In this document: positions 1 through 64,000 of the stretch, piece after piece
Numbering within the stretch: position 1 is the stretch's first letter
Layout of the letters: the number at the start of each line of letters is the position of its first letter
DNA from: Meghimatium bilineatum
Taxonomy: Eukaryota; Mollusca; Gastropoda; Stylommatophora; Philomycidae
Length of the DNA: 64,000 bases
Reading direction: 5' to 3'
Assembly: GCA_034231615.1 (NCBI GenBank)
Contig: CM067318.1
Span: forward strand, 36,055,382-36,119,381
Notes under the pieces: model-generated
What the model was told of the DNA's origin: nothing
Databases searched by the model: none
What the model saw: the letters and a program-made list of their open reading frames with translations, nothing else
Made by a program: the position numbers and the translations under genes

Positions 1-110
1 CAGGTTGATGTTTTTCCTTCATTCTTTTTTTATGAAGAAATTCTTCATAGCTTTTGTCCTATATGACTATTTTTATCAATGTTGTGGCCAGCATTTTACT
101 CATGTGTTCA

Positions 111-168
111 CTCTAGATATATCATCTATCACCGTGTCTACATTCATCATGTGTTCATTCTAGATACA
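111..168. repeat. 47-bp tandem repeat, left part of a split array
   Basis: One and a part units of a roughly 47-bp repeat (ATCATCTATCACCGTGTCTA and following) lie here; the same unit resumes at 1717-1812. The array is interrupted by the 1.5-kb insert at 169-1711. The first 110 bases show nothing recognisable. Confidence 0.6.
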
Positions 169-1711
169 TACCTGTCAACCTGTTGAGACTGAAAACCATA
201 AAAAAAGTTATAAAAAACCGTCATTGAGCATGAAAAACCATAAAATCATACAGAATGGTGAGGGTGGCACCATCCGCGAACAGAATTTAAAAAAAAAGGT
301 AATATTGGTTTTTTAAGGGTAGTTTGCCTTTGTTTAACATAGACAGTCATATTGTGGGAAAATTATAGAGCACAAAGACTAGGCCTATATATCTTTATGT
401 AACTTTAATACGAAAAAAAGAAATATGGAAACAAAAATTATTACAGAGAATGGATGCTTAGATCTGTTTGAAACTATAAGAACTTGTTGGAATGCACTAT
501 AAAGCGTTCAACAATAATTTCAACTATCCATGAATAGCGCACATCATGCATTTATGGTCAGCGGAGATCATACAACTATGACAGGCAGAGATCGTGCATC
601 TATGACCGGCAGTAATCATGCATATATGGCCAGCAGAGATGGTTCATCTATGACAGGCAGATAATGTGCATCTATGAACGGCGGAGATCGTGCAACTATG
701 ACCGGCATCAATCGTGCATCTATGACTGGCAGAGAATGTGCATCTATGAACGGCGGAAATCGTGCATCTATGACCGGCGGAAATCGTGCATCTATGACCG
801 GCGGAGATCAAGCATTTATGACCGGCGAAGAATGTGCACCTATGACCGGCGGAGAATGTGCATCGGCTATCGGCGGAGGTCGTACAAGTATGACCCGTGG
901 AGATTGTGCAGCTCTAACCGGCAGGGATCGTGCATCTATGAATAACGGAGATCGTGCATCTGTGAATAGCGGAGACTGTGCATCTATTATCGGCGGAGAC
1001 TGTACAACTATGACTCGTGGAGATTGTGCATGTGATCGGAAGGGATTGTGCATCTATAGCAGTGACGGCTTCATTTTCAGTCAGCGGCATCATTTTCTCA
1101 TTTTCCGTTTGTAATTCCTAAAAAGAAATATAATGTGACAATAAAATATTGGTTTAAGATAAGTCTAAAGATCAGATTTAGGCCTACATAAACAAATAAC
1201 ATATTCTATTATTTAACTATAGGCCTACCTACACCACCTAGGTCTAGGAGGCAAACAAAAACAATATAAATTAAACGATGTATATAGTAGGCCTAGAAAC
1301 AAAATACATGTGTTACTAGTATTTGTGTACTGTAGATACACTGAGTAACACTGTCAATGCATGTGGACAAAAATTCCCTAAAAATTCGGTATAAAGACAA
1401 CTTCCCCAGCACAGAGAATAATTAAAGTACTGGGTAGTGTGTTAAAAGCATTGTTTCCAACAATACTTCGCCCCAAGACCAGATCAAATAAAAATCTCAA
1501 ACGACACTATTGTGAATAAAACCCGTACAAATCACTGTTGCCACTAAAATATATACTAAAATATCAGTGTTACCACTAAATTTAATTTTAAAAAACCTTA
1601 ACGTACAGAACTGCAGAAATTCATGTAAAAACCCGTAAATGCCGGTATACGCCCGTAAAGCCTGGAAAAAACCGTAAAAATTATTGGCGATTTACGGGCA
1701 GTTGACAGGTA
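169..1711. mobile_element. DNA-transposon-like insert with short terminal inverted repeats
   Basis: The segment starts with TACCTGTCAAC (169-179) and ends with its exact reverse complement (1701-1711), and it splits a 47-bp tandem array, which argues for insertion. Subterminal DNA is rich in CCGTAAA-like and AAACC motifs at both ends. No transposase is visible; the only open frames come from the internal minisatellite. A clean target duplication is not evident (AGATACA left, AGATATA right but offset by five bases), so superfamily is undetermined. Probably a non-autonomous element. Confidence 0.5.
540..1062 (+). repeat. 24-bp minisatellite, about 22 units
   Basis: Consensus GAGATCGTGCATCTATGACC plus GGCG, period 24. 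Because the period is divisible by three, several frames on both strands stay open and give eight-residue repeats (for example ASMTGGDR and CIYDRRRS). Units near 880-1060 are more diverged. It sits inside the inverted-repeat-bounded element at 169-1711. I see no reason to call it a gene. Confidence 0.9.
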
Positions 1712-2159
1712 AGTTAAGATATATCATCTATCACAACTGTCTACATTCATCATGTGTTCACTCTAGATATATCATCTATCACAGTGTCTACATTCATTAT
1801 ATGTTCACTAAAGAAACTTCACACATCATCCATGTTATTCATAAATTCACTGACTATAAATTCATTGGAATTAACAAACCTGATTCAAATCTTCTTTTTT
1901 ATTTTCTAATGTTGTTATTAAAAAAAATTAAAGTTATTTATTGCAGTTTAAAATGAGTGCCGGGTGATAATGTTTTATTTTGGATTCTGATTATTTAGCA
2001 AGATACTTTACAAATAGATGACAGTAAGAGCCATTCATTAAGAACACATATGAAGGCTAATCCAGTGATTTTTCTTCTCATACACAACAAGAAAAATTGA
2101 GGGGCGGGGGAAGGAATAGACTGTGAGTGACATAAAAAATATACTGGATAGTTTGATTC
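1063..2159. other. AT-rich non-coding DNA with the right part of the 47-bp array
   Basis: The stretch holds the right end of the 169-1711 element, two more 47-bp units at 1717-1812, and then AT-rich sequence with no recognisable gene or repeat. Confidence 0.5.
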
Positions 2160-2560
2160 TGTGGCACACTAGGTTGTCAGTAGAGGAGTTGATACACAGA
2201 ATGGGTACAGTACAAGTAGACACCACCACATATTTAGAGTTTAGGATAGTTGTGTTTTACATAACTAATCCCAACCATAAATAAATATTTCAATTATTAA
2301 ATGATGAGCATGAAATTTACGAACATAGACAAAGGAAATAATTAAACATGGTGTCTACATGTACTGTACCACAGATTGTTCATAAAATATTATGTAGGTC
2401 AAGAATCACCTATAATATTCAGCAGAGGAGCTGATACATAGCAGCACATAACATGAAATGTTGTGTAATCGAGGATCACCTATGCTAGCCAGCAGAGGAG
2501 CTGATGCACAGCATGTTATATGAAATGTGTAGGTCATGGATCACATATACTAGTCAACAA
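2160..2560. repeat. Degenerate tandem repeat, about 75-80 bp unit, split by a foldback element
   Basis: The phrase CAGCAGAGGAGCTGATACACA recurs (with changes) near 2175, 2422 and 2490, followed each time by an ATG- and TAGGTCA-rich stretch. The foldback copy at 2206-2371 lies between the first and second units. Confidence 0.5.
2206..2371. mobile_element. Foldback MITE, partially deleted copy
   Basis: It starts GGGTACAGTACAAGTAGACA and ends GTCTACATGTACTGTACC, so the ends are inverted repeats. The centre (TTGTGTTTTACATAACTAAT) matches the centre of the near-perfect palindrome at 50582-50804. Most of the left arm is missing here. Confidence 0.65.
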
Positions 2561-3128
2561 GGTACATGATGTGATTGTTGTACATACTAATAAGTCAACA
2601 TTCTGCTTGTATTGCAATTTTCTCAATAATGTACTTTATATATTGGCTAAGAAAAAAGTCTTACTCTTGTGAATTGTACAGTATTTACACATAACCCGGT
2701 AATCTATTTTGTGTAGCAGAGATGCAGAGCATATCTTGGACAGACATGATATTAGACTTAATTTCTGCTGCATTAGTTGTACAGCTGGTTCATAAAGCAA
2801 TGGCAACCAACTGAACATAGTATTGCAGGAAATCACTAGTCAATATGTGATACATTTTAAGTGGGATATGAGCATGTGAGATTTTTAAAAAAGTCTGTAT
2901 TAGTGATAATCACTAGGAAATTTAACACCAAGCGACCTTTTTTTTTTAAAAAATTTTTTTCAAAATTCAGTTTGGGTTTTTGGAATTTTTTTTTGGGGGG
3001 GGGGGGGGGGGGCGCCGAAATCCATATTAATACAGAAATCCGTACTAGTTGACAATTACGGATATGTTATCCATTTTTTTGAAAATCTTTTAATGTATTC
3101 AGAATATGTTTGAAAATAATAATTCCAG
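2561..3128. other. AT-rich DNA with a homopolymer stretch
   Basis: No gene is seen. Around 2938-3012 there are runs of T, A and then an uninterrupted run of G (about 16, up to 3011). The intron acceptor TTCCAG at 3123-3128 leads into the first visible MAM exon. The upstream signal-peptide exon expected for that gene could not be found here. Confidence 0.5.
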
Positions 3129-3275
3129 GTAACTACTTAATGGATAACTTTGAGGAAAGCTTTGGTGATTGGTCACAAGATAACACAGATGATTTTGATT
3201 GGTCCAGACACTCTGGTAGATGGATTAGTACAAGCGGTGGGCCAAGAAGAGATCATACTCTAGGAACCCACATGG
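3129..3275 (+). CDS. MAM protein, first visible exon
   Basis: Acceptor TTCCAG and donor GTAAAT bound the exon; both junctions are phase 1. It encodes the N-terminal MAM strands with DNFEESFGDW and DDFDWSRHSG. The usual first two MAM cysteines are absent. Confidence 0.85.
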
Positions 3276-6200
3276 GTAAATTTTATAAGCAAACATGCAT
3301 ATAATTAACATATTGTTGCATATTTTAACATATTCAATATTTATATTAAACATATTATGTAGTTGAAGTTTAATACATATATTTTTCGGGAGCCGTGTTA
3401 GCGCACTGGCTTCGCATATGAGTGGTCCTGGGTTAATTCCCCAGCTGAGGCGGAAATGTTTTCAGATCGCAACGGCTCCCCGGTCGACCAATCCTTAAAT
3501 GGGTACCAGATTAATCTGGGAAGTAAAGACTGCGAGGGAGAGGAGATGGCTACCGCCCTCATTTGCAGAGCCTCTGAAATGTGAGATCGCTAACATCTCA
3601 CACCCCTACGGCATTAATAAATGCTATGGGTTACTTTACTTTACATATATTTTGTGGTTATATTAATAATTAAATCTTTGAGTCTGTGCTTTTTTTCAGT
3701 GCCGAATATGATAAATTGAGAAACCAGTGATCTTTTGTTTGAGTCATGTGATGATGACACACATATATGTATTTCTCACATGCTGTTCAAACCCATAGCC
3801 ATTTTTCTTTGTGTGTTGTTCTGCAAAGAGTATCATGTAATCTTTCTTATGTTATTTTGTTTGTTAATTTATTTGTTATGTCATTGCACTCTGTGAATAC
3901 TCACAATTTTCTGTCAGCTCTAGTAGATATCAAAGAGTATGTATGATGATTTGTTCCTATGACTTTCTGGTTTAAAAAAATACTCCTTCATCTGCCTTAC
4001 AGCTTCCTTGTAACTCTTACCACTCATAAAACAAAATTTTCCAAATTGTAGATTAGATGTGTCATCTATTGCGGAATTGACATCCAGCAGGTATTCACTA
4101 AGATATCCCTCTAGTCCATCTTTGATTCACCGATTATTTATGCTTTTAGTCTTTCTTTTGCTAACTGGTACCCATTTTGATTCTTATAGTGGCAGTTTAT
4201 TATCATTCAACCTAAGAATATATCTGACATAAATCTGCGATACATTTCTTGTTGTAGAAACACATTACTATTTGGTGTTCTCTGTTATATGTTTGACTTA
4301 AATTCGCCCCAGCCAATATTTAAGAGTTTTCTCCCTCTCTTCCCCCGCTGCATTTGTTCTCAAACATCTCCCATTCAGAAAAATGTACTCTGGATATTGG
4401 AATACATAGTGTCATAGTAATCTCTAAGACAGGAGTGGGCAAACTTTTTGTGCAGAGGGCCGCATTGCAAATTGTAAAGCTATTGGAGGGCCGCATATAA
4501 TATTATGTATATTTGGCAATATATATATATTTAAATATTTAAATGATGTCAAATTGGGAAAAAAATATTGTATATATAATATATAAGAAAGTCGAATTAA
4601 AATTCCAATGGATTTCTGTGTAATATTAATGGGGAAAAAATCATTTTTGACGATCGTCCGTTTATTTAAAAATGTGTTTGAGGTCCGCAAAATATCCAAT
4701 GGCGGGCCGCATGCGGCCCGCGGTTTGCCCACCCCTGCTCTAAGACATTTCATTTCTTTTCCTGAACTGTATTTTTCAGCTTTAACAACCATATGTTAAC
4801 ATTTGCATTAAAACTGTAATAGTTTGTTACGTTTATTTCTTATTTTGTATGTCCAATACATATTCTATCGCATTTTATAATACTTTATATTGATTAAATT
4901 GGCATCATTTCAGGACATTACCTGATATTTGAAGGTGGCACTCACTCAAATGGACAAGTAGCAAGATTGATTAGTCCAGAATTTTTACCAGTGTACAGTA
5001 CTGAGTGTAATGTATGTCTACTTTATGTATATTTGTGTGTGTATAAACAGCTATTGTACTGTATATAATGTATAGTGGGCTTCTTAAACACTATCATCTG
5101 ATTTATTCCTGATTGGCTATATTTAGATAACCTCTCTAGCTTTCACAAAGTTTGAAAAACATTACCTCAATAACAGTGTTTTGATAAACAACATTTGAAC
5201 TCAAAAATAATATCAGTGTCAACTGTCAACCTATTTCCATTTATGCAACCTAATAAGGTACGCATATCATCACATACCTCACAGCCTACAACAAAATATG
5301 TATTTTATTTTGTGAAGGAGTAGTTGTACTGTATACTTGGTTCAAATGTTTGGAGTGTGGCAGAAACAATCTCAACCTCCCTCCTCATAGGTAGAGTAGT
5401 TGTACCCAAACGTTCAAGTGGAGAGCAGAAAAAGCACTTCAAGGATCACCTAAAAAGCTCTTTAAAACACTGCGGCATCGATCCTAGTTTCTGGGATACT
5501 ACAGCACTTGATCGCTCAGCCTGGCACACCCAGATCACTACTGGCATCATGAAATTTGAAAAAGAAAGAACACTGCAGGCAATCCACAAGCACAAGAAGC
5601 AGAAGGACAAATTAAAAATTATCCTATCCGAACCTTCAGCACTCCTGCATGCACTGCAATAGAACTTTCCGTGCACGAATCTGACTCATCGGGCATCTAC
5701 GAACTCACAAACCAAATTAGATAATAACCAATTTTAATTATTTATTTTCCTTCGCATTTATTGTTTTTCATGCCATGCTCATCTTCGCTTGCAAATGAGG
5801 AACATCATCATCATTTGTCCTGTATACTTAGTTCCCATGTGTGGAGGGCTACAGCAACAATCTCCATCTTCATAGATGGAATAGTTGTATGGTATATTTA
5901 GTTCCCATGTGTGGAGAGCTGCAGCAACAACCACAACCTCCATCCTAATACTGGAACTAGTTGTTCTGTATACTTAATTCCTTCATATACATATGTCATG
6001 GAACTAACATTTTTAGAGAATCAAATACCATCTGAAATATAATATTTATTTTGTAATTACTATGCAATAAATGATATTCCCTCTTTACAGATCAGATTCT
6101 ACTATCATATGTATGGCTCTAATAAAGGTCAGCTTACATTGTACATTCGTTCTACAAACTCTGGAAAAACACATCAGCTTGGCCAGTTTTTCACCGGACT

Positions 6201-9200
6201 TAACGATGCATGGCTGTTTAACAGTACTACACTGTCTTCAAGGGACAATTTTCAGGTATTACTTAAGTTGTTCTATTGTTTAGAATAGTTAGTGTGGCCA
6301 TTTTTTTTATATGACCTGTAGGAAAATGATATATTGTTTGTATTTTTAAACTAAATTTTCACAGGTATTCTTAATACAATTCTTGAAGTTGCTCTAGAAT
6401 AACATTCAGAATGGATGGCTACACCATGATTACATGGAATAATAAATACTATGTTATTATAATTTTGTTACTGCTGCACTCTCCACCTTGTTGGATACTC
6501 TCTGACAGTTTGGCTATTTATGCTTAGATGGAGCATATTGGCGTTTCACACCTGAGGAACTGTACACTAGATTGCTTTTGTATCCTCTAGCTTGCTTTTG
6601 AACCCAGTTTGATAAATGTTGCCCTATAATGTGCTTTAGTACTTGATGCCATGTATCTTCTTCTTCTGCGTTCGCTTTCAAACTCCTGCAGATTAGCAGG
6701 ATGTACTCCGGAGAACGGAATGCGTTGTGTCATGGTTTACAGCATTGCTGCAATATCTGCGCCTTTTGGCCTGACACATCCGACTTCAGCATGGCTTTGG
6801 GTCACTGACCCTATATGGGATGGGACAGCCAACTCCATCCCATAACCTCCTTAGTCGCCTTTTACGACATGCGTGGAAGGTAAACAGTGTTGCTATTCTT
6901 TGCTCCACTTTCGGGCCCTGGCAACACCCGTGCGGATGCCACGTATAATATTAGCCAAGCCTGATAAAACTCATTACTTCATTCCATGAAAATATTAGGA
7001 CTATCATCCAGTTTGATGACTTTTCAGCCTGGTCTGTCTTATAGCCAAATCAGGCAAATGAGATCCTTCTCTGTGAACTGCTGTGCACTGATGATGTGAC
7101 ATTAGCTGCTTATAATGAGACTATTTTGCAAGATCTGATTTAGATTAGCAGCTGGTAAGGGCCTGTGATGTTCTCATTATCAATAAACATCAAGAAAACT
7201 GCTATTGTGTCTTCTTCTTCTTCTTCTTTCGTTCACTTGAAACATGTCTATATCTGTAATTCTGTCTCCTTAATAAAACTGCTATTGTGTCAAAATACTA
7301 TTACAGCACCAAACATCACCCTCAACAACTTCAATCAGCATATAGCTTCAGTTATCTAAGATCCACATTCACCACAAAATTCTCACTTGAAGTAAGTGCT
7401 TGCATAGGAAAAGCTGCCACCAAGTTTGTTAAACTGTCAAATAGAGTATGGAACAATAAGAAGTTGGCAATAGAGACCAAAATCTTGATTCACCAGGCAT
7501 ACAAACTCTGGTTATTTTATGGGATCTGAAACATGGATGCCATAACTCACAACAAGAACAAGATTGAACATCTTCCATTTGCAATGTATCCACAAAAATT
7601 TTTTATATCAAGGATAAAATTATCAACATTGAGGTCCTGCACTTGTACAAGCTTCTAACATAACTCTCCACACTCTGTCACAATCAATACAAGATAACTG
7701 CGTGAAACGTAACAACAATTAGACTTACGTAAAACACAGGTTTATATATCGTTTCAATGGGACACGACAGACTATAGCTAAAACTAGTAGGTTGTGATAA
7801 TTTTTCCATTCGTCGTCTTTTGATGTTTTATTTGTGTCTTGATAAAGACCTTTTGGTTGAAACGTTGAATGTGATTTGTGTATTGTAATTTTTATGATTT
7901 CTTGTGTGCTCATCATTGCCTACTAGTTTTAGCTATAGTCTGTCGTGTCCCATTGAAATGATATATAAACCTGTGTTTTATGTAAGTACACTCTGTCACA
8001 GAAGACTTAGCCATATTGAAAAAATGATCAGACATAGCTCCATCCCAAAAAAGAAAATTGTATGGGGAAATTCACAAGGTGCTAGAAGAAAAGGCAAATC
8101 AAAGCTGTGTTACAAAGATATATGCATCAATTAATGTTTTTGTCATTGCTATGACAACTAGGATAATATGACAGAAGATCATATCACATTGAGTACAATC
8201 CTGCTAGTGGTGCTGGCAAGTTTTGAGGCGCAGAACAGACAAATGCAACTTAAGATGCAACAGTCCAGTGATGACAAGGCCATATATAATCAGTACTTTG
8301 CTTCAACAGGGAAACACAGTGACCATAGGTGAGGTGAGAAAGTATATCCTCTTTTAAAAGATACATAGGTCACATAATCAATATCTTGACTTGGACTTTG
8401 AGTCCACATACTTTGGGATTGTTGCTGGAATGAAGAATAGAGCACTTATGGGAATGTACCCTGTTCTATGATTCTGGTTTTTAAACAAGAATTGATAGGA
8501 ACATAATGACATATTTTTAACATTCATAATATTATTTGTAAATGCATTATTGTTCATTCTTACAGGTTGTTTTTGAAGGAAAGGTTATAGGTCAGCATTC
8601 AACAGATATTGGCCTTGATGATATCACATTCACACCTGAATGTCAGCTGAAAAATCCATGTGAGTATTACCGAACTGGTAAAGATAGCATTTACTCTTTT
8701 TGGTTATTTAACTACTTTCATCCCAGTCAGACCATAGATGCTCTTCTCCAGCAGATCTTGAAGAAAATATATATGTTATCTTATGATAACATTCTTCCAT
8801 TTATGAATATTTGTATCTAAATGAATTTATGTAGATGTGTCTTTGTGTATAATTACATGCTGTTTATGTTAATAATAATAAATGGTTGTTTCTCCAGAAG
8901 GCATTATTCACTTCCTGTTTACAACTCACAATCTTAGTGATGTTTACAGTAAACATGGAACTACCAGATGGTGATATTTATAGAAAGACTGAAAGGCCTA
9001 AAGGATTAACTTCATTGTTCTTGGATTATTTCATATGTACTCTATTCCTCTCAACAAAGCGGGATGCCGCTGGACAAGAGTACCTCTCAAAGCACATAGC
9101 TCCCTAGCAATAATCCCCAGGGATCTCAGAAAATAGTCCACTTTATAAACAAGACTTTGCCAGCAGGATTTCAATTCATAACCTCTTGAGCACAAAACAA

Positions 9201-12200
9201 ATGGCGTAACTGGTATACAAAGAAGATCCCTGATGATATTCATATCCAACATCAAACTATCAACTCATGATATTCACATATTTTACTTTATTTTATAGCC
9301 ACAAACAGACCAGGAACCTCAAAAACAGTAATAACAGCTAAACCTGGCAGCGTTACAACAAATAGAATTTCAGCACAATCCAGTGTTATAACTACAGCTG
9401 GTGTTACAACTAAAGCTGGTGTTACGACTAAAGCTGGTGTTACAACTAAAGCTGGTGTTACAACTAAAGCTGGTGTTACAACTAAAGCTGGTGTTACAGC
9501 TCAGACTGGTGCTACTGTTCAAGTTCATACTGCTACTCAAAATGGTGTCACTTCTCAAACTAGCAAATTTGGCACCATGACCGCTTCTTCAGTTGTGCCA
9601 ACTGTGCAAGGTTCTATTGCAAGTGGAGATTCAGGTAATATAGATTATAATTATTTACTTATAACCAACATAGGAACATCATGAAATATAATAGATGCTG
9701 AAAATAGAATCACTGAAGATTTCAAAGCTCTGTATAATATAGATATGTTCATAAGAGGTGATGAAAATATCTTTTACAAGTTGCATATATTTCCAGCAAT
9801 AACGTTTATATTTCCTATGTGCAACTTTGATGTGGGGAGGGTTCCAAAGCTTTCTTTTATATTCAGAAGACTCCAACTCTCAGTGGTATGCAATGTATTG
9901 AGAAGAATCCTCTTACTCAGAGGAGTGTATATAGAAGGAGTGTGGACATATATAAAATGATGAATGGTTGAGCATATACAAACTTTCATGACAACTTTCT
10001 AGCATGGGAATAGAGATTGAGGCAGTTATCTTCAAGTGCCATTTCCATAATGAAAATTGGCTGCAATTTCAAAAAAAATAATCTTAAAGTGAACTTGTAG
10101 AGAACTTACCATATAACCTTCTTCATTGCAAGCACCTCACCCACATTCCTTTCGTAATGAGTGTAGATAGTCACACTATTTGTTTTGATTTGTACCACAA
10201 ACTTTGAAGCATTATATTTAATATAATTTAGTAACATATATGTGTCAGAAAGAAATGACAAACTACTAAACATATCTATATTGATATCCTAGAAAATCAC
10301 TACAGTAAAAATAATTTTTTTACGGAAAAAGTTCCATAGTTTAAAAAATTCACATTTTAAGGAAGGTCTAATAATTTGCCAGCAAAAGTTATTAAAAAGA
10401 ATGAATACAGAAGTTTTGTTTCCTGAATTTACTGCTGCTTCTTCTTCTTCTGCGTTCAATCTCAAACTCCTGCAGATTAGCAGGAGGTAGTCCAGAGAAC
10501 GGAATGTGCTGTGTCATGGTTTATAGCATTGCTGCGATATCTGCACCTTTCGGTCTGACACATCCGACTTCAGCATGGCTTTGGGTCTCTGACCCTATAT
10601 GGGGTGGGACAGCCAACTCCATCCCATAACCTCCTTAGTCGCCTTTTACGATATGCGTGGAAGGTAAACAGTGTTGCTGTTCTTTGCTCCCCTTTCGGGC
10701 CCTGGCAACACATGGACGACTGCTGCTTATAATGTACCGGGTAATTATTTTTGTGTTACCGTAGTTATTTCCTATTTATTGGACATACAAGTAAATGAAA
10801 CGGTTTATAATAATAAAATATAATGCAACATGGGAAACTGAGAACACACAACAGAACAAGAGACAGCAATCAATTCTGCTTGCAAGTAGCCTTTTATTAC
10901 AAACAAAAGTTACTGTTGATGTGTACACCTGTTGCACTTTTTCTGGATTCTATAGCCTGTGTAGAAGACTTATAGAATGACTCAGTCTGCAAAACTTCAT
11001 GAACGGGAGTATTCCTCTAACTTTAAACAAAGATACAACTTCCTTCTGTGTATGCAGAAGGCTCATAACATTCATGATTACCATTACTGTGTGAAATGAA
11101 AAAAATTACATCATATTGACATATGCTATCTGCAAAAAGTTGTATCTAAAAAGGCATGATTTTTTTGTAATATAAAAACGCAAATTGTATACCCATTTAA
11201 CAAGAAAGTGCCGATTTTTTCAATGAAATTATACTGATATATTTATATTTTTCAGATACATGGAAAGTGCCTGTTGTAGTTGTGTTTGGACTTTTAGCAT
11301 TTGTGGCAGTGATTTTTGGTATTTTTATCTATCTGAAGCGTACACGCAACTTGTAAGTTCTTGTTCAAATCTTTAGAATGTATGATATAAAATAATATCT
11401 AGATATTTATGCTTTATAATGGACATTCCTATTAGTTCCTTTACTCTTTCTATCAAATGTTTTTTTTTACAATTAACAAATACTGCTATGATTTCAATCC
11501 ATAATTGTGCAAAATTCTCAAACAAAGAAACAATGAGTATTATTTACAGTTGTATTTTCACTAATCACAGCTCTAAAGAATCGACATACAAATAACTTAA
11601 TGATATAATAGACTTGTTTGAAACTGGTCCAATGTTTTAATCAAATCTACAATCTAGTGGGTACTGTCACACATCTCTGGTAGCAAAAAAGCAGACAGGG
11701 CTAATCAAAGAAGGTGAAAACTATTGAATAAAATGATATTAGAAGCACTTATAAAGATGCCACAACAACTATAACAGACAGTCTAGAATTACAGGTAACA
11801 GTCTACTTGTTGCAATATCTCTCTTCATGTATTTTTATTTATGTTTAGCCATTTGTTCTTGTTCCTCTTTGATTTTGCTATAATGTGTGTGTGTTTTTTA
11901 CCCAGATATTAATATTTAGTCCATATTTTCTGCTAGATTTGTCTACTTGATCTATTAGTCTTTATATTTCCTATTCACTTCCTGATAAGAGGACTGTGTT
12001 ATCTTCATATCATAGATTGTTCTGTGTAATTTTTATTTTTACAAATTTTTCTGTATAGATGTTAAATAGGCTGGGTAATAAAATACATCCTTATCTTGCT
12101 CATCTTTGTGTATATATATATATATGTATAGTTAGTAGTTATTCTCCCACCTTATTGATGCAGTTTGTTCCCAATATATATTTTCGGTCTGCCTGACATC

Positions 12201-15200
12201 TTTTCCATTCCGCTAATATGCAGAATTTTAAGAACACAGGAAAAGAAGTTTATTACAATGAATATCAATCATTTGGAATCTGAAATGCATTCAAGTTTCT
12301 GAAGTATATATGACTCAGTGACAACCATAAGGACATGATCACAAGCTAACATTATTGATTCCCTAATGCAATCAATTCTCCAGTCACCCAACCAAAAATT
12401 GGAACTAAGGCAGATTGAATTGTAGAAACTTTGGAATCATCATTGGAGCTACAGTGTAGGTTCTCTACGATGAACACTTTTGGGTTACTTAGACTGAGAT
12501 CCTTTAGGAGCGTCTAGAGTTCATAAGCATTGATTATATACTGTATTCTAGCTTATAAAGTAGACTCATTTTCATTATCTGACATATTCTTCCAAGAATA
12601 TGGTTTTCCTTATAGATTCTCTGAATGCTCTGTGATTCTGGACGAGTTGACCTGCCACAGCTTGAGACATGTTTAAGCAATCTGTCACTGCACCATTGTC
12701 GTCTTGGGCGCCTTCTTCCCATGTTGCTATAGCTCTGCCTTCAGCTATTAATCTTTCCATTCTGTTGTCTTTTTATATAACTAAAAAAAACTCAGCTTTC
12801 TTGTTAAGATGTTACGGAGCCAGCCCTTTTCGACATTTATTGATTCTTAACACTTTTTAATTTGTCTTTTCAGTGGTCCATGGTATACGTAAAATTCTTC
12901 TGTAATATCTCCTTTTGAAAGCAGCGATTCTCTTTGCTATAATAAAGTAGATTAGTTTATAAATATTCACTGTGAAGTGTAAATGTAGCTTTTTTTTTCA
13001 GAACATGGACCACATTTTCTGTATTACGAAGGAGGATAACAACACCCAGAGGTGACAGCAGCCCAATAATCCAGTATGAGACAACTGGAGATACTCCTGT
13101 AAGCACACAAACATACAATACTGACATTTAGTCAAAACAAAGTGATATAAAGATAAGAACTGCAGTTAGAAACATAAAATCGACATTTAAACTAGCACAG
13201 ACAAATAAGGTAAAATCTGCAGTTAAATTAGCAGACAAAAAGGTACCGTAAGTCATGCAGTTAAACTAACACATTTTGATTGTTTCAGTGAGACAGAGAA
13301 AGCATAGTATAACAAGTATTTAAATAGGTGGTACCATATTCCATTCTTTTTCTTCTTGTTCAGTGTACATTCTCAAACTCCTGCTGAATTCTCTTGTAGC
13401 AGGACATCTCCTACTAGATTGCCTGCAGAATGTAGTCCAGAGAATAGAAATGCGTTGTGTCGCCGTTGTATTTGCGCCAATGGCCAGACACATCCATCTT
13501 CAGTGGAATATTCCATTCAGAACATAGTGATCAACCAAGCATTTTTTTCAGGGCAATGTAAATACATTTAGCAGGTTCCATTGCTTTCTATATGGTCCAG
13601 ATGCACAAATTCCTGTGACAGGTTTCAAACTAGTACCATACTATTCCGCCACAGATAACGACAATTAAAATAGTAATAGAAGTAGATTTTAATTGTTGTT
13701 TGGTAGATACAAGATTAATGGTTAGCTTGGTGAGTCATACATTTTTTTCACATGGGTATGTCTTGTTTTTGTAGGTTCAGATGTCTGAACAGAGAGTGAG
13801 TAAACCAGATAGTAACACCTTTGGAACAGACACTGTAAGTTTGGTATAAGTGATGAATTAGAGTGTATTTATTTCTAAAGATAATAGAGATGAAAATTTG
13901 TTCATTATTGCTTTATATACTTTTATCTTCTGTCATGATCACCATGTGGGGCATTAACCAATCTTCTTTAATGAACCTCAACTTATATAAATTTCTCAAT
14001 TACTTATCAGTTCTTACATATTCTTCCTATATCTACATAAATTTTTTCCATGTGTTTCCTAGTCTACACATTCTCTTTGTTCCCTGAGGGTTTCCATGAC
14101 ATCTTTGCTAGACGATGATTGTCAAAATAAAATCCAGAGGCTTCTAACAAGACTTAACCTGATCAATCCACTGCCAACAATGAAAGACAAACTGTTATTA
14201 CTAACTCAGTGACATCCCCCAAAAATGCTCTTTATACCAGTTCTTTTAACTACACATAGGCATGTAGATTTCTCAAGTAATTGCATGCAATGACTGACAG
14301 GCCTGAAAGCTGGATTAACTTACAAGTCTTGATGCTGACACAAATGTCTTGTAAACATCAAACATGGCGGATTAAAATGCATCATGGGAATGAATAAGGT
14401 GTAGGAAGTTTTCAGGAATTATGATACACATCATACTATGAGCCATTGGGTATCAATGACTCATAGTAAAATAGTTTTCAGAGAAACAATTATTATACCA
14501 ACACTCTGCTACCACAGCCAAACATGGACAACGACAGCACAAGACAAACTTAAACCTGTGACAGCTTAAATGGCATGTTTATGCAGAATCTTGGAATATT
14601 GCTGAGACAGTGGGGAATGAGGAAATTACACAAAGAACCGGTACCACCTCAATCTTTAAATATATTAAGAGACAACAGATCAAATGATTTGCTCACATCA
14701 GCAGACTACCATCAGACAGCAAGCTATGCTACATAGATACAGTAAAGGCAGACCTAGAGGCAGACCATGAAAATGATGAACCACCGAAATAAAAGAGGCG
14801 ACAAATTCCACAATATTCTCAGCACACATGATGGCCATCTCCAGAAAACTCTTCTACCGATGTTGCTGAAAGGCAATAAGGGTTTAGTGAATAGATAGAT
14901 AGATCATATGAACTATTGTTTGCATGCGACAGGAATGGTCTGGGCATGATTTTTCTACACTCCTCCGAATAGCTGAGGATAGAGTTGTTTGGAGAGCTTT
15001 GTGTGCTGATGTATCCAGTGTGGCACCCCTACAACCCTGATGGGTTTTATTATATTTGTTATTATTTTCTTTCCCTAGGTGGTTTTTTTATTGACTCTTG
15101 CCATTAAGTATAGGAGTGATTGGAGCTCGAGCTTGTGTTTCAAGGCCAAATGTGTTGCCTCAGCTGTGCTATGACCGTGTTTGTTCAAGATGTCCCTGTT

Positions 15201-16058
15201 TTTTTCTATCTATCTTTTTTGTGGTCTACCTCTGGTTTTGTTCCCTGATCTCATTTTGTTATATACCTTTACGGGCAACTTGTCATGATGCATTCTCATA
15301 ATGTGGCTAAACCACTTGATCTGCTTCCTTTATATGTATTCTTTGCAAGTTGTTATACCTATTTTTCCCCCTGATCTCTTCATTTCATAATCTATCAGGC
15401 CTGGTGACTCCTGCAGCTTTCCTCAAGCATTTCATCTCACATGTCACTATCTTTCTGTAATGTGAAGAAGAAAGAGACCAGGTTTGGCACTGGTAACACA
15501 GTGTTGGTAGGAATATACTGTAAATCATTTGTCTTTTAACTTCCATCTCAATCTTGGGATGAAGAAGTAGTGATGACAGTTGGTATGTTACTGCATCTGC
15601 ATTTTGACATCTCATTTCTATCTCTCTATCAAGGCTTCCATTTTCTGTGAAAATACTACCGAGATATTTGAACTCTTATAATAATTATTATTAAAGTATT
15701 GCTTTTGCCTGTGCAATTCTACATTTTACTATTTATATAGCCAACATCTTTCATCTGATGTTATTAAAGTATCCAAATATTTCAATATGTTGACTTTCTT
15801 CAGACTGATCATATGTACTTTAAATGTTACATTCATTTATTTAGGTCATATCAAAGATTATTAAAGTATTTCACATTGGCATTGCTTTGTTGTATGGAGA
15901 TTTCCATAAATTCTTGTAAAATATTGCCATATTTTTAAACGTATTGGCAATGTACATTTCAGAAGATGGGCAACACTGCTGCTTCTGGTAGTTCTATATC
16001 CAATCCAGTGTACTTGGATACACTAAAGCCAAAATCTGAGCAGAGTTCAAGTGTCTAA
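3129..16058 (+). CDS. MAM-domain single-pass membrane protein, 5' partial, nine exons
   Basis: Exons 3129-3275, 4914-5011, 6091-6255, 8566-8659, 9299-9634, 11256-11352, 13002-13098, 13775-13834 and 15963-16058 join in phase across GT..AG introns into about 396 residues ending in TAA. Residues 5-169 form one MAM domain (DDFDWSRHSG, the RFYYHMYG strand, GLDDITF), an extracellular adhesion module. A Thr/Ala/Gly-rich stalk follows (about 173-282) with TTKAGV repeats and no cysteine, then a 23-residue membrane helix (VVVVFGLLAFVAVIFGIFIY), a KRTR stop-transfer signal and a tail of about 90 residues. The tail holds NPVY (PTB-type site) and ends SSSV, a class I PDZ-type end. The first two MAM cysteines are replaced by D and G, while the second pair remains. 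The signal peptide exon is missing, so the true length is unknown. Family is certain; I know no orthologue name. Confidence 0.88.
3386..3642 (+). mobile_element. tRNA-derived SINE (family A), intronic
   Basis: The 5' end GGGAGCCGTGTTAGCGCACT is tRNA-like with an A box (GTTAGCGCACTGG) and a B box (GGGTTAATTCC). The 3' end is a (TTAC)n tail. An 11-bp target duplication ACATATATTTT flanks it (3375-3385 and 3643-3653), so both ends are certain. Another copy lies on the minus strand at 57245-57414. Confidence 0.9.
3654..4429. other. Intron sequence without recognised features
   Basis: AT-rich intron 1 of the MAM gene. I see only faint repeat-like sequence here. Confidence 0.4.
4430..4737. mobile_element. 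hAT-family MITE
   Basis: Terminal inverted repeats CAGGAGTGGGCAAAC and GTTTGCCCACCCCTG, with GGGCCGCA subterminal motifs at both ends. An exact 8-bp target duplication CTCTAAGA flanks it (4422-4429 and 4738-4745). Length 308 bp, AT-rich interior and no transposase. The 8-bp duplication and CAGRGGTGGGCAAAC ends are typical of hAT elements. Confidence 0.93.
4914..5011 (+). CDS. MAM protein exon 2 (visible)
   Basis: Acceptor TTTCAG, donor GTATGT; enters in phase 1 and leaves in phase 0. It encodes HYLIFEG and ARLISPEF, the ligand-face strands of the MAM domain, and the third cysteine (STECN). Confidence 0.88.
5346..5826 (+). pseudogene. Non-LTR retrotransposon 3' fragment with (ATC)n tail
   Basis: An open stretch to 5659 encodes the C-terminal part of a non-LTR reverse-transcriptase ORF (KRSSGEQKKHFKDHLKSSLK, then DRSAWHTQITTG and a lysine-rich end). 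A 3' UTR follows and ends GGAACATCATCATCA. The same 3' end is found at 54605-54832. The 5' part of the element is missing. Confidence 0.75.
5827..6090. repeat. Degenerate 70-80 bp direct repeats
   Basis: The phrase TGTATACTTAGTTCCCATGT with GTGGAG(A/G)GCT recurs near 5326, 5820 and 5893, each followed by CAACCTCCAT-like sequence. This is a small local repeat within MAM intron 2. Confidence 0.5.
6091..6255 (+). CDS. MAM protein exon 3 (visible)
   Basis: Acceptor TTACAG, donor GTATTA, phase 0 at both ends, 55 codons. It encodes the most diagnostic MAM segment, IRFYYHMYGSNKGQLTLYI. One NST sequon is present (LFNSTTL). Confidence 0.92.
6657..6934 (-). mobile_element. R1 SINE-like element, full length (278 bp)
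   Basis: A 12-bp target duplication (GATGCCATGTAT, 6645-6656; GATGCCACGTAT, 6935-6946) defines the ends. Read on the minus strand it starts near GTTGCCAGGGCCCGAAAG, carries GTCGTAAAAGGCGACTAAG, and ends GAACGCAGAAGAAGAAG. No tRNA-like promoter is evident. The copy at 10441-10718 has exactly the same length. Confidence 0.88.
7165..8135 (+). pseudogene. Decayed non-LTR reverse transcriptase fragment, split by an insertion
   Basis: Frame-broken but recognisable: FMGSETW-like (GSETWMP), then IEKMIRHSSIPKKK and the terminal GARRKGKSKLCYKD, the usual C-terminal signature of these ORFs. The reading resumes precisely across the insert at 7683-7987 (TLCH then RRLSHIEKM). Confidence 0.75.
7683..7987. 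mobile_element. Inverted-arm retroelement with hammerhead-like core (Penelope-related candidate)
   Basis: A 305-bp insert is flanked by an exact 13-bp target duplication ACACTCTGTCACA (7670-7682 and 7988-8000). It has 69-bp inverted arms (7723-7791 and 7919-7987, about 95% identical) around a centre holding TTGATAAAGACCTTTTGGTT with GAAACGTTGA (7839-7868). That hairpin plus GAAAC layout resembles the hammerhead core found in Penelope-like elements, with two core bases changed. Left of the arms lie 40 bp of unique sequence. Confidence 0.65.
8320..8490 (+). pseudogene. Non-LTR element C-terminal fragment (RNase H-type family)
   Basis: Broken translation GHIINILTWTLSPHTLGLLL followed by EHLWEC matches the post-RNase H Cys/His end also seen at 54890-55390 (GHIINI, EWSTYRNVPC). 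It is heavily decayed. Confidence 0.55.
8566..8659 (+). CDS. MAM protein exon 4 (visible)
   Basis: Acceptor TTACAG, donor GTGAGT; phase 0 in, phase 1 out. It encodes the end of the MAM domain, VVFEGKVIG and the hallmark DIGLDDITFTPEC with the fourth cysteine. Confidence 0.92.
8660..9298. other. Intron sequence without recognised features
   Basis: I see no convincing repeat or gene between the MAM exons here. Confidence 0.4.
9299..9634 (+). CDS. MAM protein exon 5 (visible), Thr-rich stalk
   Basis: Acceptor TTATAG, donor GTAATA, phase 1 at both ends, so it could be skipped without a frame change. It encodes a Thr/Ala/Gly/Val-rich stalk with six copies of a six-residue repeat (TTKAGV) and many potential O-glycosylation sites. 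It has no cysteines. Confidence 0.85.
9384..9502 (+). repeat. 18-bp coding minisatellite in the MAM stalk exon
   Basis: About six units of ACTAAAGCTGGTGTTACA, nearly identical at the DNA level, so recently expanded or homogenised. Each unit adds six residues (TKAGVT). Confidence 0.9.
9795..9960. repeat. R2 dispersed repeat copy
   Basis: It shares AGAAGACTCCAACTCTCAG and a CTTACTCAGAGGAG-type stretch with 21740-21930, 37440-37620, 39795-39940 and 63025-63125. No coding content or target duplication was found. Confidence 0.6.
10441..10718 (-). mobile_element. R1 SINE-like element, full length (278 bp)
   Basis: Exact 10-bp target duplication ACTGCTGCTT (10431-10440 and 10719-10728). Same length and layout as 6657-6934, with the GAAGAAGAAG tail at the low-coordinate end, so the sense strand is minus. 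Confidence 0.9.
10729..11255. other. Intron sequence without recognised features
   Basis: No repeat family or gene recognised between the R1 copy and the transmembrane exon. Confidence 0.4.
11256..11352 (+). CDS. MAM protein exon 6 (visible), transmembrane segment
   Basis: Acceptor TTTCAG, donor GTAAGT; phase 1 in, phase 2 out. It encodes TWKVP, a hydrophobic helix VVVVFGLLAFVAVIFGIFIY and the basic stop-transfer LKRTRN. This exon fixes the protein as a type I membrane protein. Confidence 0.9.
11850..12870 (-). pseudogene. Decayed non-LTR retrotransposon in MAM intron 6
   Basis: Read on the minus strand, 12760-12575 holds GRAIATWEEGAQDDNGAVTD and, in another frame, RRPRRQWCSDRLLKH, the C-terminal RRPRRQW-type signature of non-LTR ORFs. 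Around 12070-11990 there is a degraded RT core (LARQG-to-LSP-like region). Several frameshifts and an AT insertion near 12110-12125 break it. Confidence 0.55.
13002..13098 (+). CDS. MAM protein exon 7 (visible), cytoplasmic
   Basis: Acceptor TTTCAG, donor GTAAGC; phase 2 in, phase 0 out. It encodes the juxtamembrane tail with a basic LRRRITTPRGDSS patch and IIQYETTGD. Confidence 0.85.
13347..13507 (-). mobile_element. R1b short SINE-like element
   Basis: Exact 11-bp target duplication ATATTCCATTC (13336-13346 and 13508-13518). It carries the R1b landmarks CATTCTCAAACTCCTGCTG, GTAGTCCAGAGAAT and CAGACACATCCATCTTC. The sense strand is minus, judged by the tail. Confidence 0.88.
13775..13834 (+). 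CDS. MAM protein exon 8 (visible), cytoplasmic
   Basis: Acceptor TTGTAG, donor GTAAGT, phase 0 at both ends, 20 codons (VQMSEQRVSKPDSNTFGTDT). Because it is symmetric, it is a candidate for alternative skipping. Confidence 0.78.
14090..15060 (+). pseudogene. Decayed non-LTR retrotransposon 3' parts, (ATAG)n-tail family
   Basis: Broken translation includes IIIPTLCYHSQTWTTTAQDK (RT C-terminal thumb), GRPRGRP and a tail of ATAGATAGATAGATC at 14894-14908. After it, 14920-15055 looks like the 3' end of a second element (RNGLGMIFLHSS; then GTGGCACCCCTACAACCCTG). Confidence 0.65.
15090..15665 (-). pseudogene. Non-LTR retrotransposon C-terminal fragment, opposite strand
   Basis: Minus-strand 15615-15385 is open and reads MEVKRQMIYSIFLPTLCYQC then TWSLSSSHYRKIVTCEMKCL, the thumb region of a non-LTR reverse transcriptase. 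The same protein segment is on the plus strand at 61270-61430. The downstream sequence (15300-15090) continues in broken frames. Confidence 0.8.
15963..16058 (+). CDS. MAM protein last coding exon
   Basis: Acceptor TTTCAG, phase 0, stop TAA at 16056-16058. It encodes KMGNTAASGSS, then ISNPVYLDTL (an NPxY motif) and the C-terminus EQSSSV (S at -2, V at 0, as in class I PDZ ligands). No clear AATAAA was found shortly after the stop. Confidence 0.87.
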   Translation, partial: KMGNTAASGSSISNPVYLDTLKPKSEQSSSV

Positions 16059-16289
16059 AGTTTGCTGTATTAATATCACATTGTATTTCTTTATTTAACT
16101 GGACTATATTTGTGCACTACAAATATTGCATTTGTATCTTCCTTTATGTTCTGTTTTAGAATTGACAGTTACAATTCGCCAACTGGCTCTAGTTGTCTAC
16201 AAACAATTTAAGTATTAATTATATTATTGCTATTGAATTCACATTTCTGTTATATGCTGTGTTTTTTTCCACTCCATTGTAATCAGCAC

Positions 16290-17800
16290 GGTTATTCATG
16301 TGATCTCCGGCTGGGAGTGTATTTACATTGTGCCACTGTTATGTGCCTTGCAGGCCCAGCACATCCGATTTCTTTATGCCTTGACATTTTGGGTGGGCTA
16401 CCCTAGCCTGTGACAGCCTTCCTATCTGTCGCCAAGCAGCGAATATGCACTGACTCTACGCTGAGATGGTTTGTCCTTCACATCTATCTTGCACGAGGTG
16501 TCCTGCCACTAGTGAACTTGTCGTGTAATTAGACGTATTGTGCCCAAACCCATTGGGTACTGAACCTTTTCTCATCCTCGAGCCCGGTTCTTTTTTAGGA
16601 AGAACTCAAAGGGTTGGGCTCTGACTCGTTCGCCCTCTTAGCGAAAGTGTTGTTCACCAACGTCGTGAACCACTCGTCCAAGTCTGAACATATATTTAGG
16701 AGTGTCAAGGACTAGCATTTTGTTCTAGAGCTGAACAGTGCCTGTCACTTTGGACTTCTGTGCCTGTGCCCATCGGGTACTGAACCTTTTCTCTCAGTGA
16801 GCATGATTCCGGTATAGGAAAAACTTGATAGTAGAGTTGGGCATGGACTGGGATCGCTGGTAATTATAAGCTTGTCTCGAGTAAACAACACTTTATTTCC
16901 AATTTCCTTGAAACGTTTCCTTTCTCTTTGCACATGCCGCTGCCCTCTAACGATGTGCTCCATTTTCATTGTACTCATTCTGCTATTATTCTTATGTTGC
17001 TTAACGCACCAATCATATTTCTAATAACATCTGCCCACTTTGTAACGACTGCATTGGCCGCCCCTCCAATGCTTCTCCTGAGTTGTCCTGCTTCACTGTG
17101 TGTCGGCAGTGCTACCGTGTGTCAGCAGTGCTGTTGCATGTGGTTGCGCGGAGGTATCAGAGATATTGCCTTTCTATTTGCAGTCAAATCTCTTTCCATC
17201 TACAGCATCCACATCTACAGACATGAGCAAAGAGCCACTGTATTTCTGTTACCAGGGTGCACCACAAGGAGGTACTCTTAGGATCTTGGTTATCTGCTAA
17301 CCCTGGGTCCGCCGAGAGCAGTGCGGTACCCTTGGCACCCCCTGTGTTTTCTTATAATGTAACTTCTCATTCTTGTATTGTGTTAAATTTTTTATTTACT
17401 CATTTTTTCATTTATGTTAGATTATTGAAATACATAATTCTATAAAGTGCCCTTCTATATTGGTACCCTGTTCTCTGTTTGTTTGTCCCTATCTTGATAA
17501 AGATATTTTGATCTAAACATTGATTTCGTTCTATTGTGGGCACTCTGTAAAACCTGTTTACCCGGTAACCTATTTTATATTTTTTTATAATTATTTATCT
17601 ATATGGAAATGTGCTGCCGCATTCCAACTTACAAGGAAAGGACTGATTTGGAGTTTGAAGAGCTGATAAATTAGGAGGCCAAATGGTTCTCTTTTGTAAG
17701 CACCCTCGAGATCAATTTCAGCAGAACATGATTGTGGAAATGTATATGTTTCCATCAATGATGATCCTTTCCTCTCTGTTAAGTAGATTCTCAACTGTGA
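16290..17800 (-). repeat. R3 dispersed repeat, about 1-1.5 kb, sense probably minus
   Basis: It matches 48190-49252 in reverse and 46908-47720 in the same direction. Shared blocks include TGTGACAGCCTTCCTAT, CCCATCGGGTACTGAACC, a GATTCCGGTATAGGAAAAAC-like block and, at 17265-17310, GGATCTTGGTTATCTGCTAA. In the sense direction a weakly similar open frame recurs (SYTGIMLTERKGSVPDG here, SYTGNMLVERKGSVPKG in the other copy). No known protein domain was recognised. Confidence 0.7.
17494..17523 (+). repeat. Degenerate hammerhead-like motif (Penelope-related remnant)
   Basis: TTGATAAAGATATTTTGATC with TAAACATTGA is a degraded version of the motif at 7839-7868. Only the core and short flanks are recognisable. 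Confidence 0.4.
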
Positions 17801-18083
17801 CCTTTAATTCTAAGAAGGACATTGAATCATTTCCCAGCAGAACAAAACTTTGAGGAGGATGAAGATTGTGGTAGTTACTATGGCTCTTCAGTTGCCTTCT
17901 AAAACTGGACTGTCATTGTCATACTTTGGAATCCCTTTATAGCATGTTCTATTGTAACAAAATTTCAGTATTATAACGTTTTTTAAAATCTCAAATTACT
18001 TACTTCATTCCTTAATGTACTTTTGGGTCAAAGGGCATGAGCCCATGGACCGCTGGATCAGCAACCTTAATGTACTTGTATAT

Positions 18084-18087
18084 GTGT

Positions 18088-18122
<35 letters not shown>

Positions 18123-18226
18123 TAGAAGTGTATATAAAAATGGTGCAATAAAAGTGTATATAAAAAAGGGTACACTTCTATATATATATATATATATATA
18201 CATACATATATATATATACATACATA

Positions 18227-18299
<73 letters not shown>

Positions 18300-18330
18300 A
18301 TACATACATATATATAAGTGTATATACAAA
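18084..18330. repeat. TA / GTAT microsatellite cluster
   Basis: (TA)n runs and (TATATACATACA)n runs, with about 50 bp of non-repeat DNA near 18120-18175. It keeps long frames open on both strands, which are not genes. Confidence 0.95.
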
Positions 18331-18332
18331 TT

Positions 18333-18417
18333 TGGTTTACTTCATACATATTTCATCAGTCCAGATCAATTTGTTATAATGGAATACCACTGTGCTTTCA
18401 ATAAAAGCTTCTAAAGC
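18333..18417. repeat. pogo-like MITE right-end fragment
   Basis: It shares TTACTTCATACATATTTC, TTTGTTATAATGGAAT-like and CTTTCAATAAAAGCTT with 19190-19262. The left part is lost next to the microsatellite. Confidence 0.55.
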
Positions 18418-18897
18418 TATTGTCACTTAAGTGCATTGTGGGATTGATGTACTTTCCTTCTTGTAGATTGCTAGATTGTTTGCTGCCAATTTCTAACACT
18501 AATATTTTTCAGTATAAATATCTTAGTTTGTGTGACTTTTAATGTTGTCAGTGATCTATCAAACAATAAATTGTTGACATTCATCTGTAGAATAAAATTC
18601 AACTGTCAGTACTTATATCTTCCCTAGTTACAGATATTGTTTATATAATGTTGCCTATTAAAAAATGAATTCATTTGAAAATGGGGATTTCCCTGGTATT
18701 GAAGTTCAACACCGACTTCTTATGAAAAGAAACACTACACAGAACAATCAACAGAGAAGGTTTAATATTGGGCATAAGCAATAGATAAGAATTATAGCAA
18801 CTTGCAATGAGGCACTTAACATGGAAAGAAGTCATAAGTGCTATTTTTGGCCCAGAATGAAAATGACTAAATAACTGGTCTCTTGAGCCTGAAGGTA
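18418..18897. other. Intergenic DNA without recognised features
   Basis: AT-rich, no gene or repeat recognised. Confidence 0.4.
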
Positions 18898-19244
18898 CAG
18901 TGGAATCTTGTTACAGTGCACATGTTTATAACAAATTATCCTATTTAACAAAATACCTATTTCTTCTTCTTCTGCGTTCATTCTCAAACTGGATCTAGCT
19001 GGATCATGGTCCTGCTAGATTTCCAGCAGGATGTAGTCCAGAAAATGGAAATGCGTTGTGTCGCCGTTTTATTTGCGCCAATGGCCCGACACATCCGTCT
19101 TCGACCTATTTCAGAATTCCCAATTATTTGTATTCTTTGTTTCATATATTGTATATAGCGAAATTCTGTTATTGCATACATATTTTGGTTTACTACATAC
19201 ATATTTCGTCAGTCAGGACCCATTTGTTATAATGAATTCCACTG
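18898..19244. mobile_element. pogo-like MITE carrying a nested R1b
   Basis: It begins CAGTGGAATCTTGTTACAG and ends TTATAATGAATTCCACTG, the family's terminal inverted repeats, with TA before the left end. R1b at 18963-19103 is inserted in it; without it the MITE would be about 200 bp. Confidence 0.7.
18963..19103 (-). mobile_element. R1b short SINE-like element nested in a MITE
   Basis: Exact 8-bp target duplication ACCTATTT (18955-18962 and 19104-19111). Length 141 bp. Read on the minus strand the tail is GAACGCAGAAGAAGAAG, as in R1. Confidence 0.9.
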
Positions 19245-19289
19245 GGCTTTCAATAAAAGCTTTAAGCAATAGATAATACCTGCAGCTAT

Positions 19290-19450
19290 CTTTATTAGTG
19301 TGGCACATGGCAGAGAAATTAGAGCATTGGTCTCATAAACACTAGCCAGTGTTCAACCCCTGGTAAGGATTGGGTTTTTTCTGTCAGGGTCTAAACTAAA
19401 GAATTCACCCTGAACATGACGTGGCGACAGATAGGTCATTGGCCTTTATC
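19290..19450 (+). mobile_element. Degenerate tRNA-derived SINE
   Basis: ATGGCAGAGAAATTAGAGCA resembles an A-box arm and GTGTTCAACCCCTGG a B-box arm, spaced as in a tRNA, followed by non-tRNA sequence. A functional tRNA fold is not apparent. Ends are uncertain. Confidence 0.45.
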
Positions 19451-19489
19451 ACGCAAGCCACTCAAACACTTTCTGTAACTCCTTAATGG

Positions 19490-19600
19490 GAAAAATACAG
19501 AGTCACTAGTTTTTTTTAATAATTTTTTTACATACATAGTCCCTACTTCATCATCAACCTGGACACAGTTGTTATAATGGAATTCCACTGTACTAGAATC
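19490..19600. repeat. pogo-like MITE fragment
   Basis: TACATACATAGTCCCTACTTC and GTTGTTATAATGGAATTCCA match the right half of the pogo-like family. Confidence 0.55.
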
Positions 19601-19769
19601 TAGACACATTTGATTGGCAGATGACCATTTCTGCAATGATTTACTAGAATCCTCTGTTGATATAACAAAATCCAGGTTCTTATTTTCTTCATTCTGGTGT
19701 GTCATTTGATTAGTTTGTAAGGGTAAGCTTATTTTTTTTATTTGGTATTCATCCTCTTTCCTTCTCTGG

Positions 19770-19930
19770 TACAATGTATTTTAATTCAGTGTTCATTCTC
19801 AAACTCCACCAACATCTCACATGTAGCAGAATACAATTATGCCATTCTATTTCTAGCAAGATATAGTCCAGAAACAGAGATGTATTGTATTACTATCTTA
19901 TTTGCACCAAATGACCCGACACATCTGAAT
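19770..19930 (-). repeat. R1b fragment
   Basis: CAGTGTTCATTCTCAAACTCC, ATATAGTCCAGAAACAGA and CGACACATCTG-type landmarks identify an R1b copy. It is more diverged than others. Confidence 0.65.
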
Positions 19931-20099
19931 TTGTTGGTATCTGTATCTTGCTATCTCCAGCTTGAAGGGTTACTACAACTGAAGTCAGATGTGTTGAGCC
20001 GATGATGTAAATAAAATGGTTTGGTTGGTTACTGATCCAGCGGTCCATGGGCTCATGCCCTTTGACCCAAAATAAAATGGTGTAACAACACAATTTCAT

Positions 20100-20905
20100 T
20101 ATTCATAAAGGCCCCATTGTGGCCACAAAAAAGAAAATGTCTTTGTTTTTTGTTTGTTTAATACACCATGTTAAACACCATGCATCATTAAAATTGAGTA
20201 ATTTCCACCAGCCACTGCATTTTTTTGCCCTTACGCATTATTTATGGAGGATGTTTGGACAATGTAATAACTTGTTTGTTTTTAAAGCTGTGTGTATAAT
20301 TTTTGTGTATGGAAATAAAGGAATGGTTACTGAATGTAATGATGTACGTTTTGTTGGGGTATGTGTGATATCTGAGATAAGGTGTGAACTAACAATATCA
20401 ACTATGTCTAGAATTTTGGTGAAAACTTCTACATTAAATGCGGGTTAAATGCTGCTTATTCCGCCATTATTCTATAATCAAACTGTTCATATAACATTTG
20501 TCTATGTAAATAAACGAACCACGTTGATCGAACTAAAATTATCAGCTACACAATAGAAATCTGAATGTAGAAACAATTCCTAAAAAATTGTTATAATTTC
20601 TATTAAAATAATTTACGGGTTATATTGGCGGCCAAACACAGTCAGAACTGATCTATAATGCATTCTAGAACATTAACAGAAATGGAAGCTAATTATGTCT
20701 ACTTTCATTTCCTCAGTTAACTGGATCAATAATGTTTGTTTACAATTACAATATTTTTGTTAAAAGAGGTATGGAGGTACGGACGTTATAGCGGAGAGCT
20801 ATGGACAATATGTTTTATCTTTTGACTATTGGTAGAGCATGGTGATGGTTAAATTTACTTTTATTATGTCTGATCATTTACATTCATAATTAATAGTTAT
20901 TTATT
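20100..20905. other. Intergenic DNA without recognised features
   Basis: An open stretch at 20119-20448 has no recognisable domain. I see no other features. Confidence 0.35.
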
Positions 20906-20909
20906 AGAT

Positions 20910-21225
20910 AATAGAAATGATGACATCAGACAGATAACCAAAACAATAACAGCATTGTAAGATATTGACAAGTGACAACAGATCAAGTGGTTTTCACACA
21001 TTTCCAGACTACTAGCAGACAACATGCCACAGATGGCCATGACACATAGACATTACAGCTATAAAGTCAGAGGAAGACCATGTAAAAGATGGATCACAGA
21101 AATGAAAGAGGCCATGGGAACAAGCTTACAGACAGATCACAAGAAGGCCATCTCCAAAGAACTCTTCTACCCCTGACTTCGCATGGCAAACAAGGGGCTA
21201 CACTGTTTACATAGATAGATAGTTA
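20910..21225 (+). pseudogene. Non-LTR retrotransposon 3' end, (ATAG)n-tail family
   Basis: Translation in one frame gives QQIKWFSHISRLLADNMPQM then KVRGRPCKRWITEMKEAM, the typical C-terminus. The tail is CATAGATAGATAG at 21209-21221. The 5' part is lost. Confidence 0.75.
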
Positions 21226-21279
21226 TTTATTAACTATTTAGTGAAAATAATTTATTTTTATCATATACTTAGTGTTATT

Positions 21280-21360
21280 GTTATTCTATTTTCGGGACTA
21301 CATCCTGCTAGAAATAAAGTGGGATTGCCCTGTTACAGGAGAAATCATACAGGAAGTTGA
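21280..21360 (+). repeat. R1b fragment, plus sense
   Basis: GGACTACATCCTGCTAGAAA and CCTGTTACAGGAGA are the reverse complement of R1b landmarks. Only the middle part is kept. Confidence 0.45.
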
Positions 21361-21409
21361 AACTAAACACTGAATAAGAAAAGTAACTCTTATCTCATTA
21401 CAAATTGTA

Positions 21410-21605
21410 CTTACATAAAATACAGATTTTTATAATAGTTTCACTCAGACACGACTATCACTAAAATGAGTGGGTAATGATGTGCACACAAGAAAAAATA
21501 CAAATTACAATACACAAAACATTTTAAAAGTTTCAACCAAAAGGTCTTTATCAAGATACGCACAAAACATCAAAAGATGACGAATGAAAATTATCACAAC
21601 ACATA
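21410..21605 (-). mobile_element. Inverted-arm element with hammerhead-like motif, truncated copy
   Basis: Homologous to the right half of 7683-7987 in reverse: it starts ACTTACATAAAATACAG (arm), and 21530-21554 is the reverse complement of the TTGATAAAGACCTTTTGGTT core. It stops in the centre at a TTATCACAAC also found in the complete copy. Confidence 0.6.
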
Positions 21606-21739
21606 AAAGTAATAATATTTACAAACAGATCTTTTCTTTTTTTTTAATTTATGCATGTGATTTACCGGTAGTTAAAAATGTGTTTAACATTGAAATTAAA
21701 TGATACTATGTTGTTATTTTGATTTCCTGGAATTAAGAG

Positions 21740-21930
21740 AGATTAGCTCTTACTTCCTATTTGCTGCGGAGTGGCTTCTCTAGATTTATCCTCTTGCTTC
21801 CTACTTGAATTTTACTTGGTGGTTTCTCTGGAGCTTTATTTTATACCCAGAAGACTGCAACTTTCAGCAAGTGTGCACTGCTACCCAGCAAATCTGTGTC
21901 TGCATCAGAATAGTGTCAATGTCAGGGATG
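21740..21930. repeat. R2 dispersed repeat copy
   Basis: TTAGCTCTTACTTCCTATTTG, GGTTTCTCTGGAGCTTTATTT and CCCAGAAGACTGCAACTTTC match the R2 consensus. Confidence 0.65.
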
Positions 21931-22162
21931 ACCACATCCATCAAAAACAGGAGTATCTGGAATCTTGGCTTGCCATTTGATGTGCATTACTTTTCTAAGA
22001 CAGGTTGTGTGAAAGTGATTGAGCTTCCACACATCATCTATACACGCGGCATGTTTCACCAGTGTATAACATTACTGGAAATACCACTGCTCTGTACATT
22101 TTTAGCTTAGTCTTTAGGTTAATGCCATTTCTATGCCACATAGACCTATTTGCAATGTAACC

Positions 22163-23023
22163 TCATTGCTGGAATGTACTGTTCTTTCTGATGTACTGTG
22201 CCAGTTCCTTGTTCAATCCTTCAGCTTCCATTAGTTTCTTTTCCAGTACTTGAGCATGCTTCATTGCCTTTTCAAGAAGTTGGTCCTTTTGTCGAATCAA
22301 GGCCTCAGCATCTGTCAGCTTTTTCTCCACGTCCTTCCATTTGGCAACTGAATCTTGGAAAACACTCTGGCTAACTTCTAGATCCTTGCATCTTTTCCTC
22401 AAAGCACATATTCTGATTCCATTCCTCTTCTTGGTCTGATTTGTCCTCTTAACAGAATATGTGGCCTTGATATCCTGATTCACCTTCCTTATTGCCTTCA
22501 GCTTCCTTGACAAAGACTCACACTTCTTCGTCATATTTGCAACTGTGCGCTTCTTTTTTGCACAGGCATCACAGTCATATCTCATCTTCTTAGGGGATGG
22601 TGATCTATTTAGTGTACCCGAGAAACAAGGTTGCATATTAAAAGTACATGAAAGAGGTGATGAATGAATTTGAGTAGAATGATGTTGCAAATCATCACTA
22701 GTCAATTTACTAATAAATGATATAGGGAATTGCTCAGGTAAAAAATTCATAAGTATGGACCAGTCTTTGTTGGACATACTCTTTAAATGTTTCGTCAGTT
22801 TTACATTAAAACGCTTCAAAGCTGAAAGAAGACAAGATTCATTGATACGCTTATCTGGTTCTGCAACAAGCACAAGAGACTGGATCTTCCTCATTACATC
22901 TACTGGGGTATTGGTGCGGTCCAGTAACAGCTGTGCAGCATAGCCTTTCTTTACTGGGTACTCAGGTGCAAACTGAGCTACATGTGCCTTCAGATCATGT
23001 ATATTCTTCTTGCTTGCCATCAT
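22163..23023 (-). CDS. Unrecognised basic coiled-coil protein, 286 aa
   Basis: A single long open frame reads on the minus strand from ATG at 23023 to a stop at 22163. I do not recognise the family. Residues 1-115 look globular and mixed (ends ...SNKDWSILMNFLPEQFP). A Ser/Pro-rich link follows (LNRSPSPKK, about 141-149). CDACAKKKR (about 153-161), with one more Cys at about 170, could be half of a metal site but is not a classic zinc finger. From about 160 to 225 it is strongly basic; about 225-280 is heptad-rich with ADAEALIRQKDQLLEK-like register, so a coiled coil. Nuclear location is plausible from the basic stretches. The gene is not flanked by inverted repeats, has low Met/Cys bias and shows no transposase motif. 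A spliced 5' leader is likely (next entry). Two starts (Met1 and Met2) are adjacent. Confidence 0.75.
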   Translation of the reverse strand: MMASKKNIHDLKAHVAQFAPEYPVKKGYAAQLLLDRTNTPVDVMRKIQSLVLVAEPDKRINESCLLSALKRFNVKLTKHLKSMSNKDWSILMNFLPEQFPISFISKLTSDDLQHHSTQIHSSPLSCTFNMQPCFSGTLNRSPSPKKMRYDCDACAKKKRTVANMTKKCESLSRKLKAIRKVNQDIKATYSVKRTNQTKKRNGIRICALRKRCKDLEVSQSVFQDSVAKWKDVEKKLTDAEALIRQKDQLLEKAMKHAQVLEKKLMEAEGLNKELAQYIRKNSTFQQ

Positions 23024-23028
23024 GTCTT

Positions 23029-23674
23029 CTATAAAAACAATAATATAAATATAAGTAAGAAATTCAGGGTATAAAAGAACACAATATTAAAAATTTCGTT
23101 TGATAATTAAAATAAATACATTACATTATTTATTATAAAGTACAAAATAAAATTGAAGCCTCACTAGCTCCAGGCAGAGATATAAATTAAGTGCTCACCC
23201 TCAGCTCATCCCTTTTGCTGCCTTGTAATACAGGACTTTAGTGTGAAAATGTGAGCTCTCTGCCCTCAATGGGAAGTTTCTTAAAAGTTTTATGCGCCAA
23301 TGATAATTACAAAAGTACAATGCTAAGCCTAGAAACTCAAGGTTTATTGTAGGCCTAATTTAAATGTAACATCATTAAGCCTTATAATATTTATATAATA
23401 GGCATAGATCTAAAACCAACATTATCATATTAAGGACTTTCCAATAAATTTACTTTCATGAAGCCTACATTTTAAAAAAAACACTTCCGTCGTATTGGCA
23501 ATTGCATGGTAGTACACTCATAAATGTTGATTTACATTTTACATTGTAACTACATGATCTAGATATTTATACAGTAGATGCACATATGATTTTTAGAAAA
23601 GCCATATGTAAATTAGAGACATAAGAATTACAATATTTAAACAAGAATATTTATTTAAATACACAATTGTTACC
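23029..23674 (-). other. Probable 5' UTR intron of the coiled-coil gene
   Basis: On the minus strand an acceptor TTTTTATAG sits six bases before the start codon (exon begins 23028), and a donor GCAG|GTAACA lies at 23674/23673. This would give a non-coding first exon ending at 23674. It is inferred from splice-site fit only; the intron itself shows no repeat. Confidence 0.45.
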
Positions 23675-24040
23675 TGCAATCAGCATAGCAAGAAACAACA
23701 GCCGGTAAAAAATAAAAATGGCGGACAAGCACACCCATAAAAAATGGATAGACATAAGTTTATAAAATAATTGAACCGATAGACTATACAAGAAGACGAT
23801 GCATTCAAAATTCATACATGGCTTATCAACATTAAAATAAGTACTTGGTTTTCAAATGGCAACAACTAAGACATTAATTATTCAAAAATATCCGCTAATT
23901 TTAATGAAATTCACTTCAGCGTGTCCAAAAACTTGTTATAAAAACTATCTTAATCAACTCGAAGAACAGATCACACTGTCCTCTGACTTGTCCACAAATT
24001 AAAAAAATATAACTTCTAAGTCAGGGACACTATCGTAATG
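23675..24040 (-). promoter_or_regulatory. Presumed promoter region of the coiled-coil gene
   Basis: Upstream of the inferred non-coding exon. It holds a GCCGCCATTTTTA-like block on the minus strand (near 23710-23725). No TATA box is obvious. Boundaries are a guess. Confidence 0.25.
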
Positions 24041-24081
24041 ACAATGGAAAGTGGTCATCTCCAGCGTGACCAGAATTTTGG

Positions 24082-24245
24082 TTTTCTTCTTCTGCGTTCG
24101 TTCTCAAACTCCTGCAGATTAGCAGGATGTAGTCCGGAGAACGGAATGCGCTGTGTCATGGTTTACAGCATTGCTGCGATATCTGCGCCTTTCGGTCTGA
24201 CACATCCGACTTCAGCGTGGCTCTGGGTCACTGACCCTGTTGTTC
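24082..24245 (-). mobile_element. R1 SINE-like element, 5'-truncated
   Basis: Close match to the tail half of R1 (CTTCTTCTGCGTTCGTTCTC to GGGTCACTGACCCT). The part with the GGCGACTAAG block is missing; since sense is minus, this is a 5' truncation. No target duplication was found. Confidence 0.75.
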
Positions 24246-24333
24246 GTCCATCACAAGTGATGATGACTATTTGTTACATCCACTTTTGAAAATTCAATTT
24301 TAGTTATGTCCTTGATTATGAGTTCGTAGATGG

Positions 24334-25062
24334 CTAATGAGCCCTATTCGAGTCCTTGGACTCCAGTTCTTTCATTGTGATTGGTGCCTCCATGACTTCA
24401 GGTATAGGTTCGCTTTGTCCAATGTTTTGCTGGTTCTCTCGAACCTCCTGTTGCTTGTCTGGGCTGACTTTGATGTTATTGTCTTCTGCAAAGGAATCTG
24501 CAAAATAATCAGCTGCATGTTTACCTGTTAAAATGTTTTTATCTTTATAAAGTGTGATCCTGGTATTTCTCCCTGTAACTTCGTCATTTAGTTGTTTTAC
24601 AAGTTTCCATAATTTCCTAGTATCTCTTTCTAGGTTCAGCGACTCTTTTTTTCTTTTCAGCTGCTCCGTTGGCTTGTAACTTGGCTCTTTGAAATTTAGC
24701 CTTTGTTTGCTGATATTTGTTGTGATTTTCTTGGCTAGGTCTGTTCTCAGCCTGCTCTCTAGATGTTTCCATCTCATTTTGCAGCTTCTCCAGTTCATCA
24801 TTCCAGTAGGGTTTGTAGTTTTTGCGTGCCCCCTGGGTATGGTTTTACTAGCAGCATGTAATATACATCTATTAAATTCACTCACTGCTCCATTGATGTC
24901 TTTGTCCAAGTTCATGTCCTTAGCTAGAACACTGGTTAAATGCTGGTACATTTTCCAGTCTGCCCTCTTATAGTTCCACCTAGTGAGTGTGATCCTGTCC
25001 TTGGTAAATTCATTGTGGATTTCCAGAAATACTGGTCTTTGGTCACAAGCGAAGATGAGCAT
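24334..25062 (-). pseudogene. Non-LTR retrotransposon ORF fragment (endonuclease-RT linker)
   Basis: A 242-residue open frame without reverse-transcriptase catalytic motifs. LITLTRWNYKRADWKMYQHL, ILHAASKTIPRGHAK and DYFADSFAED are typical of the linker between endonuclease and RT in jockey-group ORF2 proteins. It breaks off just where the RT domain should begin (MKELESKDSNRAH), so the element is 3'-truncated on this side. The open frame is the longest surviving LINE frame in the window. Confidence 0.75.
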
Positions 25063-25064
25063 GG

Positions 25065-27000
25065 CATTCAGTCAGCAAGACATGTAGGCCTATGCCTTGC
25101 ATACGGTACTTTCGGAGGATTTATGTGTCTTGTACTCCATCCTGACAACGTACACCCATGAAGTTTCTTAGACACCGAAGGTGTAAAGAGCGTGTCTCAC
25201 ATAGACAGTCCAGGATGGCGCAGCATAAAGCAGTGTTGGTAGAACAACTACGCGGTACACGTCCAACATAATTGTCAAACTGAGACCACGCCTGATCCAG
25301 ACGTTGGCTCAAGGCTCCCGAATGCCGCGAGCAATACGCAGGGCAACATCCTCGTCAATTATCGTAGTTTGCGATAGAGTGCTGCCGAGATATACAAACT
25401 TATTACCAGTATTGAGTTTTATCCCTGTACTGTGATTATTGGTTCTGTGTAGGGGATACCTCGTGCTGGTTGATACATTACTAATGTCTTCGCTTTGCAG
25501 ATGGTGAGACCGAACGCATCACAGGCCCAACGAAAAGAGGTACATGCTGTCCTGCATGTCTTTCAAACTGGTAGCGTTTAGTGCACAATCGTTGGCGAAC
25601 AATGTCTATTTTAGTTTTGATCTTGGCGTTCAATCTACTTAGATTGAATAGCCTTCCGATAGCGAAAGCAAATTCCTGCACTGTTATTCCGGAAGGCATA
25701 ATTTAACATGACAGAGAACACCATATCAAATAGCGTTGGACCCAGGACACAACCCAGTTTGACACCGTTAGTTACTGGAAGTGTGGCGTATGGTTGTAAA
25801 CAACTCATCATGTACACGACAGCAAAAGCATGCGGCCTTTTTCACACAGCTACAAACTCCTTAACGGGAGTTATACCATCATGAAACTGACGAATCATGT
25901 TGGTGAATTTTTCGGGACATACAAATTTGGCCATGATCTTTCATAGTCCTTCGCGATGTACGGTGTCGAATGCCTTAGTTAGTTCGACAAATGTGATGTA
26001 GAGAACAATGTTCTATTCGCTTTTCATATGTGTCTGTCAGTGAATATCATGTCAACCGTAGTTCTGCCCTGTCGATAGCCACATTGGCTCTCTGGGAGAA
26101 GACGACTCTCAAGATGGGCTTGCAGTCTGTTTAACAGGACCCTAGCCAGAATCTTGCCTGCTATAGAGAGCAGGGATATGCATCAGTGTTTGTCGCAAGC
26201 TAGACGATTTCCTTTTCTCTTGTAAAGATATATGGTGGAATCATCCTTAAAGTCTTGTGGTATTGCTTCCAGGTTTCACATTGTATGGAAGAGCTCTGTG
26301 AATTTAGCAGTCATAACAGGGCCACTGACGGCGTAAACTTCGGTTGGAATGGGGTCTGAACCTGCCGCTTTTCCTATGGACAAATTTGAGATTGCTTTCT
26401 CCATCTCCTCAAGGCAAGGGGCTCCGGTAATGAATGATTGATTGGTATTTGCGTGATGCGCGCAATCGCTTCGTCGTTGATGTTGGATGGGCAGATTAGT
26501 ACATTTTCAAAATGTTCAGCACAGCTTTTGAGAATTTCCTCTTTGTCAGTTATGGTATGCTTTCCATCTGCGCTTAGAAGAGGAGACGCCCCTGAAGACT
26601 GAGGGCCATAAATTACTTTTAGAGCTGAATAAAATTTCTGCGTATTATTGCTGTCAGCGTAATGATGTATCTCTTTGGCTTTGCTAATAAATCATGAGTC
26701 TTGCATCCTCCTTAGTTATTTATGTGCGTTTTTGTTTTAGTTTTCGTGCAGTGTCTTTTTGTTGGTTGATGTGGGGGTCGTTTAGGTAAGCTTTGTGCTG
26801 TTTGTACTTGTTGTGAGTTTTGATCTGTACATCGTTTTCGTCAATCCAGTCTTGATGCCTGCGACAGCAACTTCCACCATTTCTGCTGTAGTTCTGTAGA
26901 TAATTCCACTGAGGTTTTCCCAGCTTTTTGGAATGTATATGGAGTCGACTGTCAATGGTGAATTGTATTCTTGTTATTAATAGTCAGGACAACTGGGTTA
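25065..27000 (-). pseudogene. Non-LTR retrotransposon reverse transcriptase, frame-broken
   Basis: Read 5' to 3' on the minus strand: HHYADSNNTQKFYSALKVIY and YGPQSSGASPLLSADGKHT (near 26680-26560), RGISLLS-like region, TFVELTKAFDTVHREGL (motif A near 25990, with E for the usual first D of F-V-D), VTNGVKLGCVLGPTLFD (25770-25730, G for the usual RQG), then CDAFGLTICKAKT and the C-terminal FGSLSQRLDQAW and HLRCLRNFMGVRCQDGVQDT. At least five frameshifts or stops. It belongs to the widespread endonuclease/RT type often labelled CFDP2/RTE-like; exact clade not determined. Confidence 0.85.
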
Positions 27001-27149
27001 ACAGTGTTAGTAACTCTTTAGCTTACGAAAAGTAAATACAGGTCGGGAAAATAGCGCAGTTTGTAAACTCAGATTTGATCTGATACACTACACGATCAGG
27101 CACTATATTATCAAAATTTTAGCTTTATGTCCAGTTTTATAATAGAAGA

Positions 27150-41891
<14,742 letters not shown>

Positions 41892-42560
41892 AATAATATT
41901 TCTGTACATTTAATTATTGCATTTTGTTATTTTTAACCACACTGGGACAATCTGTACAAGTTCCCTCCACTGTCTGTGTTTACTCAGCTGTTATTGTATT
42001 ATGTCCATAGCCTGAAAAATCTTTACTGCATAAACATGAACTTCACAGATTGAATCATGCATAGATAATGATGAAATAATCCCAGATTACTCAAGTGGCT
42101 CTGACAGTCCATAGTCTCTCTGACAGAAGCATAGATTCTTCTCAGTTGTGTAACTGAAGTGGCACCAAGACTCATAGAAGATTGTCTCAAAGGCGTGGTT
42201 GCGTAAGGGGGTATTGGGGGGGGGGGGGGTATGGATGCATGATTAGTCCCTGTAGGGAGGCATTTCACCGCACCAGTATCCAAGGATTACCACATCCTGC
42301 CAGGAGCACAATACACACTTCTAGGCCAACTCTCTCATCATTCTTCTGTCAGATTTACTGACTCATCCGCAGTGATGAAACACCTAGAATTACCTGTCAT
42401 CTAGGAGTCTGCCACAAAAGGACAAAGTTGCAATGTCTGCTGGAATACATCTCTTTATCATTCATGGAGATGGTTTGATGAAAGACAAAAATAAGAAATT
42501 TAGACAAGATGCGAAGACATTTTTTTCACAGTTGAGATTACGTCAGCTTATCCCCCCCAA
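41892..42560. other. UBE2T 3' flank, no recognised gene
   Basis: The 3' UTR must begin here but no AATAAA is obvious. A run of 13 G is at about 42217-42229. An R1-like piece (CGTAGTCGCCTCCTACAACA) starts near 42566. Confidence 0.4.
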
Positions 42561-42565
42561 CTTTC

Positions 42566-42640
42566 CGTAGTCGCCTCCTACAACATGCCTGGATAGAAGA
42601 CAGTGACCCTATTCTTTGCACCCTGAACCAGAAGTCTAGT
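42566..42640 (-). repeat. R1 fragment
   Basis: GTAGTCGCCTCCTACAACAT and ATTCTTTGCACCC match the 5' part of R1 (minus sense). Confidence 0.55.
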
Positions 42641-42659
42641 CCCCGGGCAAAAGCATGCA

Positions 42660-43290
42660 TAGAAATAAAGGGTATCTTTATCAATTGAAGTCACAAGACA
42701 TCTTCTCGTTCGGAGTTTGACATGTCTAAACAGCAAGTCCTGTTTTCTTAATAAATGCTGCTGTATTTGAAAGCTCCTCAGTGCTCCCATACATCTTTCT
42801 GTGGATATCCATCTCTGTGGGCCAGTGTTCTTCCCGTAACTGGTTTAGTGTATTGCAGTCTTGCAGGATATGTTCAGCTGTCTGTTCTGCCTGCCCACAA
42901 AGGCACAGTGGTAATGGGACCAATCTTAGTCTATTTAAGTGGCTGTTTAATCTGTTGTATCCTGTTCTGAGGCGGAAGATAATAACCTGCTCTGCTCTGT
43001 CGAGATAGTGGTAATTGTCTTTTGGGTGGTCGACTTTCCTGATGGCTTTGATGAGGGTTTTCTTTTCTTGTTAGGTGATTCCTTGGTCTTTTTGTTCCTG
43101 TGTTGCTCCATCCTTTGCCAGTCTGTCTGCCTCTTCATTTCCTGGTATGCCACAGTGGGATGGTATCCACTGTAGTACTACCCTTTGTATGCTCACTTCT
43201 TGCATGGCTTTCTTCAGGTCTGGCAGTTTATTGCTGTCAAGGGCTTGTAGGACAGACATAGCATCAGTAAGAAATACCATCTGCTGGCAT
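42660..43290 (-). pseudogene. Non-LTR retrotransposon RNase H and C-terminal Cys domain
   Basis: Minus strand: VFLTDAMSVLQALDSNKLPD (TDAMS carries an RNase H Asp), LQWIPSHCGIPGNEEADRLA (the final RNase H His/Asp block), then a stop and VPLPLCLCGQAEQTAEHILQ with DCNTLNQLREEHWP. Less decayed than the homologous copy at 29139-29800. It ends at CGAACGAGAAGATG around 42716. Confidence 0.87.
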
Positions 43291-43299
43291 TGACTTGTA

Positions 43300-43440
43300 A
43301 ATAACAGAAGATAAGGCAGATAATAACAGAACTACAAGCTCTGTTAGCTCGAAACAAGCTTCTAGTCCCCAGGCAAAAGCATGCATAGAAACAAAGTGTC
43401 CTTATCAATTTAAGTCACAAGGCAGATAATTTAACAGCAA
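43300..43440. repeat. Short dispersed repeat, two local copies
   Basis: CAGGCAAAAGCATGCATAGA with AACAAAG or AATAAAGG occurs at 43373-43400 and (as GGGCAAAAGCATGCATAGA) at 42643-42670. Nearby AACTACAAGCTCTGTTAGCT with CGAAACAAGCTTCTAG matches R3 at 48577-48612. Confidence 0.6.
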
Positions 43441-43840
43441 CAAAAAGTGTTCATTTTAGCATTGTGCATAAGAAAAAAACACAACACACTTGTATCCAAT
43501 AGGAGCAATCCATGGATGTGTCCATATCACATTGCCCATATAAACCTGATTACCATTTCATCTGTTCATGTATGTCATGAAGCTCCAGGTCAGGAAGACA
43601 TGATGTTTTCGATTCCCTCTCATAATTATTCACAATATGTTCTTTATATCTTCCTTTCAACTTTGCAGATCACAATTCATCAACAAACATCTCTCATCAC
43701 CGTCAGACTATTTATTCCAAAACTTTCCATGTCCTATCCAAATCCTTTCTTTGCTTCCTTCTAGGTGGGCCTATTTTGGATCATTGGTTTGTTTTTTTGG
43801 TGCTGTCGAAGTTATGTTAAATAAATATTTCAATATTTAT
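43441..43840. other. Intergenic DNA without recognised features
   Basis: Open stretches on the plus strand show no domain. Nothing else seen. Confidence 0.35.
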
Positions 43841-43849
43841 CCCATCCAA

Positions 43850-44095
43850 GACGAATGTATCAGGTCATCGGCACAAATAAAATGGCGACAACTCATTTCC
43901 ATTCTCTGGACCACATCTTGCTGGAAATCTAGTAGGACCGTTGTCCTGCTACAAGAGAGATCCAGTGAGAGTTTCTTCTTCAGTGTTCATTCTCACACTT
44001 CTGCTGCATCTCTTGTTAATATTAGGTAGCAAATGCATTGTACCATTTTATTTGCACCCATGGTCCGACACATCCGTCTTTAGCGGACATTGAGA
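43850..44095. repeat. Inverted pair of R1b copies
   Basis: 43855-43975 is R1b in plus sense (AATAAAATGGCGACAACTCA, TGGAAATCTAGTAGGACCGT) and 43976-44095 is R1b in minus sense (TTCTTCAGTGTTCATTCTCA, CCGACACATCCGTCTT). They meet tail to tail, making a long imperfect hairpin. Confidence 0.75.
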
Positions 44096-44190
44096 GTTTG
44101 AGAATGAATGCTGCAGAAGATATGTTAGTTAAGAATCAGATAATGAAGTGCACTTATAAAAAAAAAAATGCAAACCAGTAAAAATAAGTA

Positions 44191-44366
44191 TAGCGGAATT
44201 CCATTATAACAACTTGGTCAGGACTGACAAAATATGTATGTAATAACAGAAATTTGCTATATACAGTACAAACAATAAAGGATAAAAATAATTGAGGATT
44301 TTTAAAAGTGTTGTTATGTACAGAAATTTGTTATATAACAGAATGTGCTATAGAGGGATTCCACTG
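44191..44366. mobile_element. pogo-like MITE, complete (176 bp)
   Basis: Starts TAGCGGAATTCCATTATAAC and ends TATAGAGGGATTCCACTG, flanked by TA on both sides. It is a complete copy in the orientation opposite to 54129-54297. Confidence 0.78.
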
Positions 44367-44764
44367 TACTGAAATCAAGATGTATGGATGAAAGTATCAC
44401 ATGTTTGTGTACAAAAATTATGTATCACAGCATAAATTTATTACAGTAATTTTAAGAACAATTCAAGTTTGTAAATATGCCAGACATCAGCACATCTTTA
44501 TTTAAAATTTATTGAAATATATTAATCATAAGTAATCAGAAATTATGAATAAAGTGAAGGTCTTGATTTATTCTTCTTACTTACTTTAATTATATTCTAA
44601 TTTCTTCATATTGTAGCCATGTTGGAATTTACAAAGCTTGCTATGGGAAAACTAAATGCCTGACAGAATAACTATATAAACAGTTTCAGGTCTCTTTGGA
44701 CATGATGTCCATTGGCTAGTGGAATGTGTTCTTACCCATCCCAACACCTTCCCACCCACTTGGA
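44367..44764. other. Intergenic DNA without recognised features
   Basis: AT-rich; nothing recognised. Confidence 0.35.
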
Positions 44765-44968
44765 TATATACACTTTATTCTTCGTACAGTAAGCTGTTAT
44801 AAAAGGATGTACTATAAAGGTTTTATAGCACATCTTTTTTACAACATATTTTCCTATATAAAACCTTTGAAAATTTCCAATTATATTTATTCTTTGTAGT
44901 CTACTGTTGTTACATGCATATTTTGCCAGGCCGAACCAAGAAGTTATAACGGATTCCACTCTATTATT
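44765..44968. repeat. pogo-like MITE, diverged copy
   Basis: TATAAAGGTTTTATAGCACA, AACCTTTGAAAATTTCCAATT, ATTCTTTGTAGTCTACTGTT and AAGTTATAACGGATTCCACT follow the family order. Confidence 0.6.
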
Positions 44969-45790
44969 TTACTGCCAGACAGAAAGAACCTCCATAAATG
45001 AGACAAATCTAAGGATGTCATACAAGGGCCAAGGTCATGTTTAATATTCCAGCTTGGAAGGGGCACACTGCAATATGACATTATACTTCTTGAAATATTC
45101 TGCTAACTCTTGACTGTGAATCTTAAATGCAGATTGAGGATAAAATAAAACAACTGCAGTATTGAAAGGATAATCATGAATGAATGGATATGACAACAAT
45201 ATACAGAGCAACCAAGCAAACTTCCAGATAGTCATTAAAAAAAGGCAGTCAAACTTTCGAAAGATGATAGCTGCTACAGCAGCACAAAATCTTTAATGCC
45301 ATTCACACATATTTCAAATGAGCTAGGTTACTGCTTGAGCTACAAGGCTCAGGCATCTTAAACTATACAGAGGAAGAGATATAAATAAATAATACAAGTG
45401 CTTGCACTTTGAGGATTAAGTGTGCAAGGAACAGTTTACCAATGGAGGCATTAACATTCAGTATAGGTGCAAAAAACGTGAGGAATAAGTGTGCAAGGAA
45501 CAATTTACCCATGGAGACATTAACATTCAGTATATGTGCAGATACCTGAAATACATATCGTGATCCTGTAAATCTTCCATAGAAAATATGGGATGCTTGT
45601 ACTACTAGCAGGCATAACAATTTTGTCAATAAAAATAGCACAAAACAGCCATCATATCCAAAAATATTTGAATACCAAACAATTTGAAATAAACAATGAC
45701 AATGTAACATTGCAGGACTATTTTCTTTCTATAGATATCTGATAATATTAGGTAGCATATCCTGGACAGGATGTATCAATCATCACAGCC
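44969..45790. other. Intergenic DNA with one tandem duplication
   Basis: Nothing is recognised except a two-copy duplication of about 68 bp at 45414-45540. Confidence 0.4.
45414..45540. repeat. 68-bp tandem duplication
   Basis: AAGTGTGCAAGGAACA(G/A)TTTA and GGCATTAACATTCAGTATA-type blocks occur twice. On the minus strand it encodes a repeated NVNxSxGKLFLAHL phrase, which is a by-product. Confidence 0.85.
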
Positions 45791-46130
45791 TTTCAAAACT
45801 CCTGCCGATATTCCTGCTTCTATGAGCGTCTTGTTCAGGTGGTCTTTATCTTGCGTCTATTTTCTTTGTGACCTACCTCTTTTTGATTGCCCCTCATTAT
45901 AGTCTTTTCTAGGCTGTTATGTTTTTTTATATGGCCAAAATATTGTAATTTTCTAGAAAGAACCTTGTTGTTTACACAGTTTTCTTTTACTTTCCATTCT
46001 CTCAGTCCCTTTGGTAATCTTTTTGGACTATTGTATTCTGAAGATTCTTCTGTAAGCAATTTTTTTCTTACCTTATTGGAGATTGTCCAAATAGAATCTG
46101 TACAGCGGAACAATTTGGACTCCGTACTGG
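45790..46130 (-). pseudogene. Non-LTR retrotransposon C-terminal fragment
   Basis: Minus-strand open stretch 46113-45835 with LSRKLQYFGHIKKHNSLEKT then IMRGNQKE, the standard LQ(Y/W)FGHI..R..SLEKTIM C-terminus. The basic RRGRPR-like end is altered. Confidence 0.75.
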
Positions 46131-46269
46131 GGTGTCACGTCAAAGAATTTGAATATATGGCACACTCCTAACTTGATGTGCCAACTAAACACCCCAAAAT
46201 AGGTGAACATTGTACATCTGAAATATACCTGCACTAATGTGCAACAAGTTTCTTTCAGAAAAAAATTTG

Positions 46270-46440
46270 CATACATATATGTACATACAATCTCATTACA
46301 TAACATGTATGTCATACAATCTTGTCACATACATATATTCATCTTGTTATATACATATATGTACGCCTTCATACATTCTTGTTAAATACATATATATGTT
46401 CATGCAACCTTGTTTCCAGTACATACATACATATTAGTGT
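46270..46440. repeat. ACATATATGT-rich microsatellite-like array
   Basis: Repeated ATACATATATGTACATACA and ATTCTTGTTA(A/T)ATACATATA phrases with a loose period near 32 bp. Confidence 0.7.
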
Positions 46441-46840
46441 CAATGATAAACTGAAATCAAGTTAGAAATGCAAATATTTTCCCTCTAAGGTGTTTCCTGC
46501 TTATGCAGATCGTGTAGTAGTTTGAACAGCTACAAAACTGCGTGTGAAAATAAATCTTGAGGATATATTTATAGATTCGCAGCCCTAGATTTTATTCGTG
46601 GAATGGTAAATTATAGGCACTGCATTGTCTGACAAAGTAAACAGCTTAGATTTAAAAAACTTGTAAATATAAACTGGACAACATTTAGAATTTTACAGTA
46701 ACAATAACCAGACAGAACTGAGCCTTTGACTATTGCACATGCTCTTTGTCTTTTCAGTCTTGCTTGCTTTGGAATCATTGTCAACATTTACACATTTGTA
46801 TTTTACTCAGAACGTCTCACTGAGACACGTGTACAGTGGA
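46441..46840. other. Intergenic DNA without recognised features
   Basis: Nothing recognised. A pogo-like MITE left end (CAGTGGAATGCCTCTATAG) starts near 46833 and runs into R3. Confidence 0.4.
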
Positions 46841-46907
46841 ATGCCTCTATAGTGCATTCTTTTATAACAAATTTCCTTATATAACATTTTTCAAAATCTC
46901 CAATTAT
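46833..46907. repeat. pogo-like MITE left part, interrupted by R3
   Basis: TACAGTGGAATGCCTCTATA, CTTATATAACATTTTTCAAA and TCTCCAATTATA are the first 75 bp of the family; then R3 begins at CTTCTGCGTTCGC. Confidence 0.7.
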
Positions 46908-47720
46908 ACTTCTGCGTTCGCTCTCCAACATGACAGTAAGTGTTCCGCCGGAAAACGTAAAGTACGTTGTGCTGCTAGTTCCACAGCAGAGATTTTATTT
47001 GCCCCTCGGTAGGACCTTCAATTCTGAGACCCAGCACATCCATTTTCTTCATGCCTTTAGTTCTGGTGGTGCGCTTCCCTAGTCTGTGACAGCCTTCCTA
47101 TTTGTCACCAGGTGATGTGTGTTGACTCATACATGACTGGGCCATGATGGTTTATCACTCACTGCGCCCGTAGACTTTTCAGACCAAAACATGTCCCTGA
47201 GTGGCAGTCTCCATGAAGACAGTAGTCATGGATTTAGGCTTGGGATGACTACACCCTTATCGCACGAGGTGTTGTGCTGCCAGTAAGCTCGTCTCCCAAA
47301 ATTATACATTTTGTACCTGTGCCCATCGGTTACTGTACCTTTTCTCTCTGTTAGAGTGATTCCGGTACAGGAAAACATTGACTGTAGAGTTGGGCTTGGG
47401 TTAATTTATCCTCTTAGCCAAGGTGTCATTCACCAAATTCGTGAAACTCTCGTCGGAGTCTCTATACGTTTATGAAGAGCACCAGGGCCTGGAAGATTGT
47501 TCTCGAGCTGAACAAACTCTCACAGTGAGCATGATTATGTAAATAAAATTTAAAAATCATCGATGGTAGAGTTGGGCCTGATCGGTTAGGAGCACTGGTG
47601 ACTAGAAGCCTGTTTTTGAATTAAACAGCATTTTAGTTTTGATTTTCTTCAACATTTTCCCTTTGTTTGCATGTAGCACTTTCATTGTACTTAGTATATT
47701 GTCTTTTGGACTCACTATTT
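46908..47720 (-). repeat. R3 dispersed repeat, sense minus
   Basis: Begins (at the tail end) CTTCTGCGTTCGCTCTCCAA and includes CCCAGCACATCCATTTTCTT, TAGTCTGTGACAGCCTTCCT and CCCATCGGTTACTGTACC. It matches 16290-17300 in direction and 48190-49252 in reverse. The boundary near 47720 is approximate. Confidence 0.7.
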
Positions 47721-47874
47721 GTGATGATATCTGCCTATTTCATGACAATTTGAAAGCAAATACATCATACACTGACTTGTTACAAATAATGCTTAATTAA
47801 GAGTGTCAGTTTGACACAAATCTTGTGTTCAGTATTTTTTAAGTTACTCTCATTATCAATGAACCTCCAACATT

Positions 47875-48185
47875 CTCTGTCTTGTTTTGGTGGTGCACTC
47901 TGCTAGACTAACCTGTCCATTTGATGTTTCCCTCCCACTAGTATCTATGCCTACCTCTTGCTTACCTTCCCTTACGTTAAGGTCAACGTATGTTTTATAT
48001 GTCCAAAATATTTTATTTGTTTGTTTTCTATTTCATTTTATATGTAGTTATTTTTTTATATGCAGTGTTGTCAGAACCTCTTTGTTCATTTTCTTCTCTT
48101 TCCATTAAAGTTCTCCCTATTCTTCTATATATCCACATCTCACAGGTATCGATTATCCATGTTTCTGAACCATAATTAGGGTGCA
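47875..48185 (-). pseudogene. Non-LTR retrotransposon C-terminal fragment
   Basis: Minus strand from 48180: NYGSETWIIDTCEMWIYRRI then GRTLMEREENEQ, the RT thumb end. Downstream (48000-47880) it continues in broken frames. The related copy at 56995-57510 reads MYGSETWTMNKLEIDKIYAF. Confidence 0.75.
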
Positions 48186-48189
48186 AAGG

Positions 48190-49252
48190 GTACTGCACAC
48201 TGCTCTTGGCAAACCCAGGGTTAGCAGATAACCAAGTTCCCAAAAGTACCTCATCGTGGTGCAGCCTGGAAACATACAGCTGCTTGTGCTGATTCTGGCT
48301 AAACCTTTTGGGGATCGTTAATGTGGAGGCAGCAGGTGGAAAGAGAACTGACTACAAAAGATACAATCAATGTCTCCGACACCACTGCGCCAATACACAG
48401 TGACCCTGGTCAGTCTGGCCCAAGCATTGGAGGGGCGACCAATGAAAGTGACACGAAAAGGTAGATACATGGCGAGATACGAAAAGAAAATATACTGAGT
48501 ACAGTGAAAGAGCAGCACAGCGCCATAGGGCAGTGCCAAGTGCAAATAGAAAGGGAAAACGCTGCAAGGAAATTGGAACTACAAGTTCTGTTAGCTCGAG
48601 ACAAGCTTCTAGTTACCGGTGCTCCTTACGGGCAAAAACCTACACCCAGTTGTGGGCGCCTAGCAAAGAAAGCATCCCAGGCGCCCAACTCTAATATCGA
48701 GCTTTCCTATACCGGAAACATGCTCGTGGAGAGAAAGGGTTCTGTACCCAAGGGGCTGTGGCACAAACGGGACAAGGACGTTCAACTCGAGAACAGCCTT
48801 GCCCCCAAACGCATGGTGAGACTCAGACGAGGGGGTTCACAATGTCGGTGAATGACACCTCAGCTATAAAGGCAAAAGAGCCTGGGTACAACTCTTCTGT
48901 CGAGTTCTTCCTTTATTGGAATCAGGCGTATGGATGAGGAAAAAGTTCAGTATCCGATGGGCACAGGCACAGAAAGTCTAATTACATGAGGCAAGTTCAT
49001 TGAATGGGGTACACCTCGTGCAAGAGACGTGAACGACAATAGTCTCCGCAACAGATAGGCAGGCTGTCACTACCTGAATAAAGGCATGAAGAAAATGGAT
49101 GTACTGGGCCTCGAATGTCCAGGCCACAAAGTGAGCCAACAGAGGTGCAAATAACAGTTCAACTGTGGAACTAGCAGTACATGCTTCACGCTCCCTTGAG
49201 GAAATCACATGATTTATTCGTTGTGGTTATCAGAGAGCGAACACAGAAGAAC
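48190..49252 (+). repeat. R3 dispersed repeat, sense plus, longest copy
   Basis: Ends GAGAGCGAACACAGAAGAA at 49234-49252, the shared tail of R1 and R1b. A 115-residue open frame (48504-48851) holds LLARDKLLVTGAP and SYTGNMLVERKGSVPKG, similar in the same frame to the sense strand of 16745-16978. No domain was recognised. It might be the 5' or 3' part of an unidentified retroelement. Confidence 0.7.
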
Positions 49253-49394
49253 CATAATTTAGAATAGATGTATCATTTTATATTATCATTTCAGTTTGTT
49301 AATAGTTTCCTTATGCCATTGAAATTATTTTTATCCATCCCTATTCTCTTTTTAACTTCTGTTTCACATCTACCATCATTTATGATTATGTGTC

Positions 49395-49553
49395 ATTATC
49401 TCCTTCAGCTTCATTCTCAAATTTCCGCTGGATCTCTCTTGTAGCAGGACAATGGTCGTACCAGATTTCCAGCAGGATGTAGTCCAGAGAATGGACTGCG
49501 TTGTGTCGCCGTTTTATTTGCGCCAATGACCTGACACATCCATCTTCGGCGGA
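49395..49553 (-). mobile_element. R1b short SINE-like element
   Basis: Exact 11-bp target duplication GATTATGTGTC (49384-49394 and 49554-49564). Length 159 bp, with ATTCTCAAATTTCCGCTGG, ATGTAGTCCAGAGAATGGA and TGACACATCCATCTTCG. Confidence 0.92.
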
Positions 49554-49617
49554 GATTATGTGTCTAAAATATTAGTAATGATCTACGTGTAATATCTCTC
49601 CACATATTGTTAGTTAC

Positions 49618-49960
49618 TCTAATAACATACAAAATACCAACTATCTATCTATTGTCATTTCTGCTTATGCTGTTATTTGGGGGGGGGGGGTGTTGGAGTT
49701 GACTGTCTTTGACCACTTGGATTGCACTGGTCATGGTCAGCAGGTATCTCTTTAAGGTATTTTTATTGTCTTCACCCATCTTGTTATTGGTCTTCCTCGT
49801 GCCCTGTAACTCAATTTTATGCTGTTGTATGTTTCATTCTCATAACATGGCCAACCACCTGGAACTTTGTTTCTCCATTGATCTCATTTCACATGCTGTG
49901 ATATTTTTCACTAGTGTCTTTGTCAAGAGCCATATTTGACATTGGTAACACAGAGTTGGT
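49618..49960 (-). pseudogene. Non-LTR retrotransposon 3' fragment, (ATAG)n-tail family
   Basis: Minus strand: KFQVVGHVMRMKHTTA is the C-terminal signature, and the far end is CTATCTATCTATTGTC (the tail, read on plus at 49641-49660). A run of ten or more G interrupts it near 49678. Confidence 0.65.
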
Positions 49961-50500
49961 ATAAAAATATTGTTTATTAATCAAAATACTAAAAACATGC
50001 ATGACAATTCCTACAATTGCTGCTCCAGTATTGAAATTTGACAATGAATTCATGTCCTAACTCCTTGAAAGGCACTTAATGCATATTTAGATGATATATT
50101 TACAACATATAATTTGTAAAATGTATATCAATGTTACCTAAGGGGGTTGTCCATAAATTACATCAACAAATAATTTTGACCAATTTTTCCCCCACCCCTG
50201 TCACAAACTTTCAAGAATTCAGAGATACCACCCTTCCCAAATGGCTGATACTTTCATCAAAGGATAAACTGAACAGTCACTGCATATCACATAAACAGTA
50301 CAACATTCGAGACAACAGGAGGCAAGTAAACTCAATATCATATAGTAAATAAATATAATAAGAAAATAATTGAATAGCTTATGTTTCTTTCATTATTTCA
50401 TTGTATTCTTTTTTTGTGTGCTAATATTTCATTCCCAGATTTGTCAGTCTCTATCACATATAACTGTATAACCTGCTTGTTGTGTGTTCCATTCTGTGTT
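49961..50500. other. Intergenic DNA without recognised features
   Basis: Nothing recognised. 50511-50534 has a weak TTGATAAAATACTTTTTGGTC hammerhead-like remnant. Confidence 0.35.
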
Positions 50501-50542
50501 TGTTCCTATCTTGATAAAATACTTTTTGGTCGATTCTGCATA

Positions 50543-50944
50543 CAGTGGAATTCCTTTATAGCGAATTCTTTTATAAAATTTTGGTACAGTACTAGTAGAT
50601 GTCACCACATAGTCGAGTTATTTCCCTTGTCTACGTTTGTAAATTTTCATTTAATAATTTAAATATTTATTTATTTAGGGTTTGGGTAGTTGTGTTTTAC
50701 ACAACTAACCCCAACACTAAATAAATATTTCATTTATTAAATGAATATAAAATTTACAAACATAGACAAGGGAAATAATTAAACATGTGGCGTCTACTGT
50801 ACCCAAATTTCTGTATATAACACTTTTCAAAATCCCCAATTATATTTATTCTATATTTATTGATTGCACTATATATAGCGAGATTCTGTTATCACATACA
50901 TATTTTGTTTGTCCTGACCAAGCTGTTATAACAGGATTCCACTG
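50543..50944. mobile_element. pogo-like MITE with a nested foldback element
   Basis: CAGTGGAATTCCTTTATAGC at the left and AACAGGATTCCACTG at the right, flanked by TA (50541-50542 and 50945-50946). Removing 50582-50804 plus one duplication leaves a normal copy. Confidence 0.8.
50582..50804. mobile_element. Foldback MITE, near-perfect palindrome
   Basis: Arms GGTACAGTACTAGTAGATGT and, reversed, GTCTACTGTACC, continuing as inverted repeats almost to the centre (GTAGTTGTGT / ACACAACTA). Flanked by AAATTT on both sides (50576-50581 and 50805-50810), a likely 6-bp duplication. About 220 bp. Confidence 0.82.
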
Positions 50945-50946
50945 TA

Positions 50947-51770
50947 TTTCTTTCATGTAAAATTTCTATTCAACCAATCATTTACCTTTAAAAAGAGAAA
51001 ATCTCTAATAACATTAAAATATATAGATAAACATAAAGAAATCATATAGGAAATCATGTTATATTCACATGTTCAACAAATTTCTATGTACACAGAAGCA
51101 ATCAACTAAACACTGATCAATAATTTGTCATGTTAACAAAATTAAAAAATCTCGAGCTATCATTAAAGCATGAAAATATGATAGATAAATTACTAATCTG
51201 AACACAAACAACTGAATATTACTGTATATGCATGTTACAATAAGCAACATATTTACAGCAAAATTTTAAAACAATTGTCACTTAAAGCAGATAACATTGG
51301 ATAGTATAATCACTGACAGTATCACCACAAGACATTTCCAAGAAAACAATGATGCATGCAACTTGATAGTATTTTATATGAAAACCTGCCAATATAACAC
51401 TACCCCAGTTTCTGAAAGTAACAATGGAACATCACATTAAGTATGGAAACATTTACTGTCCATACCAAGTTTTAGTGTAAAGGGTAAAATAAATAATTGA
51501 TAAAACATAATCATTTAAGGCACAGGAGACCAATATGTTGGCACTAAGGCTAGCAGCAGATATACACATGTGCGCATCACCTCAATACTTGCACCATGAA
51601 TAACTATTTCAGCTTGTCTGAATCTACACATAACATATGTACGCATTCTGTAACAAAATATAGAGCACAACTGTTTCATAAATTTTGAGGGGGGGGGGGA
51701 TATTACTCAAACGTATGATCTTGTGACTCAAAATTATTATTCTAACAAAACATGGCAGTTTAAATACAAC
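50947..51770. other. Intergenic DNA without recognised features
   Basis: Nothing recognised; a run of ten G near 51690. Confidence 0.35.
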
Positions 51771-51772
51771 TG

Positions 51773-51945
51773 AATCTCTCTATAGCGCATCCTTTTACAA
51801 CTTACTTCCCTATATAAAATCACATTTCAAAATCTCCAATTATATTGATTCTATATTGGTTGTACTGTATTTGGCAAATTTCTGTTATTACATACATATT
51901 TTGTTGTCTGAACCAATCTGTTATATCGAGACTCCCCTATTAAAA
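51773..51945. repeat. pogo-like MITE, diverged
   Basis: ACAACTGAATCTCTCTATAG, TTTCAAAATCTCCAATTATA, TTACATACATATTTTGTTG and TGTTATATCGAGACTCCCCT keep the family order. Confidence 0.7.
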
Positions 51946-52063
51946 ATAAAATTCAATTTCTGTTTTCTTCTCATCCAACAATCATTGTTCACAGTAAATT
52001 ATTTATCTGCAACAAGTTCTTAGTAAATGACTGACCATCTTGTTTTCTTATAATTTTTTAAAC

Positions 52064-52180
52064 CATTAGATATAACCCATGGTAGCGAAATGACTAAGTC
52101 ACTCGCCTGCAGATCTGGGGACCTGGATTAAATTTCTGTTAGCAATAGCAATTGTATGTTATATGTGGAATCACATGGTT
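52064..52180 (+). mobile_element. Degenerate tRNA-derived SINE
   Basis: GGTAGCGAAATGACTAAGTC (A box) and GGGGACCTGGATTAAATTTC (B box) are arranged as in a tRNA. It is short and its ends are unresolved. Confidence 0.5.
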
Positions 52181-52199
52181 TAGAGCATACAAAAACTGC

Positions 52200-52410
52200 T
52201 GCACTCCTCTTTGTTCATGATCAGACACCTGCAGATTAGCAGGATAAAGTTTGGAGAACAGAATGTGCTGTCATAGCTTACAGCTTGGCTGCACCATTTA
52301 ACACTCAACATCAACATAGATTTAGGTCACTTTGAATATCTGTAGGATAGGCCAACCTTCTTAATTGCCTCTTATAATATGCATGGCCCACATACTTTCT
52401 TTAATTCAAA
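52200..52410 (-). repeat. R1 SINE-like element, diverged
   Basis: CACCTGCAGATTAGCAGGAT, TTGGAGAACAGAATGTGCTG and ATTGCCTCTTATAATATGCA follow the R1 order. Confidence 0.65.
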
Positions 52411-53160
52411 ATATGGATATCATTCCATTTTCAAGTGCATGTGAAAGTCTTCTCACAGATCAAACTCATTATAATCTTTAAGACAGCCAACACTAAGACT
52501 ATATCAGCCGTTATCAAGATAATTGGTCCCCTTCTTTTGTCAGTTCAATCCTGCAGTATGTGTTGATTTCTGGACACCACGAGTAACAGATACAACAAGC
52601 TTGAACAGAAAATGAAACATCAAATTTCTAAAAGCATGGATAAAATATGACCGTCATTATGTGTATATTTAAAGTTAGTAGCCCTATTATAATGGAATCC
52701 ACCTATAGTGCATTCTGTCATATAACACTTTTCAAAATCCTCTATTATATTTATTATATATTGTTTGTACCGAGTTCGATCCTCGTCACAGGCAATTGTG
52801 CATCCGGAACGTTCTGAAAGCACTGGCAAACTACTAAAGGTATTTATAATGCCTAGAAAAATCACTACAGCCAAAAATGCTAGGTTAGTCACGTCCTGAC
52901 TAGTTTATGCTACCAATTTTTTGGTTAAACAGAATTCCAATGTATATTATATTATTGTCAGGGTTATAGATATGTTTTCAGTAGGATGTGTGTGTGTGTG
53001 TTTACCTAAAAAAAAAAAGTCACTCGCACATTTTCATAATTTCCTACTTTTGATAAGAAATTTTATGATCTAATTGTGAAAAATTGTTATAGGAGGAGTT
53101 TGTTCTGATGTGCTAAGGGGACTATTTTTATGTAACATGCCCACATCTTTTTCTTCTAGA
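52411..53160. other. Intergenic DNA with repeat scraps
   Basis: 52690-52770 is a pogo-like MITE left half. It joins directly to GTACCGAGTTCGATCCTCGT (B-box-like, 52768-52790), perhaps a SINE fragment inserted in the MITE. No gene. Confidence 0.45.
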
Positions 53161-53340
53161 ATATATAAAGTAAGAAAGGGCAGTGAATGGGAGAAGATCG
53201 ACATTGAGAAAAAAATGACTGACTAACATAAATTCAACTAGATAAATCATGTAGGAAATGAACTGGTATCATGGCAGAAGTTATAGTACAAGAGCTTGCC
53301 CAGCTAACTCTGGAAACCACAAGAAATAACTAGAATATAT
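53161..53340 (+). repeat. Repeat also present at 54605-54665
   Basis: AAAGTAAGAAAGGGCAGTGA, GGAGAAGATCGACATTGAG and TCATGGCAGAAGTTATAGTA recur at 54608-54670, where they run into the (ATC)n-tailed LINE end. Part of that LINE's 3' region. Confidence 0.65.
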
Positions 53341-53379
53341 AGGGAAATTATGGCATAATTATGATGCAGAATCTTGGCT

Positions 53380-53880
53380 TGCAGTGTGCCAAAGGTTGCT
53401 GATGGTGTGCTAATAACATACCACCAGTAGAAACAGATGGTCACATAACTAGAAAGCTATCAACACAAGGTGACTATCAGAACAATTCATTCTATGCCAC
53501 TGAACATAACTGAGCCTGAAGTTCAAGATTAGCAATGCAATAGTTGGTGGTTTGTTGCTGATTCAGCTGTAGACAGGCTCATACCCTTTGATCCAATGCC
53601 ACCGTGTGCTATATACACGTGTATGTGAGCTGTTTTGTTCTGTATAAGGTGTTGCATTTATCTTGTTTCAGAGAGAGGGCAACACAATAATCTATATATG
53701 TGAACAAGCACTTCATACTGCAGAGCATATACACTTAAAAAATGACCACAATATCATTGAAATGTTGAGGCAAACACACTGACCCATAGGAACAACACTG
53801 GACGAAAAACTATATGGACTTCTGAGAGGTCAAACTGCAGATATAAGCATATTCCAGGTGAATGAAAGATGAAGAATCTA
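53380..53880 (+). pseudogene. Non-LTR retrotransposon C-terminal Cys domain, heavily decayed
   Basis: LKFKISNAI-like and, after a 120-bp interruption at about 53545-53665, GNTIIYICEQALHTAEHIHL then GTTLDEKLYGLLRG, matching the C-terminus of 29139-29800. The insert includes an ATCCAGCGGTCCATGGGC-like piece also seen near 18040 and 20030. Confidence 0.65.
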
Positions 53881-54128
53881 ACAAGTACAGTGTCTTTTTT
53901 CTGTGGAATTTGATTTTCTTGTTCATCTATTGACAATCAGATCTTTGAAAGGCTGTGTACACTGCTTAGAGGTCTCTCTAATTACTAGCAGTAATGAAAA
54001 ATAACTTATGCTAAGGTCAAACAACTTGATTTTTCGTCACTGATGCCAAATCAGTACAGCATTTGTGGTCAATTTTGTATACAGAATAGTTGTGCTCATA
54101 TATTGTGTGCTATACCTTAAACACATTA

Positions 54129-54297
54129 CAGTAGAATCCCGTTATAACAACTTGATTTGGACCAAGTACTAAAGTACTAACTTTTTAAAATCCACAATTA
54201 TATTTATTCTATATTGTTTGTACTGTATGTAGCAAATTTCTGTTATTACATACAGATTTTGTCAGTCCTGACCAAAATGTTATAACTGGATTCACTG
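54129..54297. mobile_element. pogo-like MITE, complete (169 bp)
   Basis: CAGTAGAATCCCGTTATAAC at the left and TATAACTGGATTCACTG at the right; TA at 54127-54128 and 54298-54299. It serves as the reference copy for the family. Confidence 0.82.
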
Positions 54298-54604
54298 TAT
54301 ACGTTATAAATATCTATGTCATAGATTATGGCATCGGCCTACTGACACAACTAGATAGATTGGAACAATTCCGCAATGAGAGCTGTACTAAGGATATGAC
54401 CATCACTAATACAATGAGATTTTTGCTCAATCTCCCCAGTATTAGTGTGATTTTAAGTAGTGCAAATGAAGACATATCTGAAAGTAGCAATACTCTCAAC
54501 ACCCATTGCACCAATGTCTGGATGGGACAAAGGGAAAACGAATCAAGTGGCATATGTCATGGATGGCAGAAGCTGAAGACACACTGTGAAGAGTATGTGA
54601 AATA

Positions 54605-54832
54605 GAAGTAAGAAAGGGCAGTGAATGGGAGAGGATCGACATTGAGTCATGGCAGAAGTTATAGTACAAGAGCTTTCCGTGCACGAATCGGACATCTACG
54701 AACTCACAAGCCAAGTTAGACAATTGCCAGTTTATTGTTATTATGTTTTTCTTTTTCTCATCGCATTCATTTGTTTTTCATTTCATGCCATGCTCATCTT
54801 CACTTGCGAAGGAGGAACATCATCATCATCAT
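54605..54832 (+). pseudogene. Non-LTR retrotransposon 3' UTR with (ATC)n tail
   Basis: AGCTTTCCGTGCACGAATCG to GGAGGAACATCATCATCATC matches 5660-5826. The coding part is missing. Confidence 0.75.
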
Positions 54833-54889
54833 ATCGAGCATAATGATGGAGATAGAGGGAGTTACAGCAGCACTGAGTTGATTGATAAC

Positions 54890-55390
54890 TGATACATCAA
54901 CTCACTCGGTAATACAGACTCTCAAAGCATGCTGCATAAGATAGAAGAGAGTATGTTGAGAAAGAAAATGGTTGCACTACTGAACAACTCAGTTGTATAG
55001 AGCATTACATTAGATTACTGTTGGAGTCAGAGGAAACAAAATAGCGGACTCATTAGCAGATAATGCTGCAATTGGCGGTACAGTACTGAAAGAGATAAAG
55101 CTGACTAATAAAGTAGTCATAAATTCATTGCAAAATGAAGATGTTGACAATCAGACTGAAAACGTGCACACACAAGAATGACAGAAATAGACGTGATTAG
55201 AGGAGAGGAAAAAAAATGTACTCTTTGTGGAAAAAACCAAAGGTCACATAATCAACATCTGACTAGGACTTTACATCTGAGTCTACATACACTTGAATAG
55301 CTGTGAAACAGAGTGGAGCACTTACAGGAATGTCCCGTGTGCTATGATGCTAGTTTCTAATCAAGAATGTCCTAAATAGCAATAATTACT
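54890..55390 (+). pseudogene. Non-LTR retrotransposon RNase H C-terminal fragment
   Basis: GVRGNKIADSLADNAAIGGT (end of RNase H), LTNKVVINSLQNEDVDNQTE, then GHIINI and EWSTYRNVPCAMM (terminal Cys/His region). Stops and frameshifts throughout. Related to 8320-8490. Confidence 0.7.
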
Positions 55391-55450
55391 CATTTTCATG
55401 ATGTACAAGCGTGTTTAAGGGGTTAATCAATAACACACAATTCAGATATA

Positions 55451-56519
55451 CGAGGCGTGTTCAAATGAAAACGGGACTTGTTACACCACGCGTGATAGAG
55501 CGCACTAATATTGATGACATTTTGCACTAGTAATGAGTATCCAATAATTTACATACGGTCACGTGTTCATCTTCCCAGCATGCATATGTGCTGCAGAAGA
55601 CTGTTAACAATATGGCGGGTGTGATTCCGAACCCGTCCAAAGTGAATCAGCGTGCTGTGATCCAGTTTCTTTCATTTGAAGGATGTCAAGCAGTAGACAT
55701 TCATCGGAGAATGAAGGCAGCATATGGTGACAAATGTTTGTCGAGGACCAGAGTGATGGAGTGGGTGCGTATGTTTAAAGACGGACGTGAGTTAACGGCA
55801 GATCTTGCACGGCCAGGTCAGGCGCATATTGTTGCAACAGAAGAAGCCATAGCCGTGCTTGATAAAGCAGTACTGACTGACCGTCGTCGGAGCATTCGTT
55901 CGCTTGCAGAAGAATTCCATATGTCAATTGGGACAGCCCACATGGTTGTTCGGAAGAAATTGAACTATCGGAAGGTGTGTTCACAGTGGGTCCCACGGAT
56001 GTTGACTGACCACCATAAGGAAGAACGGATGGGGTGGAGTTTGAACCACCTGATGCGTTACAGGGCAGAGGGTGATGCATTTCTGTTGAGCATTGTGGCA
56101 GGTGATGAATCGTGGTGCCACCACTATGAACCGAGCAGCAAAATTGACAGCATGCAATGGAAACATCCAGGTTCACCAAAACCCAAAAAATTCAAGACAC
56201 AGGTTTCTGCAGATTTCCATTTGTTCGGACCGTTGAAGAAAGCACTAAAGGGACAGCGATTCAACAGCGACGCAGACGTGAAGACAGCGGTGACCACATG
56301 GTTCAGAGAACAGCCACGCAACTTTTTCTCGGACAGCATTCGACGTCTACCTAAACAGTGGGATGCTTGCCTAAATGCATACGGAGATTTTTTCTGATGA
56401 ACCCAGGTGCATTCTTATTCACAAGTGGTTGCTTTGTTCAATTCCGTTGAAAATATTAAATTGCGTATGAAACTTTTAAAATAAATCCACAAGTCCCGTT
56501 TTCATTTGAACACGCCTCA
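55451..56519 (+). mobile_element. mariner-family transposon, internally deleted, both ends intact
   Basis: 31-bp terminal inverted repeats (GAGGCGTGTTCAAATGAAAA then CGGGACTTGT), differing only at the outermost base, flanked by TA at 55449-55450 and 56520-56521. Length 1069 bp. The interior is one open transposase frame. Confidence 0.97.
55588..56397 (+). CDS. mariner transposase, in-frame internal deletion
   Basis: 269 residues against about 345 usual for the family. An N-terminal Mos1-type HTH domain (about 20-65, QAVDIHRRMKAAYGDKCLSR then VMEWVRMFKDG) and second HTH (about 88-125, RRRSIRSLAEEFHMSIGTAH) are intact. The catalytic domain keeps the first Asp (VAGDESWCHHYEP) and the third (SADFHLFGPLKK), then LPKQWDACLNAYGDFF. 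Between FKTQVS and ADFHLF (about 56200-56215) some 75 residues, including the HDN block with the second catalytic Asp, are missing, so it cannot cut DNA but should still bind its ends and perhaps dimerise. Met9 may be the true start. Confidence 0.93.
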   Translation: MLQKTVNNMAGVIPNPSKVNQRAVIQFLSFEGCQAVDIHRRMKAAYGDKCLSRTRVMEWVRMFKDGRELTADLARPGQAHIVATEEAIAVLDKAVLTDRRRSIRSLAEEFHMSIGTAHMVVRKKLNYRKVCSQWVPRMLTDHHKEERMGWSLNHLMRYRAEGDAFLLSIVAGDESWCHHYEPSSKIDSMQWKHPGSPKPKKFKTQVSADFHLFGPLKKALKGQRFNSDADVKTAVTTWFREQPRNFFSDSIRRLPKQWDACLNAYGDFF

Positions 56520-56914
56520 TACCACCATATTTAATGGTGTCAAAATATACTGGATATTTTTCATAACATTTGTAAACACATAGACAAATCAAATCAGCTT
56601 TATTGATATAAATTATTTATTTGTCTAGTGTACAGCTGTAGCAGCTATAATCCTCAACTAAATGTGAGGAAATAACAAGCTAAAGAAATACACTGGAATA
56701 TCATCCTAGGGCAACCGGTTCAAACAAATTTCCGTAACATTTTTCAAAATCCCAGTTTAAAAAAATGTCAGTCTTCATTTTAAAAATCCATGCATTTAAG
56801 CATACGTTCAGGTATGGCACATTATTTAAAAAAATTCTTGTGGTAAAAAGTACAAGCTCTTTTTGACCTCTGTATGTGTTTGAAAAGTTGCACGCAAGAC
56901 CATAAGTCATTCAA
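56520..56914. other. Intergenic DNA without recognised features
   Basis: Nothing recognised; a TTTTTCAAAATCCC fragment near 56745 recalls the pogo-like MITE. Confidence 0.35.
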
Positions 56915-57510
56915 CTACCATCATCATCATCATTAAGTTTCATCTCCGCAACAAAGTTTGGCTGCAACGGACCTCTTCGCCTGGGTACAGATCACTTGCC
57001 TTGGTGGTGCACTCTTCTATACTGTAACCTGTCCATATTGGGATGTTTCTCTCCCACTTATATTTCTGCCTGCCTCTTGCTCGTCTTCCCACTACTTTAC
57101 CCTCAAGTAAAGTCTTCATGTCTAAAGTACTTTATTTGTTTGATCTTTATTTCTTTTAATAGTTCTTTTATTTCATACATACTTTTGTTAGAACCTTTTT
57201 GTTCATTTTCTTCTCTTTCCATGAAATTCTTCCTGTTCTATATAAGTAAAGTAAAGTACAGTCTTACTTCCCGGATTAATTCGGTACCCATTTACGGCTG
57301 GGTCGCCTGGGAGCCGTTGCGATCTGAGAAACATTTCTGCCTCAACTGGGGAATGAACCCAGGACCACTCATGCGAAGCCAGTGCGCTAAACACTGGGCT
57401 ATGCAGATCCCATATTCTATATATCCACATCTCAAAGGCATAGATCTTGTCAATTTCTAGTTTGTTCATTGTCCATGTTTCTGAGCCATACAAAATATAT
57501 GTAGCATTTT
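56915..57510 (-). pseudogene. Non-LTR retrotransposon 3' part with (GAT)n tail, interrupted by a SINE
   Basis: Minus strand: YGSETWTMNKLEIDKIYAFE then MWIYR (thumb), interrupted at 57414-57245 by a tRNA-type SINE, then ERKRRKF-like broken frames and a 3' end GCAGCCAAACTTTGTTGCGG followed by (TGA)n at 56915-56935. Confidence 0.75.
57245..57414 (-). mobile_element. tRNA-derived SINE (family A), nested
   Basis: 9-bp target duplication TTCTATATA (57236-57244 and 57415-57423). Minus strand: GCCCAGTGTTTAGCGCACTGG (A box) and GGTCCTGGGTTCATTCCCC (B box), tail (TTAC)n. 170 bp, so about 87 bp shorter than the copy at 3386-3642, by loss of the 3' body. Confidence 0.9.
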
Positions 57511-58000
57511 ATAATTCTCATTTTTAGCTTGTTTGTAATTTTAACCACCAACAGTGTGACACAAATTGTTTTTACTGACTGTGTATGTTTGAACAAAGCC
57601 ATATTCAGTTCAAATATGTTGATGGTCATTGTTTACAACATTCTAATGTTAATGGTTTACAAGACAGAAAATGATATGTCGGCACGAATCCGGTAAAAAC
57701 CAATAAGCTGAAAGTGGTGTGTGTGTGTTAGGCTGGCAATCTTGTTTTTCATGCAAGGAAACATATTTGTACAGATGCTCCAAAAATAGCAAGAAGAACA
57801 GCTTCATGAGAAATAGACATCCTGCAGATATACTTAATGCAACAAACTAGATATTTCTATAGCAATAACTATTGAGATTTGTAGATGTTGCCATGAAAGC
57901 ATCAAAAACAACATACGATTGAATCTTTCCTTAAACCCAAAAATAAAAAAGTCTAATAATCCTCCCTCTTCCATCCCTTAAAAAAGAAACTACGATAAAC
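57511..58000. other. Intergenic DNA without recognised features
   Basis: Nothing recognised. Confidence 0.35.
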
Positions 58001-58240
58001 GTCTATCTATTGTCTTTTCTCTGCTTACGTTGTGAGGGGTAACAGGATTAATGATGATCGATTTTCGTGCTATTGCACGTCTGGTCGCTTGATATGCAGT
58101 AATACTGTATCGTGTCCGAATGTTGGTATCACCTTCACTCCACCTTCTTCTTGGTCTTCCTCTGTATCTTGCTGTTTACAATTCCATGTATGTTCTTGCC
58201 ACTGGCCAATAAGGATTCATTCTCATTAGTTGGCCGACGT
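58001..58240 (-). pseudogene. Non-LTR retrotransposon 3' end, (ATAG)n-tail family
   Basis: The plus strand starts GTCTATCTATTGTCTTTTCT (tail) and ends ATTCTCATTAGTTGGCCGAC; the minus strand carries an RMxxxxLxSGKNIHGI-like end. Same family as 49618-49960. Confidence 0.55.
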
Positions 58241-58675
58241 TTGTCGAATGCGCTATGATATATAAGAAAAATGGGAATACCCATTGCAATAATGTGCTAA
58301 AAATAATGTTTCCAGGAATTTATGTTCTTGCAAAATGGTGGCACTTCGGGAATAATGATATAGACATAGTTGGTGAGTTTTTATCAAGAAATATCAGAGA
58401 TTTCAATGGAAATATTGTATGATATATAGAAATTAATGTAAATGTAGTCCTGGCATTATGATAAGTAACATTTTGCACTTGAAATAACTCTGGAGCTTTC
58501 AAATTCATTCAGAAAGCGCAAACAGTTGTTACAACACATAGAAAGTTTCAAGGCTTTCTTGCGGTAGATGAATTTTATACGAATTTTTAAAGACGGTGAT
58601 GTCAATGTATAAAATTTTGCTTGCACCCTCGGTAATGGCGGACAAGTACACTCTGGATTTCTGGTGAGCAAAGTG
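58241..58675. mobile_element. piggyBac-like MITE, left end damaged
   Basis: About 85-90% similar to 62257-62690 over most of its length. The right end TGGTGAGCAAAGTG and TTAA (58676-58679) are intact; the left inverted repeat is replaced by LINE sequence. Confidence 0.78.
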
Positions 58676-58679
58676 TTAA

Positions 58680-59506
58680 TTAGATGCTCTATTCAGAACA
58701 TTAAATAGCTCATAACTAAATTATACTGGCTAGATGTGAAGTGAGTTGAATCAAACTCTCATGGTCATGAAATGCTTCTTTTCCCATCCTGATTGGACAC
58801 ACAATAATGAAATACGCTTTACACAATATTGATGCTGCCATTATTTCAACAATAACTTCTCAAGTTCTGAGAGCAGTCATAGATATTAAATTATGACAAT
58901 CAATCAATGTATGTGTGTGTACAGTGAATGATCAAACTAAACTCATTTAATCTGTTTGGATATCTATTCTTGGCATCTCCAATTTTTTTTCTTCTCTAAG
59001 TGACAGCTCAAATTATAATACTTCACAACTTGCATTTCTCAGAAGTGTTCACCAAATATGTTGTTGAATTACTGTTGTGCCAAGTTATCATTTAAGATCT
59101 TCTTTTTCATACCCCCCCCCCTTTATTTTCCAGTCCACACATTTTTCCTGATTATAAAATGCTATTTAACTTGTATTTTGTATTAAAGTGGATTATAGGC
59201 GCTAAAAAAATATATTTCAAAACAAAGAAAGAATATTCAATACAGATAAAAGTAGTTCCAACTTAAGAAGTATAAAATGTTTGCAGTGCAGGTACTTTCA
59301 TTTGGATCAGTTATCTCCCTTTGCCAACTGACCTCCTATAACTTGGTCAGTCTCACATTTACACATACGTTGGTTGACTGGACATTCAACATACAGTCTG
59401 CTCCTGCACATTCAAAAACTAGTACCGTAACCACTTGACTATCCAATACATTTCAAAATCAGTATATCTCACTTTTTCCACTGCTTACAAGACATATTGT
59501 CAAATA
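58680..59506. other. Intergenic DNA without recognised features
   Basis: AT-rich; a run of C (59107-59116). Nothing else. Confidence 0.35.
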
Positions 59507-59783
59507 AAGTGGAATCCCTCTATAGCATTCTTTTATAACAAATTTCCTTATATAACAACACTTTTCAAAACTCCCAATTATATTTATTTATGCTATATTG
59601 TTTGTACTGTATATAGCAAATTTCTGCTATTACATACATCTGGCCTTGAACAGAAACTTATAGCTTTAACCCCTACACTTAACAGCAAGTGTAGAGGCTA
59701 TCAACCAGTTTCCACCTGGGGATAGACAATAGACATACATATGTTGTCGGTCCGGACAAAGTTGTTATAATTGGATTCCACTG
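59507..59783. mobile_element. pogo-like MITE with nested LINE end
   Basis: Left AAGTGGAATCCCTCTATAG, right ATAATTGGATTCCACTG; TA at 59505-59506 and 59784-59785. The insert 59640-59732 splits it. Confidence 0.8.
59640..59732 (+). mobile_element. Severely 5'-truncated non-LTR element, 93 bp
   Basis: Flanked by ACATACAT (59632-59639 and 59733-59740). The sequence CTTAACAGCAAGTGTAGAGG to GGGGATAGACAATAG matches the 3' end of the element at 61215-61760. Confidence 0.85.
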
Positions 59784-61200
59784 TATAGTTGTCCACTTTG
59801 CCTACATGAATTACTGCATATATATCAAAACAGACAAATATAATCCTTTATAATTAATTCTTGATAACAACTGACTGGCATGGCAGTGGTTCATTATTAT
59901 TGGTATTCATCTTTAGTGTGCACATACTGTCAGCATAACTTGTATGGTGACATTTTCACTAAATAATCTATTACTAACTTGCTACGTAACAAATTTTATT
60001 GTAAAAATATAAATGCATGTGTGATGCAAAATTTAAAAAATTTGAATGATCATGTGAACAATATTTTTAAAAAAGCACCCACACATCATTCTTAATTCAA
60101 TGTATGTTGCACACATACACTCTACGACTCGTTTTAAATACTTTTGATTCTTTCACACACATTATCACAAACTATTTCATCTCAAAAATGATATATATAC
60201 AAGCACAAAGGTGATTCCCTAAATGACCAATACTTGCCACTAACATACAGATTTGTTTACAATAATTCCACTGAAAACAAGATGAGCACAGACACTGCAT
60301 CTTATTAACAAATTACTGGATGAAAATGCACAATGTAAGGTAGTGACATGAAGTAGACAAATCTAGACAAAACACTCTCACTATCTGAAGACATGACATA
60401 CTGAAAGTAATTTAAGACTCAGGTGAGTGTCGAATTTGATAAATATTCTTTGTACTTATACCTACAAACAATGAAAGATCAAATATGTACACAAATTAAA
60501 GGATAACTATATGGTTATGGATGTACATAATGAAAGTCTAATGTGTATGGCCATTGTCACGTATAAAGTTACAACATATTTCTGTTCTCTGGTCTACATC
60601 CTGCTGGAAATGGGTAGCAGGACTATTACCTTGCTACATGAGAGAACCAGAGGAAGTTTAGGAATTAATGTCAATAAAAATATTAAGAACCCTCTATTAT
60701 AAAGATAAAACTTCAGGTAAAATGGGTATTTAAAAAATAAAAAGTTATGTGACAATGGAAAGGTAGTGAGAATAAAAATATAAAACATAGAAGTTAGCTG
60801 TACTTAGTCCAATAGGTTGCTAAGTGTCACACACAAATAAAAAAGGATTTAATAGGACAAAAACAACCTTTTGGGCTGAAAAGACTGCATTCTTATGTTT
60901 GATATTATACCTTAATGTAAATAAGATGACTTCATGATCTTACAGCAAAATCTTCTAGCAATTATAATGCAGAGATCATTATCATTTTACATGCCATTAT
61001 ATTTTGAATGCAAGTTCAAAGACTTTTCCCACAATTTCCTACCAAAGAATTACTTCATTAGTGGATGACACAACATAACAACACTGCGCAAGTTTTCAAT
61101 CTAAATGAGTGTCAAGCCGTTATCAAATCACAGTTTTATTTTCTTATCACAATTTTAGTTTTAATACTTCTGCTGCCACAGCTCTTTCAGTGAAGTCTCT
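59784..61200. other. Intergenic DNA, 1.4 kb, almost featureless
   Basis: AT-rich. 60580-60660 looks like an R1b fragment in plus sense (CTGGTCTACATCCTGCTGG). No gene. Confidence 0.4.
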
Positions 61201-61214
61201 CAATGCGATGCTAT

Positions 61215-61760
61215 TATTTTGGTTATGATGAGCTTTGTGGGTGATAATTTTAAGAAACCACTAAAAATTGAGATGGAAGTTAAAAGACAAATTATTTACA
61301 GTATTTTCCTACCAATACTGTGTTACCAGTGCCAAACCTGGTCTCTCTCATCTTCACATTACAAAAAGATAGTGACATGTGAGATGAAGTGCTTGAGGGA
61401 GACTGAAGGGGTCTCTAGGTGTGACAGATTATGAAATGAAGACATCAGGGAAAGAATAGGAATAACACCTTGCACAGAATACATAGAACGGCAGCAGATC
61501 ACGTGGTTTGGGTACATTATGAGAATGCATCATGACAATTTACCCATGAAGGCATATAACTAAATGAGATCAGGGTACAAAGCCAGAGGAAGACCACGGA
61601 AAAGATGGATAGAAAATAGAGACATCTTGAACAAACAAGGTCACAGCACAGCCGAGGCGACACACCTTGCCTTGGAACACAAGCTCAAGTTCCAATCATC
61701 CCCTACGCTTAATGGCAAGAGTGGATAACAAACCACCTGGGGAAAGACAATAGACTAAAA
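61215..61760 (+). pseudogene. Non-LTR retrotransposon 3' part, (ATAG)-type family
   Basis: IEMEVKRQIIYSIFLPILCY, SSSHYKKIVTCEMKCLRETE, then after a stop QITWFGYIMRMHHDNLPMKA and KARGRPRKRWIENRDI. The end is CCTGGGGAAAGACAATAGAC. This is the best-preserved 3' part of the family. Confidence 0.82.
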
Positions 61761-62252
61761 AAATCAACCAAGAATTTTGACTGTGTAACTTTTAGAAGAC
61801 TCACAAAAGAATAAGCTTTACAAAAACTTTTATCTCGAGCTTTTATAAAAATGTTTTGTTTCCATTTATTCAATGAACAAAATGTCATCAAGTCTAGCAA
61901 TGGCAGTACCTCCATCCCATTTTCAAGGTGTGTGTACTTTACTCGTTCCTGGACCAGCAGAACTATCACATATCAACCTATGACAGCAATTTTTTGAAAC
62001 AGTCCATTTATGTTTCTGATGAGTATATTTTATCACTATTGATTTTTAACAAGTCAGAATCAGTCGCTTTGGACCTAGGTATCATGAGCTACATTGGAGA
62101 TTTTGATTTTCATTCAATAGAAAGTCAATATTTATTATTATTGGTGTCAAATTGATCTTATTACAGGCATAGCCAGACTGGAATGACAGTTTTATTAGAG
62201 AGAATTCCTGCACAACAAAATCCATTAGTGGCAGTGAAAGGGATTTTGTACT
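61761..62252. other. Intergenic DNA without recognised features
   Basis: The open stretch at 61928-62155 has no recognisable domain. Confidence 0.35.
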
Positions 62253-62256
62253 TTAA

Positions 62257-62690
62257 CACTTTGCTGACCAAGTTCGTCGCTAATCGAATGACTATGATAG
62301 ATCAGAAAAATGGAGAATACCCATTGCAATAATGTGCTAAAAATAGTGTATCCGGGAAATTATCTTCTGTAAAAATGGCGGCATGTCAGGAATAACGATA
62401 TGGACCTAGTACGTGAGTTTTTATCAAGAAATATCGGAGTTTTCAGAGGAAATATAGTATGATATATAGAAATTAATGTAAATCTAGACCTAGCATTATG
62501 ATAAGTAGCATTTTGCACTTGAAATAATTCTGGAGCTTTCAAATTCATTCAGAAAATGCAAACAGTTGTTACAAGATGCTAGATTGATTTTATATGAATT
62601 TTTAAAGATGGTGATGTCAATGTATAAAATTTTGTGTGCACCCTCGGTAATGGCGGACAAGTACGCTCTGGATTCCTGGTGAGCAAAGTG
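62257..62690. mobile_element. piggyBac-like MITE, complete (434 bp)
   Basis: Terminal inverted repeats CACTTTGCTGACCA and TGGTGAGCAAAGTG (one mismatch), flanked by TTAA at 62253-62256 and 62691-62694, the piggyBac target. No transposase. A short open stretch on the minus strand (62548-62360) is shared with 58241-58675, where it is also open. Confidence 0.88.
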
Positions 62691-63024
62691 TTAACAGCTT
62701 TTGATGGCATCAAAAATATTAAATAAAACCTAATCTTTGGCAATGGCATCAACAAGCAAACATTATTCTTAAGCCTAAATATACAAGCCAACTTCCATGA
62801 CAGAGAGTGAGACATCCTTTACAATCCCAACTAGCACAAACTAGGTCGATGTTGTTTGACTTTGCAGTGACAATGCTATAGAAATTATAAGCAAACGGAG
62901 TCTAGAAATGCCAACAATAGTTAATCAACAATATCCCCTATACAGAATATACTTGAAATGACTTGTATATTATTCTCATTTTCTAAATGTCTAACTTTTT
63001 GTGTTGGTATCAATCCCTATCAAT
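62691..63024. other. Intergenic DNA without recognised features
   Basis: Nothing recognised. Confidence 0.35.
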
Positions 63025-63130
63025 TACCAAAGTTGAAGCTCTTGTTTCCTATGTGCAGTTGGGTGTTTCCTCTGAGCTTTCTTTCATACCCAAAAGACTC
63101 CCAACTCTCAGCAATATGAAATGATTTAAC
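63025..63130. repeat. R2 dispersed repeat copy
   Basis: CTTGTTTCCTATGTGCAGTT, TTTCCTCTGAGCTTTCTTTC and CCCAAAAGACTCCCAACTCTC match R2. Confidence 0.65.
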
Positions 63131-64000
63131 CTTTAGCACGCTACCATTGCAAAAATTAAACATATCCGGGTGTATACCGGTCAATCTGTGGTAGCAGAAT
63201 TGTGACTGCAGCGCAAGTCTAAATTTAGCTTTTTCTTTCAAGAAAAAAATGTTTCAGTTATATCCTGTTACAATCAGCGCAAATTTAGTTGAAATGGAAA
63301 CCATTTTTAGTGAAATTCTTATGGGTTGTGCTTCAAGGAATTGCATTTGTTTTCAAAGAAGACATTATGAACACATTAGTTTCATTATGAAATGACATTG
63401 AAAACAATCAGTCTAGACATTCTCATGCATTGAATATCACGTTGCATCGAAGAAATATTCTTAGGTCTACTATTCAAGATTGGATTGTGACGGTTAGTGA
63501 CATCTAACTGTTTTATTTATTTTTACAGAAGATATTATGAGCACATTATTTTGGTTATAAAATAGCAAATAGGTTTAGGCATTTCTTCATGGAATATATT
63601 GGTCGGACAAGAGCATGTGAGCCAGCCATTACATTTTTTCCCCCAATATTGCATTTAAAAAAATATTTTCATTATGCAGCTGTCATAAGACAATCTGGCG
63701 TGCAGGGGAGAAGTTACGTAATTTGTATTTAGTGTGGTAATGGTTAAGAAAAGATTTCTACTTAGAAGGGATCCATGTGTATCTAGAAAACAAGTTCCAC
63801 CACTTTTGCATAAAAGACACCCAATCACAGTAATCCTTTGGAGGTGTCAATGTTGGCCATTTTAAACCAGTCTTCATGACTTCAATGTGGCCGCTAACAT
63901 CAAATATTATATATTTTATAGCCAGTAACAATAGATTTATATTTTACAAAGTTATCTTAAAAACAACTCTTGGCCTGTGTGCATGCAAATCTGATAGTGA
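63131..64000. other. Intergenic DNA without recognised features
   Basis: A short phrase on loss of GAAGACATTATGAACACATTA (63357) recurs with changes at 63529-63548. No gene or known repeat. Confidence 0.35.

Follow-up and report, generated by a model that had tools for sequence, protein, structure and literature searches.

A 305-bp insertion in the genome of the gastropod Meghimatium bilineatum is probably a dead, 5'-truncated copy of a Penelope-like element (PLE), consisting of two head-to-head pieces of a pseudo-LTR (pLTR) that would have been primed separately on the two nicked strands of the target and carrying a minimal hammerhead-like motif with a U3-A8 core pair. The insertion lies within a stretch of 64,000 nucleotides of contig CM067318.1 (positions 36,055,382 to 36,119,381), hereafter called the window. 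It has an exact target-site duplication (TSD) and two inverted arms that are placed asymmetrically about the target site, and its central motif is repeated elsewhere in the window (Table 1). An insertion of this kind is already known, and the present one is an ordinary PLE fossil; the details that merit a genome-wide count are its one-sided tail and its U3-A8 core.

Table 1. Positions of the insertion, its parts and the further copies of its right part and motif in the window
Feature	Position	Strand	Remark
Insertion	7683..7987	+	305 bp; sense taken from the orientation of the motif
Left TSD copy, ACACTCTGTCACA	7670..7682	.	13 bp, exact
Right TSD copy, ACACTCTGTCACA	7988..8000	.	13 bp, exact
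Extension outside left arm	7683..7722	-	40 bp; read as an optional PLE tail, of putative element origin
Left arm	7723..7791	-	inverted, 5'-truncated copy of the putative element's 3' end
Right part	7792..7987	+	direct pLTR-like copy; its last 69 bp are the right arm (7919-7987)
Copy A, motif CTTGATAAAGACCTTTTGGTTGAAACGTTGA	7838..7868	+	31 nt, hammerhead-like
Copy B, right part	21409..21600	-	82.3% over 198 columns; without a long inverted arm
Copy B, motif	21525..21555	-	2 mismatches
Copy C, motif	40518..40548	+	2 mismatches; flanks unlike
Copy D, motif	17493..17523	+	decayed; stem II C-G to U-A; G12 is U

Structure of the insertion and its target site

A preliminary description of this DNA, made from the letters alone, had reported the insert with 69-bp inverted arms, an exact 13-bp TSD and a central motif, and all of these were confirmed. 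The two arms (7723-7791 and 7919-7987) are identical at 67 of 69 positions (97.1%), and the repeat search extended them to 76 bp at 93%. Both mismatches (right-arm positions 7959 and 7981) read CG in the left arm and TG in the right arm, a pattern from which the arms were probably identical at landing. The 69-bp arms are separated by 127 nt, and the junction is not palindromic. As expected given the arms, the RNA fold of the insert had a z of -15.28. The insert contains no open reading frame (ORF) for RT or GIY-YIG, no long reading frame was seen by eye in the element's 3' end or in the 40-bp extension, and the tRNA scan found no tRNA. The best Rfam matches in the insert, MIR1509 (E 0.041) and Histone3 (E 0.26 and 0.078), were far below the gathering scores and were judged to be chance.

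The preliminary description did not include the 40-bp extension at 7683-7722, which makes the arms asymmetric about the target site: the TSD abuts the right arm but is separated from the left arm by 40 bp. Read in the sense of the element, the left copy continues past GTAAGT into the 40 bp, whereas the right copy ends at GTAAGT. The outer flanks of the two arms are unrelated (9/40 identical; shuffle mean 9.9), which argues against copying of the left arm from the finished cDNA of the right arm together with the target flank. No other copy of the 40-bp extension was found in the window, where the best other match was 11 bp.

The two TSD copies are spaced 318 bp apart. In simulated 64-kb sequences (n=20), exact 13-mer repeats 200-450 bp apart occurred 0-4 times per sequence (mean 1.0), and the weight of the TSD therefore comes from its position beside the arms and not from the repeat alone. 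When tandem arrays were excluded, no other anchor in the window had an exact 13-mer repeat within 60 bp of the same distance. The target has a G+C content of 6/13 and is thus not AT-rich.

The insertion interrupts an element taken to be a LINE from an apparent similarity to LINEs and from a sub-threshold Pfam match to DUF6451 (E 0.055); a second piece of this LINE gave no match. The host element carries many stops and frameshifts. The LINE-like peptide resumes in the same frame beyond the insertion site, with an in-frame stop just upstream of the site, and because 318 is divisible by 3, the two sides would share a frame whether or not the insert were present. The earlier claim that the insertion is younger than the LINE is supported by the anatomy; its wording that the insertion is "dated by its LINE host" stands for the order of events and for nothing more. 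One copy of an interspersed repeat (6656-6927, 10440-10711 and 24084-24238; 93-94% identity) is located upstream of the host LINE.

Resemblance to Penelope-like elements

The combination of inverted arms, a TSD and a one-sided extension matches the published PLE pattern, and the anatomy thus makes the reading of the insert as a PLE remnant well supported. According to the accessible part of PMC3846280, PLEs of Adineta vaga have inverted pLTRs, one of which may bear a 31-bp tail, and a TSD; there the TSDs are 8-10 bp, some such copies are without a TSD, and the pLTR of Pen2a includes the first 12 codons of the ORF. Excerpts of a curation guide likewise name inverted pLTRs among the peculiarities of PLEs, together with short 3' extensions (PMC8969392). 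In the PLE of the anole A. carolinensis, genomic copies may carry a tail of 30-40 bp that corresponds to the stretch between two RT start sites; the protein of this element cuts both strands and extends them, with a preference for an AT-rich target (PMC11167929). The insert matches by form the inverted pLTR pair and the short exact TSD, and it matches the tail in form only (40 bp on the left, none on the right), with a single copy in the window.

The Penelope-derived identity proposed in the preliminary description was upheld by the anatomy, namely the inverted arms with their 3' ends outward and the one-sided 40-bp extension, but it received no confirmation from coding sequence: none of the 10 window peptides searched in Pfam, a subset of the frames, matched a PLE RT or GIY-YIG. 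PLEs encode an RT and, in the canonical types, a GIY-YIG endonuclease as well.

Further copies of the right part and the motif

Copy B also extends to GTAAGT. In a wider alignment of the insert with copy B (169/206 columns), the alignment overruns the right end of the insert by 9 columns (7/9 equal, by eye), so that copy B leaves the precise 3' terminus of the element unfixed. The only inverted pair in copy B is an A/T-rich one of 11 nt that lies outside the right part.

The 31-nt motif at 2 mismatches was found in 0 of 100 shuffles, and a match at the level of copy D (within 9 mismatches) in 0 of 20 mononucleotide shuffles. When the flanks of copies C and D were compared with the insert beyond the motif, nothing better than E 0.11 was obtained, and a match downstream of copy C (TTTCYTGTGTGCT, E 0.12) was not counted. 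No TSD was found adjacent to copies B, C or D, and the motif patterns had 0 matches in viral contigs and prokaryote genome contigs. The conservation of the motif alone amid unlike flanks suggests an RNA function, or shared descent of the motif part only. Short matches between the insert and a minisatellite at 37145-37435 (repeat of about 41 bp, by eye) were judged to be chance.

Other features were observed in the window. Two further minisatellites lie next to each other (30363-30925 and 31040-31582), and the second has an uninterrupted reading frame on each strand (178 and 179 aa). The repeats may resemble those of molluscs such as octopus. A long frame at 55537-56397 with a weak match to a Mos1-type HTH (E 0.0036, below the cut-off) is probably a remnant of a mariner transposase. 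An RNase H domain at 35693-36073 (Pfam E 3.5e-06, above the cut-off) is likely LINE-derived, and a 307-aa frame on the minus strand (22163-23086) matched no Pfam family above the cut-off and had weak coiled-coil matches only.

A hammerhead-like core with a U3-A8 pair

In the alignment of the four copies, the motif can be read as stem I (UC/GA), a core UUGAUAA, an extra A, stem II (GACC/GGUU), GAAA, ACGU and U17, with positions given in hammerhead numbering. Compared with CUGANGA, there is a U at C3 and an A at G8, so that the CUGANGA letters are unmatched in all four copies, and the 3-8 pair is U3-A8 in every one of them. GAAA is kept in three copies and is UAAA in copy D. The preliminary description had regarded self-cleavage as doubtful since C3 and G8 are changed. 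Both are indeed changed, but the C3-G8 pair was overlooked; it is preserved as U3-A8, a reported natural variant. In the available portion of PMC3088659, U3-A8 occurs in natural hammerheads, and covarying 3-8 pairs are active in vitro. In the anole element, a single C3G or G8C change abolishes cleavage and the double change restores it partly (PMC11167929). Because C3 and G8 pair in the ribozyme and U3-A8 is natural, the C3-to-U and G8-to-A changes may, by analogy, compensate each other and would then not count against activity.

A hammerhead-like pattern (C3-G8 or U3-A8, stem II of at least 4 bp, GAAA) matched 4 times in the window, compared with a mean of 0.43 and a maximum of 2 in shuffles (n=100); these 4 matches are three copies of the motif and one stray (40083, minus). 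When positions 3 and 8 were left unconstrained, the 6 matches in the window were within the range of the shuffles (mean 2.57, max 7), and so gave no excess. A looser search for hammerhead-like patterns also returned 6 matches, three of the motif and three unrelated (42475 plus, 61858 minus and 13991 minus), which were not counted. Across the four copies, 92.9% of 28 stem cells are paired with 1 double change, and 126 of 500 shuffles were as high. Within stem II, 93.8% of cells form pairs, and copy D provides the sole two-sided change, C-G to U-A. At the base of this stem, a G-U could have come from a G-C through CpG decay, a reading consistent with the C that copy D retains there. Copy D is probably dead, since the change of GAAA to UAAA alters G12, which is named as the general base of the hammerhead in the portion of the literature at hand. 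A U3-A8 core in 4/4 copies with three kinds of flank would imply selection on the core pair and not on its letters.

The preliminary description had proposed a check with Rfam hammerhead models, and this gave no match in the stretches searched: there was none in the whole window at the gathering score, and none at E up to 10 in 7600-8070, 7792-7930 and 40500-40620. The folding of the 35-nt motif did not surpass that of its shuffles (z -0.44 to -0.73). In the best fold, stem II is present in two copies (B and C), and the other two (A and D) form a hairpin UCUU-GAUA-AAGA. PLE hammerheads are described, in the part of the literature accessible to us, as minimal forms that lack helix III and may act as dimers, and the anole PLE hammerhead requires protein (PMC11167929), so that weak folding of the monomer is not decisive. 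The motif stands as a candidate ribozyme.

Apart from the identity of the element, and weighed separately from the readings of the insert given below, there is a considerable though less than even chance that the motif is no ribozyme and serves as the hairpin UCUU-GAUA-AAGA or as a protein-binding site of the element RNA. This hairpin is paired in 16/16 cells across the four copies and is the best fold in two of them, and the absence of an Rfam hammerhead match agrees with it. However, three of its four pairs are invariant in the copies and therefore provide no test of pairing, and the hairpin leaves both the conserved AAA half and the C-G to U-A change in stem II of copy D unexplained.

Proposed insertion mechanism and alternatives

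The best explanation would comprise a PLE identity, an element origin of the tail, two primings and a ribozyme role. On this proposal, the element enzymes would have nicked both target strands 13 bp apart, and the element RNA would have been reverse-transcribed from a separate start on each strand. On one strand, an outer RT start site would have given the 40-bp tail (7683-7722); on the other, an inner RT start site would have given no tail, with the end at 7987. The direct cDNA would then span 196 nt, from 7987 to about 7792, and the inverted one 109 nt, from 7683 to about 7791 with the tail counted in; the two would have met inside and been joined near 7791/7792, leaving the inverted arms and the 13-bp TSD. 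The cDNA junction has about one shared base, as judged by copy B. The central motif would be a minimal pLTR hammerhead with U3-A8, which would presumably act, probably as a dimer, in the processing of multimeric RNA of the element. With two separate initiations, the tail on one side, the head-to-head arrangement and the TSD would all be accounted for.

The main alternative is that the inverted arm of a PLE insertion arose by snap-back self-priming of one cDNA, as in the scheme for Penelope of A. vaga. We consider this unlikely. The scheme has been published for inverted repeats with palindromes at the junction (PMC3846280, as far as its accessible part goes), and the inner arm edges of the insert do share ATCA...C (ATCACAAC / ATCATTGC), a possible primer. 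However, the junction here is not palindromic, with the arms held apart by their 127-nt spacer, and a snap-back copy would enter target sequence beyond the arm and not a 40-bp tail that is lacking at the right end. The one-sided tail thus argues against snap-back, unless the 40 bp, present in a single copy in the window, is filler DNA, which it could be; in that case the argument for separate priming fails.

It is quite improbable that the insert is a MITE, a non-autonomous DNA transposon, bounded by long terminal inverted repeats. The insert is small, AT-rich and without an ORF, and its long inverted arms are 97% alike, all of which would suit a MITE, but the left repeat is not terminal and starts 40 bp inside the insert, and in copy B the right part occurs with no long inverted arm. 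In addition, a 13-bp TSD is not known to fit any common DNA-transposon superfamily. The least probable reading is a metazoan retrozyme, a small non-autonomous retroelement with a type I hammerhead, since retrozymes form direct tandem arrays and carry canonical type I hammerheads, and the insert is a single inverted pair with a minimal variant, even though the unit size (about 170-400 nt) and the hammerhead-like motif agree.

If separate priming of both strands is accepted, the insertion might further be taken, more tentatively, as a single-copy in vivo record of a PLE priming both nicked strands separately with a different RT start site on each, in a genome whose PLE hammerhead lineage is fixed for U3-A8. 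For the origin of inverted pLTRs, self-priming was proposed in 2013 (PMC3846280, in the part available), and the purified protein extends both strands in vitro (PMC11167929). One-sided tails are already in print (same part of PMC3846280). Neither the use of the tail against self-priming nor a U3-A8 core in a PLE was met in our literature search; key papers on PLE hammerheads lay outside it, and we do not claim that either is absent from print. A simple count of one-sided tails in any PLE-rich genome would separate self-priming from two-strand priming.

Comparison with known systems

The insertion is closest in form to the Pen2a-type PLE insertions of A. vaga. As far as the accessible part of PMC3846280 describes them, it shares their inverted pLTRs and short TSD, its putative one-sided tail fits theirs by form (about 31-40 bp), and like them it sits inside another retroelement. 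It differs from them in consisting of pLTR pieces only, without an ORF, in its 13-bp TSD and in its shorter left copy, and unlike in the Pen2a pLTR, no long ORF was seen entering its 3' end, although an ORF start may be situated farther out. In contrast to the preference of the anole PLE (PMC11167929), its target is not AT-rich. Metazoan non-LTR retrozymes, from the portion of PMC7229834 at hand, are likewise small, non-coding animal retroelements, and the insert resembles them in this and in its hammerhead-like motif; unlike the insert, they are arranged as direct tandem repeats and bear canonical type I ribozymes.

The candidate motif resembles the minimal hammerheads of PLE pLTRs, as given in the accessible parts of PMC11167929, PMC6155905 and PMC7761336, in having a core and GAAA around one stem-loop, with no helix III of its own, and in lying upstream of the 3' end of the insertion. 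It differs from them in the U3-A8 pair, the extra A after A9, the GUU triplet and a stem II weakened by G-U. With the natural U3-A8 hammerheads in the available portion of PMC3088659, to which we liken it by description and not by sequence, it has in common the replacement of C3-G8 by U3-A8.
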